From the NCBI RefSeq assembly GCF_002849615.1, contig NZ_PDNV01000001.1:310001-374000 (forward strand): a stretch of DNA of 64,000 nucleotides. Reading direction: 5' to 3'. Position 1 is the stretch's first letter. Every line of letters starts with the position of its first letter. The notes under the pieces are model-generated. The model searched no databases, was not told the DNA's origin, and worked only from the letters and a program-made list of their open reading frames with translations. Positions 1 to 64,000 of this stretch are shown here, in pieces. The position numbers and the translations under genes were made by a program. The DNA comes from Pollutimonas nitritireducens (GTDB lineage Bacteria > Pseudomonadota > Gammaproteobacteria > Burkholderiales > Burkholderiaceae_B).

Positions 1-3950
<3,950 letters not shown>

Positions 3951-3970
3951 GTCCGCAGTCTGCAGCAAGT

Positions 3971-4004
3971 GAAAAAGCCGGGTGGCAACGCCCGGCTTTT
4001 TCTT
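3971..4004 (+). terminator. Rho-independent terminator after rpoC
   Basis: Perfect 12-bp stem GAAAAAGCCGGG (3971-3982) / CCCGGCTTTTTC (3991-4002) with an 8-nt loop. The 3' arm provides a five-T tract. It lies 20 bp after the rpoC stop and should end the rpoBC transcript. Confidence 0.9.
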
Positions 4005-4055
4005 TAGGTGCGCCCAGCATGGGCGCACTCCCGCGGGTGCAAGTTCCGCGAATCC

Positions 4056-4260
4056 CTACCGGGCGTGCTTATGTTGCTTCAGGGTCCCGAATTTTTCGTC
4101 ATACACGTCGCGGGCCCAGTCGATGAATCCGCGCACCCTGGGCGAGAGCTGACGATGGAATGGGTAGAGCGCACAGATCAGCCGTTACGCCGCTCTCAAC
4201 GGCGGCTAACAGCTTTCCGGGGCAACGTGCCATCCCGCGCGGGCGCTGGCTGCCACTCAT
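4056..4260 (-). pseudogene. Remnant of a LysR-family regulator (C-terminal tail only)
   Basis: On the minus strand, one frame from about 4187 down to the TAG at 4056-4058 reads CALYPFHRQLSPRVRGFIDW and continues to a basic tail. The LYP..R.LSPRVR.FIDW pattern is the usual end of LysR effector domains. Upstream the frame is broken by a TAA, and similarity appears to continue in another frame (GKLLAAVESG) to about 4260. No HTH-encoding part remains; the SDR gene begins on the other strand at 4279. LysR regulators often sit divergently beside SDR genes, so this looks like the decayed partner of the next gene. The exact 5' limit is uncertain. Confidence 0.65.
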
Positions 4261-4278
4261 ACCGTCAAGGAAATCGTC

Positions 4279-5040
4279 ATGAGTACCAGAAAGCTTTCTT
4301 TCGCAACATCGACCGTCCAGACGGCCATTGTTACCGGCGCCTCCCGAGGCATAGGCCGTGCCATCGCCCAGCGACTGGCCGCCGACGGCTTCAGGGTCGC
4401 GGTCAATTACGCGAGCAACGCGGCCAAGGCCCGGGAAGTCGTTTCGGCTATCCAGGCTGCCGGCGGGCAAGCAATTGCCGTGCAAGCGGATGTGTCCCAA
4501 GCCGAAGACGTGCGACGACTTTTTGCCACGGTGCTGGACTCATTCGGAGCCATAGGCGTCGTCGTGCACAGCGCGGGCGTGATGCCGCTGGCTCCAATCG
4601 CGCCTGACAGCATCGACATCTTCGATCGTGTGATCCAGACAAACCTTCGCGGTGCCTTCCTGGTGTTGGGCCACGCCGCTCAGCACCTGCAAGCCGGCGG
4701 GCGCATTGTCGCGCTGTCGACCAGCGTGATCGCCAAGTCCTTCCCGCAGTACGGCCCTTACATTGCAGCCAAGGCTGGCGTTGAAGGTTTAGTGCGTGTG
4801 CTGGCCAATGAGCTGTATGGCCGGCAGATCACGGTCAATGCGGTAGCGCCAGGCCCGGTCGCCACCGAACTGTTCCTCGAAGGCAAGACTGACGAGCAGA
4901 TTGGCCAGCTCAGCAAAGCCGTGCCTCTGGAACGCTTGGGGCAACCCGAAGATATCGCGCGGGTGGTGTCGTTCCTGGTCGGTGCCGATGGCGGCTGGGT
5001 CAATTCTCAGATCGTACGTGCGAACGGCGGGTTCGCCTGA
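4279..5040 (+). CDS. SDR family NAD(P)-dependent oxidoreductase
   Basis: Classical short-chain dehydrogenase/reductase, 253 residues. It has the Rossmann glycine motif TGASRGIG at residues 19-26, an HSAG variant of the NNAG motif at 97-100, catalytic Tyr161 and Lys165 in YIAAK, and Ser147/Ser149 in the position of the catalytic serine. Arg23 in the glycine motif is compatible with NADP(H). The substrate cannot be told from sequence. It stands alone between the rpoC terminator and the str leader, with a decayed LysR gene just upstream on the other strand, so it may have lost its regulator. The start ATG at 4279 follows AAGGAAA with good spacing. Confidence 0.9.
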   Translation: MSTRKLSFATSTVQTAIVTGASRGIGRAIAQRLAADGFRVAVNYASNAAKAREVVSAIQAAGGQAIAVQADVSQAEDVRRLFATVLDSFGAIGVVVHSAGVMPLAPIAPDSIDIFDRVIQTNLRGAFLVLGHAAQHLQAGGRIVALSTSVIAKSFPQYGPYIAAKAGVEGLVRVLANELYGRQITVNAVAPGPVATELFLEGKTDEQIGQLSKAVPLERLGQPEDIARVVSFLVGADGGWVNSQIVRANGGFA

Positions 5041-5142
5041 GCGTACGTCCGCGCGGAACTCATTTTGTACGCAGTGCTGCGTTTCGCCTTCGGCGTGGTC
5101 ATGTTTTCCCACACTCAATTAAAAGCATATGTCCGCGTATTG

Positions 5143-5172
5143 TTGACCTTTGCGACTTTGCTATGCTACGAT
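5143..5172 (+). promoter_or_regulatory. Candidate sigma-70 promoter of the str operon
   Basis: TTGACC (5143-5148), an 18-bp spacer, and TACGAT (5167-5172). TATGCT at 5162-5167 is an overlapping alternative -10. It lies about 270 bp upstream of rpsL, implying a long leader. Assigned by eye only. Confidence 0.5.
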
Positions 5173-5295
5173 GGCGAGCTTGCCAAAGGGATTATTTGCC
5201 AAAATACCCTGGCAAGGGTAACAAAGGCCGGCTAGCAATAGTCGGCTAGCAATAGCAAGAATTGCCGCAAGACCCGCTCTTTTACGTTTTTCGTG

Positions 5296-5323
5296 TCAGG
5301 CGGTTTTTGCGCAAACCGCCTGA
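5296..5323 (+). promoter_or_regulatory. Inverted repeat in the rpsL leader
   Basis: TCAGGCGGTTT (5296-5306) and AAACCGCCTGA (5313-5323) pair perfectly over 11 bp around a 6-nt loop. No T-run follows, so it is not a classical terminator. It could be a leader hairpin or a protein site. Confidence 0.55.
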
Positions 5324-5381
5324 GGCTCCTATTAGTGTTCGGCATCACGCCTAACCTATCGCAGCAGGCGTCTCATTCAAA

Positions 5382-5417
5382 TTATGCAAATTGGCTACGC
5401 AAGTAGCCAATGCATAA
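5382..5417 (+). promoter_or_regulatory. Long hairpin just upstream of rpsL
   Basis: TTGGCTAC (5391-5398) pairs with GTAGCCAA (5403-5410) around GCAA. The outer arms TTATGCA (5382-5388) and TGCATAA (5411-5417) pair across a 2-nt bulge, giving a 15-bp stem capped by a GNRA-type tetraloop. The base of the stem is 24 nt from the rpsL ATG, close enough to affect ribosome loading. Confidence 0.6.
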
Positions 5418-5441
5418 CAAGTCACAGGATGCGTAAAGGTC

Positions 5442-5819
5442 ATGCCAACCATTAGCCAACTCGTGCGCAAGCCGCGCGAAGTCTCCCGCGAGAACAGCAA
5501 GAGCCCAGCGCTCGAAAACTGCCCTCAGCGTCGTGGTGTTTGCACTCGCGTGTACACCACAACCCCTAAAAAACCTAACTCGGCTTTGCGTAAAGTCGCC
5601 AAGGTACGTCTTACCAACGGTTTCGAAGTCATTTCGTACATCGGCGGTGAAGGCCACAACCTGCAGGAACACTCGGTCGTTCTCGTGCGCGGTGGTCGTG
5701 TCAAAGACTTGCCTGGTGTTCGTTATCACATCGTTCGCGGTTCGCTTGACTTGCAAGGTGTCAAAGACCGCAAGCAATCGCGTTCCAAGTACGGTGCAAA
5801 ACGCCCGAAAAAAGCCTAA
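5442..5819 (+). CDS. rpsL: 30S ribosomal protein uS12
   Basis: Decoding-centre protein of the small subunit, 125 residues. The loops that set streptomycin response are wild type: Lys43 in [10 protein letters not shown], and Lys88-Asp89-Leu90-Pro91 in GGRVKDLPG. Asp89 is the residue methylthiolated by RimO in other bacteria. Nothing suggests streptomycin resistance. First gene of the str operon. A weak Shine-Dalgarno AAAGG lies very close to the ATG, and AGGA at 5426-5429 is an alternative, so initiation may depend on the upstream hairpin. Confidence 0.98.
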
Positions 5820-5858
5820 GTTTTTCCATAGTCCAGCTCGTCTGGTCGTATCAGTGCA

Positions 5859-5880
5859 GCCATGGGCACGAGCCCATAGC
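5859..5880 (+). promoter_or_regulatory. Hairpin in the rpsL-rpsG spacer
   Basis: ATGGGC (5862-5867) and GCCCAT (5872-5877) form a stem around ACGA, extended by GC/GC across one mismatch. In E. coli the rpsL-rpsG spacer carries the S7 repressor site. This 139-nt spacer may have that role, but similarity to the E. coli site was not established. Confidence 0.4.
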
Positions 5881-5958
5881 ATGTAAGTGACCCTTTCCAA
5901 TAAAGTGGTCGTGGCCGTGTAAAGCACGGTTCAACTGAACTGTCACAAGGAAGTTAAA

Positions 5959-6429
5959 ATGCCTCGTCGTCGCGAAGTCCCCAAACGTGAGATTCTCCCC
6001 GATCCAAAATTCGGCAGCGTAGAGCTCGCCAAATTCATGAACGTTGTTATGTTGGCTGGTAAAAAAGCAGTAGCCGAGCGTATCGTCTACGGTGCTTTTG
6101 AACAGATTCAGGCTAAAACTGGCAAAGAGCCCATCGAGGTTTTCAATCTCGCCATCAACAACATCAAGCCCCTCGTTGAAGTGAAGAGCCGCCGAGTAGG
6201 TGGTGCAAACTATCAAGTTCCGGTTGAAGTGCGCCCTGTGCGCCGCCTGGCACTTGCCATGCGCTGGTTGCGTGAAGCAGCCAAGAAGCGTGGCGAAAAG
6301 TCGATGGATTTGCGCCTGGCCGGCGAATTGCTTGACGCCTCCGAGGGTCGCGGTGGAGCAATGAAGAAGCGTGAAGACACGCACAAGATGGCAGAGGCCA
6401 ACAAGGCATTCAGCCATTTCCGTTGGTAA
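5959..6429 (+). CDS. rpsG: 30S ribosomal protein uS7
   Basis: Primary binding protein of the 16S rRNA 3' major domain, lining the E-site side of the head. 156 residues, with the usual [16 protein letters not shown] opening and a typical bacterial length. It is the autogenous translational repressor of the str operon in E. coli. A Shine-Dalgarno AAGGAAG precedes the ATG. The fusA start follows 18 bp after the stop. Confidence 0.98.
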
Positions 6430-6447
6430 TCTAAGGACATTTTAATT

Positions 6448-8550
6448 ATGGCCCGCAAAACCCCCATTTCGCGCTATCGCAATATCGGTATTTCCGCGCA
6501 CATCGACGCAGGGAAGACGACGACCACTGAGCGCATTCTGTTCTATACCGGCGTTAGCCATAAAATCGGTGAAGTCCATGATGGCGCAGCCACCATGGAC
6601 TGGATGGAGCAAGAGCAAGAGCGCGGCATTACCATTACTTCGGCTGCCACGACGGCATTCTGGAGCGGTATGGCTGGCGACTACCCCGAGCACCGCATCA
6701 ACATCATCGACACCCCCGGACACGTCGACTTCACTATCGAAGTCGAACGCTCCATGCGCGTGCTCGATGGCGCCTGCATGGTGTATTGCGCCGTGGGTGG
6801 CGTTCAACCCCAGTCCGAAACAGTATGGCGCCAAGCCAACAAGTACGGCGTGCCGCGTTTGGCGTTCATCAACAAGATGGATCGTACCGGTGCCAACTTT
6901 TTCAAGGTCTACGACCAGCTTAAACTGCGTCTGAAAGCCAGCCCTGTGCCTATCGTTATTCCTATCGGCGCCGAAGACACCTTCACGGGTGTGGTCGACC
7001 TCGTCAAGATGAAAGGCATCATCTGGGATGACGCCAGCCAAGGCATGAAGTTCGAGTACGTGGACATTCCTGCCGACCTGGTCGATTCGGCCAATGAATG
7101 GCACGAAAAGTTGGTCGAGTCGGCCGCTGAATCGTCCGAAGAGCTCATGAACAAATACCTGGAAACAGGTTCGCTGACTGAAGCCGAAATCAACCTCGGG
7201 ATTCGCACGCGCACGATCGCTGGCGAGATCCAGCCTATGTTGTGCGGCACGGCATTCAAGAACAAAGGCGTTCAGCGCATGCTCGACGCTGTCATCGACT
7301 ACCTTCCCGCACCGACGGATATTCCGCCCGTTGAAGGTACCGATGATGAAGGCAATGTTGTTCATCTACCCGCCGACGACAGTGCCAAGTTCTCGGCATT
7401 GGCGTTCAAGCTGATGAGCGATCCGTTCGTGGGTCAGCTGACCTTCGTGCGCGTGTATTCGGGCGTCCTCAGATCCGGCGAAACGGTCTATAACCCCATC
7501 AAGGGCAAGAAAGAGCGCATCGGCCGTATCTTGCAGATGCACGCAAACAACCGCGCCGAAATCAAGGAAGTTCTGGCGGGCGACATCGCCGCTGTCGTGG
7601 GCCTGAAAGACGTCACCACGGGCGAAACCCTTTGCGATCTTGACGAACACATCTTGCTTGAACGCATGGAGTTCCCGGAACCCGTTATTTCGCAAGCAGT
7701 CGAACCCAAGACCAAAGCCGACCAGGAAAAAATGGGCATTGCGTTGTCGCGTCTTGCTCAGGAAGATCCTTCTTTCCGGGTACGCAGCGACGAAGAGTCC
7801 GGCCAGACCATTATTTCGGGTATGGGCGAGCTTCACCTGGAAGTGCTGGTTGACCGCATGCGTCGTGAATTCGGTGTGGAAGCCAACGTGGGCAAACCCC
7901 AAGTGGCCTACCGCGAAACCATACGGAAGACGTGCGAAGAAATCGAAGGCAAGTTCGTCAAGCAGTCGGGTGGTCGCGGCCAGTACGGCCACGTTGTCCT
8001 CAAGCTCGAGCCCCTGCCTCCAGGTGGTGGTTACGAGTTCGTCGATGCCATCAAGGGAGGTGTGGTTCCTCGCGAATACATCCCCGCGGTCGACAAGGGT
8101 ATCCAGGAAACCTTGCCAGCCGGCGTGGTTGCGGGCTACCCGGTTGTGGACGTCAAGGTTACGCTGTTCTTCGGTTCGTACCACGACGTTGACTCGAACG
8201 AAAATGCCTTCCGCATGGCCGCCTCGATGGCGTTCAAAGATGGCATGCGCAAGGCCAGCCCAGTGCTGCTCGAGCCCATGATGGCTGTCGAAGTCGAAAC
8301 ACCTGAAGACTACGCGGGTAACGTGATGGGCGATCTGTCCTCGCGTCGCGGTATGGTTCAAGGCATGGACGACATGGTCGGCGGCGGCAAGGTCATCAAG
8401 GCAGAAGTGCCCCTGGCCGAGATGTTCGGTTACTCGACCACGTTGCGTTCGCAAACGCAGGGTCGGGCAACTTACACCATGGAGTTCAAGCACTACGCCG
8501 AAGCTCCGAAGAACGTTGCTGACGAAGTGATTACCGCTCGCGGTAAGTAA
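6448..8550 (+). CDS. fusA: Translation elongation factor G
   Basis: GTPase that drives tRNA-mRNA translocation and, with RRF, ribosome recycling. 700 residues with all five EF-G domains. G1 is AHIDAGKT (17-24), switch II is DTPGHVDF, and G4 is NKMD. The domain IV tip loops lie in the [10 protein letters not shown] region. Shine-Dalgarno TAAGGA precedes the ATG. Third gene of the str operon. A second EF-G elsewhere in the genome cannot be judged from this window. Confidence 0.98.
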
Positions 8551-8559
8551 TATACAGGT

Positions 8560-8585
8560 CCTGCCCATCTTGTATGGTGGGCAGG
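8560..8585 (+). promoter_or_regulatory. Hairpin between fusA and tuf
   Basis: CCTGCCCATC (8560-8569) and GGTGGGCAGG (8576-8585) form a 10-bp stem with one G-U pair and a 6-nt loop. The weak T-rich stretch ATTTTTGTTT follows at 8590-8599. It could partially terminate or stabilise the transcript so that tuf is expressed differently from fusA. Confidence 0.5.
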
Positions 8586-8625
8586 GAAGATTTTTGTTTC
8601 CTTGAAAACATTGATGGATTAAATC

Positions 8626-9816
<1,191 letters not shown>

Positions 9817-9829
9817 TATTGCTAGCGTG

Positions 9830-9853
9830 GGCAGGAGCGGTATTGCTCCTGCC
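9830..9853 (+). terminator. Terminator or attenuator between tuf and rpsJ
   Basis: GGCAGGAGC (9830-9838) and GCTCCTGCC (9845-9853) form a perfect 9-bp stem around a 6-nt loop. The T-rich stretch TTATTCGTTCTTT follows. It sits 23 bp before rpsJ and probably causes partial termination. Confidence 0.55.
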
Positions 9854-9876
9854 TTATTCGTTCTTTAGGAATTCCC

Positions 9877-10188
9877 ATGAAAAACCAGAAAATCCGCATC
9901 CGTTTAAAAGCGTTTGACTACAAGCTTATCGACCAATCGGCCGCCGAAATCGTTGAGACAGCCAAGCGCACGGGCGCGGTAGTGCGTGGCCCAGTGCCTC
10001 TGCCTACACGTATTCGTCGCTATGACGTATTGCGTTCGCCTCACGTCAACAAGACGTCGCGCGACCAATTCGAAATGCGTACGCATCAGCGTCTTATGGA
10101 CATCGTGGATCCAACCGATAAAACTGTTGACGCCTTGATGCGCCTGGACCTGCCCGCAGGTGTAGACGTCGAAATCGCTTTGCAGTAA
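9877..10188 (+). CDS. rpsJ: 30S ribosomal protein uS10
   Basis: Small-subunit head protein that also partners NusB in transcription antitermination. 103 residues, the same length as in E. coli. It normally heads the S10 operon directly before rplC. Here a strong terminator and a transporter operon separate the two by about 3 kb, so rpsJ is probably transcribed with tuf and rplC needs its own promoter. Shine-Dalgarno TAGGAA precedes the ATG. Confidence 0.98.
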
Positions 10189-10218
10189 TCTGTACGCTGC
10201 GCCTATGGCGCTGTATGT

Positions 10219-10254
10219 AAAAAACGCCATGCTTGCTGCATGGTGTTTTTTTTT
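10219..10254 (+). terminator. Rho-independent terminator after rpsJ
   Basis: AAAAAACGCCATGC (10219-10232) pairs with GCATGGTGTTTTTT around TTGCT, with one G-U pair, followed by a run of nine T. It ends only 11 bp before the start of the transporter gene, leaving no room for a promoter between them. Confidence 0.85.
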
Positions 10255-10265
10255 GGGGCTTACTC

Positions 10266-12185
10266 ATGAAGCAACTGCTCTTCTTCCTTGGCTGCGCGTT
10301 GATGCTCTTGGCGGGCTTAGTACCGCGGCATGCCGCGGCGGCAAGTTGCAATGAGGGCCAGTTGATCAAAATGGCCGACCAGACCTGGGAGAGTGCAAAC
10401 TTCACCACCCACGTCATCCGCAAGCTGCTATCGGATGGATACCAATGCCAGACCGAGATTGTGCCCGGTACGCCCGCGGCCACCGAGAGTGCGCTGGTGC
10501 AGAACGACCTTCAGATCATCGCTGAACAGTGGTCCGGACGGTCTCCGATTATCCAGGACGCGATCGAAGCCGGCACTGTGAGGGTGGTGGGCGATACCCT
10601 TGCGGGTGGGGCGGTCCAGGGCTGGTATGTCCCCGACTACCTGGTGCATGGCGACGCCGAGCGCGGCATTGATCCACTGGCACCGGATCTGAAAACCTGG
10701 GAAGACTTGCCCGAATACAAATCCTTGTTCACGGATCCCGAGATTCCGGAAAAAGGACGTTTTCTTAACTGCCCCACTGGATGGGTATGTGAGAAAACAA
10801 ATAGCCGCCTGCTTAGCTTGCACGGTCTCGAGGACCACTACACGAATTTTCGAGCGGGTACGGGTGCTGCACTTGATGCTGCGATCAGTTCGGCTTACGA
10901 CCAGGGCCGGCCAGTTCTGTTTTATTACTGGCAGCCCGCCGGGTTGATGGCGAAGTACAAATTTCACAAAATACAGTTGGGACCTTTCAACAAAACCTGC
11001 TGGGACGGCATCGTTAGCGGGGAGGGCGATCTGTGCCCGTCGGATTTCCTGATGGCAAGACTGGCCGTGGCCGTATCGGAACCTTTCGCCCAGAATAATC
11101 CCGACCTGGTCACACTGTTTGAACGCCTGCAATTCCAGCCGGACCTGCTGAATGGCATGATATTGCTCATGACCGAGGAGAGACTGTCTGGCGACGAGGC
11201 GGCTGATCGATTCCTTAGACAGCATCCGGAGGTATGGCGCAGGTGGGTACCCGATCCGGTTGCGCAACGCATGACCGCCGCCTTGGAGATGAATACCACT
11301 TCCTCCGACGGCTACGTCATGTTCCCGGAATGGTCCGCCGCGGACTACGTGAATCGGCACCTCATGGCGGTGGTGAAGTCGTATGGAGAAAGCTTTAGAC
11401 ACCTAAGCGATTTCATGCTGACGGCAGTGTTGTTGCCCGTGGAGCGAGGTTTGCAGATGTTGCCGCCCTGGGTCTTTCTGGCATTGGTCGCCGCCATGTC
11501 CTGGCATGCCACGCGCAAGCCCGTCGCCACGGTCCTATATGTGGCATGTCTGTACCTGATTGGAGCGGTGGGGCTTTGGGATAAGCTGATCCAGACTTTC
11601 TCGCTGGTTCTGGTCTCCACGATCATCTCCATCCTGCTTGGCGTGCCGATCGGCATACTTGCCGCGCGCAGCCGCCTGCTGCGCCGCGCGCTTACGCCTG
11701 TGCTGGATGTCATGCAGACACTTCCCAGTTTCGTCTACCTCATACCTGTGCTGATGTTGTTTGGGCTAGGGAAGGTTCCGGCACTTTTTGCCACCATCGT
11801 CTATGCTGCGCCGCCGCTCATACGCCTGACCATACTGGGCTTGCGACAAGTGGATCCGACCGTCATGGAAGCTGCGCAGGCCTTTGGTGTGACGCGCTGG
11901 CAGATGCTGACCAGGGTAACCTTGCCGTTGGCACGGCCCAGCATCATGGCGGGGATCAACCAGGCCACCATGATGGCGTTGGCAATGGTCGTGGTGGCTT
12001 CCATGATCGGCGCCCGAGGGCTTGGTGAAGACGTGCTGGCTGGCATCCAGACGCTGGATGTGGGACGCGGGCTGCAGGCTGGCGTGGCCATCGTCATTCT
12101 GGCCATCGTCATCGACAGAATCACCCAAGCGTACGGCCAGCCGCGACGCCGCAGGCGACGTTTGCAAGGCAAGGAGAAGGCCTGA
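10266..12185 (+). CDS. Quaternary-amine (glycine betaine/choline type) ABC transporter, substrate-binding/permease fusion
   Basis: 639-residue fusion of a periplasmic ligand-binding domain and a membrane permease. A signal peptide (MKQLLFFLGCALMLLAG...AAA) is followed by an OpuAC/ProX-like domain to about residue 330. A BPD_transp permease domain occupies about 390-625 and contains the EAA-like stretch MEAAQAFGVTRWQMLTRV. Having the binding domain N-terminal differs from lactococcal OpuABC, where it is C-terminal. The start was set at ATG 10266, because an in-frame TTG at 10233 lies inside the rpsJ terminator and would disrupt the signal peptide. The stop overlaps the ATPase start by 1 nt. 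Glycine betaine is a family-level guess. Confidence 0.88.
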   Translation: MKQLLFFLGCALMLLAGLVPRHAAAASCNEGQLIKMADQTWESANFTTHVIRKLLSDGYQCQTEIVPGTPAATESALVQNDLQIIAEQWSGRSPIIQDAIEAGTVRVVGDTLAGGAVQGWYVPDYLVHGDAERGIDPLAPDLKTWEDLPEYKSLFTDPEIPEKGRFLNCPTGWVCEKTNSRLLSLHGLEDHYTNFRAGTGAALDAAISSAYDQGRPVLFYYWQPAGLMAKYKFHKIQLGPFNKTCWDGIVSGEGDLCPSDFLMARLAVAVSEPFAQNNPDLVTLFERLQFQPDLLNGMILLMTEERLSGDEAADRFLRQHPEVWRRWVPDPVAQRMTAALEMNTTSSDGYVMFPEWSAADYVNRHLMAVVKSYGESFRHLSDFMLTAVLLPVERGLQMLPPWVFLALVAAMSWHATRKPVATVLYVACLYLIGAVGLWDKLIQTFSLVLVSTIISILLGVPIGILAARSRLLRRALTPVLDVMQTLPSFVYLIPVLMLFGLGKVPALFATIVYAAPPLIRLTILGLRQVDPTVMEAAQAFGVTRWQMLTRVTLPLARPSIMAGINQATMMALAMVVVASMIGARGLGEDVLAGIQTLDVGRGLQAGVAIVILAIVIDRITQAYGQPRRRRRRLQGKEKA

Positions 12186-12997
12186 TGCCGGACATCAAAA
12201 TACAGATACGCGATGTCTACAAAGTATTCGGCGAGAAGCCGGACGTTGCGATGGAACTGCTTCGCCAGGGCGCCGATAAGGCAACTGTCCAGGCGCGGAC
12301 CCATTGCAATGTGGGGCTGGCCGGGGTCAGCATCGATATACCGACCGGCCAGATATCCTGCATCATGGGCTTATCCGGCTCAGGAAAATCAACGCTGGTA
12401 CGCCATCTGAATCGGCTTATCGATCCGACCGCCGGCGAAATACTGGTGGACGGCCTCGATATTCTGAAGTTCAGCATGCCCGAACTGCGCCGGATGCGGC
12501 GCTACAGTATCAGCATGGTGTTCCAGGGGTTCGGATTGTTGCCGCATATCAACGTCATCGATAACGTGGCGTTCGGCCTGTCCGTGCGCGGCGAAAAAAA
12601 AATCGCGGCCAGGGAAACGGCGTTGAAGTGGCTGGACCGGGTAGGCCTGTCGGAATATGCCGCCAGCTATCCTGACGAATTGTCGGGAGGCATGCGTCAG
12701 CGGGTGGGGCTGGCGCGGGCGCTGGCCATCGATGCCGAGGTGCTACTCATGGATGAGGCTTTCTCCGCGCTGGATCCCCTGATCCGCTATGAAATGCAGG
12801 ACCAGCTGTTGGCATTACAACAGCGCCTCAGGAAAACCGTCGTGTTCGTTACCCACGATATCGATGAAGCAATACGGCTGGGGCAGCACATTGTCATCCT
12901 GCGCGATGGCAAGGTAGAGCAGGTGGGCACGGCGGACGAGATCAAGAATCATCCTATAAACGAATACGTGGAACGATTCGTGGTCCGGCGTGTGTAG
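12185..12997 (+). CDS. Quaternary-amine ABC transporter ATP-binding protein (ProV/OpuAA-like)
   Basis: ATPase partner of the fused permease. 270 residues with Walker A GLSGSGKST (62-70), the Q-loop in VFQGFGLLPH, signature LSGGMRQRVGLARAL (from 166) and Walker B LLMDEAFSALD (187-197), followed by the H-loop VFVTHDIDEA. It lacks the C-terminal CBS pair that senses ionic strength in E. coli ProV and OpuA, so osmotic gating by that route is unlikely. Its ATG overlaps the upstream TGA, indicating translational coupling. The N-terminal region with MELLRQGADKA is typical of the ProV/OpuAA subgroup. Confidence 0.92.
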   Translation: MPDIKIQIRDVYKVFGEKPDVAMELLRQGADKATVQARTHCNVGLAGVSIDIPTGQISCIMGLSGSGKSTLVRHLNRLIDPTAGEILVDGLDILKFSMPELRRMRRYSISMVFQGFGLLPHINVIDNVAFGLSVRGEKKIAARETALKWLDRVGLSEYAASYPDELSGGMRQRVGLARALAIDAEVLLMDEAFSALDPLIRYEMQDQLLALQQRLRKTVVFVTHDIDEAIRLGQHIVILRDGKVEQVGTADEIKNHPINEYVERFVVRRV

Positions 12998-13044
12998 CGG
13001 CCAACACATTCGCGGCCTTTTAGGCGCTGCTACTTATTCGTCAC

Positions 13045-13074
13045 TTGCTTACAGTACAGCCAGCATGTTAAAGT
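13045..13074 (+). promoter_or_regulatory. Candidate promoter for rplC onward
   Basis: TTGCTT (13045-13050), an 18-bp spacer, then TAAAGT (13069-13074) preceded by TG, an extended -10. It lies 155 bp upstream of rplC, in the only non-coding gap where the separated S10 operon could restart. Weak -35; by eye. Confidence 0.4.
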
Positions 13075-13082
13075 ACTAAGCT

Positions 13083-13101
13083 TGACCAAAAAAGTTGGTC
13101 A
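13083..13101 (+). promoter_or_regulatory. Inverted repeat in the rplC leader
   Basis: TGACCAA (13083-13089) and TTGGTCA (13095-13101) are a perfect 7-bp inverted repeat followed by GTTTTTG. It may be a weak terminator for the transporter operon or an operator. Confidence 0.4.
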
Positions 13102-13165
13102 GTTTTTGATAAGCGTGGTATCCACCTGAATCTGGATGGGGTCCATGCTTATAAAAAGAAATCGT

Positions 13166-13216
13166 GTATGTGTAGGTTTCACATACGGTAATTAGCCCCG
13201 ACCAATCGCAGTCGGG
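13166..13216 (+). promoter_or_regulatory. Two hairpins immediately before rplC
   Basis: GTATGTG/CACATAC (13166-13172/13180-13186) and CCCGAC/GTCGGG (13197-13202/13211-13216). The second stem ends 4 nt before the GGAG Shine-Dalgarno of rplC. Because rpsJ is detached, this may be the relocated regulatory leader of the rest of the S10 operon. E. coli regulates that operon through L4, but homology to its leader is not shown. Confidence 0.4.
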
Positions 13217-13229
13217 AATGGAGAAAACG

Positions 13230-13919
13230 ATGTCGAACTCGACACCTACGCCTGCCGCCTATCGGCTGGGGCTGGTTGGGCGCAAAGTCGGCATGACCCG
13301 TATTTTCACCGAGGAAGGCGAGTCCATCCCGGTAACAGTACTGGACGTGTCGAACAACCGCGTTACCCAAGTCAAGTCACCAGAAATCGATGGCTACGCG
13401 GCAGTGCAAGTTGCCTATGGCACACGTCGCGCTTCACGCGTGACCAAGCCGCAGGCAGGGCATTACGCCAAAGCCGGCGCCGAAGCCGGTAGTATCCTTA
13501 AAGAATTCCGTCTAGATCCCACCAAGGCCGCTGAATTTACAGCTGGTTCGGTCGTGGCCGTCGAAAGCGTGTTCGAAGCAGGACAAAAAGTAGACGTGAC
13601 TGGCACCACGATCGGTAAGGGCTTTGCCGGCACCATCAAGCGCCACCACTTCACCGGGCAACGTAATTCGCACGGTAACTCGCGTTCGCACCGCGTACCA
13701 GGTTCCATCGGCCAGGCTCAAGATCCCGGTCGCGTGTTCCCAGGTAAGAAAATGTCGGGTCACCTTGGTGATGCTACCCGTACCGTTCAAAATCTAGACA
13801 TCGTACGCGTCGACGCGGAACGTGGCTTGCTGTTGGTTAAGGGCGCAGTCCCAGGCCACAAGAACAGCGACGTCATCGTGCGTCCCGCCATCAAGATGTC
13901 GGCGAAGAAAGGAGCCTAA
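13230..13919 (+). CDS. rplC: 50S ribosomal protein uL3
   Basis: Early-assembly protein near the 3' end of 23S rRNA, with a loop reaching the peptidyl-transferase centre. 229 residues from ATG 13230, chosen because GGAG at 13220-13223 is a correctly spaced Shine-Dalgarno. The in-frame ATG at 13218 overlaps that site. The glutamine in [12 protein letters not shown] corresponds to the PrmB methylation site. First gene of the S10 operon after the transporter interruption. Confidence 0.96.
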
Positions 13920-13921
13920 TC

Positions 13922-14542
13922 ATGGAACTCAAGCTCCTGAATGACCAAGGTCAATCCGCAAGTACGTTCGCTGCTCCTGACACGATTTTCGGTCGCGACT
14001 TCAATGAAGCCCTGGTGCACCAAGTCGTCGTGGCCTTCCAGGCCAACGCACGCAGTGGCAACCGGGCCCAGAAGGGCCGCGATACCGTCAAGCACAGCAC
14101 CAAGAAGCCATGGCGCCAAAAAGGCACAGGCCGTGCCCGTTCCGGTATGACATCCTCGCCTATCTGGCGTGGAGGTGGTCGTGCGTTCCCTAATTCGCCT
14201 GAAGAAAACTTCACGCAGAAAGTCAACAAAAAAATGTATCGCGCCGGCATTCGTGCGATTCTTTCCCAGTTGGCTCGCGAAGATCGCATTTCCATCGTCG
14301 ATACTTTCGTTCTCGATGCGCCCAAAACGAAGTTGGCCGCAGACAAGCTCAAGAGCATGGGCCTCGAATCGGTGCTGATCATTACCGACGTGCTCGACGA
14401 AAATCTGTACCTCGCAACACGCAATCTGCCGCATGTTGCCGTGGTTGAACCGCGTTATGCCGATCCGCTGTCGCTGATCCACTACAAGCAAGTGCTGATC
14501 ACCAAGACGGCTATCGCTCAACTCGAGGAGATGTTGGGATGA
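13922..14542 (+). CDS. rplD: 50S ribosomal protein uL4
   Basis: Large-subunit protein whose long loop lines the exit tunnel; in E. coli it also represses the S10 operon. 206 residues. The tunnel-loop motif [14 protein letters not shown] is intact, with no change suggesting macrolide resistance. It begins 2 nt after the rplC stop and overlaps rplW by 4 nt. Confidence 0.97.
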
Positions 14543-14835
14543 ACGCCGAACGCTTACTGCAAATAATCCTGGCTCCCATCGTGACTGAAAAAGCCACGTT
14601 TGTTGCCGAAAAAAATCAGCAAATCGCTTTCCGTGTCGCTGCCGACGCAAGCAAGCCCGAAATCAAGGCTGCCATTGAACTCTTGTTCAAGGTGGAAGTT
14701 GAGTCGGTGCAGGTCTTGAACCGCAAGGGCAAAGAAAAGCGCTTTGGCCGTTTCATGGGTCGCCGCCGTAACGAGCGCAAAGCATATGTTTCGCTCAAGC
14801 CCGGTCAGGAACTCGACTTTACGGAGGTGAATTAA
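14539..14835 (+). CDS. rplW: 50S ribosomal protein uL23
   Basis: Sits at the tunnel exit and is the docking site for trigger factor and SRP. 98 residues of standard form, opening [20 protein letters not shown]. The start ATG overlaps the rplD stop (ATGA), so the two are coupled. Confidence 0.97.
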
Positions 14836-15663
14836 ATGGCACTCGTAAAAGTCAAGCCGACTTCGCCCGGTCGCCGTGGCATGATCAAGGTGGTTACACC
14901 TGGTCTGCATAAAGGCGCTCCCTTCGAAGCTCTGCTCGAAAAACAAACTCGCGGCTCCGGTCGCAACAACAATGGCCACATTACTGTGCGCCATCGTGGC
15001 GGTGGCCACAAGCAGCATTACCGTCTCGTCGACTTCCGTCGCAACAAAGACGGCATTCCTGCCAAGGTCGAACGTCTGGAATACGACCCTAACCGCACTG
15101 CACACATTGCTTTGTTGTGCTATGCCGACGGCGAGCGCCGCTACATCATCGCTCCTCGTGGCCTGGAAGTAGGCGCAACGCTGTTGTCGGGTCTGGATGC
15201 TCCCATCCGCTCGGGCAATACGCTGCCTATCCGCAACATCCCAGTGGGTTCAACCATACACTGCATCGAAATGCTTCCGGGCAAGGGTGCACAAATGGCT
15301 CGCTCCGCAGGTGCCTCGGCTGTCCTGATGGCTCGCGAAGGTACTTATGCCCAGGTGCGCTTGCGCTCTGGCGAAGTCCGTCGTGTCCATATCGACTGCC
15401 GTGCAACCATCGGTGAAGTCGGAAACGAAGAACACAGCTTGCGTCAAATCGGTAAAGCCGGTGCGATGCGCTGGCGTGGTGTACGTCCTACGGTTCGTGG
15501 TGTTGCCATGAACCCGGTCGATCACCCGCACGGTGGTGGCGAAGGCCGCACTGGTGAAGGTCGCGAACCGGTTTCCCCATGGGGCACTCCGGCCAAGGGC
15601 TTCAGAACCCGTCGTAACAAGCGCACAGACAATATGATTGTCTCGCGCCGCAAGCGCAAGTAA
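14836..15663 (+). CDS. rplB: 50S ribosomal protein uL2
   Basis: Conserved large-subunit protein needed for subunit joining and peptidyl transfer. 275 residues. The C-terminal region [15 protein letters not shown] contains the functionally important histidine (His229 in E. coli). It begins directly after the rplW stop, with a good GGAGGTGA Shine-Dalgarno inside rplW. Confidence 0.98.
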
Positions 15664-15675
15664 GGGGCGAACACT

Positions 15676-15951
15676 ATGTCACGTTCGATCAAGAAAGGCC
15701 CATTCGTCGACGCGCATTTGATCAAAAAGATCGATGCGGCCGTCGAGGGCAAAGACAAAAAGCCGATCAAAACCTGGTCGCGCCGTTCCACCATCCTGCC
15801 CGAGTTTATTGGGCTGACGATTGCTGTGCATAATGGCCGCCAGCACGTTCCCGTGTACGTCAACGAGAACATGGTCGGCCACAAGCTCGGCGAGTTCGCA
15901 CTGACCCGTACGTTCAAGGGCCATGCTGCGGACAAAAAGTCCAAGAGGTAA
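15676..15951 (+). CDS. rpsS: 30S ribosomal protein uS19
   Basis: Head protein contacting S13 and the A-site finger. 91 residues, opening [19 protein letters not shown], typical for the family. Shine-Dalgarno AAGGGGCG precedes the ATG. rplV starts 3 nt after the stop. Confidence 0.97.
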
Positions 15952-15954
15952 GTG

Positions 15955-16284
15955 ATGGAAACTACAGCTATTATCCGTGGAGTCCATATCTCGGCCCAGA
16001 AGACACGTCTTGTTGCGGATCTGATCCGTGGCAAGTCAGTTGCCCAGGCGCTGAATATCCTGACATTCACACCCAAGAAAGCCGCGGGTCTGCTCAAGAA
16101 AGCTCTTGAGTCCGCGATCGCCAACGCCGAACACAACGACGGCGCCGATATCGATGAACTTAAAGTCACTACGATCTATATTGACAAGGCTCAATCGATG
16201 AAGCGTTTTTCCGCCCGTGCAAAAGGCCGCGGTAACCGCATCGAGAAGCAGACTTGCCACATTGTGGTCAAAGTCGGCGCCTAA
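15955..16284 (+). CDS. rplV: 50S ribosomal protein uL22
   Basis: Exit-tunnel protein with an extended beta-hairpin ([15 protein letters not shown] near the C-terminus). 109 residues from ATG 15955. A GTG at 15952 directly before it would add one residue, but AGAGG suits the ATG better. No insertion or deletion is seen in the hairpin. Confidence 0.96.
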
Positions 16285-16293
16285 GGAGCAACA

Positions 16294-17082
16294 ATGGGAC
16301 AGAAAATACACCCGATTGGGTTCCGCCTCGCGGTTAACCGTAACTGGACTTCGCGTTGGTACGCCGACGACAAGGACTTTGGCGGCATGCTTGCCGAAGA
16401 CATCCGTGTACGCGAATATCTGAAGAAAAAACTGAAGAGTGCTTCTGTTGGCCGCGTGATTATCGAGCGTCCAGCCAAGAATGCCCGCATTACCATTTAC
16501 TCGGCTCGTCCGGGCGTGGTAATTGGCAAACGCGGCGAAGACATCGAGAACCTCAAGTCCGATCTGCAGCGCTTGATGGGCGTGCCCGTGCACGTCAATA
16601 TCGAAGAAATTCGCAAGCCCGAAACCGATGCTCAGCTTGTTGCCGACTCGATTGCCCAGCAGCTCGAAAAACGCATCATGTTCCGCCGCGCCATGAAACG
16701 CGCCATGCAGAATGCAATGCGTCTTGGTGCCCAAGGCATCAAGATCATGAGCGCAGGTCGTTTGAATGGTATCGAAATTGCCCGTACCGAATGGTATCGC
16801 GAAGGTCGTGTGCCACTGCACACATTGCGCGCCAATATCGACTACGGCACTGCCGAAGCCCAAACAACCTATGGCATCATCGGTATCAAAGTCTGGGTCT
16901 ACAAGGGTGACATGTTGCCTAACGGCGAAATGCCTCCCGAGACCGCAGCGCCCCGTGATGAAGAGCGTCGTCCGCGTCGTGCGCCCCGTGGCGACCGTCC
17001 AGACAGCCGTCGTCCCGCTGGTGCTGCGCGTGGTCGCGGCCCTCGCAAGCCAGACGCCGCGCCGGCGCCTGAAGGAGAATAA
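16294..17082 (+). CDS. rpsC: 30S ribosomal protein uS3
   Basis: mRNA-entry-channel protein with mRNA helicase function. 262 residues, longer than the 233 of E. coli. The KH domain holds [13 protein letters not shown]. The extra length is a basic, Pro/Arg/Gly-rich disordered tail ([20 protein letters not shown] and onward), as seen in other Burkholderiales. Followed by rplP after 3 nt. Confidence 0.97.
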
Positions 17083-17085
17083 AAC

Positions 17086-17502
17086 ATGCTGCAACCAGCA
17101 CGCAGAAAATACCGCAAAGAGCAAAAAGGCCGCAATACGGGCCTGGCTACTCGCGGTGCAGAAGTTTCGTTTGGCGATTTCGGTCTGAAGTCCATCGACC
17201 GTGGCCGTCTGACCGCACGCCAAATTGAAGCTGCTCGACGTGCGATCAACCGCCACATCAAACGTGGTGGCCGTATCTGGATCCGTATCTTCCCCGACAA
17301 GCCGATTTCGCAGAAACCTGCCGAAGTCCGCATGGGTAACGGTAAGGGTAATCCGGAATACTGGGTCGCAGAAATTCAACCCGGCAAGGTGCTTTATGAA
17401 ATGGAAGGTGTAAGCGAAGAGCTTGCACGTGAAGCTTTCCGCCTGGCCGCCGCTAAGTTGCCCTTGCGCACGACATTCGTGTCGCGCCACATTGGTGCTT
17501 AA
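17086..17502 (+). CDS. rplP: 50S ribosomal protein uL16
   Basis: A-site-proximal large-subunit protein; its Arg81 in E. coli is hydroxylated by RoxA. 138 residues, opening [25 protein letters not shown]-like sequence is replaced here by [15 protein letters not shown], which is normal for the family. Shine-Dalgarno GGAG is inside the end of rpsC. Confidence 0.97.
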
Positions 17503-17511
17503 GGAGACCTC

Positions 17512-17703
17512 ATGAAAGCCAGCGAACTCCGTTCCAAAGACGCCACCGAGCTCGGTAAAGAGCTCGAGAGCCTGCTCAGAGCACAATTCAACCTGCGTAT
17601 GCAGCGTGCTACTCAGCAGCTTTCCAACACCAGTCAAATTGGCAAGGTCCGTCGCGATATCGCGCGTGTCCGTACCATCATGACTGAGAACGCAGGAAAG
17701 TAA
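17512..17703 (+). CDS. rpmC: 50S ribosomal protein uL29
   Basis: Small two-helix protein beside the tunnel exit, 63 residues. It shows the family pattern MKASELR...L...L..LL..QFNLRMQ.AT.QL. GGAG Shine-Dalgarno precedes the ATG. rpsQ begins 1 nt after its stop. Confidence 0.97.
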
Positions 17704-17704
17704 G

Positions 17705-17986
17705 ATGAGCGAAACTCAAAATACCCAGCCAGCCAAACGCCAGCGTACCCTCGTTGGCAAGGTGGTGAGCAACAAAATGGAAAAGACTGTCGTGGTTAGC
17801 GTTGAGCGCCGCGTCAAGCACCCCATTTTTGGCAAGATCATTGTGCGCACGAACAAGTACAAAGCGCATGACGAAACGAACCAGTACAACGAAGGTGACA
17901 TGGTCGAAATCGCAGAAGGTCGTCCGATCTCCCGCGACAAGTCATGGGTTGTCGTACGTTTGCTCGAAGCCTCGCGCGCTATTTAA
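17705..17986 (+). CDS. rpsQ: 30S ribosomal protein uS17
   Basis: Primary 16S binder with an OB fold, 93 residues, containing [14 protein letters not shown] and HPIFGKI. It is the last ribosomal gene before the long interruption. In the usual bacterial order rplN would follow; here it appears 21 kb later. Confidence 0.97.
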
Positions 17987-18041
17987 GTAATGCCCGGAGC
18001 AGCGTACGCGCTGCGCCGCCATCACTCTGATACGCCGTAAA

Positions 18042-18077
18042 AAGAAGCCCCCGATTCGCAAGAGTCGGGGGCTTCTT
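18042..18077. terminator. Bidirectional terminator between rpsQ and fadD
   Basis: A 16-bp stem, AAGAAGCCCCCGATTC (18042-18057) with GAGTCGGGGGCTTCTT (18062-18077), capped by a GCAA tetraloop and containing one G-U pair. On the minus strand it runs into a five-T tract, so it suits fadD best. On the plus strand it ends the S10 transcript with a poorer T-tract. Confidence 0.85.
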
Positions 18078-18110
18078 CCTGGGTCTGGCATCAGCGTCAC
18101 AGCGCCGCGA

Positions 18111-19769
18111 TCATCGGAGTTCGCGTCGCAGTATCTTGCCCACATTGGTGCGCGGAAAATCGTCCCGGAATTCCACTGACTTGGGTGCCTTGTAGCCGGT
18201 AAGCATGCTGCGGCAGTGCTTGATCAGCGCCTCTTCGGTAAGCGTGTCGTTCTTGCGGATGACGAACAGCTTGACGACCTCGCCGGAATGTTCGTCGGGT
18301 ACGCCAATGGCCGCTGCTTCACGCACGTCGGGGTGCTGCATGGCCACCGCCTCGACTTCATTCGGATAGACATTGAATCCCGACACTAGAATCATGTCTT
18401 TCTTGCGGTCCAGAATGAAGATATAGCCCTCGTTATTGACATAGCCAATATCACCGGTGCGCAGGAACCCGTCCGGATCAAACGCTTTCGCAGTCTCATC
18501 GGGTCGGTTCCAGTATCCGGGGGTCACCTGTGGCCCGCGCACGCATATTTCTCCACTTTCTCCCAGGGCTAGTTCCTTTCCTTCGTCGTTGCGTATGGAT
18601 ATCTCGGTGGATGGCACCGGCAAACCAATGGAGCCGTCGAACGTGACCTTGTCCAGTGGGTTGATGGTGACAGCAGGAGAGGTTTCGGTGAGGCCGTAGG
18701 CCTGGGCCAATGGCTTGCCGGTAGCCCTCAACCAGCGTTGCGCAACGACTTCCTGAACCGCCATCCCGCCGCCGAGAGTGATCCGCAAGGATGAGAAATC
18801 CAGTTTGGAAAACTCAGGGTTGTTGAGCAGCGCATTGAACAGTGTATTTACGCCGGTAATTGCCGTGAACTTGACCTTGCCCATGTTCTTGATGAGATCG
18901 GGAATGTCGCGGGCATTGATCACAAGCAGGTTCTGCGCACCCAACTTCATGAAGGTCAGGCAGTTGGCCGTGAGCGCAAAGATATGATACATGGGCAGGG
19001 CTGTGACGATGCATTCCTTGCCTTCGGTCGTGTATGGCTTGACCCAGGCATGGGCTTGGCACAGGTTCGATACCAAGTTTCCATGCGTGAGCATTGCGCC
19101 TTTCGCCACACCGGTAGTACCACCCGTGTACTGCAGGCATGCAAGGTCGCCGTGGGTAAGCGTCACAGGCGTATACCGGGCATTTTTTCCGGCCTTTAGC
19201 GCCTGCTTCAGACTGATTGTGCCGGGCAGCTTCCAGGCTGGAACAAGTTTCTTTACGTGTCGCACAACGAGATTGGTAATTGCACCTTTTACCGTCCCCA
19301 GCATTTCGCCTATCGACGTAACCACGATATGTCTGATGGCCGTATTGGGCAGCGCTTTTTCCAGGGTGGCGGCAAAGTTTTCAGCGATGATAATGGTCGT
19401 AGCGCCCGAGTCCGCTAGCTGGTGCGTCAATTCGGCGGGCGTATACAAGGGATTGGTATTGACGACCACAGCGCCCGCGCGTAGTGCACCGAACAGGCAG
19501 ATTGGATACTGCAGCACGTTGGGCAGCATCAAGGCCACACGGTCGCCTTTCTGCACGCCGATCGCATGCAGCCATGCAGCGAAGTGGCGCGAATGGGCGT
19601 CCAGCTCGCCGTAGCTCATCCTCGTACCCATGCTGATGTAGGCGGTGGCCCCGGAAAATCGTGCACAGCTTTCCTCGAACATGGCTACAAGCGAACTATA
19701 AGCGTTCGCCTGCTCGGTGATGTCGCCAGGTATGCCGGGCGGGTAATGATCAAGCCAGATGCGTTCCAT
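18111..19769 (-). CDS. fadD: Long-chain fatty acid-CoA ligase
   Basis: Activates fatty acids to acyl-CoA through an acyl-AMP intermediate, for beta-oxidation. 552 residues from ATG 19769. AMP-binding motif YTGGTTGVAKG is at 214-224, the YGLTE segment follows in the middle, and the hinge and C-terminal catalytic Lys lie in the PRTNVGKILRRELR tail. An in-frame ATG at 19835 would add a 22-residue extension unlike the family, so the start with a GGGGAC Shine-Dalgarno was preferred. It is not in the psrA-like operon, and no PsrA-type palindrome was seen upstream, but its role is linked to the genes that follow. Confidence 0.92.
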   Translation of the reverse strand: MERIWLDHYPPGIPGDITEQANAYSSLVAMFEESCARFSGATAYISMGTRMSYGELDAHSRHFAAWLHAIGVQKGDRVALMLPNVLQYPICLFGALRAGAVVVNTNPLYTPAELTHQLADSGATTIIIAENFAATLEKALPNTAIRHIVVTSIGEMLGTVKGAITNLVVRHVKKLVPAWKLPGTISLKQALKAGKNARYTPVTLTHGDLACLQYTGGTTGVAKGAMLTHGNLVSNLCQAHAWVKPYTTEGKECIVTALPMYHIFALTANCLTFMKLGAQNLLVINARDIPDLIKNMGKVKFTAITGVNTLFNALLNNPEFSKLDFSSLRITLGGGMAVQEVVAQRWLRATGKPLAQAYGLTETSPAVTINPLDKVTFDGSIGLPVPSTEISIRNDEGKELALGESGEICVRGPQVTPGYWNRPDETAKAFDPDGFLRTGDIGYVNNEGYIFILDRKKDMILVSGFNVYPNEVEAVAMQHPDVREAAAIGVPDEHSGEVVKLFVIRKNDTLTEEALIKHCRSMLTGYKAPKSVEFRDDFPRTNVGKILRRELR

Positions 19770-20036
19770 GGTGTGTCCCCATTCTGTTATATCTATCCGG
19801 GCAGGGCCGTGCTCTTGCGACCTGGCCTCCGGCATTCATGCAGCAAGTGCGCGCACCGTCTCGCTCTGCTTCTCTTAGCATAACCGACGGCCCCCTGGCT
19901 GACGTCGACATCCAATTTCACTCACGCGCAGGACTGTTAGTTGCTGTTGGCGCAGACTTGGCGCGCCGGCATGGTGCAAATGCCGTCCGGATGGCTCCAT
20001 ACCATCACAACTTCCGAAGCAAGGAGCGCAAGCATT

Positions 20037-20360
20037 GTGTTGAATGATCCCCTGGTGCTTATTTTGATGTATTTCGTTGTGCCCCTTTGGCTGGCCGCTG
20101 GATTTGCCGACTGGTTATGCCATCGCGCAAGCCATATTGAAACGACATCGGGGCCCAAAGAGTCGGTATTTCATCTACTGCAGTTCGGTGAGGTGAGCCT
20201 TGGCCTGTTGGCCGCGATTTTTCTCGAGATCAACGCCGGCATAATCGCATTCATAATGCTTATGTTTGTCGTACACGAGGCCACCGCATTGTGGATGCCA
20301 GGCATCGTTAGCGAGACAACGTCCGCTGTTGTCTCGCGCCTTTGCCGGGTATCGGATTAG
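20037..20360 (+). CDS. Small conserved membrane protein, probably truncated at the 3' end
   Basis: 107 residues from a GTG at 20037, chosen because AAGGAG (20021-20026) is well spaced. It shows an N-terminal membrane segment, then GFADWLCHRASHIETTSG and HEATALW, histidine-rich motifs recalled from a conserved inner-membrane family of betaproteobacteria. In relatives, as I remember them, the chain continues after HEATALW with another membrane helix and a second His-rich motif. Here it switches to an unrelated 21-residue end that overlaps the fadL stop by 4 nt. Function unknown; it may be a decaying copy. Confidence 0.55.
   Translation: MLNDPLVLILMYFVVPLWLAAGFADWLCHRASHIETTSGPKESVFHLLQFGEVSLGLLAAIFLEINAGIIAFIMLMFVVHEATALWMPGIVSETTSAVVSRLCRVSD
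20311..20337. terminator. Hairpin at the 3' end of fadL
   Basis: GCGAGACAAC (20311-20320) and GTTGTCTCGC (20328-20337) pair perfectly over 10 bp with a 7-nt loop. It lies just beyond the fadL stop on the minus strand and inside the end of the opposing small gene. There is no T-run on either side, so termination is only probable. Confidence 0.5.
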
Positions 20361-21628
20361 AAGCGATGCGATACTTGTACCCCGATCAGGTTGGCATTCG
20401 AATCGTAGTTGCCGCGAACGGTTCCTTTGGTTGGGTCCGTATCGTTATTAATTGACGTGTTCTTGAGAAACAAATGGGTGTATCCCACGTCCACGGTCGT
20501 CCGGTCGTTGACGTTGTATTGCGCACCCACGGAGACCCAATAGCGGTTGTTGTCCGGCAGCGATGTGGGACGGTAGGTGTCGGAGTCGACAGGAGACTGG
20601 TCCCAAGCGAGGCCGCTCTTGAGCGTCCACTGCTGGTTCAGCCTGTAGTTGGCGCCCAGGGCCACACGCCACGTGTCGCGGAATCGTAGGTCCAGACTGT
20701 CTTGCCCAAGCGGGCCGTTATCAATGTCCAGGGACTTGATACTGCTCCAACCCGTCCATGAAACGTCTGCAAGAAGCTGCCATTTGCTGTTCAGGTCATG
20801 CACTACGCTGAATATGGCGGTGTCCGGTAATTCCACGGAGGTGGCGGCATTCACGCTGCGGGCAGGTATTGGCGCCGGCACGCTTTGATTGGTCAACTTG
20901 GTAGAACCATCCGGGTCGATCTTGACCTTGGACCGATAAGACAGGCCGATACGGGTTTCCGGTGTGACTTGGTACTGAGCACCCAGGTTCCAGCCCCAGC
21001 CGTCCCCCTTGAGCTTGACCGTAGCGTCAAGATCGCCCATGTATCCAACGGGACCCATTGCAGGTACGGCCCGGCTGAACTCGGCATCCAGGTACATCCA
21101 ATTGACACCGGCGCCCAGCGAAAGACGGTCGTTGACCTTGTAAGCGATCGAGGGATTCACGTTAACGGTCTTGATTTCGAACTTTTTGGAGTGATACCGC
21201 CCTGTCCAGTTGCCGTCCTCGTATTCGGTCATCAAGCCGAATGGCGCACCGACGCCCAGGCCAAGGTACCAACTTGGCGTAAGTTCCCACGACATGTAGG
21301 CATTGGGCACGACGGCCCAGGAGCCGGCATCGCCGCCATTCGGGCCCGTTGCGCCGGGTACCCTGCTGCCCTCGTTGTCGAACTTGAACGATGGGCGGAT
21401 TGCCGTTAGCCCGCCTGAAACATTGACGCCCTGCAGGCGCGTCATCCCAGCGGGATTGTAGTAAATGGTGCTGGCGTTTTCCGCTATTGCGCCCGAACCC
21501 GCATAGGCGTTACCTAGTCCGCTGGCGTTTTGCTCCATGATCTGGAACCCTGCCGCATGAGCATTTGCCGCGGCAAGTCCGGCTACGACTGCGGAAATAA
21601 TGCGTATCGACGAAACTACCTTTTTCAT
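20357..21628 (-). CDS. fadL: Outer-membrane long-chain fatty acid transporter
   Basis: Beta-barrel channel that takes up long-chain fatty acids and other hydrophobic compounds. 423 residues: signal peptide (MKKVVSSIRIISAVVAGLAA...AHA), then AGFQIMEQNASGLGNAYAG and the NPAGM motif of the FadL hatch, and a C-terminal aromatic end (VSHRF) for BAM recognition. Its ATG overlaps the stop of the fadJ-like gene (ATGA), with GGAGG before it, so it is the last gene of the fad operon. Confidence 0.93.
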   Translation of the reverse strand: MKKVVSSIRIISAVVAGLAAANAHAAGFQIMEQNASGLGNAYAGSGAIAENASTIYYNPAGMTRLQGVNVSGGLTAIRPSFKFDNEGSRVPGATGPNGGDAGSWAVVPNAYMSWELTPSWYLGLGVGAPFGLMTEYEDGNWTGRYHSKKFEIKTVNVNPSIAYKVNDRLSLGAGVNWMYLDAEFSRAVPAMGPVGYMGDLDATVKLKGDGWGWNLGAQYQVTPETRIGLSYRSKVKIDPDGSTKLTNQSVPAPIPARSVNAATSVELPDTAIFSVVHDLNSKWQLLADVSWTGWSSIKSLDIDNGPLGQDSLDLRFRDTWRVALGANYRLNQQWTLKSGLAWDQSPVDSDTYRPTSLPDNNRYWVSVGAQYNVNDRTTVDVGYTHLFLKNTSINNDTDPTKGTVRGNYDSNANLIGVQVSHRF

Positions 21629-23619
21629 TTGTCACCTCCAGTTGAGTCGTTTTTATATGTATGTTGCGTGATCGGCTGCCGGGCTCCGACTCTTTTGTTG
21701 TAATGCAGCGGTCCCCCAGTAAACGGGGCGAACCCTGTGCCAAAAATTACCCCGGCGTCAGCAAGATCGGAATCGTCTACGATGCCGCAGTTTACCTGTT
21801 CCTGTGTCTTATCGATCAGCGGAGTAATGAGTCGTTGTTCAAGCCCGGCGGGAATAGGTCCGCTTTGCTGTTTCACGGGTTTGTTGTCTTTCCATTGATA
21901 AAAGCCCCGGCCCGTTTTACGGCCCAGCTCCTGGCGGGCCAGGTGAGTTTCCAGGCAGACAGGTGTGCTGGCCTGGCCTGTCAGATGTTGACCGGCGTCC
22001 CGCGCGATATCCAGGCCCACGGTATCGATGAGTTCTATCGGGCCCATCGGCATGCCGAAAGCCACCATTGCGGCGTCGATGGTTTCGGGCCGAATACCTT
22101 CATCAACGCAGCGCATGGCCTCGAGCATGTAGGGTGCAAGTACGGCATTGACCAGAAAACCGGGTGTACTTCGAACCGGCAGCGGCAGCTTGTCGATCTG
22201 GCCGACGAAGGCATGCGTGGCGATTAAGACGTCGGGGTCCGTTTCCGGCGTTTCAACCACCTCGACCAGTGGCATCTTGGCCACAGGATTGAAAAAGTGA
22301 ATGCCGACCAGCCGTTGCGGCGACTGCAGGCCATTGCGTAGTTCTTCAATGGAAATACTGGAGGTATTCGTGGCCAGGATGGCGCCGGGTTTCATTAGCG
22401 GCTCGATCTGTGCGTAAAGACCGCGCTTGATTTCGGCATTTTCAGTAATGGCTTCGATCACCACATCGGCGCGCCGCAGCCCTTTGCCATTCAGGTCGGG
22501 TATGAGGCGGTCGGCGGCGGCGCGCGCTTCACGAGGAATTTTCTTTTTTTGTTTAAACAAGGCGTTGGCGCGACCCTGCGCAACGGCGATCCGGCTGCGA
22601 TCCTGATCCTGGAGGGTTACCGTCAGGCCCTTCAAGGCGCACCAGGCGGCGATATCTCCGCCCATGACGCCGGCACCGATGATATGCACGTGTTCAACAG
22701 GCGGGGCGTCGCGTCCTTTCTTACCTAAGCCCTTGAGCCTTTCCTGGAGGCCGAATACTCTCACTAGATTCCGGGCCGTGTCTGAACGTATCAGGCGATC
22801 GACCAGCTCGGGCGCCTGCAGGGCATTGCCGTCTTGCTTGGCCCATATTTCCAGTATGGCGCGGGGCGCGAGATAGTGGTGGTGTGGATCACGGGTATTC
22901 AGTTTCTTGGCTGTCTGCCTCGCAACCAGCGAACGCAGCGGCCGCATGTTAAGCCACGCACCCAGGCCGCGCGCTTTATGCGGGGGCTTGCCGCTGACCA
23001 CCAGCCTGGCAGCGGCCTGTGTCATAAGGCGTGGCGCCACGATCCCATCGGACAGGCCTGTCTTGGCCGCCTTGCGTGCATCCTGAGGCTTTCCGCTCAG
23101 CATCATGTCGAGCGCGAGCGGCGCACCTATGGTTTGCGGGAGCCGGCGCATGCCGCCCCAGCCCGGAAAGATGCCGAGCATGACTTCGGGCAGGGACAAG
23201 GAAGTGCCGGGATGGTCCACGACCAGGCGGTATCGGCAGGCCAGGGCCAGCTCCAGCCCTCCCCCGAGGCAATGGCCCTGTATCAGCGCAAGCGTTGGAT
23301 ACGGTACTGCAGCCAGGCGGTTGAACAAGTGCCAGCCGCGCGAAACCAGTTCGGTGGCCTTTTGAGCCGTGTCCAGCCCGGCAAATTCATTGATATCGGC
23401 CCCGGCAATGAAGCCGGCGTCTTTGGTCGAGTGAATGATCAGGCCGGCCGGCAGCTTGCGGTCGAAATGGTCCAAGACTTGGCTCAATTCTTCCATGACC
23501 TCCGCTGACAAGCGGTTTACCGGGCTGTCGGCACAGTCGATGGCCAGCCACGCCAGTTTATTGGCGTCGACCTTGCAACTGAAATGACGAAGGCCTAGTG
23601 TGTCGAAATCGCTAGTCAT
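21625..23619 (-). CDS. fadJ: Fatty-acid oxidation multifunctional protein (enoyl-CoA hydratase / 3-hydroxyacyl-CoA dehydrogenase)
   Basis: 664 residues, FadB/FadJ type. The N-terminal crotonase domain has an oxyanion glycine loop and both catalytic glutamates, Glu123 in GGGLELA and Glu145 in LPEVMLGIFPGWGG. The NAD-binding Rossmann motif GAGVMG is at 315-320. The dehydrogenase catalytic His441 is in GIHFFNPVAKMP, and a second C-terminal 3HCDH domain follows. It carries out hydration and oxidation of enoyl-CoA, handing 3-ketoacyl-CoA to the adjacent thiolase. Its start overlaps the thiolase stop and its stop overlaps fadL, indicating tight coupling. The fadJ symbol reflects resemblance; it could equally be called fadB. 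Confidence 0.9.
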   Translation of the reverse strand: MTSDFDTLGLRHFSCKVDANKLAWLAIDCADSPVNRLSAEVMEELSQVLDHFDRKLPAGLIIHSTKDAGFIAGADINEFAGLDTAQKATELVSRGWHLFNRLAAVPYPTLALIQGHCLGGGLELALACRYRLVVDHPGTSLSLPEVMLGIFPGWGGMRRLPQTIGAPLALDMMLSGKPQDARKAAKTGLSDGIVAPRLMTQAAARLVVSGKPPHKARGLGAWLNMRPLRSLVARQTAKKLNTRDPHHHYLAPRAILEIWAKQDGNALQAPELVDRLIRSDTARNLVRVFGLQERLKGLGKKGRDAPPVEHVHIIGAGVMGGDIAAWCALKGLTVTLQDQDRSRIAVAQGRANALFKQKKKIPREARAAADRLIPDLNGKGLRRADVVIEAITENAEIKRGLYAQIEPLMKPGAILATNTSSISIEELRNGLQSPQRLVGIHFFNPVAKMPLVEVVETPETDPDVLIATHAFVGQIDKLPLPVRSTPGFLVNAVLAPYMLEAMRCVDEGIRPETIDAAMVAFGMPMGPIELIDTVGLDIARDAGQHLTGQASTPVCLETHLARQELGRKTGRGFYQWKDNKPVKQQSGPIPAGLEQRLITPLIDKTQEQVNCGIVDDSDLADAGVIFGTGFAPFTGGPLHYNKRVGARQPITQHTYKNDSTGGDK

Positions 23620-24914
23620 GTTTCCGCCTTTGTGTCGCAGGTTTCTATCAGCATGGCGCCACCCTGGCCGCCTCCTATGCAGATCGTGGCAATGCCGCGT
23701 TTCAGATTCCTTGCGCGCAGCGCATTCAGCAGATGCAGCACGATGCGCGCGCCCGACGCGCCGACCGGATGGCCCAGGGCAATGGCCCCGCCATCCACAT
23801 TCAGGCGGCCAAGGTCAAGCAAACCGAGCGCATTGCGACCCAGGTTCTCCTGGCACCAGCTTTCATCGTTCCAAGCGGCGACGCACCCGAGCACCTGGGC
23901 CGCAAAGGCCTCGTTCATTTCCCACAGGTCCAGGTCATTGAGCCCAAGCTGATGACGTTCGAGTATGGGCGTTGATGCATGCACTGGACCCAGTCCCATG
24001 GTGGCAGGGTCCAGGCTGGCCCATTGCGCATCGCTGATGCATCCCAGCGGCTCGAGCTGATAGCGATCGACGGCGTCTTGCGAAGCGAGCAGCAGCAAGG
24101 CTGCTCCGTCGGTTACCTGCGAGCTGTTGCCGGCCGTTATGTTGCCCCAGGGTTTGTCGAACACCGGCTTGAGATTGGCCAGCTTGGCGGGCGTCGAATC
24201 TTCGCGTATGCCATCGTCCTCGGCATACAGCTGACCCTTTTGGTCCACCAGCGGGACGATTTCGTGAAATGCCCCGGCGCGTTGCGCGGCCAGCGCACGC
24301 ATGTGGCTCTCGGCGGCATAAGCATCCATCTGCTGCCGACTCAGTCCGAAGCGATGTGCGATGTTCTCTGCCGTCTGGCCCATCGACAGGCCCACGACCG
24401 GGTCGGTAAGGCCCTTGAGCAGGCCGATGACGGGTGCCAGGTACCCGGGGCGCAGGGTTGTCAGCGTGGCCAGTTTTGCGCTCAGGCTGCGGCTTTTCCC
24501 CCAGGCCGCAAGCCATTGGACCATCTCGTCCGTGAACAATATAGGGGCCCGCGACAGCGCGTCGACGCCACCGGCCAAAACGAGTTTCGAACGGCCGGTC
24601 TGGATGGCCATCACGCCTGAATCCAGCGCCTGCATGCCCGATGCGCAGTTGCGCATCACGGTCCAGGCCGGCACCTTGTAGCCGCAACCCATCCTCAGGG
24701 AAATCACCCGCCCGATATTGGTTTCATCCGGCGAAGGTGCGGCACAACCGATAATCACTTCGTCCAGATCGGTCGGATTGAATGGCTGCCTCAGCAGTAA
24801 TTCGCGTCCGGTTTGAACGGCCAGATCGGACGCGGCAAACGGGCCAGGCGCATTGCGGGCCTTAAGGAAAGGGCTGCGGGCCCCATCTACAATATATACC
24901 GGTGCAAAAGCCAT
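23616..24914 (-). CDS. fadI: Acetyl-CoA C-acyltransferase (3-ketoacyl-CoA thiolase)
   Basis: Final beta-oxidation step: thiolytic cleavage of 3-ketoacyl-CoA. 432 residues from ATG 24914, with AAGGAA as Shine-Dalgarno. Longer frames upstream run into fadE and were rejected. Nucleophile Cys90 is in NCASGMQ, then NEAFAAQ, GHPVGASGAR and the second catalytic Cys412 in CIGGGQGGA. The 430-residue length is closer to FadI than to the shorter FadA. It starts 13 nt after the fadE stop and overlaps the fadJ-like gene by 4 nt. Confidence 0.9.
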   Translation of the reverse strand: MAFAPVYIVDGARSPFLKARNAPGPFAASDLAVQTGRELLLRQPFNPTDLDEVIIGCAAPSPDETNIGRVISLRMGCGYKVPAWTVMRNCASGMQALDSGVMAIQTGRSKLVLAGGVDALSRAPILFTDEMVQWLAAWGKSRSLSAKLATLTTLRPGYLAPVIGLLKGLTDPVVGLSMGQTAENIAHRFGLSRQQMDAYAAESHMRALAAQRAGAFHEIVPLVDQKGQLYAEDDGIREDSTPAKLANLKPVFDKPWGNITAGNSSQVTDGAALLLLASQDAVDRYQLEPLGCISDAQWASLDPATMGLGPVHASTPILERHQLGLNDLDLWEMNEAFAAQVLGCVAAWNDESWCQENLGRNALGLLDLGRLNVDGGAIALGHPVGASGARIVLHLLNALRARNLKRGIATICIGGGQGGAMLIETCDTKAET

Positions 24915-24927
24915 TGCGCGATGTTCC

Positions 24928-27276
24928 TTATGCAACGTTGCGTTCGGGCGCGGGCGCTTGCTGGCTGGCGCTACGCAGGTCAAAGGGGAAATCGTCCACG
25001 GCAATGACACGGTCTCGCAATGCGTTGCGCAGGCGGACCGATTCATATTCGTCGTCCGTAATGCCGCCGGCGGCATGTACCGCTTGCGCGATATCCCGCA
25101 CATTCGCCGCGGGATTGTTGTCGAGCTGGCCCGTCTTTTCGAACTGCCGGATCTTGCGGTCTATGGACTCGGTGCCCACGCTGGCCATGAACGCGGCTTC
25201 GATGACGCCGATGGGTTCGTTGGTGTCCTGGGGGACGTAACAGTCGTGGGTAAGGCGATCGCGGGCGGCGCCCGGCTTGGTCAGCAGGCGCGCCACTGCC
25301 TGGCCGAGTTCGTCGGAAGGCGGCGCCACGGGGTGCCCGAACGGAAATACCAGCATGCGCAAACCCCAGGCAACGGCGCGATTGGGGAAGTTCTTCAGTA
25401 CGCCTTCAATAGCTTCCTGCAGCTTGTACATGGCATCCTGGATAGCCCAATGTGCCAGGGAAGCATCGTCGGCCTGGCGGCCGTCGTCGTCAAAGCGCTT
25501 GAGCGTTGCCGAGATGAGATACATCTGCGACAGGATGTCGCCCATTCGGGCCGAGAGACGTTCGCGCCTTTTCAGCGATCCACCCAGCACCAGCATGGAA
25601 GTATCGGCGAAAACCGCGAATGCGCTGGAATAGCGGTTCAGCAGTCGGTAATAGACTTGCATTTCAGGTGCGACATCAGCGTCGATCCAGCTGAAACGGC
25701 CTGCTGTCAGAGCAAGGCCCAGTGAGCGAAACACATTGCCCATGGTGTAGCGGACGTGGCCGCACAACGCCTGGTCGAAGTCATGCAAGGCCTTTTCGGG
25801 GTCGGCATGATTCGCCGCGTGCAATTCGGCCAGCACGTAGGGATGGCAACGTATGGCACCCTGGCCGAATATGATCAGGCTTCGGGTCAAAATATTGGCG
25901 CCCTCAACGGTGATCCCCACTGGAATCTGTTGGTAGGCGCGTCCCAGGAAATTTTGCGGCCCCAGGCAAATGCCTTTTCCACCGATAATATCCATGCCGT
26001 CATTGACAACACTGCGGCCGCGTTCGGTCAGATGATATTTGACAATAGCTGAGACGACGGACGGTTTTTCCCCGAGATCAACGGCCACCGCCGTCATGCT
26101 GCGTGCTGCGTCAATGAGGTAGGTGTTGCCGCCTATACGGGCCAGCGCTTCTTCGACGCCTTCGAATTTGCCGATGGGAGTACGAAATTGAGTGCGCACC
26201 AGGCAATATGCACCCACGGCCCGTGATGTCATCTTTGCCATACCGGTGAATGAAGATGGCAGCGAGATCGATCGGCCGGCGGCAAGACTTTCCATCAGCA
26301 TGCGCCATCCCTGGCCGGCCATTTGCGGGCCCCCTATGATGAAGTCGAGTGGCATGAAGACGTTCGTGCCCCGGGTGGGACCGTTCATGAACATCGCGTC
26401 CAGCGGGAAATGGCGACGGCCTGTCTCGACGCCCGGATGGGTGGCGGGGACCAGTGCGCAGGTAATGCCGATATCTTTCTTGGTTCCGAGCAGACCTTCG
26501 GGGTCATACAGCCGGAATGCCAGCCCCAGGAGCGTGCACACCGGTGCCAGTGTGATGTAGCGCTTGTCCCAGGTTACGCGCATGCCCAGCACTTCACGCC
26601 CCTGCCATTGCCCCATGCAAACGATGCCGCTGTCCGGTATGGCTGCCGCGTCCGATCCTGCCCACGGACTGGTCAGCGCGAAAGCCGGAATTTCCTCTCC
26701 GATTGCCAGCCGCGGCAAGTAGTGGCTTTTCTGTTCGTCGGTGCCGTAGTGCAAGAGCAACTCGGCGGGCCCCAGCGAGTTGGGAACCATTACCGATACA
26801 GAAAGCGCGGAGTTGCGGGTGGACAGTTTGGTGATCACTTGCGAATGGGCAAGCGCCGAAAAGCCGCGGCCGCCATACTCCTTCGGGATGATCAGGCTCA
26901 AGAAACGGTTTTCCTTGATGTATTGCCAGAGTTCTTGCGGCATGTCGTGCAATTCACGCGTTACGTGCCAGTCATCGATCATTGCGCAAGCAACTTCCAC
27001 CTCGTTGTCCAGGAAGTCGCGCTCTTCCTGCGTCAGTGTCGGTTTCGGTATGGCGTGCAGCTTGGACCAATCAGGCTTGCCGCGGAACAGTTCGGCTTCC
27101 CACCATACCGTGCCTGCCTCGATGGCATCGCGTTCTGTGTCGGACATTTGCGGCATGATGCGCCGGTATAGCGCAAGCATGCGGCGTGATATCAAGGCGT
27201 GGCGTAGCGGCCTTACGCCCAATACGATGACGATGCCAGCGGCAATGACGGTCATTGTCAATAGAAAAGTACTCAT
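24928..27276 (-). CDS. fadE: Acyl-CoA dehydrogenase (FadE type, membrane-anchored)
   Basis: First oxidation of beta-oxidation, acyl-CoA to trans-2-enoyl-CoA with FAD. 782 residues, close to the 814 of E. coli FadE and unlike ordinary 380-residue acyl-CoA dehydrogenases. An N-terminal hydrophobic segment (MSTFLLTMTVIAAGIVIVLG) is a membrane anchor. FAD/substrate segments FALTSPWAGSDAA and GRSISLPSSFTGMAK are present, plus the long C-terminal extension of this family (DUF1974). The start overlaps the stop of the TetR gene by 4 nt, placing it under the same promoter. Confidence 0.92.
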   Translation of the reverse strand: MSTFLLTMTVIAAGIVIVLGVRPLRHALISRRMLALYRRIMPQMSDTERDAIEAGTVWWEAELFRGKPDWSKLHAIPKPTLTQEERDFLDNEVEVACAMIDDWHVTRELHDMPQELWQYIKENRFLSLIIPKEYGGRGFSALAHSQVITKLSTRNSALSVSVMVPNSLGPAELLLHYGTDEQKSHYLPRLAIGEEIPAFALTSPWAGSDAAAIPDSGIVCMGQWQGREVLGMRVTWDKRYITLAPVCTLLGLAFRLYDPEGLLGTKKDIGITCALVPATHPGVETGRRHFPLDAMFMNGPTRGTNVFMPLDFIIGGPQMAGQGWRMLMESLAAGRSISLPSSFTGMAKMTSRAVGAYCLVRTQFRTPIGKFEGVEEALARIGGNTYLIDAARSMTAVAVDLGEKPSVVSAIVKYHLTERGRSVVNDGMDIIGGKGICLGPQNFLGRAYQQIPVGITVEGANILTRSLIIFGQGAIRCHPYVLAELHAANHADPEKALHDFDQALCGHVRYTMGNVFRSLGLALTAGRFSWIDADVAPEMQVYYRLLNRYSSAFAVFADTSMLVLGGSLKRRERLSARMGDILSQMYLISATLKRFDDDGRQADDASLAHWAIQDAMYKLQEAIEGVLKNFPNRAVAWGLRMLVFPFGHPVAPPSDELGQAVARLLTKPGAARDRLTHDCYVPQDTNEPIGVIEAAFMASVGTESIDRKIRQFEKTGQLDNNPAANVRDIAQAVHAAGGITDDEYESVRLRNALRDRVIAVDDFPFDLRSASQQAPAPERNVA

Positions 27277-27965
27277 GCGACATTCCTTTGTTCAGGGCTC
27301 TTGAGCGTGCCAGGCAAAGGAGCGCGCAGGCCGCCTAGCAAGAAGCTCAATAGACGGGCAAGCAACATTTCCGCATCGCTTGCATCGCCGGATTCGGGTT
27401 TGGGCCAGTTCATGGCCAGGCGCAAGGTTTCGGTGCCTGAGATGGCATACGAGGTGGCCCCGAGCATGAAATGAAAGCGCCAGACGATTTCGTCTTCAGG
27501 CACGTCCGGCAATGACTTGAGCAAGGCCTGCTTGAAGCGCTCGATAACGCCGGTGTGTTCGTCGATGAACATGGTACGGATGAATCCGCCGGGGTCCGAC
27601 ATGCTTCGCTCGAGCAGCGGCACGAAAGCTTTCTGGCCGTGGCTCGCGCGGGTTGCATGGCGAACCAGGGGGCCGAAAAACGACTCCACGATTTGAGATG
27701 GTTTGAGCGGCTGGCCCTGTGCTGCGTCTTCGAGCGCATTAAGGAGGTCAAGGCGTTCCTGGTTCAATGCCGCCAGCCGACGCTGGAAAACGGCATGCAC
27801 AAGTCCATCTTTGGAGCCGAAGTGGTAATTGACCGCCGACAAGTTGACACCAGCGGCCGCAGTAATCTGCCGCATGGATGTATTGTCGTGCCCCTGGTCC
27901 GCAAACAACTGTTCAGCGGCATCAAGAATGACGGTACGAGTGGGGTTCGCGCGGTGTAAAGACAT
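27273..27965 (-). CDS. TetR-family regulator, PsrA-like
   Basis: 230 residues from ATG 27965; 14 extra upstream residues in the open frame would read through the operator and were rejected. The N-terminal HTH holds ILDAAEQLFADQGHDNTSMRQ and AGVNLSAVNYHFGSKD, very like PsrA of Pseudomonas. The C-terminal WRFHFMLGA segment also matches that family. PsrA represses fatty-acid degradation genes and is released by long-chain fatty acyl ligands. Here it is the first gene of an operon with fadE, thiolase, fadJ-like and fadL, and a PsrA-type palindrome lies just upstream, so it most likely represses its own operon. Confidence 0.85.
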   Translation of the reverse strand: MSLHRANPTRTVILDAAEQLFADQGHDNTSMRQITAAAGVNLSAVNYHFGSKDGLVHAVFQRRLAALNQERLDLLNALEDAAQGQPLKPSQIVESFFGPLVRHATRASHGQKAFVPLLERSMSDPGGFIRTMFIDEHTGVIERFKQALLKSLPDVPEDEIVWRFHFMLGATSYAISGTETLRLAMNWPKPESGDASDAEMLLARLLSFLLGGLRAPLPGTLKSPEQRNVA

Positions 27966-27973
27966 AGGCTCTA

Positions 27974-27993
27974 ATTCAAACGTTTGTTTGAAT
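27974..27993 (-). promoter_or_regulatory. PsrA-type operator upstream of the fad operon
   Basis: Perfect palindrome ATTCAAAC-GTTT-GTTTGAAT. The inner part is CAAAC-N4-GTTTG, which fits the published PsrA pattern (G/C)AAAC(N2-4)GTTT(G/C). It starts 8 bp upstream of the psrA-like ATG, where binding would block the promoter or early elongation. Confidence 0.75.
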
Positions 27994-28071
27994 GTACGCG
28001 CTATCACTGCAAAATGAAAGCAGTGTTTACACTAGGCCCCTGTCCAAGGGGCAGCCTGGGGCGTACGCGTC

Positions 28072-28773
28072 CTAGAAGTAATATGAAACGCCAATATACA
28101 GCGCTGGTATGAATTTGTATTTCTCGACCTTGTCGTTGAACTCGCCGAACTGTTCATTGATGGCGCGGTCGGTCGCGGACGCATTGATCTGACGGGCCAA
28201 GTCGTAGGTCGGACCGGAGACGTCATACGAGGTCTTGGGTTTGCCAGCGTAATACACGCCCAGATCCGCCACAAAACCCCAAGTGTTGGCTTTTTGTTGT
28301 GAGACATTGAGGCCATAGCCAATACCGATATAAGGAGTCAGCGCGCGGTACTTGGCTCTGGCTGTGTAGGTGTCGCCCGCGCCCAGCTTCAATGTGTTTC
28401 CGTTCAGGCGGATGCCATTGGCATCACCCGTCAGCTCGGTGTTGCGCCATGTCAGGCCACCGGTCAGGCGAAAGCCATTGTCTGCCGGAAACCAATCCAG
28501 AAAAATGCTGGCATTGTCATTCTTCAGTTTGCCTGAATAGTCGACCGAACCGGCGGTAAAGTCACGATTGAGCGAACCGATGGTCGTAACTTCACCGCGC
28601 AAGGTGAATGCCGGATTCAGTCCATAGGCATAGCCGACGCCGGCACCCAGGAAGCCAGCTTTGGCATAAACGCTATGCTTGGCATCCTGGCCGGACGAGG
28701 ATTGTGAAAAGGCAGGTGCGCAAAGCAGGCCGGACAAGGCGGCCGCACAAAATGATTTCGAGATAAGGGTCAT
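28072..28773 (-). CDS. Outer-membrane beta-barrel protein of unknown role
   Basis: 233 residues from ATG 28773. A clear signal peptide (MTLISKSFCAAALSGLLCAPAFSQ) was the reason for choosing this start over one 24 residues upstream. The mature chain has alternating beta-strand character (SVYAKAGFLGAGVGYAYGL, TPYIGIGYGLN, FVADLGVYYAG) and ends in YIGVSYYF with the terminal Phe used by BAM. This resembles small OmpW/opacity-type 8-strand barrels. No substrate can be proposed. It lies between the fad regulator and an aldehyde dehydrogenase, with no operon link to either. Confidence 0.75.
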   Translation of the reverse strand: MTLISKSFCAAALSGLLCAPAFSQSSSGQDAKHSVYAKAGFLGAGVGYAYGLNPAFTLRGEVTTIGSLNRDFTAGSVDYSGKLKNDNASIFLDWFPADNGFRLTGGLTWRNTELTGDANGIRLNGNTLKLGAGDTYTARAKYRALTPYIGIGYGLNVSQQKANTWGFVADLGVYYAGKPKTSYDVSGPTYDLARQINASATDRAINEQFGEFNDKVEKYKFIPALYIGVSYYF

Positions 28774-28948
28774 GATAGGACAGCTGTAGAAGAGGGGAGA
28801 GGGACAGCGGGAAACCAAAGTGTAGAACGGTCGATACGAAATCAATCGGTCTAAAAGGCAATGGCATTGTGTCCTGCTCCGCGCTTAGACGCAGCTTCCG
28901 GTCTACGCCTTGAGCGGCGTAAACCGGACTTCTACAGAGCCCGTATAG

Positions 28949-30376
28949 CTAGATGTGGGTGACGAACTTGGTGACCAGGTAACCGTCGAAGGTTTCCAGG
29001 CCGCCTTCGCTGCCGATGCCGCTGTCCTTGACACCGCCAAACGGCGTTTCGGGCAGTGCGCTGCCGAAATGGTTGATGTTGACCATGCCGGCCTCGATAT
29101 TGTTTGATGCCTTGGTGGCCGTCTGCAGTGAGTTCGTGAAGACATAGGACGCCAGGCCAAAGGGCAGGGAATTGGCGCGCCGGATGACGTCGTCGGTATC
29201 GGAAAACCGTGAGATTGGTGCGATGGGGCCGAAAGGCTCTTCGGTCATCAACATGGAGTCCTCAGGCAGGTCCGTCACCACAGTGGGCGAGAAGAAATGG
29301 CCCTTGCCGGCGATAGGTTCGCCGCCCAGCACGATCTTTCCGCCGCGTTCACGGGCATTGTCCAGGAATTTCGTCATGGTCGGTACGCGTCGTGCATGCG
29401 CCAGTGGCCCCATTTGGGTTTCAGGATCCAGGCCATCGCCAACCTTCACGGTTTTCAATGTATTGACGAAGGTTTCCAGGAACTGGTCATAGACGTTGTC
29501 ATGCACATAAAAGCGCGTAGGCGAGATGCATACCTGGCCAGCGTTGCGTACCTTAAAGCGAGCCAGCTGTTTGGCGGCACGGTCGATGTCGGCATCTTCG
29601 AACACAATAACGGGTGAATGGCCACCCAGTTCCATGGTGACGCGTTTCATGTGTGCGCCAGCCAGCGAGGCAATATGTTTGCCCACAGGCACCGACCCGG
29701 TGAAGGACACCTTGCGTACGATGGGTGAACGGATCAGGTAGTCGGATACTTCGGAGGGCACGCCCCACACGATGTTGAGCACTCCAGGAGGCAAGCCGGC
29801 ATCGTGGAACAGGCGGGCAATTGCCATGACGGCACTAGGTGAGTCTTCAGGGCCTTTCAGGATGATGGTGCATCCTGCGCCAATGGCGGCGCAGACCTTG
29901 CGTATGGCCTGGTTATAGGGGAAGTTCCAGGGCGTGAACGCCGCGCAAACGCCAATAGGCTCGCGCAGTACCATCTGGCGGATCTCGGGGCTACGCGGAG
30001 TGATGATGCGGCCATAAATACGGCGACATTCTTCGGCGTGCCAGTCGGCATGGTCGGAGCATGTCATGATTTCGCCAACGGACTCTGCCAAAGGCTTGCC
30101 CTGGTCCAGCGTCATGTTGCGACCGATTTCCTGGGCACGGTCGCGCGAAAGCTGGCCGACCTTACGCAGAATTTCAGAGCGCTGCATGGGCGAGCTATGG
30201 CGCCAGGTTTGGAAGGCGCGCGCGGCCGCTGCCAGAGCGCGGTCCAGATCAGCCTTGTTGGCATGCGGCAGGTGACCCAGGACATCGAGGGTCGAAGGGT
30301 TGGTGACTTCTTCAGTCTTGCGGCCTTCGCCGCTTACAAATTCACCGTCTATATATAGGGCTAGTGTCTCGTACAT
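28949..30376 (-). CDS. NAD(P)-dependent aldehyde dehydrogenase
   Basis: 475 residues from ATG 30376. ALDH superfamily motifs: cofactor segment FTPWNFPYNQ, FTGSVPVGKHIA, catalytic Glu in MELGGHSPVIV and catalytic Cys in NAGQVCISPTRFYVH, then FGPIAPI. It resembles succinate-semialdehyde-type dehydrogenases, but substrate specificity is not decided by these motifs. It oxidises an aldehyde to the acid in the cytoplasm. It is monocistronic; the flanking gaps are 175 and 256 bp. Confidence 0.88.
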   Translation of the reverse strand: MYETLALYIDGEFVSGEGRKTEEVTNPSTLDVLGHLPHANKADLDRALAAAARAFQTWRHSSPMQRSEILRKVGQLSRDRAQEIGRNMTLDQGKPLAESVGEIMTCSDHADWHAEECRRIYGRIITPRSPEIRQMVLREPIGVCAAFTPWNFPYNQAIRKVCAAIGAGCTIILKGPEDSPSAVMAIARLFHDAGLPPGVLNIVWGVPSEVSDYLIRSPIVRKVSFTGSVPVGKHIASLAGAHMKRVTMELGGHSPVIVFEDADIDRAAKQLARFKVRNAGQVCISPTRFYVHDNVYDQFLETFVNTLKTVKVGDGLDPETQMGPLAHARRVPTMTKFLDNARERGGKIVLGGEPIAGKGHFFSPTVVTDLPEDSMLMTEEPFGPIAPISRFSDTDDVIRRANSLPFGLASYVFTNSLQTATKASNNIEAGMVNINHFGSALPETPFGGVKDSGIGSEGGLETFDGYLVTKFVTHI

Positions 30377-30632
30377 AGTTGCGTTCTTCTCTCTGTCTGA
30401 GGGGAAATGACTCGCCATCCAATGGATCTAAGGAGCCTCGGGCTTTAGCATCCTCGATTCTAACTTCCTTAGTTGCTTGCATACAACGACGATGCACGTT
30501 CTTGCCAGTTAAATCATAATCTGGTTGGGGTCGCTCCCCTTCGCTCATTTCCCAAAAAGTGCGGACGTTCCGAATGCGACTTCAGACGCGTCATTCAATA
30601 CTTCGTGCTCGCCAACTCCGATCGAACGATTG

Positions 30633-32558
30633 TCAATAAGAAACCAGCATGTTAAAGAACAAGCCTTTAGTCCGGTCGGCGGCGCCACCTCCAACATCAA
30701 AGCGATACTGCACAGTAAAGTCCATATACGATTTCGAGGCGTTGTAGTGATCATCACGGAACCAGTAGCGTACGGTTACCCCTGGTCCCACAGCGGCTCC
30801 CCATGAAGCACCCGAACCTTGAAGATCAAGTCGGCCCAGACTGTCGCTTTGAATGCGGGTTTTATCCCAATACTTGTCTGCGGCCATGACAACGTGCGGG
30901 AAGAGGACAAGATTATTCACGATCCGGTCGAGGCGAAAGCTGCGACCGACGCGAGCCTCTGCCGTGACAAAGGCCCGGTCTCTGTATAGCCGCCCCGGCT
31001 CTTCGAACGTGTTTTCCAGTGTGCGTCCATGAATATGGGCCGACGAGTTCTGCCAGTAATATCCTGCCTGAACATAGCTGTCGACAGTAAACCAGCTTGG
31101 CACGTCGGTGCGCAGTTCCGTGCCTTCATAATGCGCATAGGTAGCGTACGCGAGCCAAGGTCCGCTGTCCGCCGCTGTCTTATAAGAAGCCGTCACTTTC
31201 GTGGGGTTCAAGGCGTGGCAGTCTTTTGCACCGATTCCGCTTTCACGTGTGGCTCTGCCTGAATTGAATTGACGTTCAAGGCCGAACGTCAGCTGCAGTT
31301 CAGTCGACGGTGTAAATCTTAAACCGAGGGCGCCTACTGTGCTGGGGAGGCCAGAAACGCTTTTGAACCTCTGACTAGTATCCACGGGTCCGATGCAAGG
31401 GTCCGTCTGGGCAGCAAGACCGCTAGCTGAGCTATATAGCGTGTTGCTTGCACGGCCATATACTTCAAATACGCGCGTTGGCGTATTGAGGAAGGCCGAA
31501 GGTCGCCAGTAGCCCTCCGCGACACTAAAGATAGCGTCGCCGGGCTGAATCAGCGGTGTGCCGCCGGTGCCAGATGATAATGCGCGGCCCGCACGATATC
31601 CGATCGCAACATAGCCGCCCCATTCACGTCCCAGGCCTGCGATATTCTGACGGGTCGCGTAACGTCTATCGGAAGACAACTCGAACATGCCGGCATCCGC
31701 GTTGTCGATTGCCTCCTTCAGCGTTAACGCTGCACCGCGTTTGTCGCCAGCCGAGGCTTGAGCATAGCCCTCATCCAATATAGCCGAGGGGGGAGCACGT
31801 CCCGTTGCTCTTGCAGTTCGGAAGTCTTTGAGAGCGAGCGTGGGTTGACCGAATCGTTGACGCAAATACCCTCTTTGCATCAACAGTTCGACATCGCCTG
31901 GATGCGACGCCAGCAAATCATCGATCAAAGCCAGGGCTCGTGCAGCTTGAGCATCGTCGCCTGCGGCCAGAGTAGTAATTAACAGGCGCTTCCAGCGCAC
32001 ATCATTGGGCGCTAGGGCGATGGCCTGCTGAGCCTTGGCAAGCGCCATGGGGTAATCCTGTTGAGCGTATGCAGTGTAAGCCTCCTGGGCTGAGGCAGTC
32101 GCCTGTCGATCGCGCACTGCGGCCGCGTCTGCCGACACGGAGGATCCGAGTTTGCTTGAATGCGCGCCGTCACGAGGCGACGGGTAATTCCCGGACTCGG
32201 AGCCAGCCACCGCGCTAAGCGCGGGGTCGCTCAAGCCTGCCGCGATCGCCTGGCGGGCCTCATTCCGTGCCTGGTCGTTCCGGCCCTCCTTCTGCAGGGC
32301 GTAAATCAGCAACAAGCGCAGGCTTGCCAGATCCGGCCTAAGCTTGATAGCCGATCTTGTCGCCTCCTGTGCTGCCGCGAAATTGCCGCTATTGAATGCC
32401 TTATAGCCTCGGTCTGCATGTTTCCATGCTTGGCCGCTCAGCGGGCGCTGAGCTTTCTCTGCCGCGATCGACTTGTGAGCTGCAGCACGTGCCGTCGTCG
32501 TCTGCGGGAGGTTAAAGAGAATAGCTGTGAGCGCAAAGATGAAGGCGATATGGCGCAT
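30633..32558 (-). CDS. nfrA: NfrA-like outer-membrane exopolysaccharide exporter (phage N4 receptor family)
   Basis: 641 residues from ATG 32558, chosen for the signal peptide (MRHIAFIFALTAILFNLPQ...ARA) and GGGAG-type Shine-Dalgarno. TPR-like helical repeats fill about residues 45-300 (ADRGYKAFNSGNFAAA, AYTAYAQQDYPMALAKAQQA, LLMQRGYLRQRFGQPTLAL). The C-terminal half is a beta-rich outer-membrane domain (GGYVAIGYRAGR, VRYWFRDDHYNASKSYMDF) with an aromatic end. E. coli NfrA is the phage N4 receptor and the proposed outer-membrane port for the polymer made by NfrB. It starts 1 nt after nfrB. It is shorter than E. coli NfrA (about 990 residues), with fewer TPRs. Confidence 0.82.
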   Translation of the reverse strand: MRHIAFIFALTAILFNLPQTTTARAAAHKSIAAEKAQRPLSGQAWKHADRGYKAFNSGNFAAAQEATRSAIKLRPDLASLRLLLIYALQKEGRNDQARNEARQAIAAGLSDPALSAVAGSESGNYPSPRDGAHSSKLGSSVSADAAAVRDRQATASAQEAYTAYAQQDYPMALAKAQQAIALAPNDVRWKRLLITTLAAGDDAQAARALALIDDLLASHPGDVELLMQRGYLRQRFGQPTLALKDFRTARATGRAPPSAILDEGYAQASAGDKRGAALTLKEAIDNADAGMFELSSDRRYATRQNIAGLGREWGGYVAIGYRAGRALSSGTGGTPLIQPGDAIFSVAEGYWRPSAFLNTPTRVFEVYGRASNTLYSSASGLAAQTDPCIGPVDTSQRFKSVSGLPSTVGALGLRFTPSTELQLTFGLERQFNSGRATRESGIGAKDCHALNPTKVTASYKTAADSGPWLAYATYAHYEGTELRTDVPSWFTVDSYVQAGYYWQNSSAHIHGRTLENTFEEPGRLYRDRAFVTAEARVGRSFRLDRIVNNLVLFPHVVMAADKYWDKTRIQSDSLGRLDLQGSGASWGAAVGPGVTVRYWFRDDHYNASKSYMDFTVQYRFDVGGGAADRTKGLFFNMLVSY

Positions 32559-32559
32559 T

Positions 32560-34263
32560 CTAAAGGGCTCCCGTAGAAAGACTGGATTCGGTGTGACTCG
32601 GCCGGAGTAAGCCTTCCTGGTCCATTTGAAAGGAGAGCGCTTCATCCACAATGGAAGGCTCAATCATTTTCTCGCGAACAAGAACCTGACCCAGCACCAT
32701 TCCCGTTTGCTGCTGTATCTTCAGTGCACGCTCCAAGTCAGCTTCATTTATTGCTTGCCAGGACAACAATAGGTCCCCTAACCGCTCCCGCTTGCGCACT
32801 AATTGCTCGTCCGACGGGAAGTCGTGCATAGTTTTATCCCAGACCAATGGCTTTCCGGTGAAAAGGTGAACGATGAACTGGCGCCAAGCGCGACCGGCTG
32901 CCATCGCGTTAATTGCATTGCCAAGCACCATACGTGGAATAGACAGCAGACCATGCTCCCATCCGTACATGCTGCTCACGAAATAAAAGCGCTGCACGGC
33001 ACGAAGCAATAGTGCAGCAGAATTGGCTGCCATCAACGGGATCAACCAGCTGTCGGGAGCAAAAAGCGAGGGATAATAAACGGTCCACAGACCGAGATGG
33101 TCCGCTGCGACAAAGAGAAGAAAATTGAGCAGAAGAAAATACGCGGCGATTGCGATGAAGGACGTGACCAGACCCTTGCGATCGCGAAGCAGCAGATATC
33201 TGTTTGCCAGGCTTCCTTCCCAGCCCACCTGTGTCCACCCCTGCAAACTGATTCCCAATGTCCATCTCGCCTTTTGCCGGTATGCCGCACGGAACTTATC
33301 GGGGAAATATTCGCGCACGCTCATCGGTAGAGTCATTGAGTGAACTTTGAGTCCGCCCAAACCGAAGAATGCATGGCGCTGAGCTATATATTGCACTGGG
33401 AATTTGCCGAATATCTGCTTCATATTCCGGCGGGCCAGACGCGTGCCGATGTCGTAGTCTTCGGTAAGCGTTGCTGTGTTGAAAGGCTGGTTGTTGGTCT
33501 CGGCTGCCAAGTCGGCAAGGGCGCGTTTGGAAAAGCATGTTCCTACGCCCGCAGACGGTACCATTCCAGTGAGACTTTCGCGGACGACCAGATCCTTGGT
33601 ATGCCACTCGGCAAATTCGTCCATATATGTTCCGGCGACAAATTCATGCCATCCCCTTTCGAGGGAAGTGACCGGTAGCTGGACAAAGTCAATTCGCGGC
33701 AAAAGATAATTAAAGTATTTAAGTTCGAGGGGATGCACCACATCTTCGCTATCGTGCAAGACCATGCCCGCAAACTTGATACCTCGTTTCTTTTCCTCGA
33801 GAAAAGCTGCTTGAACGATCCAGTTGAGACAATCTGCCTTATTAGTCGGCCCGGCATGGGGAACTTCGACCCGGATAAGATGGCGATAGCGCCGCCGCAT
33901 ACGCTCCACTTCTGCAATGGTCCGTGCATCATTGCAGTAAGTCCCGGCAAACAACATGTAGTTTTTGTACTCTAGCGTCGCGACCATGTTTTCCAGCATG
34001 GGAGCGATTACATCGAACTCGAGCCAGGCGGGAATCATAATGGCGAGATGCTGTTCGTCTTTCTCGCGAAGCTGCAGTTCGGTAAGGCGAGGATGATGCG
34101 GTCTGATCGTGAAGTAGCGGCGAAGGCGCCTTAGCCAGAACCACGTGTCGATGAACAGATCATCCGCCGTGGACACAAATATGAAAACGCCGACTATCGC
34201 AGCGAGGAACTCCAGCGAGCGATAGTAGTCGGCAAAGAAGTACGGCCAAGACAAATTAGACAT
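32560..34263 (-). CDS. nfrB: NfrB-like family 2 glycosyltransferase with C-terminal c-di-GMP-binding domain
   Basis: 567 residues from ATG 34263. An N-terminal membrane helix (18-32) precedes a GT2 domain with DSED (171-174), TED (267-269) and QKARW (330-334), the processive-synthase signature. Membrane helices follow at about 366-388 and 405-422. The C-terminal domain at about 494-546 fits the MshEN/GspE-N pattern RLGxxL...L..AL..Q......LGxxLV. In E. coli NfrB this domain binds c-di-GMP and activates synthesis of a ManNAc-containing polymer. The gene lies between the BcsB-like gene and nfrA in one operon. Trp replaces the usual Gly after RLGDLLLS, a variation worth noting. Confidence 0.85.
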   Translation of the reverse strand: MSNLSWPYFFADYYRSLEFLAAIVGVFIFVSTADDLFIDTWFWLRRLRRYFTIRPHHPRLTELQLREKDEQHLAIMIPAWLEFDVIAPMLENMVATLEYKNYMLFAGTYCNDARTIAEVERMRRRYRHLIRVEVPHAGPTNKADCLNWIVQAAFLEEKKRGIKFAGMVLHDSEDVVHPLELKYFNYLLPRIDFVQLPVTSLERGWHEFVAGTYMDEFAEWHTKDLVVRESLTGMVPSAGVGTCFSKRALADLAAETNNQPFNTATLTEDYDIGTRLARRNMKQIFGKFPVQYIAQRHAFFGLGGLKVHSMTLPMSVREYFPDKFRAAYRQKARWTLGISLQGWTQVGWEGSLANRYLLLRDRKGLVTSFIAIAAYFLLLNFLLFVAADHLGLWTVYYPSLFAPDSWLIPLMAANSAALLLRAVQRFYFVSSMYGWEHGLLSIPRMVLGNAINAMAAGRAWRQFIVHLFTGKPLVWDKTMHDFPSDEQLVRKRERLGDLLLSWQAINEADLERALKIQQQTGMVLGQVLVREKMIEPSIVDEALSFQMDQEGLLRPSHTESSLSTGAL

Positions 34264-34273
34264 CGCATGCGTT

Positions 34274-36532
34274 CTATTTTTTCTCGCGTCGCCGGCCCGC
34301 TTTATAAGCCAGTGCCAGGAGGACAACAAAAAACAGGACAATAGCTGATATCAACGGCACGCCCCATGATAAATAATGACGCCATTCGTAAAACGCACTA
34401 TTCGCTGCATCCGCGATTCGACTTGAATCCGGGTGAGCGCTATCTATCCATGCGACCGGTCCTTGTGGTCCGATTAGTGTCACGTCGCCCCGATCCAGCA
34501 CATAGGCGGGCGACGGCGTGTCAAGGGATTCGCCATGGCTTTGCCATATCAAACCACGGTGGCCACCGGATTCAGCAACTTCAATCGCTGTAATGCCGTC
34601 CAATCCAGTGATGTCGAGCCATGTCACGCCGCGCTTTGCAACGGCGATTTTGCCCGACTGCGTCACCCCGACCTTGGATTCGACGCCTTCCACCGGGACA
34701 TTCATGGCAATAAAAGCGGTCTGTGGTTGTACCGGTTTCCCTTCGGGAACGGACACCAGTTTGGTGTGTGTCGCCGATAGTCCTGTGGCCACTGCCAGCC
34801 GCGCTATTTGCATGATGCGAGCGTTGCCTTGGCCTGCCCAGGTATCCGGTACGATCAGGTCCGGGGAAGAAGCAAGAGAAGGCAATAGACCAATGAAGGT
34901 TCCATCTGGCTCTGCTTTCCCTATTTCCAGATAGCTGGTGGGCAATACACTGACCGGATAGCCCCGGACCGACTGAGCGCACCCGCTGGCCACAGGAAGA
35001 CGCTGGACTTCTACGCGCAGCTCATTACTCAAGCGCAGTGCATAGCCAGGGATGCGCGCGGAAATGCGCTGCTTTTCTCCGTCGGCACGTAATTGGGCTG
35101 CCGTGAGCAAGGTGTCGTTCAGCAGTACCGAGACCACCGGGGAAGTGCCCGAGGAGTCGGGAGCAATGGCCAGATCCAGTGCGAAGCGGGTTGGCATCTG
35201 GCCATTAGGCGATACGGCGCCCAGGGCGAACTCGCTCGTCCAGTGCCCCTGGTTCGAAACTTGGAAGCTTCTGAATGAAGCGCCGAGGCTGGATAAGCGT
35301 ATCTGATTTTCGTTGGTGAAGTCGGGGCGAGAGGCTGCTTCAACTCGAACACGGCTGGATGTCAAAATCTGGCGCCAGGTATCGGAAAGCAGGCCGGCGG
35401 CCTGTGGTCCCGCTTGCGCGCGAACAGCAATGATAGGGCGAGATCCGGAAATCTCCACCCACAGGTCGGCGTTTAATGCTTCGCCCCCCGTCAAGGCGGA
35501 CCGCTCGCGCCATGCGTCCATCGCCGCTGTCGCCGCGACATCTGGAGCCAGCGCCTCGGCCAGTGCATCGAGGGCTGAACCCATTTTTCTGCGTAGGCTC
35601 TCGTCGATGATGACGATATTTCCAGTCGCCGCCTGCGCATCCAGCAGAATGAGTGCGCCGATGTCCGCTTCTGTGCCAATCTCAAACCCTGATTGTGCGC
35701 GTCGTATTGCATCAAAAACACTAGTTTGACGCATGGCGTCTGGGATACGGATGCCTTTCGTGTCAATGACATCGCCGATCTTGGGGAATTGACCGACTTT
35801 GACACGCTTTCCCGCTCGTTCAAGAACAGTGGCGATACGCCAAGCCGCATCAAACGCAGCCGCGCTGCTTTGCTCGTCGCCGACGAGCAGCAGCGGATCG
35901 GGCGGCAAAGCGCCCCACGCCGACTTTAATGAAAAAGGAAGGGCGGTCCTGTAGCGATAACTTATGCCGGTTTCATCGCTGATCGATAGCGTGCTCAAAC
36001 TTGCGGGCGTGACTTGGCATGCTTGAAGATCGTGGTTGGAAAACCAGTTGATACCCAGCCGGACAAAGCCGGAATTGCTCGATTGAAGTTCCAGCGGGAT
36101 CGCCACTTCGACTGACCCCTCCTTATCGCTGAAAGATCTGATCATTACCGGCTGACCGTCGACAAGCAGTTGCAGCAGCGCTCCCGCCTCATCCATTAGA
36201 TAGCGCGCCTTGAACTTCAGTACGATGTCATCCAATGCCACGGCCGCCGGCACTGGAAAATAGACTTCCTGGTAACTATCGGAACCTGGCGTGGCCGGAC
36301 GCAACGTTATTCCCATGCTGCGTAAGGAATAGGCCTGCTTATCCCAGCCAGGATGGACGGAATGCTCCAAGGATAGATCGGTCGGCTCGGTTTCTATGGG
36401 CTGAGCGTTGGATATGAAGGAAAGGCTCAACCCAGCACCTAAGAGGATGCCATGAAGGACCCGTCGGGCCTTTGCGATGAGCCCTCGCCTTGCATCGCTC
36501 TTGGAGGAAGTGAAGTGCCGATAATTAAACAT
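34274..36532 (-). CDS. BcsB-like periplasmic membrane-anchored protein
   Basis: About 752 residues if started at ATG 36532; ATG 36553 or 36619 are in-frame alternatives, and none has a clear Shine-Dalgarno, so the start is uncertain. A basic N-terminus plus hydrophobic stretch (VLHGILLGAGLSLSFISNAQP) acts as a signal sequence. A long periplasmic region with BcsB-type jelly-roll/flavodoxin-like segments follows (FPVPAAVALDDIVLKFKARY, VRLGINWFSNHDLQAC), then one C-terminal membrane helix (LSWGVPLISAIVLFFVVLLALAY) and a basic tail. BcsB guides cellulose through the periplasm. This protein probably does the same for the NfrB product. It overlaps the wecB stop by 8 nt. Confidence 0.75.
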   Translation of the reverse strand: MFNYRHFTSSKSDARRGLIAKARRVLHGILLGAGLSLSFISNAQPIETEPTDLSLEHSVHPGWDKQAYSLRSMGITLRPATPGSDSYQEVYFPVPAAVALDDIVLKFKARYLMDEAGALLQLLVDGQPVMIRSFSDKEGSVEVAIPLELQSSNSGFVRLGINWFSNHDLQACQVTPASLSTLSISDETGISYRYRTALPFSLKSAWGALPPDPLLLVGDEQSSAAAFDAAWRIATVLERAGKRVKVGQFPKIGDVIDTKGIRIPDAMRQTSVFDAIRRAQSGFEIGTEADIGALILLDAQAATGNIVIIDESLRRKMGSALDALAEALAPDVAATAAMDAWRERSALTGGEALNADLWVEISGSRPIIAVRAQAGPQAAGLLSDTWRQILTSSRVRVEAASRPDFTNENQIRLSSLGASFRSFQVSNQGHWTSEFALGAVSPNGQMPTRFALDLAIAPDSSGTSPVVSVLLNDTLLTAAQLRADGEKQRISARIPGYALRLSNELRVEVQRLPVASGCAQSVRGYPVSVLPTSYLEIGKAEPDGTFIGLLPSLASSPDLIVPDTWAGQGNARIMQIARLAVATGLSATHTKLVSVPEGKPVQPQTAFIAMNVPVEGVESKVGVTQSGKIAVAKRGVTWLDITGLDGITAIEVAESGGHRGLIWQSHGESLDTPSPAYVLDRGDVTLIGPQGPVAWIDSAHPDSSRIADAANSAFYEWRHYLSWGVPLISAIVLFFVVLLALAYKAGRRREKK

Positions 36533-37685
36533 AGGAAGCCAAAACTGAATCATGAATATGTAATTCGGCAACGGGCCGCCCACATAATGCGTCAACAATC
36601 CGCCGACTTGCCAATCCATCGCCGTACGGATTGCTTCTTCTGCCGAAGCGCCGGTATTGCTCTTCGTCGTCCAGCAAAAGATTGACGTTGGCCACGATAC
36701 GGCTAGCGTCGGTACCTACAAGCCTTGCCGTGCCGGCCGAAATTGCCTCCGGGCGTTCAGTAACGTCACGCATGACGAGTACCGGCTTCCCTAGGAAAGG
36801 TCCTTCCTCTTGAAGGCCACCTGAATCAGTCAACAGAATATGGGCGCGCTGCATAAACCATACGAAATCAAGGTAATCCAAGGGATCGATTAACTTCACA
36901 TTCGGGGAGGAACCCAGCGCCACGTAAACCGGCCCACGGATATTCGGATTCGGATGAACAGGATAGACGATCTGTAGATCATCCCGCTTGGCCAGCTGCT
37001 TTAGCGCTACGCAAATACCATCGACGCCCGATCCGAAGTTCTCGCGGCGATGCCCGGTAACGAGCAGCAGACGGCGGGTAGGATCAAGCCAAGGGAAGCG
37101 TTGTTCGATCCCGGCGCGTAGATCGCTATCATTGAGCAACTTATCCTTCATTAAAGAAATTGCATCGATGATGGTGTTGCCCGTGACCCATAACCGTCCA
37201 GTGGCGCCAGCTTTTACCGCATTCCTGCGGGCAGCATCAGTAGGTAGGAAGAGGTGTGTGGAGAATATATCCAGAACGCAGCGATTCATTTCCTCGGGAA
37301 ACGGCTGGCTCATGTCCCCAGTGCGCAGACCCGCCTCCACATGCCCGACGGGAATGCGCCGGTGAAAGGCGGCCAGACCGCAGGCCATTGCTGTGGTCGT
37401 ATCGCCATGGACCAGCACATAATCCGGTTTGGTTTCTTCAAGTACATTGTCAATCTTTCGCATTAACCGCGACGCAAGTTGATTCAAGCTTTGATTGGGC
37501 TCCATGATGTCTAGATCGAAATCTGGCTTGAGGCCAAAAAGATCGATGATGGGGTCGAGCAAGCTACGATGTTGCGCGGTGACGCATAATGCGCTCTGAA
37601 CATTGGCCTCTTGCTGAAGCGCGAGCACGAGCGGCGCCATTTTGATTGCTTCTGGACGGGTACCCAGGATTGAAAGAACTCTCAC
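36525..37685 (-). CDS. wecB: UDP-N-acetylglucosamine 2-epimerase (non-hydrolysing)
   Basis: Interconverts UDP-GlcNAc and UDP-ManNAc in the cytoplasm. 386 residues from GTG 37685; the only nearby ATG (37698) is out of frame. Motifs: GTRPEAIKMAP, catalytic Asp95 in VHGDTTT, Glu117 in GHVEAGLRTG, Glu131 in PFPEE and His212 in TGHRRENFG, matching E. coli WecB positions almost exactly. TDSGGLQEE closes the active site. It is the first gene of the wecB-bcsB-like-nfrB-nfrA operon. No wecC (ManNAcA dehydrogenase) is nearby, pointing to ManNAc rather than ManNAcA as the product used here. Confidence 0.93.
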   Translation of the reverse strand: MRVLSILGTRPEAIKMAPLVLALQQEANVQSALCVTAQHRSLLDPIIDLFGLKPDFDLDIMEPNQSLNQLASRLMRKIDNVLEETKPDYVLVHGDTTTAMACGLAAFHRRIPVGHVEAGLRTGDMSQPFPEEMNRCVLDIFSTHLFLPTDAARRNAVKAGATGRLWVTGNTIIDAISLMKDKLLNDSDLRAGIEQRFPWLDPTRRLLLVTGHRRENFGSGVDGICVALKQLAKRDDLQIVYPVHPNPNIRGPVYVALGSSPNVKLIDPLDYLDFVWFMQRAHILLTDSGGLQEEGPFLGKPVLVMRDVTERPEAISAGTARLVGTDASRIVANVNLLLDDEEQYRRFGRRSNPYGDGLASRRIVDALCGRPVAELHIHDSVLASYV

Positions 37686-37715
37686 ACTGCGTAGCCATTA
37701 AAGGTGCAATAGGAA

Positions 37716-38708
37716 ATGTGGGATAACCACTTAAATTTTTCGGTGGAGCGGCGTAGGCTTTTGCGCTGGATTGCCATCGCGGGGCTGTTGCCAATCTCGA
37801 GCGGCGAAGGCCTACCTAAACCGTTTACGGCGACTTTTTTTCAGCCATGGAAAGAACATGTCGCGCAGCCTAATCAACAATGGGTTACGTTGATTAACAG
37901 AATGCGCCAATTCGGGTGCCGTCGAATTATCCTTCAGTGGATAGGAATTAACAAGGCAAACGATCAGTGGCAAATTGCCGACGCCACTATCAAAATGTTA
38001 TTGGACAAGTGCCTCGATACGGGATTGTCTTTACAGATCGGGCTGCCATATGACGGCGACTGGTGGGATATGTTGCAGCTGAACAACGACTCCAAATTAA
38101 TGGAGGCGTATCTGGAGACCACCGCGCGATATTGCACCGACTACCTTGCGCGTGCGGCTTGGCCGGATCATCCCGCCTTCTGCGGCTGGTATATCCCGTA
38201 CGAAATCGAGCAACATAGCTGGTCTACGACGCAGCGCCGAGAGCTGCTAATTCCCTGGCTGGGGAAAATCAGTCAGGCGTGCTTGATGGCATACCCGGAA
38301 CGCAGCCCCGGAGTTTCGACTTATCTGAGCGTCTTATCTAATAGCGCTCTGCTCCCTGATCTGTGGGACCAGATCTTAGCTGACGTCGCGCTGCATCCCA
38401 TGATCCAGGACGGCGTCGGGATCAGCGGGCTATCCAATTACGTGGCGCTTGCACCGCTTCGCGGGTTGCTTGTGGATCGCGGCGTCGAGTTCGACCTGAT
38501 TTTAGAGTTGTTCGAACAGACGTCTTCGCGGAGTGGAAGCGAGCCATTCGAAGCGCGTAGCGCGACCTACGGTAGGTTGCGTTCTCAACTAGAAATTGCA
38601 GAGTCCTACGGAGCGAAGGACATCGTTGCGTTTGCAGTGGATCCTTGGATGGTGGGCAACTCGCCAAGCGCACACAAGCTGCAGGCAGCATGGCGCGCCT
38701 CATATTGA
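37716..38708 (+). CDS. DUF4434-like protein with probable Tat signal
   Basis: 330 residues. The N-terminus VERRRLLRWIAIAGLLP looks like a twin-arginine signal (Arg12-Arg14 then a hydrophobic stretch), so export is likely. The body has TATFFQPWKEH, a Trp-rich GCRRIILQWIGI segment, GLPYDGDWW and FCGWYIPYEIEQ. This resembles the DUF4434 TIM-barrel family, related to glycoside hydrolases and often found in exopolysaccharide loci. It is divergent from wecB with only 30 bp between starts, so the two units share regulatory DNA. A hydrolase or trimming role for the NfrB polymer is a guess. Confidence 0.65.
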   Translation: MWDNHLNFSVERRRLLRWIAIAGLLPISSGEGLPKPFTATFFQPWKEHVAQPNQQWVTLINRMRQFGCRRIILQWIGINKANDQWQIADATIKMLLDKCLDTGLSLQIGLPYDGDWWDMLQLNNDSKLMEAYLETTARYCTDYLARAAWPDHPAFCGWYIPYEIEQHSWSTTQRRELLIPWLGKISQACLMAYPERSPGVSTYLSVLSNSALLPDLWDQILADVALHPMIQDGVGISGLSNYVALAPLRGLLVDRGVEFDLILELFEQTSSRSGSEPFEARSATYGRLRSQLEIAESYGAKDIVAFAVDPWMVGNSPSAHKLQAAWRASY

Positions 38709-38911
38709 GAGTGCCATCGCCTGTTCCCCGTGCGTGAAGGTTTGCATACCGCATCGACGCTTCGATGCATGGAGCGGGATTCCATATAGACAACGCTCTG
38801 GAATCGAAAATTGGTTGTTTTTGTAAGAAGATGGCGTAACCTTCTTATTCAGCCGGTTCAACTGTCAAAGGTGCGTTGTTCTCCTGGATGACCAATATTT
38901 ACTTATTGTGC

Positions 38912-38940
38912 TTGCAATGTGGGCATAGAAAAGCTATCAT
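38912..38940 (+). promoter_or_regulatory. Promoter of the spc operon
   Basis: TTGCAA (38912-38917), a 17-bp spacer, and TATCAT (38935-38940). Near-consensus, and the only strong candidate between the DUF4434-like gene and rplN. Confidence 0.65.
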
Positions 38941-38947
38941 ACGAAAC

Positions 38948-38999
38948 TTGCCTACAGTAGACGCCAAAGCAGCTTTGCGTAGGCAATACGAGTTTTTTT
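38948..38999 (+). terminator. Attenuator-like terminator in the spc leader
   Basis: TTGCCTAC (38948-38955) pairs with GTAGGCAA (38979-38986). An inner hairpin CAAAG/CTTTG (38965-38969/38973-38977) sits in the loop. Six nucleotides later comes a run of seven T (38993-38999). It lies between the promoter and rplN, so it should limit read-through into the spc operon unless antiterminated. Confidence 0.6.
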
Positions 39000-39113
39000 A
39001 GCAGATTTCAACCCAGGGCTGGTGCAGCTGCCAGCCTGACGGGACCAAAACTGGTTGTGTGGCGCCACTAATCGTTAGTTGCGCGGTGCGGCTAAGTTGG
39101 AACAGGAAAAATC

Positions 39114-39482
39114 ATGATCCAAATGCAGACCACGCTGGACGTGGCCGATAACACTGGCGCACGCAGAATCATGTGCATCAAGGTGTTAGGCGGCTCGAAG
39201 CGCCGTTATGCCGCTATCGGTGACATTATCAAAGTTAGTGTCAAAGATGCGGCCCCACGCGGGCGCGTCAAAAAGGGCGAGATTTACAACGCTGTAGTGG
39301 TTCGCACCGCTAAGGGCGTTCGTCGTAAAGACGGCTCGCTGATCAAGTTCGGTGGCAACGCTGCCGTGTTGCTCAACGCCAAACTGGAACCCATCGGTAC
39401 CCGTATCTTCGGACCTGTCACGCGCGAATTGCGTACAGAAAAGTTCATGAAGATCGTGTCGTTGGCTCCAGAAGTGCTGTAA
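39114..39482 (+). CDS. rplN: 50S ribosomal protein uL14
   Basis: Subunit-interface protein and the target of the silencing factor RsfS. 122 residues, opening [21 protein letters not shown], typical. First gene of the spc operon, here detached from rpsQ. Shine-Dalgarno ACAGGA precedes the ATG. Confidence 0.98.
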
Positions 39483-39492
39483 GGAGCGAACC

Positions 39493-39813
39493 ATGCAAAA
39501 AATCCGTAAAGGCGACGAAGTCATTGTGTTGACTGGTCGCGACAAAAAACGCCGTGGCACCGTGTTGCAACGTGTAGACGCCGACCATGTATTGGTCGAA
39601 GGCATCAATGTCGTCAAGAAACACGTGAAGGCCAATCCTATGGCCGGCTCGCAAGGTGGCATTATCGACAAGACCATGCCCATCCACATCTCGAATGTGG
39701 CACTCTTCAATCCCGAGTCCGGCAAGGCCGATCGCGTTGGGATCAAAGAAGTCGATGGCAGCAAGGTCCGTGTATTCCGTTCCAGCGGCGCCGTCGTTGG
39801 CGCCAAGGCTTAA
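39493..39813 (+). CDS. rplX: 50S ribosomal protein uL24
   Basis: Assembly-initiator protein binding the 5' end of 23S rRNA. 106 residues with the KOW motif [19 protein letters not shown]. In E. coli the S8 repressor site lies at the rplX-rplE junction; the 12-nt spacer here was not tested for it. Confidence 0.97.
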
Positions 39814-39825
39814 GGGGCGAAGAAC

Positions 39826-40365
39826 ATGGCACGTTTACAAGAGTTTTACCGCAGCAAGGTCGCCGCAGACCTTCAAGCCCAATTCGGCTACGAAAGCGCA
39901 ATGCAAGTGCCGCGCATCACCAAGATCACCCTGAACATGGGTGTGTCCGAAGCGGTGTCCGACAAGAAGGTTATTGAGCACGCCGTCTCTGACTTGACGA
40001 AAATTGCAGGACAAAAGCCTGTTGTCACGAAAACGAAAAAGGCTATTGCCGGTTTCAAGATCCGTGAAGACTACCCCATCGGTTGCATGGTCACATTGCG
40101 TGGCCGCCGCATGTACGAATTCCTGGACCGTCTGGTGGCCGTGGCTTTGCCGCGCGTTCGTGACTTCCGTGGTATTTCGGGTCGTGCGTTCGACGGACGT
40201 GGCAACTACAACATCGGGGTGAAAGAGCAACTCATTTTCCCTGAAATCGAATACGACAAGATCGACGCCGTACGTGGGATGAACATCAGCATCACCACGA
40301 CAGCCAAGACCGACGAAGAAGCCAAGGCACTGCTTACAGCCTTCAGCTTCCCGTTTCGCAATTAA
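39826..40365 (+). CDS. rplE: 50S ribosomal protein uL5
   Basis: Central-protuberance protein, part of the 5S rRNA complex with uL18 and bL25. 179 residues with [15 protein letters not shown] and [17 protein letters not shown]. Shine-Dalgarno AAGGGGCG precedes it. Confidence 0.97.
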
Positions 40366-40374
40366 GGGGCGAAC

Positions 40375-40680
40375 GTGGCAAAACTTTCACTCATCAATCG
40401 CGATATCAAACGCGCCAAGCTGGCAGAAAAATTTGCACCCAAACGTGCTGCACTGAAGGCGATCATCGACGATCAGTCCAAGACTGACGAAGAGCGCTAC
40501 CAGGCCCGTTTGAAACTGCAACAACTGCCGCGCAATTCCAACCCGACGCGCCAACGTAACCGTTGCGTTGTCACGGGTCGTGCGCGTGGCGTTTATAGCA
40601 AGTTCGGTTTAACTCGCCACAAGCTGCGTGAAATGACGTTGCGTGGCGAAGTGCCGGGCATGACCAAAGCCAGCTGGTAG
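40375..40680 (+). CDS. rpsN: 30S ribosomal protein uS14 (zinc-free form)
   Basis: Small-subunit head protein, 101 residues. It is the long C-minus form without the CxxC zinc ribbon, so it has no zinc requirement. The start is GTG at 40375, preceded by AAGGGGCGA; no ATG is available in frame near it. The C-terminal signature [12 protein letters not shown] is intact. Confidence 0.97.
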
Positions 40681-40691
40681 GAGAAATATAA

Positions 40692-41087
40692 ATGAGCATG
40701 AGCGATCCCATCGCCGACATGTTGACCCGCGTGCGTAACGCGCAACAAGTCAATAAAACGTCGGTTAGCATGCCCTCCTCGAAGCTGAAGGTAGCTATTG
40801 CTGCCGTGCTGAAAGACGAAGGCTATATCGACAGTTACCAGATCGGCGGCGAAAAAGCCAAGCCGGTTCTGGAAATCACACTTAAATACTACGCTGGCCG
40901 TCCGGTCATCGAGCGTATCGACCGCGTTTCGCGTCCTGGGCTGCGTATATATAAAAACAGCAAATCCATTCCTCAAGTGATGAATGGCCTGGGCGTCGCT
41001 ATCGTGTCGACTCCGCGCGGTGTCATGACCGATCGCAAAGCTCGCGCCAATGGCGTGGGCGGCGAAGTACTTTGCTACGTGGCATAA
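40692..41087 (+). CDS. rpsH: 30S ribosomal protein uS8
   Basis: Central-domain 16S binder and, in E. coli, the autogenous repressor of the spc operon. 131 residues, opening [18 protein letters not shown] and ending [16 protein letters not shown] Shine-Dalgarno. Confidence 0.97.
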
Positions 41088-41097
41088 GGAGAATCAT

Positions 41098-41631
41098 ATG
41101 TCACGCATTGCAAAATACCCGGTCCCCGTACCCCAAGGCGTAGAAGCCACCATCAGTGCAGATCAAATTGTTGTCAAGGGTCCATTGGGCACCTTGAAGC
41201 AAGCCCTGAAGGGCGACGTTAACGTCGTTCAAGATGGCGATCAGCTGACGTTTGCTGTAGCCAACGATTCCCGCGAGGCCAAGGCCATGTCGGGTACGTT
41301 GCGCGCACTGGTTGCCAACATGGTAACTGGTGTCAGCAAGGGCTTCGAGCGTAAACTCACTCTGGTCGGCGTGGGCTTTCGTGCCCAGGTCCAGGGCGAC
41401 GCGCTGAAGTTGCAACTTGGTTATTCCCACGACATCCTGCATCCCATGCCCGAAGGCATCAAGATCGAATGTCCTACCCAGACCGAGATCGTCGTCAAGG
41501 GTTCGGACAAACAGGTTGTTGGTCAGGTGGCCGCTGAAATCCGCGCTTACCGCGAACCCGAACCCTACAAGGGCAAGGGCGTGCGTTACGCTGATGAGCG
41601 CGTCATCATCAAAGAAACCAAGAAGAAATAA
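41098..41631 (+). CDS. rplF: 50S ribosomal protein uL6
   Basis: Binds 23S rRNA near the sarcin-ricin loop at the factor-binding site. 177 residues from ATG 41098 with AAGGAG before it. The open frame extends 16 codons upstream into rpsH but lacks family similarity there. C-terminal signature [15 protein letters not shown] is intact. Confidence 0.97.
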
Positions 41632-41652
41632 GCGCGCAGGCAAGGACGAATT

Positions 41653-42018
41653 ATGGACAAGAGAATCTCCCGTTTGCGTCGTGCAGTGGCGACCCGCCGG
41701 AAAATCAGCGAGCTGCGAGTTCATCGCCTCTCTATTTTCCGCTCGAACCTGCACATATACGCGAACATCATTTCGCCGGAAGGCGATCGTGTGCTCGTTA
41801 GCGCTTCCACGCTCGAGCCGGAAGTACGCAAAGAACTCGCCGGCAAAAGCGCCAACGGTGGCAACGTTGCCGCCGCTGGTCTGGTCGGTAAGCGCGTAGC
41901 CGAAAAAGCAAAAGCCGCTGGTATAGAGCTGGTTGCCTTTGATCGTTCGGGCTTTCGTTATCATGGCCGCGTGAAAGCGTTGGCCGACGCCGCGCGTGAA
42001 GCCGGCTTGAAATTCTAA
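41653..42018 (+). CDS. rplR: 50S ribosomal protein uL18
   Basis: 5S rRNA-binding protein, 121 residues, with [17 protein letters not shown] and the C-terminal [24 protein letters not shown] block. AAGGA Shine-Dalgarno. Confidence 0.97.
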
Positions 42019-42033
42019 GCAAGGAATTATCAA

Positions 42034-42555
42034 ATGGCTAAAGCACAAGGTAAGCACGCCGCAGAGAAAGAAAGCGACGACGGCTTGCGTGAAAAAATGA
42101 TCGCGGTCAATCGCGTCAGCAAAGTGGTCAAGGGTGGTCGCACCATGAGCTTTGCCGCATTGACCGTGGTAGGTGATGGCGATGGCCGCATTGGAATGGG
42201 CAAAGGTAAAGCTCGTGAAGTGCCCGTCGCCGTTCAAAAAGCAATGGAACAGGCCCGCCGCGGACTGCTTAAGGTCAACCTGAAAAACGGTACCTTGCAT
42301 CACACGGTATTTGGCAAGCATGGCGCCGCTACAGTCATGATTTCACCAGCACCTGAAGGTACTGGCGTTATCGCGGGCGGTCCTATGCGCGCTGTATTCG
42401 ACGTAATGGGCGTGCGTAATGTGGTCGCAAAGAGCCTCGGCTCCAGCAATCCTTACAACATGGTCCGCGCAACGCTTAATGGCTTGCGTGCCTGCTCGAC
42501 TCCTGCTGACATCGCTGCAAAACGCGGCAAGTCGGTAGAAGATATTCTGGGGTAA
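42034..42555 (+). CDS. rpsE: 30S ribosomal protein uS5
   Basis: Decoding-fidelity and mRNA-entry protein, 173 residues. The spectinomycin loop reads [20 protein letters not shown], the sensitive form. The second domain contains [20 protein letters not shown] Shine-Dalgarno. Confidence 0.97.
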
Positions 42556-42558
42556 GTC

Positions 42559-42744
42559 ATGGCACAAAAGCAAATTAAAGTAACTCTCGTACGTTCTGTT
42601 ATCGGCACCAAGGAATCCCATCGCGCGACAGTTCGCGGTCTGGGCCTGGGTCGCATGAATAGCAGCCGCGTATTGGTCGATACGCCCGAGGTGCGTGGGA
42701 TGATCCGGAAAGTGGATTACCTCGTTACCGTCTCGGAAGCCTGA
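42559..42744 (+). CDS. rpmD: 50S ribosomal protein uL30
   Basis: 61-residue peripheral protein with [23 protein letters not shown], the typical family core. It starts 3 nt after the rpsE stop. Confidence 0.96.
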
Positions 42745-42755
42745 AAGGAATCGAG

Positions 42756-43196
42756 ATGTCAGAAACTCAATTAAATACGCTGAAACCAGCCGCAGGCAGC
42801 CACCCCGCTCGCCGACGTGTTGGTCGCGGTATCGGCTCCGGCTTCGGTAAAACCGCTGGTCGTGGCCACAAGGGTCAAAAATCGCGTACTGGCGGTTTCC
42901 ACAAAGTCGGTTTTGAAGGCGGTCAAATGCCTTTGCAACGCCGTCTGCCGAAACGTGGCTTTACTGCGATGAACCAACATCTGTCCGCCGAAGTGCGTTT
43001 GTCCGACCTCGAGCGCCTGCCTGTCGACCAAGTTGACGTGCAGGTTCTCAAGCAGGCAGGCGTCATCGGCCAGGCCGTGCGTTACGTGAAGGTCATCAAG
43101 TCCGGCGAACTGTCGCGCAAGGTTGTCCTTAGCGGAATCAGCGCAACGGCCGGTGCTCGCAGCGCGATCGAAGCTGCCGGCGGCTCGCTGGCTTAA
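42756..43196 (+). CDS. rplO: 50S ribosomal protein uL15
   Basis: Late-assembly protein, 146 residues. Gly/Arg-rich N-terminal tail [23 protein letters not shown] is followed by the globular domain. It directly precedes secY, as usual. Confidence 0.97.
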
Positions 43197-43205
43197 GGGG
43201 TAACG

Positions 43206-44531
43206 GTGGCTAAAGCTCAGGCACAGAGTAAATCGGGTTCCCGGTACAGCGATCTAAAGCGCCGTATCGTTTTCCTGATACTCGCCCTGGTGGTCTATCG
43301 GTTGGGAACGCACATACCCGTGCCGGGCATCAATCCCGACGCGCTGGCCGAACTGTTCCAGCAAAACCAGGACGGTATCCTGGGTTTGTTCAACATGTTC
43401 TCGGGCGGCGCGCTGTCGCGGTTCTCCGTGTTCGCACTGGGTATCATGCCCTATATCTCCGCGTCCATCATTATGCAATTGATGGCGGTCGTGGTGCCTA
43501 CCCTCGAAGCGATCAAGAAAGAAGGCGAATCGGGCCGACGCAAGATCACCCAGTACACCCGCTACGGCACGGTGTTCCTGGCGCTGATTCAAGCTGTTGG
43601 TATCTCGGTCGCCCTCGAATCGCAGCCCGGGCTGGTAATCGATGTCGGCATGATGTTCCGCTTTACGACGGTAGTCACACTGGTTACCGGCACGATGTTC
43701 GTTATGTGGTTGGGTGAACAAATCACCGAGCGTGGTATGGGCAATGGTATTTCCATACTGATTTTCGCCGGTATTGTCGCAGGCTTGCCTAGCGCCTTGG
43801 CAGGAATGCTGGATCTGGTTCGTACTGACGCCATGTCGGTCTTGTCGGCTTTGTTCATTCTTGTGCTGGTTGTTGCCGTCACGTATTTCGTGGTGTTCGT
43901 CGAACGAGGCCAGCGCCGCATCACGGTGAACTATGCGAAGCGACAGGTCGGCAACAAGATCTATGGCGGTCAAAGTTCGCACTTGCCGCTGAAGCTGAAC
44001 ATGTCGGGCGTCATTCCCCCCATTTTCGCCTCATCGATCATCCTGCTTCCCGCAACCGTTACCAGCTGGTTCTCCAGCAATCCGAATATGCGTTGGTTGG
44101 GCGATCTCGCGGCGGTACTGTCGCCCGGTCAACCGCTCTACATTACGCTGTATTCTGCTGCAATTATTTTCTTCTGCTTCTTTTATACGGCCTTGGTTTT
44201 CAATAGTCGTGAAACTGCAGATAACCTGAAGAAAAGCGGTGCGTTTGTTCCAGGCATCCGGCCAGGGGACCAGACGTCGCGTTATATCGACAAGATACTG
44301 ATGCGATTGACCCTGATGGGCGCTCTCTACATAACTCTGGTGTGTTTGTTGCCGGAACTCATGCAGGCTCGCTGGAATGTACCGTTTTATTTTGGTGGCA
44401 CTTCTTTGTTGATTATCGTGGTGGTGACCATGGACTTCATGGCACAAGCTCAGGCTTACATGATGTCCCATCAATACGACTCGTTGCTCAAGAAGGCCAA
44501 CTTCAAGGGTGCGGGATTGCCAATGCGGTAA
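43206..44531 (+). CDS. secY: Preprotein translocase channel subunit SecY
   Basis: Inner-membrane protein-conducting channel. 441 residues, ten predicted membrane helices, with [13 protein letters not shown] at the start of helix 1, plug-proximal [18 protein letters not shown], and cytosolic loop [15 protein letters not shown] that contacts SecA and the ribosome. The start is GTG at 43206 after AAGGGGTAAC. Its place between rplO and infA is standard. Confidence 0.98.
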
Positions 44532-44538
44532 AAAAGAA

Positions 44539-44757
44539 ATGGCAAAAGACGACGTCATTCAAATGCAAGGAGAGGTTCTCGAGAACCTTCCCAACGCAAC
44601 TTTTCGCGTCAAGCTGGAAAATGGCCACATAGTATTGGGCCACATATCGGGCAAGATGCGTATGCATTACATCCGGATTCTGCCGGGTGACAAGGTTACA
44701 GTGGAGCTCACGCCCTATGACCTGTCGCGTGCCAGAATTGTATTCCGCTCTAAATAA
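44539..44757 (+). CDS. infA: Translation initiation factor IF-1
   Basis: OB-fold factor that occupies the A site during initiation. 72 residues from ATG 44539, opening [20 protein letters not shown], only 7 nt after the secY stop. Longer upstream frames overlap secY and lack similarity. Confidence 0.97.
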
Positions 44758-44788
44758 GCGGCCGGTTACAGGAAACTAGGAGTCAACC

Positions 44789-44902
44789 ATGAAAGTAATG
44801 GCATCGGTAAAACGGATCTGCCGCAACTGCAAGATCATTAAACGTCACGGCGTGGTGCGTGTAATTTGCACCGAACCACGTCATAAGCAGCGTCAAGGCT
44901 AA
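44789..44902 (+). CDS. rpmJ: 50S ribosomal protein bL36
   Basis: 37 residues, translated directly from the sequence: [20 protein letters not shown] followed by a short strand and [11 protein letters not shown]. Cys11, Cys14, Cys27 and His32 form the zinc ribbon, so this is the zinc-containing C+ form. GGAG lies 7 nt before the ATG. Standard place between infA and rpsM. Confidence 0.96.
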
Positions 44903-44937
44903 TGGCCGACACGCAACGGATTTAACAAGGAACAGTC

Positions 44938-45303
44938 ATGGCCCGTATTGCTGGCATCAACATTCCGCCGCATCAACACGCCGAAATCGGACTTACCGCT
45001 ATTTTTGGTATTGGTCGTACCCGTGCTCGCAAAATCTGCGAGGCATCCGGTATTGAGCTCTCCAAGAAAGTGAAAGATCTGACAGACGCCGAACTCGAAC
45101 GTATCCGCGAACACGTCGGTGTGTTCACGGTTGAAGGTGATTTGCGTCGCGAAGTACAATTGTCGATCAAACGTCTGATCGATCTGGGAACCTACCGGGG
45201 CATGCGCCACAAGCGTGGCTTGCCTGTACGTGGTCAACGCACCCGTACCAACGCACGCACCCGTAAAGGTCCGCGTCGCGCTGCTGCTTCCCTGAAGAAA
45301 TAA
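44938..45303 (+). CDS. rpsM: 30S ribosomal protein uS13
   Basis: Head protein forming inter-subunit bridge B1 and contacting P-site tRNA by its tail. 121 residues with [22 protein letters not shown]-type opening and C-terminal [20 protein letters not shown] Shine-Dalgarno. Confidence 0.97.
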
Positions 45304-45317
45304 TCGAGGAATAGAAG

Positions 45318-45719
45318 ATGGCGAAAGCTTCCAACAGCGGCGCATCGCGCGCACGCAAGAAAATCAAGAAGAGCGTATCGGACGGCATTGCGCACGTCCA
45401 TGCGTCCTTCAACAACACGATCATCACCATTACCGACCGCCAAGGCAATGCCTTGTCCTGGGCGACATCCGGTGGTGCGGGCTTTAAAGGCTCGCGCAAG
45501 TCCACACCGTTCGCAGCGCAGGTTGCCGCGGAATCGGCTGGGCGCGTCGCGTTGGAATATGGTATCAAAACACTTGAAGTTCGCATCAAGGGCCCCGGTC
45601 CTGGCCGTGAATCATCGGTGCGTGCACTGAATGCGCTGGGAATCAAAATTTCCAGCATTTCAGACATCACGCCGGTGCCTCATAACGGCTGCCGTCCGCC
45701 CAAGCGTCGTCGCATCTAA
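45318..45719 (+). CDS. rpsK: 30S ribosomal protein uS11
   Basis: Platform protein near the E-site mRNA. 133 residues with [20 protein letters not shown] and the C-terminal [18 protein letters not shown] before the ATG. Confidence 0.97.
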
Positions 45720-45730
45720 GGGGAAGCATC

Positions 45731-46354
45731 TTGGCACGTTATATTGGACCTAAATGCAAACTCTCGCGTCGCGAGGGTACAGATCTATTTTTGAAGAGCT
45801 CGCGCCGCTCGCTCGACTCGAAGTGCAAACTCGAGTCCAAGCCTGGTCAGCATGGCCGTACTTCGGGCGCTCGTACGTCTGACTACGGTTTGCAGTTGCG
45901 CGAAAAGCAAAAGCTCAAGCGCATGTACGGTGTGTTGGAAAAGCAATTCCGCAAGTATTTCTTTGAAGCTGAGCGTCGCCGTGGCAACACTGGCGAGACC
46001 CTGATTCAACTGCTGGAATCGCGTCTGGACAACGTCGTCTATCGCATGGGCTTCGGCTCGACGCGTGCTGAAGCGCGTCAGTTGGTGAATCACCGCTCCG
46101 TTGAAATCAATGGCCACACTGCCGACATCGCTTCGATGTTGGTCAAGGCCGGCGACGTTATCTCGATCCGCGAAAAGGCGAAAGCCCAGCTGCGTATTCG
46201 TGAATCGCTAGACCTCGCAACAGGCCAAGGCCTGCCGCAGTGGGTCGAAGTCGACACCGGCAAGCTGACAGGTACCTTCAAACAGGTTCCTGATCGCGCT
46301 GATGTTGCCCGCGACGTCAACGAATCGATGGTTGTCGAGTTGTACTCGCGCTAA
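45731..46354 (+). CDS. rpsD: 30S ribosomal protein uS4
   Basis: 16S assembly initiator, fidelity protein and, in E. coli, autogenous repressor of the alpha operon. 207 residues, [19 protein letters not shown]. The start is TTG at 45731, 11 nt after the rpsK stop, with GGGGAAG before it; no ATG or GTG fits the conserved N-terminus. A TTG start on a highly expressed ribosomal gene is uncommon and may be a regulatory brake. Confidence 0.96.
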
Positions 46355-46391
46355 TTGATACAAGCAACAAGGCAGCAATTTGCAGTGTTGT

Positions 46392-46426
46392 AAGCCCACT
46401 TTTCCAGTTCGCTGGTAAGTGGGCTT
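46392..46426 (+). promoter_or_regulatory. Strong hairpin between rpsD and rpoA
   Basis: AAGCCCACTT (46392-46401) pairs with AAGTGGGCTT (46417-46426). The inner CCAG/CTGG (46404-46407/46412-46415) is capped by a TTCG tetraloop. Only three T follow, so it is more likely a processing or pausing hairpin than a full terminator; rpoA must still be expressed downstream. Confidence 0.55.
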
Positions 46427-46506
46427 TGCGATGCCGCAGGAATCATTCCAGCCAGTCCATCAGCCTTATCGGTGTAACGAGCCGAGGGTATTGAAAAGGA
46501 ACATAC

Positions 46507-47499
46507 ATGTCGTCATTAGGTTTTCTCAAACCCCGTTCTATTGAAGTCGTGCCTGTCGGAAAGAATCACGCCAAAATCGTGATGGAACCGTTCGAGCGCG
46601 GCTACGGGCACACGCTGGGTAACGCCTTGCGTCGCATACTGCTGTCGTCCATGGCAGGCTATGCGCCTACCGAAGTTCAGATGACCGGTGTCGTGCACGA
46701 ATACTCCACCATCGCCGGCGTACGTGAAGACGTCGTCGACATCTTGTTGAACCTGAAAGGCGTCGTATTCAAGCTGCATAATCGCGAAGAAGTCACGCTG
46801 GTTCTGCGCAAACAGGGTCAGGGCATCGTGTTGGCCAGCGATATCGAGCTGCCGCACGACGTCGAAATCATCAATCCTGATCACGTCATTGCCACGCTTA
46901 CCGAAGCCGGGAAGCTGGAAATGCAGATCAAGGTAGAGCAGGGCCGTGGCTACGTGCCGGGCAACGTACGCGCCTTGGTCGACGACCGCACCCACACCAT
47001 TGGCCGTATCGTGCTTGACGCATCGTACAGCCCCGTGCGCCGTGTCAGCTATTCGGTTGAGAGCGCCCGTGTTGAACAGCGCACCGACCTGGACAAGTTG
47101 GTGCTCGATATCCAGACCAACGGCGTTGTGTCGCCGGAAGAAGCTGTACGTCAGTCGGCACGCGTTCTTATGGACCAGATCTCGGTATTTGCTGCCCTGG
47201 AAGGCGCCGGCGATTACGCCGACAGCCCTCAGGCCCGCGGCAATGCTCCACAGATCGATCCAGTGCTGCTGCGCCCGGTCGACGATCTGGAACTCACCGT
47301 TCGCTCTGCAAACTGCCTGAAAGCCGAAAATATTTACTACATCGGCGATCTGATCCAGCGCACGGAAAACGAACTGCTCAAGACGCCTAATCTGGGCCGC
47401 AAGTCTTTGAATGAAATCAAGGAAGTCCTTGCTGCACGTGGCTTGACGCTGGGCATGAAGCTGGAAAACTGGCCGCCAGTCGGCCTGGAACGCCCTTAA
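46507..47499 (+). CDS. rpoA: DNA-directed RNA polymerase subunit alpha
   Basis: Assembly platform of RNA polymerase; the C-terminal domain binds UP elements and activators. 330 residues: NTD with [15 protein letters not shown], a flexible linker, then CTD with [12 protein letters not shown]-type sequence ([20 protein letters not shown]), [20 protein letters not shown] Shine-Dalgarno. Gene order rpsD-rpoA-rplQ is conserved. Confidence 0.98.
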
Positions 47500-47523
47500 G
47501 TACCCCTGAAGTCATCCGACAGT

Positions 47524-47559
47524 GGCAGGACCTAGCCATAACTATGGTAAAGTCCTGCC
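47524..47559 (+). promoter_or_regulatory. Hairpin between rpoA and rplQ
   Basis: GGCAGGAC (47524-47531) and GTCCTGCC (47552-47559) enclose an inner CCAT/ATGG stem. A second inverted repeat AACGGA/TCCGTT lies at 47603-47618, before rplQ. There is no T-run. Possible processing sites that separate rpoA and rplQ expression. Confidence 0.45.
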
Positions 47560-47642
47560 CGCACCCGGCCCGCAGCATTGCTGATAGAAGAGCCGGATAA
47601 CCAACGGAATAATCCGTTAAAACAGATTCAAAGGAAATTATC

Positions 47643-48026
47643 ATGCGTCACCGTAGTGGATTGCGTAAATTAAATCGCACCAGCAGTCACCGTTTGGCTA
47701 TGTTCCGCAATATGGCCGTTTCGTTGCTCACTCACGAAGCCATCAAGACCACCTTGCCGAAAGCCAAGGAATTGCGTCGCGTCGTCGAACCACTGATCAC
47801 GCTGGGCAAAGAGCCTACGCTGGCTAACAAGCGCCTGGCATTTGCCCGCCTGCGCGACCGCGATGCCGTGGTCAAGCTGTTTGCAGAAATCGGTCCCCGC
47901 TACAAAGAACGTAACGGCGGCTACACCCGCGTCCTGAAAATGGGTTTCCGTCAGGGCGACAACGCTCCGATGGCATTTATGGAATTGGTAGACCGTCCAG
48001 AAATCGAAGAAACCGACGCTGAATAA
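47643..48026 (+). CDS. rplQ: 50S ribosomal protein bL17
   Basis: Tunnel-exit-side protein, 127 residues, opening [20 protein letters not shown]. Last gene of the alpha operon, followed by a strong terminator. AAAGGAAA Shine-Dalgarno. Confidence 0.97.
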
Positions 48027-48048
48027 GCGCGTGTCTTCGCAGGCGTTC

Positions 48049-48073
48049 AAACGGGCTTTCGGGCCCGTTTTTT
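48049..48073 (+). terminator. Rho-independent terminator after rplQ
   Basis: AAACGGGC (48049-48056) pairs with GCCCGTTT (48063-48070) and the T-run reaches 48073. It ends the alpha operon. Confidence 0.9.
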
Positions 48074-48115
48074 ATGGGAGAATGAACCATTGCCAATGAA
48101 CCGGAGCTGTCCTTC

Positions 48116-48532
48116 ATGAGCACCTTCATTCCGTCCGATCATACCGGCGGCGCCGCGGCATCTGCTGCCGTCAACGGTCGCGCCAGGCTCGAGCAGGCTG
48201 ACGACATAGTGGTCCTGCTCAGCAATGCGCCTGACATGTTGCTGGCCAAACGTATTGCGCATGTGCTGGTCGAAGAACATCTCGCCGCCTGCGTGAACCT
48301 TGGGGCCGCCATGTTGTCCATGTATATGTGGGAAGGGGTGCTGGAAGGCACCGAAGAAATTCCGCTCACGATAAAAACGACGGTTACACGGGCACCAGAG
48401 CTTGTGGCCCGGCTGGCCGAGCTACACCCTTACGAGGTTCCCGAGGTGCTCGTCATGGGCGTTTCAGGTGGCTCCGCGAGCTACCTCGACTGGTGTCGAA
48501 CCCAGACGGCACTAAACCGGTCCCGGATTTGA
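48116..48532 (+). CDS. cutA: Divalent-cation tolerance protein CutA
   Basis: CutA1-family trimeric ferredoxin-like protein, 138 residues. The core runs VLLSNAPDMLLAKRIAHVLVEEHLAACVN, then YMWEGVLEGTEEIPLTIKT and HPYEVPEVL, all family hallmarks. The N-terminal 27 residues are an extra, low-complexity extension not found in the 112-residue E. coli protein. The exact role is unsettled (copper tolerance in E. coli). It directly precedes dsbD, the same arrangement as cutA-dsbD in E. coli. Confidence 0.92.
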   Translation: MSTFIPSDHTGGAAASAAVNGRARLEQADDIVVLLSNAPDMLLAKRIAHVLVEEHLAACVNLGAAMLSMYMWEGVLEGTEEIPLTIKTTVTRAPELVARLAELHPYEVPEVLVMGVSGGSASYLDWCRTQTALNRSRI

Positions 48533-48568
48533 ACAAAAAGGACGCAAGGCGTCCAAGAGGAAGTACAG

Positions 48569-50572
48569 ATGTCGTCTTTGGCGCTGGCCAACTCAGTAAA
48601 GCAAGCTCCGCCTGACACCAGGCAGCCGGTTGTACCTTCACCGAACCCCCGCGCGTTGCCCGCCGCAATGCACCGAACCGTCTGGACCTTGCTTGCGGCA
48701 GTGATGCTTGTGCTGGCGTTACTGCCTTTCGGCTCTGCTCGCGCTGAGCAGGAATTCCTGGATCCGGAAAAGGCATTTGTGTTTTCCGCGGCGATGACCA
48801 CGCCCACCCAACTGGACGTGCATTTTTCAATAGCGCCGAAGTACTACAAGTATCGCGAACGGTTCGAGTTCGCGCTCACCCCCGATTCTTCTCCCAGCGT
48901 ACTGGGCGAGGCTGTCTATCCCGCCGGAACAGTGACCTATGATCCAACCTTCGAGAAAGACCTGGAGGTTTATCACGATCAGGTAACGGTCACACTGCCG
49001 CTTGCCACCGGCGCGAGCCAGCCCATGCGCCTCGCCATCACCAGCCAGGGCTGTGCCGATGCCGGCCTGTGCTATCCGCCCATGACGCGGGAAATTACGC
49101 TGACACCGATAGAGACGGGGTATCGCGCGGAGGGGCCCGGTGTGGCCGCCAGCGTGCCTGCCGCAAAGCCGCAGCTGGTCCAGACCAAAGGCGCCATCGC
49201 ATCAACGCAAATCGCGGGCACCGTCGGCGAAGCAAGCCTGGGTAGCGCCTTGAGTCTTGGCGATACGGGGTTTGCCGCCTACCTGTCCCAGGCAGGCTGG
49301 TTGCAGGTGATCGCTCTGTGCCTGTTGCTGGGTCTGCTGCTGTCTTTCACGCCTTGCGTCTTGCCCATGGTGCCTATCCTGCTGGCCATCGTGGCGGGCG
49401 ATGCTGGAAAAGGCAATAGGATCTCACGTTGGCGTGGATTGTCGCTGGCCGCGGTGTTCGTGCTGGGCATGTCCCTGGTCTATACGGCATTGGGTGTGGC
49501 CGCAGGGCTGATCGGCGCCAGCCTTGCCGTCTGGTTGCAGACGCCTTGGGTCCTGGCGTTATTTGCGGTGTTGTTGGCCGTACTCGCCTTGGCGATGTTC
49601 GATGTATTCACGCTGCAGGCGCCCACGGGAATGCAGACAGCGTTGAATGCACGCCTGGCCCGGATCCCGGGAGGTCGCTACGGTGGAGTGTTCGCCATGG
49701 GCATGCTGTCTGCGCTCATCGTCGGACCTTGCGTGGCCGCACCGCTGGCGGGCGTATTGTTGTTCATTTCCCAAACAGGAGATCTGGTGCTGGGTGGAAC
49801 GGCATTGTTTGCGATGGCCTGGGGCGAGGGCTTGCTGCTGCTGGCAGTGGGGGCGTCATCGGGCGCATTGTTGCCGAAATCGGGACCATGGATGAATGGC
49901 ATCAAACGCCTCTTCGGCGTTCTGCTGCTTGCCACAGCGTGGTGGATGGTCAACCCGATACTGCCTGCGTGGCTGATGATGCTGGGCTGGGCGTTCCTGG
50001 CGTTATGGAGCGCCGTCATGCTGGGGGCCTTTAATGCCGTGCCCGCAGGGACAGGCGTGGCGCGTTTGGCCAACCGCGCATTGGGCCTGATGCTGGCGCT
50101 GTGGGCGGTCATCTTGGTGGTGGGCGTAATGGCAGGGGCACGCGATGTTCTAAGGCCACTGGCTCCGCTCACTGCATCGTCCCAAGGTTCAGGCGCCGTA
50201 GCGGCCACCCGCCCGGAGTTCACGCGGGTGACCTCGGTGGCAGAGCTGGACAATTTGCTCGCCAATACCAGCCGACCGGTCATGCTGGACTTCTACGCGG
50301 ATTGGTGCGTGTCGTGCATAGAAATGGAGCGGTTCACCTTCAGCGATCCGTCCGTGGCGGCGCAGATGTCGCAATTGTTGCTGGTGCAGGCTGACGTCAC
50401 CAAGAATTCCGTCGAAGACCGTGAGTTGTTGAAACGGTTCAAGCTGTTCGGACCGCCGGGAATCATTTTTTTCGATGACCAGGGTAACGAGTTGAATGAG
50501 GTGCGGGTGGTTGGATTCAAGAATGCGCGCGATTTTGGCGGGGTGTTGGAGCGGGTGCTTGGGGGCGTGTAG
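48569..50572 (+). CDS. dsbD: Thiol:disulfide interchange protein DsbD
   Basis: Carries electrons from cytoplasmic thioredoxin to periplasmic DsbC, DsbG and cytochrome c maturation. 667 residues with three parts: periplasmic N-domain with the Cys162/Cys168 pair in GCADAGLCYPP, a membrane domain with catalytic cysteines in SFTPCVLPM and GPCVAAPL, and a C-terminal thioredoxin-like domain with DWCVSC. The start ATG 48569 has GAGGAAG before it. This puts about 34 residues before the first hydrophobic segment (38-53); an internal ATG at 48668 would remove them. It sits near the ResB/CcsB genes that need its reducing power. Confidence 0.94.
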   Translation: MSSLALANSVKQAPPDTRQPVVPSPNPRALPAAMHRTVWTLLAAVMLVLALLPFGSARAEQEFLDPEKAFVFSAAMTTPTQLDVHFSIAPKYYKYRERFEFALTPDSSPSVLGEAVYPAGTVTYDPTFEKDLEVYHDQVTVTLPLATGASQPMRLAITSQGCADAGLCYPPMTREITLTPIETGYRAEGPGVAASVPAAKPQLVQTKGAIASTQIAGTVGEASLGSALSLGDTGFAAYLSQAGWLQVIALCLLLGLLLSFTPCVLPMVPILLAIVAGDAGKGNRISRWRGLSLAAVFVLGMSLVYTALGVAAGLIGASLAVWLQTPWVLALFAVLLAVLALAMFDVFTLQAPTGMQTALNARLARIPGGRYGGVFAMGMLSALIVGPCVAAPLAGVLLFISQTGDLVLGGTALFAMAWGEGLLLLAVGASSGALLPKSGPWMNGIKRLFGVLLLATAWWMVNPILPAWLMMLGWAFLALWSAVMLGAFNAVPAGTGVARLANRALGLMLALWAVILVVGVMAGARDVLRPLAPLTASSQGSGAVAATRPEFTRVTSVAELDNLLANTSRPVMLDFYADWCVSCIEMERFTFSDPSVAAQMSQLLLVQADVTKNSVEDRELLKRFKLFGPPGIIFFDDQGNELNEVRVVGFKNARDFGGVLERVLGGV

Positions 50573-50761
50573 ATAGCCATTCTTGCTCCGCGCGTCAGGT
50601 CCTATGAGGCCCTGCCCCGCTGTTAAATGGAAGCTTGGGATGCCGAGATCCGTTTCGGGTAAACGATATATAGCCTTGAATACTGTTGCCACAGCTTTTA
50701 TCGCTGTCAACGAGCAGATTCGTGCCGAATGCCCATTGGCAATACATGTTCACACGTTCAA

Positions 50762-50782
50762 GCGGCCCGGCAGGCGGGCCGC
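50762..50782. terminator. GC-rich hairpin downstream of dsbD
   Basis: GCGGCCCG (50762-50769) and CGGGCCGC (50775-50782), perfect 8-bp stem with a GCAGG loop. It lacks a T-run on either strand; a possible Rho-assisted end of the dsbD transcript. Confidence 0.35.
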
Positions 50783-50881
50783 GCAGGACGAGCGCGCGAG
50801 ATTTTCTGAACTTGTGAAGGCGTACGCAAGAATGCCCAGCACACAGATCGCCCTAGCGACCTTAACAACTTATACAATGCA

Positions 50882-51047
50882 GCCGTGGTGGCGGTGATGA
50901 GGGTGTTGGCGACTTTCGGGACCCTCCAGCAGGACGTAGGCGAAGGTAGTCCCGAAGGGGACGGACGAGCCAGGCCATGCTGGTTCGGCGCCCAGGGCGC
51001 CGAATAGGGGCACGAGGAGCCCACACCCTCATCACCGCCACCACGGC
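50882..51047. repeat. 166-bp element with perfect 25-bp terminal inverted repeats and internal hairpins
   Basis: The ends 50882-50906 and 51023-51047 are exact reverse complements over 25 bp (outermost GCCGTGGTGG / CCACCACGGC). Inside are TTCGGGAC/GTCCCGAA (50915-50922/50949-50956), CCAG/CTGG (50970-50973/50980-50983) and TTCGGCGCC/GGCGCCGAA (50984-50992/50996-51004). As RNA it would fold into a long closing stem with a multi-arm head. As DNA it resembles a small non-autonomous mobile element. No target-site duplication was evident. It lies in the convergent dsbD-hemB gap, a typical place for dispersed palindromic repeats. Confidence 0.7.
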
Positions 51048-51048
51048 G

Positions 51049-51067
51049 TGTAATGTGTAGCATTACA
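51049..51067. promoter_or_regulatory. TGTAATG palindrome
   Basis: TGTAATG (51049-51055) and CATTACA (51061-51067) around TGTAG. Two further GCGyGTAAT-like copies (GCGTGTAAT near 51071, GCGCGTAAT near 51088) follow. It looks like an operator, yet the position is between two gene 3' ends, so its role is unclear. Confidence 0.35.
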
Positions 51068-51245
51068 ATCGCGTGTAATTTGCATTGGCGCGTAATTTCC
51101 AACAACGGCATGTAGAACTTAACGGCGCGCAAACTAAGCCAGCGTGGAATGCGCAAGCAAATTGCCGTATGGGCCGCGCATATAACCAAGCTTCGGTAGT
51201 CTGCTTAGCGAAACGAATGCGAGTAAACCGCATGCAAATAAATTG

Positions 51246-52882
<1,637 letters not shown>

Positions 52883-52919
52883 AGGAAGTACCTAGTACGG
52901 TTTAATTTAAACGCTATTG

Positions 52920-52925
52920 TATAAT
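52920..52925 (+). promoter_or_regulatory. Candidate -10 box (TATAAT) in the engB-cytochrome c4 divergent gap
   Basis: Consensus TATAAT on the plus strand, 113 bp before the cytochrome c4 start. No good -35 is placed 17 bp upstream, so it may be weak or activator-dependent. A minus-strand TACAAT (52916-52921) overlaps it and could serve engB. Confidence 0.35.
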
Positions 52926-53037
52926 CGCACGTTTGAAACAGTTGCGTCATCTTCGTTAGGGTAGCCCTTCAACGGAATTGGCATTGTCATCGTGGTGTTT
53001 ACGACACCCGGATCGAATAGCGATCGTCGAGGTCTTC

Positions 53038-53739
53038 ATGAAGCGTGTGCTTTCCAGTATGGTAGTTGCCAGCAGCCTGCTGCTGGGATCTTCCGCAGTT
53101 TCCATTGCTTATGCAGCCGATATAGCGGTTGCCAAGCCCGATGCCGCCAAAGGCGAACAGCTCTTTGCCAATGGCGATGCCGCCCGTGGAATACTGGCCT
53201 GTGCCAGTTGCCATGGCGCTGCCGGCAACAGCACGATCCCGGTCAATCCGAATCTTGCTGCCATGCCGCACGAATACCTGGCCAAGCAACTGCGAGACTT
53301 CAAGTCCGTAGACGGAAAGGCGCCCGCGGCGCGCCGAGGCCCCAATGGCGCCCCGTCCATCATGACGCCATTCGCAGCGGCACTGACGCCTGAAGACATC
53401 CAGAATATTTCGTATTATCTGGCCCAGCAGGCTATCGACCCCAAGACGGCGGCAACGGCAAGCAACGAAGCCACCATGGAACGCGGACAGCGTATCTGGC
53501 GTGGCGGCTTGCCTGACCGCAAGGTACCAGCCTGTGCCGGCTGTCACTCGCCGAACGGCGCCGGCGTACCGGGTGCTTACCCCCGACTTGCCGGTCAGCA
53601 CCCTGCCTATATTGCTGAACAGCTCAAATTGTTCCGCAGCGGCGACCGAGCCAATAGCGCGCCCATGTACGATATCAGCGACCGCATGTCCGACGCCGAC
53701 ATCGCGGCGGTGGCCGACTACGCGGCGGGCCTGCGTTAA
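53038..53739 (+). CDS. Di-heme cytochrome c4
   Basis: Periplasmic electron carrier to terminal oxidases. 233 residues from ATG 53038, chosen for its signal peptide (MKRVLSSMVVASSLLLGSSA...AYA); a longer frame adds 20 unrelated residues. Two heme c sites: CASCH at 55-59 and CAGCH at 166-170, each followed by a cytochrome-c fold with distal methionine candidates (SIMTPFA and APMYDIS). A strong terminator follows. The adjacent genes resB and ccsB encode the System II machinery that attaches its hemes. Confidence 0.93.
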   Translation: MKRVLSSMVVASSLLLGSSAVSIAYAADIAVAKPDAAKGEQLFANGDAARGILACASCHGAAGNSTIPVNPNLAAMPHEYLAKQLRDFKSVDGKAPAARRGPNGAPSIMTPFAAALTPEDIQNISYYLAQQAIDPKTAATASNEATMERGQRIWRGGLPDRKVPACAGCHSPNGAGVPGAYPRLAGQHPAYIAEQLKLFRSGDRANSAPMYDISDRMSDADIAAVADYAAGLR

Positions 53740-53787
53740 TTTGACATGATCTTGCGGGAACGTATACCGCAACGATAGGTCTAGAAT

Positions 53788-53820
53788 AGGGGAAGGCTAC
53801 TTTGCCGTCCCCTTTTTTTT
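53788..53820 (+). terminator. Rho-independent terminator after cytochrome c4
   Basis: AGGGGA (53788-53793) with TCCCCT (53808-53813) and inner GGC/GCC, then eight T. It isolates cytochrome c4 from resB, which starts 12 bp later. Confidence 0.88.
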
Positions 53821-53832
53821 GAAGCTTGCCTT

Positions 53833-55878
53833 GTGAAATCCTCTGTTTCCACGCGCCGAACTGGCGCAGACGTTTTCGAAATGCTGGGCTCGATGCGTTT
53901 TGCCGTCAGCTTGCTGATGTTCATTTGCGTGGCGAGTCTGATTGGCACAGTACTCCAGCAAAATCAGGCGGCCAACAGCTACATCGATAAGTTCGGCCCT
54001 TTCTGGTTTTCCGTTTTCGACAAATTTTCCGTCTGGCATATTTACAATAGCTGGTGGTTTCTGTTGATCATGACGTTCCTGGTGGTTTCGACGTCCATCT
54101 GTGTGTTGCGCAATTCGCCCAAGATGTTGCGCGATGCCCGGTCGTTCCGCGAATATGTTCGTGGCAGCAGCCTTCGGTCGTTCCATCATCGGGTCGAAAC
54201 CACCAGCGCGGCCAGCCCGTCCGAAAGCCTGTCAGCGCTTCAGCAATGGCTGAGATCGGAAGGCTATAAATTCAAGTTGCGCGAGGATGGCGACAGCGTG
54301 ATGCTCGCGGCCAAGAAAGGCAGCGCAAATCGGCTTGGATACATCTTCGCCCACACGGCAATTGTGGTGATATGCATCGGTGGACTGCTCGATAGCGAAC
54401 TTCCCGTCCGTTTGCAGGTGTGGCTGGGCGGCAAAGTGCCGATTACAGAAAACATGCTTATTTCGCAGGTGCCCGATTCCGGGCGCTTGTCCGCCGGCAA
54501 TCCCAGTTTTCGTGCCAACCTGTTAATTCCCGAAGGTTCACAAAGCAGTAGCGGTGTTGTCAGCGTCGACGAAGGTGTGCTGGTGCAACCGTTGCCCTTT
54601 ACCTTGAAGCTCAACAAGTTTCTTGTCGATTACTACTCCACCGGAATGCCCAGCAGCTTCAAGAGCGAAGTCGAGGTCACCGATCCGCAAACCGGCAAGT
54701 CGTTCAGCCAGACCATCGAAGTCAACGAACCATTGCGCTTCAAAGGCGTAACGGTGTACCAGTCGAGTTTTGACGATGGGGGTAGCAAGCTGCAGTTGGT
54801 GGGGTATCCCCTGGTCGGCGCGCACAACCAGTCTTTCGACATCAATGGGGTTGTGGGCAAGTCTACTGAAATTGCCATTCAAGACTCCGGTCAGCAGGTT
54901 CCGCTGACCATCGATTTTTCCGGGCTACGGGTGATCAACGTCGAGAATCTTTCCGGCGACGTGCCGCCCCAGCCCAAGGAAATGATGGATCACGTGGCAT
55001 CGGTCACCGGTAGCGCGGCCGGAGCCAAGAACGAGAACATGAAGAACGTCGGTCCCAGCGTCCAATACCGCATCGTCGGTAGTGACGGGCAGGCACACGA
55101 GTACACGAACTACATGCTTCCGCTCGTGCTTGACGGAAGTCTTGTGTTCCTGGCGGGCGTGCGCGAAACGGCGTCACAACCCTATCGGTATATCCGGATT
55201 CCGGCCGATTCCCAGGGGACCATGGACGAGTTCATGGAACTTCGCGCGGCACTCGCGGATCCGGCCTTGGTAAGCCAGGCGGCCCAGCGTTTCGCGCAGA
55301 AGAATGCAAGCCAGGAAATGCAGCAGCCCTTGTTACAGAAAGCAGCCGTTGGGGCGCTGGAGACCTTTTCCAAAGCGGGATTCAATGGCATTATCGAGAA
55401 AGTGCCTGAGCAGGACCGTGAGAAAGTCCTTGGATTCGCAGTTCCCATGATCCAGCTTTCGCTGCTGGAACTGCACGACATCGTGCGAGCCCAGACTGGC
55501 AAGCCCCTTCTCGATCGTACCGGTGCGGCGGGCGAGGAAGCCGACAAATGGTTGCAGATGTCTTTATTGGCCCTGGCGAATCTTCCCGACTATCCGGCAC
55601 CGGTATTCATGGCTTTGAAGGGCTTCGAACAAATCGAGGCCAGTGTTTTCCAGGTCGCCCGCAGTCCTGGCAAGAATACCGTTTATCTGGGATGCCTGTT
55701 CCTGCTCATTGGCATTTTTTCCATGTTCTATATCCGTGATCGAAGAATATGGGTATGGATCCGGCCTGCGGGGCAGGGCAGCGACCTGTTGGCGGCAATG
55801 ACATCACAGCGTCGCACTCTTGACTTCAATCACGAGTTCGATCGTTTTAAAGAGGCCTTCAAACGCCTCTCTACGTAA
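53833..55878 (+). CDS. resB: Cytochrome c biogenesis protein ResB (Ccs1)
   Basis: Membrane part of the System II cytochrome c synthase; keeps apocytochrome reduced and presents heme. 681 residues. N-terminal membrane helices (MRFAVSLLMFICVASLIGTV and NSWWFLLIMTFLVVSTSICV), a third near RLGYIFAHTAIVVICIGGLL, a large periplasmic domain, and a last helix (KNTVYLGCLFLLIGIFSMFYI). Start GTG 53833 is immediately after the cytochrome c4 terminator, so its promoter must lie within cytochrome c4 or the terminator is leaky. Followed by ccsB after 13 nt. Confidence 0.93.
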   Translation: MKSSVSTRRTGADVFEMLGSMRFAVSLLMFICVASLIGTVLQQNQAANSYIDKFGPFWFSVFDKFSVWHIYNSWWFLLIMTFLVVSTSICVLRNSPKMLRDARSFREYVRGSSLRSFHHRVETTSAASPSESLSALQQWLRSEGYKFKLREDGDSVMLAAKKGSANRLGYIFAHTAIVVICIGGLLDSELPVRLQVWLGGKVPITENMLISQVPDSGRLSAGNPSFRANLLIPEGSQSSSGVVSVDEGVLVQPLPFTLKLNKFLVDYYSTGMPSSFKSEVEVTDPQTGKSFSQTIEVNEPLRFKGVTVYQSSFDDGGSKLQLVGYPLVGAHNQSFDINGVVGKSTEIAIQDSGQQVPLTIDFSGLRVINVENLSGDVPPQPKEMMDHVASVTGSAAGAKNENMKNVGPSVQYRIVGSDGQAHEYTNYMLPLVLDGSLVFLAGVRETASQPYRYIRIPADSQGTMDEFMELRAALADPALVSQAAQRFAQKNASQEMQQPLLQKAAVGALETFSKAGFNGIIEKVPEQDREKVLGFAVPMIQLSLLELHDIVRAQTGKPLLDRTGAAGEEADKWLQMSLLALANLPDYPAPVFMALKGFEQIEASVFQVARSPGKNTVYLGCLFLLIGIFSMFYIRDRRIWVWIRPAGQGSDLLAAMTSQRRTLDFNHEFDRFKEAFKRLST

Positions 55879-55891
55879 CGAGGTTTTCTTT

Positions 55892-57250
55892 ATGTCCGAG
55901 TCCATCATCAAATCCGATATGCCAATGTGGCAAGAGTCCATGACAGCCAGCGGGGATTCCCGAGGAAGCCGCGGCAAGCCCGACTGGACCGATATCGCCT
56001 TCTTCCTGCTGCTGGCGGCAGGCGCTGTGTATGTCCTAGGCGCATACAGCGGGAGCATGGACTACTATGAAAAGCTGATCCTTGCCGGGGCGGTGGTGTG
56101 GTTCAGTTGGATGGCGTGGCTATGGCGTCCCTTGCGTACGATCATGCTGACCAGCGGACTGAGCGCCTTGTTTGCGATCTGGCTGTATAGCGATGGCAAT
56201 GGGCTGGCGAATGGCGATATCACGCGGGCCGAGACTGTCTTTTTTCTCCAGTATCTGTTTTCGTCACAGTCCGCCGTCTTGTGGATGTGCGCGCTTTTTG
56301 TGCTGGCCACCATTTGCTACTGGATCGGTATTTTCAGTACGACCGCCGCGTGGGTAGGCACTGCCCTTACCTGGGGCGCCGTGTACGCCGGTGTAACCGG
56401 ACTGCTGGTGCGGTGGCGCGAGGGTCATTTGTTGGGACCCGATATCGGACACATTCCGGTCAGCAATCTGTATGAGGTGTTCGTACTGTTTGCCTTGATC
56501 ACGGCATTGTTCTATCTGTATTACGAGCGCCGTTACGCGACTCGGGCGCTGGGCGGCTTCGTATTGCTGGTCATCACCTCGGCGGTGGTGTTTCTTCTCT
56601 GGTATACCTTCACTCGTGATGCGTTCCAGATCCAACCACTGGTTCCGGCATTGAAAAGCTGGTGGATGAAACTGCATGTGCCCGCCAATTTCATCGGCTA
56701 TGGCACTTTTTCGCTGGCCGCCATGGTGGGCTTCGCCTATCTCATCAAAGAACATGGCCAGACACGCACATGGGGAAAGCTGGTGCCCGTCTTTGTGTTG
56801 GGTGCCGTTCTTTGCGCCGAACCCATGATGTTCAGCTCGCGCGAACTGTCGGTCACGTGGATGCTCTATTTCGGCATCGGCGCACTCGTCGTAGGAACTA
56901 TTCTGGTGTTTCGCGGCCCGATTGCCCAGAAATTGCCTTCGCTGGAAATCCTCGATGACATCATGTATCGAGCCATTTCGGTGGGCTTTGCCTTTTTCAC
57001 TGTTGCCACTATTCTGGGCGCGCTATGGGCGGCCGATGCCTGGGGTACATATTGGCAATGGGATCCCAAAGAAACCTGGGCGCTTATCGTATGGCTGAAC
57101 TATGCAGCATGGCTGCATATGCGGTTGATGAAGGGGCTACGGGGTACGATGGCCGCTTATTGGGCGCTTGCCGGTTTGCTTATTACCAGCTTTGCCTTCC
57201 TGGGCGTCAACATGTTCCTTTCGGGGCTGCATTCTTACGGCGAATTGTAG
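55892..57250 (+). CDS. ccsB: Cytochrome c synthase subunit CcsB (CcsA/ResC family)
   Basis: Heme-handling partner of ResB. 452 residues from ATG 55892; the open frame starting at 55820 overlaps resB. Multiple membrane helices. The WWD heme motif reads WGTYWQWDPKETWALIVWLNY, with conserved histidines in FIGYGTFSLAA-adjacent and WLHMRL segments. Together ResB and CcsB attach heme to CxxCH in the periplasm. Confidence 0.93.
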   Translation: MSESIIKSDMPMWQESMTASGDSRGSRGKPDWTDIAFFLLLAAGAVYVLGAYSGSMDYYEKLILAGAVVWFSWMAWLWRPLRTIMLTSGLSALFAIWLYSDGNGLANGDITRAETVFFLQYLFSSQSAVLWMCALFVLATICYWIGIFSTTAAWVGTALTWGAVYAGVTGLLVRWREGHLLGPDIGHIPVSNLYEVFVLFALITALFYLYYERRYATRALGGFVLLVITSAVVFLLWYTFTRDAFQIQPLVPALKSWWMKLHVPANFIGYGTFSLAAMVGFAYLIKEHGQTRTWGKLVPVFVLGAVLCAEPMMFSSRELSVTWMLYFGIGALVVGTILVFRGPIAQKLPSLEILDDIMYRAISVGFAFFTVATILGALWAADAWGTYWQWDPKETWALIVWLNYAAWLHMRLMKGLRGTMAAYWALAGLLITSFAFLGVNMFLSGLHSYGEL

Positions 57251-57527
57251 GCAACGTGGGCATCAGCTCGCAAGTTCGTATTGAAAGGGCCGCGATCTAA
57301 CCGATGCAGAGTCGACAGGCTCGCGGCTTGGCATTTGTAAGAAAATAATGCTGGTAAATTGGCACATTTGCTTTAAAATTCATACAGCTGTGCAGATTAC
57401 TCATCGCAATTCATCCGGCACCGCCGTCTGGTGCCCTAAACCTGCATAATTTTTGGTCTCTCGACGCTCAATAGCTTTATAGCCACTTCAAACTTGTTAT
57501 CAAGAAGATCATCTAAAGAAGACAATT

Positions 57528-58553
57528 ATGTCTCCAGTTAAAGAAGGTCCCGGTATCGAAGTTCGGGCGAATCTTTTGGCTAATAAGGCGCTTGCTGCTC
57601 AGCTAAGGGTTTTGCATGCTTTTGTGCCATTGGAAGGATGGCTGGTCGGACCCTGCGCCGAACAATCTTCGTTGTTCGCAACCTCCGGGCGGTTTGAAAT
57701 CCTGTCTTCGACTGATCTGGCATCACTATTCCAGGGGAACTGGATTCCCGATCCTCTCAACGACGGATTTTTCTATCGTCACGTCGTGGAACACGAAAAG
57801 CAGCGCCTTGCGCTGGACTCGACCTCCGGTCGAGGCGCGGCTTACCTGATACGGGCCGATCTGCAAGCCCCTGACTCCGAAAGTCGAGGTTCCGCCATAG
57901 GCCTGGCATACGACTGGCCGTTCAGCATCGCCCGGCGTACCCAAGAGGTCCGCTCATGCTTGACCGCATTAGCCCTGACGCTTGCCCTCCACGCGGAACT
58001 CGGCCTGGCTGAGCGTCTGATGCTCGAACTGCAACGTGATGCGTTTCTGGATCCCCTGACCGGTACGCTGAATCGTGCAGGCTGGATCAACCGGCTCGCA
58101 CATATCGACGCAATGACTGGCAACGATGGCACCGATGCGGCCATATTCATGCTCGACCTTGACTACCTCAAGACAGTCAACGACACGCAGGGTCATTCTG
58201 CGGGCGATGAACTCATTCGGCTGACGGCGCAAACCATTTCCGCCGTGTTGCGCAATAACGATGCGGTAGGCCGTCTCGGCGGCGATGAATTCGGCATCGT
58301 GGCACAATATGCCACGCCGGCTGGCGCCGCCGCCCTGATGCAGCGGCTCAAAGAGTCCTTCATGAAAGTCGGCATCAATATTTCGTTGGGCATGGCGCTA
58401 AGGTCGGAAGCCGGTTCATTGAAGAAAACCATGCATATGGCCGACGAGCGCATGTACGAAGAGAAACGCACCAAGACCGCGCCGCGCCGCGTTACGCTTA
58501 CCAGCCAGCCAACCCGTGTCGCCAGCTACGCCGCCGCCCGATCAAGCACCTGA
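57528..58553 (+). CDS. Diguanylate cyclase (GGDEF) with N-terminal GAF-like sensor
   Basis: Makes c-di-GMP from two GTP. 341 residues, no membrane segment or signal peptide. The N-terminal 160 residues look like a GAF-type sensor without clear ligand residues. The GGDEF domain has DPLTGTLNRAG, DLDYLKTVND and the active site GGDEF at 251-255. An inhibitory I-site RNND is at 242-245 with correct spacing, so product inhibition is expected. AAGAAGA precedes the ATG at 57528. Convergent with the next gene. It could feed the NfrB system, but no direct link is shown. Confidence 0.9.
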   Translation: MSPVKEGPGIEVRANLLANKALAAQLRVLHAFVPLEGWLVGPCAEQSSLFATSGRFEILSSTDLASLFQGNWIPDPLNDGFFYRHVVEHEKQRLALDSTSGRGAAYLIRADLQAPDSESRGSAIGLAYDWPFSIARRTQEVRSCLTALALTLALHAELGLAERLMLELQRDAFLDPLTGTLNRAGWINRLAHIDAMTGNDGTDAAIFMLDLDYLKTVNDTQGHSAGDELIRLTAQTISAVLRNNDAVGRLGGDEFGIVAQYATPAGAAALMQRLKESFMKVGINISLGMALRSEAGSLKKTMHMADERMYEEKRTKTAPRRVTLTSQPTRVASYAAARSST

Positions 58554-58589
58554 TAAAACCGCATTTTCACCGGGGTTGTAAGCACCGCG

Positions 58590-61544
58590 CTAGCGCTTGC
58601 GTAACCGATGCCGGTCATCGTCATCACGATGTTTCGCGGCAATCTCTTCAATGAACTTCAAAACGTCCTTGTCGTTGATCAGGTCGGCTAAGGAATTGGC
58701 GCTTAATATATCTGCTGGTGATTGGGCTTTGGAGACGACAAAGCCTTGAACGTAGTCGACGCCCATGTCCCGGAGGGTACGTAAAGTAGCGTAGTCTTCT
58801 GCCCACTCGGCAATGCTCTTCATGCCCAGGTTGCGGGCCAGTTCGATGATCGTACGAACAATGGCCGTGTTGGTTTCATTGGCCATCATATCCTTGATCA
58901 ACGCACCGTCAATCTTGATGGCATCAGCCGCCAATTCCTTAAGATATGAAAATGAGGTGTATCCGGCGCCGAAGTCGTCCAGTGCCACGAAGGCACCCAT
59001 CTTTTGCAGACGTTTCATGAATACACGGGTGCGGTCAAGGTCTTGCAATGCCACACCTTCGGTGATTTCGACACAAAGCCGACTGGCAACCGTTTCGTGG
59101 CGTTCCAGCATGGCGAAGAATGAGGTGATGAATTTTTCATCGTTCAGCGATACGCCGCTCAGGTTGACATTCACCATTTCCGTATTGGCCAGCCGATGCT
59201 CATGTTTAGCCAACCACTCAAGCGTCGCAGAAAAGACCCATTTATCAATAATGGTGATCGTTCCGTTTTCCTCGGCCGCCGCAATAATTTTCCCTGTCGG
59301 GACCAGCGCGCCCGTGGAATTTCGCACGCGCAGCAGGACTTCGAAGTTGAGTGTTTGCAGCGGATTTTTCATCGACATGATGGGCTGCATTTCGAGGTAT
59401 AAGCCGCGCGGTGATTCGCTGCCCTCCAGTTCATCGAAAAGCCGCAGTTCTTCGGTGTGCTCCTGCAGTGCTTCGGAGTCCTGTTCGTAGACTACGATGT
59501 CCCGGTGTTGCTTGCGTGCGTCCCTGCACGCGCGTCCCGCTGCCGAGATCATGTCCTTGGAATCCATGTTCGAGGTGATTTCAATGATTCCGATGGCGCT
59601 GTTTAACTGGTAGGCTCGTTCCCCTACGTACAGGGCGGTGGAATTGAGATGCTGAATGACCGAGACGGCTGCGACACGCGCCTGAGCTATGGTGGCATTT
59701 GGAAATAGGATAAGGAACTCGTCCCCGCCGATACGGCCTACCTGCTGTTGTGGCGTCAGGGCTTTTTTGATGCGTTCGCACACCCGTTTCAGGACTTCGT
59801 CGCCCGACATGCGGCCGAACAGACTGTTGATGCGTTTAAAGGGGTCCAGGTTGATGTAAGCCAGAGCGCAAGGTTCCCCGGTGCGCAAGCGCTCCAGAGA
59901 CGTATTCAACGCTTTTTCTATCCCCCGCCGATTCAGTACGTTGGTAAGCGGATCGTTATCGGCCAGTAGTTGCAACTGATTAATGGTCTCGATGCGCGAA
60001 GTGATGTCTTGCAACGAACCTTCAATTTGCTTGTCGGCGAGTGCGATTCGGATGACGAAATGCTGAGGAATGCCAGGTTGGCTGGATTCGGGCAGCCGTT
60101 CCAGCTCAACTTCGTCACCCGATTTGGTCTTTTCGGCCAACGCGAGCCAGTCCTGGGAAGGGAAGTAGTCGGTCCAGCGCTGCACATTGCTACGACCAAG
60201 CGAAAAGCCGAGCATCCGTTCGAGTACCGGGTTGACGCGCACAAAGACGCCGTCGAGACCCAGAGTAAACATGCCCAGGGGCGCCACCGCATAGTTGCTG
60301 ACCAGTTCCGTTTGAGCGCGTACGCGCTCCTTGCGCTCTTCGCGCATTCGTTCGGCGACCGCCAAGGCGACGATGATGTTCGACAACAACAGGGCAATCA
60401 CACTATTGAAGGTGTCAACGAAGGCGGTACGACCAAAGATGGCCAGCATCGTCCCAGACAGTACGATGCTTAGAGACATGCCCAATATGATGAGATGCCA
60501 GATCCACCTTTGTGTTCTTGCAAGAAATACGCAGCGTGTGAGCATGAGGATAGCCACCAGGACGCCGAAGCCGCAAGTCAGCCACATAAAGGTCTGGAAG
60601 AACGCAGAAGGCAAGACCAGGGCGCCGATCAGTAACGCCAGGCCAGCCCATTTGGCAGCACGCCAGAGCCCGGAGAATCCTGGCGGGAAACCGATCTGAT
60701 ACAGTTTGGTCAGCAAAGAATAGGTAAGCAGATAGTAGGCTGCAACCGTGAGCCGCCTGATAAGCGGCATCCAGTCCAGTGGAATGGCATGGCCCAGCCA
60801 CAGGCTATCCCATCCCAAGGCAAAGGCTCCCAGACGCAGATTGCCCACGAGCCATGTGGCCAGCAATAAGTAGATCCATTCCCTGTTGGTGATCGCTATG
60901 ACGAGGATGAACAGGGCGATGGTAAGCAGCCCGCCTTCCAGAAGTCCCGTTCCGCGATCGAAGCGACTTGTCGAGGCACGAAGGTCGGGTTCGGTCCAGA
61001 GTTCGGCCGAAAGAATTCCGGTGTCGACAAAGCTTGCATAGCACAGGAGCGATGTGCGAACGGGAACATGACCGAGCGATACAGCGAAGCCCATCTTGCT
61101 GCTGCGCACTGAACCGATTGCTTCACTTCGGCTTGCAACGCCCAAGTTGCGCAATAGGTTTGCGTCAGCTTTCCAGCATTCCAGCGTTTGCGTCAGGGGC
61201 GAGGGGATGTGAAGCACCGCTTCGTCAATTTTGGGAGACGCCGGGATGTCCGCCAAAAACCAGCTGGGCGATGATGCCTTTGTCAGTTGCACCGCTGGCA
61301 GGGTATGCAGCGCCGCCAGCGCCCGTGAAGGCGTGTATTGGGAATCATTCTCCGGCAAGAGCCGGATGGAAACACGGTCGCCATGAGTAAGCGGATATTG
61401 GGTACTCAGGGCGTACAAAGCCAGGCCTGACAGGATGATGATCGCAGCCGGCACCACATAAAGCGAGAAGTAGTAAACCAGTTGATCGGCTACTGTGGTG
61501 AGCTTCTTGAGAGAAATAGTGCGAAGCGCGTTTCGAGCCGTCAT
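58590..61544 (-). CDS. Membrane GGDEF-EAL protein with PAS domain
   Basis: 984 residues. A first membrane helix (about 24-46), a periplasmic region to about 200, then a set of membrane helices (203-395) of 7TM-sensor type, a PAS domain (about 415-520), GGDEF (active site at 606-610) and EAL. The EAL signature is EVLLRV at 735-740. Other catalytic residues are present: NLSG, EITEG, DDFGAGY, IKIDG, AEWAE and VQGF, so phosphodiesterase activity is plausible. No RxxD I-site precedes GGDEF (TPQQ instead). Net direction (synthesis or degradation) cannot be told. Confidence 0.92.
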   Translation of the reverse strand: MTARNALRTISLKKLTTVADQLVYYFSLYVVPAAIIILSGLALYALSTQYPLTHGDRVSIRLLPENDSQYTPSRALAALHTLPAVQLTKASSPSWFLADIPASPKIDEAVLHIPSPLTQTLECWKADANLLRNLGVASRSEAIGSVRSSKMGFAVSLGHVPVRTSLLCYASFVDTGILSAELWTEPDLRASTSRFDRGTGLLEGGLLTIALFILVIAITNREWIYLLLATWLVGNLRLGAFALGWDSLWLGHAIPLDWMPLIRRLTVAAYYLLTYSLLTKLYQIGFPPGFSGLWRAAKWAGLALLIGALVLPSAFFQTFMWLTCGFGVLVAILMLTRCVFLARTQRWIWHLIILGMSLSIVLSGTMLAIFGRTAFVDTFNSVIALLLSNIIVALAVAERMREERKERVRAQTELVSNYAVAPLGMFTLGLDGVFVRVNPVLERMLGFSLGRSNVQRWTDYFPSQDWLALAEKTKSGDEVELERLPESSQPGIPQHFVIRIALADKQIEGSLQDITSRIETINQLQLLADNDPLTNVLNRRGIEKALNTSLERLRTGEPCALAYINLDPFKRINSLFGRMSGDEVLKRVCERIKKALTPQQQVGRIGGDEFLILFPNATIAQARVAAVSVIQHLNSTALYVGERAYQLNSAIGIIEITSNMDSKDMISAAGRACRDARKQHRDIVVYEQDSEALQEHTEELRLFDELEGSESPRGLYLEMQPIMSMKNPLQTLNFEVLLRVRNSTGALVPTGKIIAAAEENGTITIIDKWVFSATLEWLAKHEHRLANTEMVNVNLSGVSLNDEKFITSFFAMLERHETVASRLCVEITEGVALQDLDRTRVFMKRLQKMGAFVALDDFGAGYTSFSYLKELAADAIKIDGALIKDMMANETNTAIVRTIIELARNLGMKSIAEWAEDYATLRTLRDMGVDYVQGFVVSKAQSPADILSANSLADLINDKDVLKFIEEIAAKHRDDDDRHRLRKR

Positions 61545-61772
61545 GTTTTGCTTTTATACGGGCCTTTTCCCAGGAAGCTGCTACCAACAATTCCGATTGA
61601 ACTCAATACTACTGACTTTTGTGGGAGCTTGTTTACTTCATGAGAGAAAAGAGCGTCTTTCATTGATATGTCGATTAGCTACGCAGCATTTTGGGTAGAT
61701 GGAAATGTATCGGGAACCAACATGCATTAACGGCTGATTATCATATTTCTTTATAGACGAATAACACAAGGA

Positions 61773-63041
61773 TCACTCCAGCGTGGTCTCCGTGGCAAAG
61801 AGGCTTTCGAGTGTCTCTCGTGGACGAACGACGTGCGCGTTCGAACCATCGACCATGATTTCAGCCGCGCGCGGCCGGGTGTTGTATTGGCTTGCCATGG
61901 TGAAGGCATACGCGCCTGCCGACATGATGGCCAGTACATCGCCTTGCTCAAGACGCAGGCTGCGGTCACGCGCGAGCCAATCGCCGCTTTCACATATCGG
62001 ACCGACAATGTCGTAGACGCGGGCGCAAGCCGCATTCTTGCGCGGCACCACGGCCTCGACGCTGTGCCAGGCGTCGTAAAGCGTTGGCCGTATCAAGTCA
62101 TTCATGGCGGCGTCCACTATCGCAAAATTCTTCACATCGCCATGTTTAAGGTATTCAACCGTGGTCAACAAGACCCCCGAGTTGCCGACCAGCGACCGGC
62201 CGGGTTCCAACACCAGTTGCAGGTGCGAAAGACCGTGCGCGTCAAGCGCCTGGAATACCTTGTCCAGCAACACTGTTGGCGAAAGTAGCGTTTCGTCGGT
62301 GTACCGGATGCCAATTCCGCCGCCCAGGTCGAGGTGCTTGAGTTCGATACCCTTATCGGCCAGGATCTTGATAAGAACGATCAGTTTGTCCAGCGCATCC
62401 AGATAAGGGCTGATCTCGGTAATTTGCGAACCGATGTGACAGTCCACGCCCACGATTTCTATGTTGGGCAGGGTAGCAGCGTGCTGGTAGACGGCTACCG
62501 CGGTCTCGATTGCTATGCCGAATTTGTTCTCTTTGAGTCCAGTGGAAATATAAGGATGGGTCTGGGCGTCGACGTCGGGATTCACGCGCATCGATATGCG
62601 TGCTATGGCGCCTGATTGCTGTGCCACGTCAGACAATCGGGCAAGCTCAGCTTCCGACTCGATATTGAAACACTTCACTCCCGCTTTCAGGGCGGCTTGC
62701 ATTTCCCAGACCTGCTTGCCTACCCCGGAGAAAACGATTTTTGACGGGTCTCCTCCGACGGCCAGCACCCGTGCCAGTTCGCCGCCCGAGACGATATCAA
62801 AGCCGGACCCCAGTTTTCGGAACTCGTTAAGGACTGCCAGATTGGAATTGGCCTTCATGCCAAAACAAACCAGCACATCGCGGCCCCGCGTAGCGATCCG
62901 GTAAGCCTCCCAGGCATCGTGCAAGGCTTGTCGCGAATAGACATAGAGCGGCGTACCAAACTGATTGGCCAGATGAGAGAGAGGGGTGTCTTCGGCGTGC
63001 AGGACGCCGTCGCGGAATTCGAAATGTGGAGAGACGGTCAT
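61773..63041 (-). CDS. lysA: Diaminopimelate decarboxylase
   Basis: Last step of lysine synthesis, PLP-dependent. 422 residues. Schiff-base Lys63 in CFGMKANSN, RVNPDVDAQTHPYISTG, DCHIGSQITE, the phosphate-binding GGGIGI, EPGRSLVGNSG, and the catalytic Cys in PICESGDWLA. Full length, ATG start. Downstream of lptM in the order usual for proteobacteria. Confidence 0.96.
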   Translation of the reverse strand: MTVSPHFEFRDGVLHAEDTPLSHLANQFGTPLYVYSRQALHDAWEAYRIATRGRDVLVCFGMKANSNLAVLNEFRKLGSGFDIVSGGELARVLAVGGDPSKIVFSGVGKQVWEMQAALKAGVKCFNIESEAELARLSDVAQQSGAIARISMRVNPDVDAQTHPYISTGLKENKFGIAIETAVAVYQHAATLPNIEIVGVDCHIGSQITEISPYLDALDKLIVLIKILADKGIELKHLDLGGGIGIRYTDETLLSPTVLLDKVFQALDAHGLSHLQLVLEPGRSLVGNSGVLLTTVEYLKHGDVKNFAIVDAAMNDLIRPTLYDAWHSVEAVVPRKNAACARVYDIVGPICESGDWLARDRSLRLEQGDVLAIMSAGAYAFTMASQYNTRPRAAEIMVDGSNAHVVRPRETLESLFATETTLE

Positions 63042-63085
63042 GGTCGGCGGGGTGGCGAAAGAAGGGTTAACGATGCGATGCAGGA

Positions 63086-63325
63086 TTACTGCGCGCGCAC
63101 GGGGCTGGTGGAGGCGGCGCCTCCATTGTCGTTGTTGTTTGCAGATCCGGTCTCCGGTGCGCCGGCAGGCCGCGGCGGTGTTGTCAGCGACTCTTCAGGC
63201 GGAGGCGGTGGCGGCATGTAGAGTGGCCCTTTATACCCGCAAGCAAGCAGCGTGGAAAATATGGCGAGGCTGGCTGCCAGGCGACATAACGGACGAGCAG
63301 CGGTCGATGCACGGGGCGCTTGCAT
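63086..63325 (-). CDS. lptM: LptM-like small lipoprotein (YifL family)
   Basis: 79 residues with a lipobox LLACGYKGPLYMP: Cys29 after a hydrophobic signal, followed by the GxKGPLY motif that defines the family. In E. coli LptM assists oxidative maturation of LptD. The C-terminal part is Pro/Asn/Ala-rich and probably disordered. It precedes lysA by 44 nt, as in many proteobacteria. cyaY, a common divergent neighbour, is absent from the next 140 bp. Confidence 0.82.
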   Translation of the reverse strand: MQAPRASTAARPLCRLAASLAIFSTLLACGYKGPLYMPPPPPPEESLTTPPRPAGAPETGSANNNDNGGAASTSPVRAQ

Positions 63326-63399
63326 GATAAGACTCCAAAGGTGGCCGGGTAGCGGAAATGTTGATCGTATTGATCGACAATGGAATGATACGCGAGGCA

Positions 63400-63417
63400 G
63401 CCCCCGATGTCGGGGGC
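63400..63417. terminator. GC-rich hairpin between lptM and the PBP1A gene
   Basis: GCCCCCG (63400-63406) / CGGGGGC (63411-63417) with a 4-nt loop. It lies 50 bp past the PBP1A stop on the minus strand. Without a T-run it is a weak terminator candidate. Confidence 0.4.
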
Positions 63418-63465
63418 GCCTGGCAATCTTTTCGGAAACTGTCGACCGGCCGCTAGGGGTAAGGT

Positions 63466-64000
63466 CTAGAAGGGAACATCAGGAGGTTGTTCGCGGCGAG
63501 GTCCGCCGCCGCTGGTGAGTTCGTGCAGCAAGTTGCCGATTCCATCCAGCCCGCCGCCGTCCACAGGGGTTTCAGCCGGAGTGGGCAGCCCCACACGGGC
63601 CACTGCCTGGCCTGGAGGGAACTCTGAAAAGTAGTAGTCGCCATTGATCTTGCTGAGTCCGGCCGGCATGGGGCCCGGTGGCGTTTCAGGTTGACCTTTC
63701 AATGCAGAGCGCATGTAATCTAGCCAGATAGGCAAGGCGGCTCCGCCCCCTGTTTCGCTGGAACCCAGCGATTTGGGTTGGTCGTAGCCCATCCAGACCA
63801 CGCTCACGAGCTTGGGCGTGAACCCGGCAAACCATGCGTCGTGGGATTCATTGGTTGTTCCGGTCTTGCCGCCAATGTCGTTGCGCTTGAGTTCGCGATA
63901 TACGCGGGCACCGGTGCCTGAAGTGGCAACGCCGCGCATCATATCGTTCATGACATACACCGTGCGCGGGTCGATGGCACGGGCAGCCGTGTCGCCCGCG
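63466..64000 (-). CDS. mrcA: Penicillin-binding protein 1A, C-terminal part (5' end outside window)
   Basis: C-terminal transpeptidase end of a class A PBP, 178 codons visible, continuing off the right edge. It shows AIDPRTVYVMNDMMRGV and the KTG active-site motif in GGKTGTTNESHDAWFAGFTP, then VVWMGYDQPKSLGSSETGGG, typical of PBP1A. The last 60 residues are Pro/Gly-rich. Stop TAG at 63466-63468. Also called ponA in Bordetella relatives. Confidence 0.92.
   Translation of the reverse strand, partial: AGDTAARAIDPRTVYVMNDMMRGVATSGTGARVYRELKRNDIGGKTGTTNESHDAWFAGFTPKLVSVVWMGYDQPKSLGSSETGGGAALPIWLDYMRSALKGQPETPPGPMPAGLSKINGDYYFSEFPPGQAVARVGLPTPAETPVDGGGLDGIGNLLHELTSGGGPRREQPPDVPF

Follow-up and report, generated by a model that had tools for sequence, protein, structure and literature searches.

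A probable Nfr-type exopolysaccharide operon with a BcsB-like gene at a variable site beside rplN in Pollutimonas nitritireducens

The window, by which we mean the whole stretch of 64,000 nucleotides of Pollutimonas nitritireducens that was analysed, was found to contain a minus-strand operon of wecB, a BcsB-like gene, nfrB and nfrA, together with a divergent gene for a DUF4434 protein, whose start lies 30 bp from that of wecB (Table 1). The wecB stop codon (36525-36527) lies in an overlap of 8 nt with the BcsB-like gene, which begins with an ATG at 36532. The BcsB-like stop and the nfrB ATG (34263) are separated by 10 nt, and the nfrB stop and the nfrA ATG (32558) by 1 nt. The start codons were chosen by hand, and for three genes the mechanical open reading frames start further upstream; the chosen starts give the same spacing as the first-pass annotation. 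All five genes were found at the coordinates given in that annotation, and coordinates, domain matches and spacing agree with the four-gene operon and divergent gene it had described.

Table 1. Features of the locus, of its flanks and of the remaining window (positions of the window).
Feature	Position	Strand	Basis or remark
Aldehyde dehydrogenase gene, left flank of variable site	28949..30418	-	PF00171
nfrA, outer-membrane export protein, TPR repeats and NfrA_C barrel domain, 641 aa	30633..32558	-	PF13283, TPR
nfrB, processive GT2 synthase, one C-terminal MshEN-type c-di-GMP motif, 567 aa	32560..34263	-	PRK15489, NF053729
BcsB-like periplasmic protein, predicted C-terminal membrane helix, 752 aa	34274..36532	-	PF03170, AF2, Foldseek
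wecB, non-hydrolysing UDP-GlcNAc 2-epimerase, GTG start, 386 aa	36525..37685	-	TIGR00236, PDB 1vgv
ybcH homolog (DUF4434), predicted exported TIM-barrel glycoside hydrolase, 330 aa	37716..38708	+	PF14488, AF2
rplN, first gene of ribosomal protein run, right flank of variable site	39114..39482	+	identity among congeners
GGDEF (diguanylate cyclase-type) domain	58041-58475	+	PF00990; possible c-di-GMP source
GGDEF (diguanylate cyclase-type) domain	59499-59960	-	PF00990; possible c-di-GMP source

In profile searches, NfrB scored 886 bits against PRK15489 and 558 bits against the NfrB model PRK11234, which is under that model's own cut-off of 1170. It was 42% identical to NfrB of E. coli over 540 aligned positions. 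The D171, D269 and W334 residues correspond to D169, D267 and W330 of E. coli NfrB (DxD, TED and QxxRW residues), and the counterparts of the MshEN residues L490, G491, L518, G519 and L537 were identical. The E. coli residues compared are those that have been functionally tested (PMC8669469, PMC8669472). Across 15 NfrBs, the TED motif was invariant, as were Q, R and W within QxxRW. The c-di-GMP motif NF053729 was matched with 56-61 bits (cut-off 38); by sequence, NfrB carries a C-terminal MshEN-type domain, which is predicted to bind c-di-GMP. NfrA, which is short (only 641 aa), matched NfrA_C (PF13283) with E 9.6e-30 and 103.8 bits (cut-off 25), and its TPR matches were close to their cut-offs. 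A direct BLAST comparison with E. coli NfrA was insignificant (best E 0.035). Sequence searches of the PDB returned no match at E <= 0.001 for NfrB, and chance-level matches only for the profiles of the DUF4434 protein and the BcsB-like protein, with no BcsB among the latter; only fold comparison was informative.

The DUF4434 protein scored 162 bits against PF14488 and 78.8 bits against PRK09936, under the cut-off of 344, and was matched to E. coli YbcH by BLAST (E 2.4e-11, 25% identity). On sequence similarity, it is a member of the YbcH family, which is linked to nfr genes. Its N-terminus contains a Tat-like RRR, and the lipobox-like cysteine of its relatives is missing. The AF2 model (pLDDT 88.1) is a (beta/alpha)8 TIM barrel, in which Glu163 ends strand 4 (155-165) and Glu264 ends strand 7 (260-264). 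In an alignment of 63 sequences including E. coli YbcH, position 163 was Glu in all 62 non-gap rows, with one gap, and position 264 was Glu in 63/63; this conservation spans E. coli-type and BcsB-type loci. In the structure comparison, 990 of the 999 aligned chains had a Z of at least 8, and the best 50 of the 999 were mainly glycosidases. The closest solved fold was a putative fucosidase (4h41, Z 26.5), followed, among the matches listed, by glycosidases at Z 16-18, including GH42, GH164, GH5 and PslG. The entry 4zn2, which is titled as a glycosyl hydrolase and which we take to be PslG, gave Z 16.7 and rmsd 4.1 with 270 aligned residues at 13% identity, and 9g17 was also among the Foldseek matches. 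The glycosidase barrel of Pseudomonas aeruginosa PslG (PDB 4zn2, 9g17) resembles the DUF4434 model, and PslG acts in a different polysaccharide system, Psl.

The TIM barrel with conserved glutamates at strands 4 and 7 favours a polysaccharide hydrolase over a scaffold, and on this model DUF4434/YbcH most likely acts as a glycoside hydrolase in the periplasm. The barrel fold alone is no proof of such an activity, and Foldseek also returned non-glycosidase barrels, such as betaine-homocysteine methyltransferase and sugar epimerases. YbcH was called a putative periplasmic scaffold by Junkermeier and Hengge 2021 (PMC8669469), and the weak effects of its loss in E. coli, where phage N4 infection does not require it and the motility effect depends on it only in part, would suit a non-catalytic scaffold or carbohydrate-binding protein with a borrowed glycosidase barrel. 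We regard that proposal as rather unlikely, given that both glutamates are kept in the 63 sequences save for the one gap and that the nearest folds are the putative fucosidase and then glycosidases. No hydrolase role for YbcH was found in a search of open-licence papers.

WecB scored 453 bits against TIGR00236 and matched PDB 1vgv with E 8.7e-133. It was 54% identical to E. coli WecB, and the residues matching R10, D95, E117, E131 and H213, which we take to be the catalytic ones, were identical. The gene is the sole Epimerase_2 gene of the P. nitritireducens genome, and a profile search of the genomes of four congeners found neither Epimerase_2 nor NfrA_C; wecB and nfr are thus present or absent together in the genus. 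In the best trees, the wecB of the window was grouped with other nfr-linked wecBs and not with the E. coli ECA WecB, on one side of a branch with SH-aLRT 98; its placement with ECA or other enzymes was not rejected by the AU test (p 0.306). WecB is predicted to supply UDP-ManNAc to the Nfr system. Both PMC8669472 and PMC8669469 postulate a ManNAc polymer; the sugar is a postulate there, and the available text of the two papers reports no chemical structure. That latitude, the AU result and a BcsB-like partner reminiscent of cellulose synthase would allow the locus to make a different polymer, such as a cellulose- or GlcNAc-like glycan, with WecB serving a separate envelope pathway. We consider this improbable: the only Epimerase_2 gene overlaps the next gene of the operon, NfrB scored only 16 bits against PgaC, far below the NfrB-type models, with no cellulose synthase family among its profile matches, and the wecB and wecC effects published for E. 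coli point to UDP-ManNAc (PMC8669469).

The BcsB-like protein matched PF03170 with 22.4 bits, barely above the cut-off of 21 and over only 72 residues, and it was absent from a family-wide PF03170 search at E <= 0.001. Its AF2 model (pLDDT 82.9, pTM 0.80) retrieved BcsB chains of cellulose synthase entries at all of ranks 1-22 in Foldseek, with a best E of 2.5e-24 and a TM of up to 0.58 by target, and contains a membrane helix at residues 714-751. The protein is thus predicted to adopt the BcsB fold with a C-terminal membrane helix. The BcsB-like gene adjoins nfrB in 76/80 named loci by an adjacency rule, which wrongly fails one locus (L089) whose BcsB-like gene scores 870 bits. It was found in 0/9 loci whose NfrB is of the E. 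coli-like type, and E. coli NfrB works without such a protein; it is also missing from two Collimonas loci (L076, L086), though their NfrB is of the same class as that of the window. These absences and the marginal Pfam score would fit a degenerate relic carried with the operon and without a part in synthesis, but this is very improbable in view of the adjacency to nfrB, the full-length predicted fold including its helix, and the 46% mean column identity with 24 invariant columns among 45 sequences from the named loci and the window.

The complete wecB-BcsB-nfrB-nfrA order was found in 66/80 named loci and spans Alpha-, Beta- and Gammaproteobacteria. Chance is ruled out for the gene order because dozens of other genomes repeat it. 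In six of the 80 loci (L064, L065, L068, L070, L116 and L121) wecB was not in place although the upstream flank was complete; three loci (L071, L090, L108) were cut by contig ends, nfrA was found upstream instead in one (L087), and no nfrA match was found in two (L073, L116). PF14488 (DUF4434) and PF13283 (NfrA_C) matched the identical 5/61 related genomes. The first-pass annotation had read the genes as a single system, and the BcsB fold, the YbcH family assignment and the widespread linkage, which is not unique to this genome, support that reading well. Its further claim of a distinct new system was not borne out. A cluster of nfrA, nfrB, wecB and a BcsB homolog is in print for a betaproteobacterial host, Achromobacter xylosoxidans (Sellner et al. 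2021, PMC8669472), and the linkage of nfrB with wecB and the E. coli nfrBA-ybcH operon are in print as well, the ybcH and wecB linkages for E. coli and others (Junkermeier and Hengge 2021, PMC8669469). Unlike the window, which has none beside the operon, the Achromobacter cluster contains periplasmic O-acetyltransferases (PMC8669472).

E. coli K-12 shares the NfrB, NfrA, YbcH and WecB families with the window, and the active-site and MshEN residues of NfrB are identical, whereas it has no BcsB-like gene and its wecB lies far off in the ECA operon. The ybcH gene of E. coli is downstream and co-directional, whereas its homolog in the window is divergent, and E. coli NfrB has 745 aa with an extra MshE-like motif in the tail, against 567 aa here. 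The locus also resembles BcsA-BcsB-BcsZ-BcsC in its predicted division of labour, with a c-di-GMP-activated GT2, a periplasmic BcsB fold, a TPR-barrel exporter and a glycosidase-type periplasmic enzyme, which in the cellulose system is BcsZ. It differs from cellulose synthase in MshEN rather than PilZ control, NfrA rather than BcsC, a dedicated epimerase and a different NfrB family, and its BcsB-like protein had no significant sequence match to BcsB in the PDB.

The P. nitritireducens genome contains 13 GGDEF domains that could supply c-di-GMP. The two in the window scored 99.5 and 109.3 bits against PF00990; both genes are ~20 kb off, and no diguanylate cyclase is linked to the operon. The interval from the aldehyde dehydrogenase gene to rplN contained no acetylation genes, and a genome-wide search, which covered MBOAT alone among the acetyltransferase families, found no MBOAT; an MBOAT-type acetylated polymer is therefore unlikely in this strain. 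In one relative (G024), MBOAT, FkbH_N and two ALGX genes lie between ybcH and nfrA.

The chromosomal site that carries the operon is variable; it is bounded on the left by the aldehyde dehydrogenase gene and on the right by rplN, which is 98-100% identical among five genomes of the genus. The site was located through rplN in 85 genomes, part of the 187/200 family genomes having an rplN match. Among five species of the genus, the site contained nfr in one species, cellulose genes in one, a Tad pilus in one and LapD/LapG/adhesin genes in two. Surface genes were found at 24 of the 85 sites (nfr 2, cellulose 5, LapD 16, Tad 1); the LapD label rests on similarity, and the LapD_MoxY_N domain was present in 14/16, missing in G514 and G559. 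A further 31 sites were empty, and in empty-site relatives the aldehyde dehydrogenase gene was 0.27-1.5 kb from rplN. Other genes lay ahead of the aldehyde dehydrogenase gene at nine sites, of which two were sampled (L199, L217: ABC transporter parts, aminotransferase, gamma-glutamyltransferase). At 19 sites, where annotation is partial, no aldehyde dehydrogenase gene was in reach, and the sampled genes encoded a LysR regulator, TonB receptor, gamma-glutamyltransferase, oxidoreductase and metal ATPase; two sites were too short for reading. A site restricted to surface modules was rejected, as many of the 85 were empty or contained unrelated genes. A search of open-licence papers found no description of the site; one paper reportedly deals with a Bordetella pertussis mutation located upstream of rplN. 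The chances are about even that relatives swap whole surface-attachment modules (Nfr, cellulose, LapD/LapG/large adhesin, Tad) at this place and that YbcH/DUF4434 is a dedicated Nfr polymer hydrolase mistaken for a scaffold. The DUF4434/NfrA co-occurrence, the Glu pair in the TIM barrel and the variable site were not found in the available text of PMC8669472 or PMC8669469.

What was observed or computed comprises the identities of the genes, their layout in the operon, the conservation of catalytic and c-di-GMP residues, fold predictions for two proteins, and co-occurrence. With these we consider it highly probable that the locus represents a BcsB-containing sub-class of Nfr-type synthase-dependent exopolysaccharide operons, for which we infer substrate, complex formation, hydrolase activity and surface role as follows. 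WecB would convert UDP-GlcNAc to UDP-ManNAc, and NfrB, an inner-membrane GT2 polymerase activated by c-di-GMP via its MshEN domain, would build a polymer that presumably contains ManNAc. The BcsB-like protein, held by its C-terminal helix, would sit at the periplasmic face of NfrB and guide the chain, by analogy with BcsB for BcsA. The chain would reach the surface by way of the TPR and barrel regions of NfrA, and DUF4434/YbcH would most likely trim or clear the polymer, as BcsZ, PgaB or PslG do elsewhere.

The operon unites what E. coli splits over two loci, and this gathering in one place makes it well suited to reconstituting the synthesis of the Nfr polymer and to learning the identity of that polymer. 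A catalytic YbcH, if true, would give the Nfr system a glycosidase-type periplasmic enzyme, as in other synthase-dependent systems, and would offer a tool for stripping the phage N4 receptor. If the exchange of modules is true, close species carry different matrix systems at one place beside the ribosomal operon. The variable site would then explain the differences in matrix type within the genus, and hence differing likely phage receptors.

The minus-strand operon of nfrA, nfrB, wecB and a BcsB homolog is another case of a known kind, the grouping of these genes having already been published. The positions and spacings of the five genes in the first-pass annotation were borne out by the coordinates in the window, and family searches named nfrA, nfrB, a weak BcsB, wecB and DUF4434. 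The proposal of a distinct system was not supported. Sellner et al. (PMC8669472) describe a grouping of nfrA, nfrB, wecB and a BcsB homolog in A. xylosoxidans, and Junkermeier and Hengge (PMC8669469) a linkage of wecB across species. The divergent starts of wecB and the DUF4434 gene are just 30 bp apart, which means that their promoters have to reach into coding sequence or be located elsewhere. Two GGDEF-domain genes were also present in the window (see the table).

The strict order wecB, BcsB-like, nfrB, nfrA was found in 66 of 80 named loci, including those of Achromobacter, Bordetella, Pandoraea, Paraburkholderia, Acidovorax, Pseudomonas, Microvirga and Martelella; these loci, found with the NfrB alignment, were the best 80 of at least 579 confirmed places and represent nearest relatives, not a random sample. 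Across the order, NfrB was sparse at E <= 1e-60 (16 of 399 sampled genomes, counting the window's own). Four other species of the genus contained neither an Epimerase_2 nor an NfrA_C gene, and thus wecB comes and goes with nfr in this genus. Matches to PF14488 (DUF4434) fell in the same five of 61 related genomes that contained NfrA_C, these being five genera counted without correction for relatedness.

By sequence the BcsB-like protein was borderline (22.4 bits against a BcsB profile cut-off of 21); the family-wide BcsB search had no entry for the window genome, and no BcsB was among the PDB sequence matches. The predicted structure (pLDDT 82.9, pTM 0.80) clearly assigned it to BcsB by fold, as Foldseek ranks 1 to 22 were all BcsB chains from cellulose synthase structures (best E 2.5e-24), while none of the other matches listed exceeded a TM of 0.12 by query. 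A C-terminal helix in the model (714-751) would suit a membrane anchor. The BcsB-like gene was present in eight of nine whole-genome loci with an NfrB at least 56% identical to that of the window (its own counted), the ninth ending at a contig edge, and in none of nine with an NfrB about 40–44% identical. All nine loci of the latter class, which the E. coli NfrB (42%) matches, contained wecB and a nearby DUF4434 gene. An alginate-like acetylation module is carried by the nfr locus of the relative G024, unlike that of the window.

The window NfrB was identical in alignment at the equivalents of E. coli D169, D267 and W330 in the transferase part, and of L490, G491, G519 and L537, as well as L518, in the predicted c-di-GMP domain. 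In E. coli, changes of D169, D267, W330, L490, G491 and G519 had an effect, as did L537 when tested together with L490 (PMC8669469, PMC8669472); L518 is likewise among the residues listed by Sellner (PMC8669472). The window NfrB is tail-less with a single MshE-type motif. Of the 80 named NfrBs, 32 similarly stopped soon after the motif and 48 had a tail, a count in which the tail length of one locus (L089) was mismeasured. An MshE-related extra motif exceeded the cut-off of 38 bits in the E. coli and Herminiimonas tails and fell below it in that of a Pseudomonas (L098, 27.6 bits).

The window WecB was identical at the equivalents of E. coli R10, D95, E117, E131 and H213, residues with a role in catalysis. 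In a 65-sequence tree it was placed among nfr-linked WecBs, outside the branch containing the E. coli ECA WecB, the E. coli-class enzymes and most of the nearer unlinked ones. The exceptions were a Polaromonas BcsB-class locus (L094) with an E. coli-class wecB and an unlinked enzyme (L130) among the nfr-linked ones. After twelve remote sequences had been taken out, one side of a branch (SH-aLRT 98) consisted of L130 and the nfr/BcsB-linked WecBs other than L094. A grouping with O-antigen or ECA enzymes, which together with a linkage unique to this genome would have counted against a single system, was therefore not seen in the trees, but it may still hold, since forcing the window wecB to the other side was not rejected (p-AU 0.306).

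The DUF4434 protein was modelled as a (beta/alpha)8 barrel (pLDDT 88.1, pTM 0.85). Its nearest fold was the putative fucosidase 4h41 (275 positions aligned at rmsd 5.5, Z 26.5), followed by GH42, beta-amylase, GH164 and GH5 enzymes (Z 16–18) and 4zn2 (PslG, Z 16.7); the first 50 Foldseek matches included some non-glycosidase barrels. Glu163 and Glu264 lay at the ends of strands 4 and 7 of the model, respectively, a layout shared with the retaining glycosidases of clan GH-A. The alignment took in E. coli YbcH and nine loci of the E. coli class; Glu264 was present in all 63 rows, and Glu163 in each of the 62 rows that had no gap there. Many long-NfrB loci (L072-L121) contained a remote DUF4434-like gene downstream of nfrA (24–47 bits to the window profile), with both glutamates kept. 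YbcH was termed a putative scaffold by Junkermeier and Hengge (PMC8669469); the word "hydrolase" was absent from the main texts of PMC8669472 and PMC8669469, and our search of open-licence papers found no hydrolase role for YbcH. In the seven near homologs with the N-terminus in view, a lipobox-like cysteine came after an RRR motif. The window protein shares the arginines, so that the Tat signal proposed for it is plausible, but not the cysteine.

Features and their coordinates (window, or loci of other genomes with L-numbers)
Feature	Location	Remark
Variable site between the aldehyde dehydrogenase gene (aldDH) and rplN	window 30419-39113; relatives L156-L239	contents differ between genomes
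LapD-type c-di-GMP receptor gene	L158:2606-4591; L159:4729-6681	immediately upstream of rplN and its ribosomal operon in many genomes of the family
Interval between wecB and DUF4434 starts	window 37686-37715	
Two GGDEF-domain genes	window 58041-59960	~20 kb off the operon
E. coli NfrB tail, MshE-related motif	L240:4945-5559	43.0 bits
Herminiimonas NfrB tail, MshE-related motif	L077:11639-12133	39.1 bits
nfr locus of G024	L169:2483-8365	ybcH and nfrA flank MBOAT, FkbH_N and two ALGX genes

The operon lies between aldDH and rplN, and we found no description of this variable site in the open-licence papers searched. In four other species of the genus the same flanks enclosed differing contents. 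G001 had genes for cellulose synthesis there (BcsE, BcsG, BcsA with PilZ, BcsB, BcsC), and G004 had a Tad/Flp pilus. LapD, a LapG-type protease and an RTX adhesin occupied the site in both G002 and G003, the contigs of which stop short of aldDH. Among 85 family sites, 24 contained nfr (2), cellulose (5), LapD (16, of which a domain search confirmed 14) or Tad (1) genes, 31 were empty, nine had other content, which rules out an exclusive home of surface modules, and 21 were left unassigned (no aldDH in reach at 19, too short at two). As controls, 29 of 94 LapD_MoxY_N places in 200 family genomes lay within 4 kb upstream of rplN, and a cellulose-type BcsB lay within 20 kb upstream of rplN in seven of 59 genomes (excluding nine with only a weak BcsB match, taken as nfr-type), where random placement would put about 0.5% in a 20-kb stretch if the genome measures 4 Mb; these placements are not independent events because the genomes are related. 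Cellulose and LapD genes were both present at the sites of one other genus of the family (g2). In the four genomes of another (g21), the site held nfr, cellulose genes or nothing, and its nfr copy differs in orientation and also carries an acetylation module.
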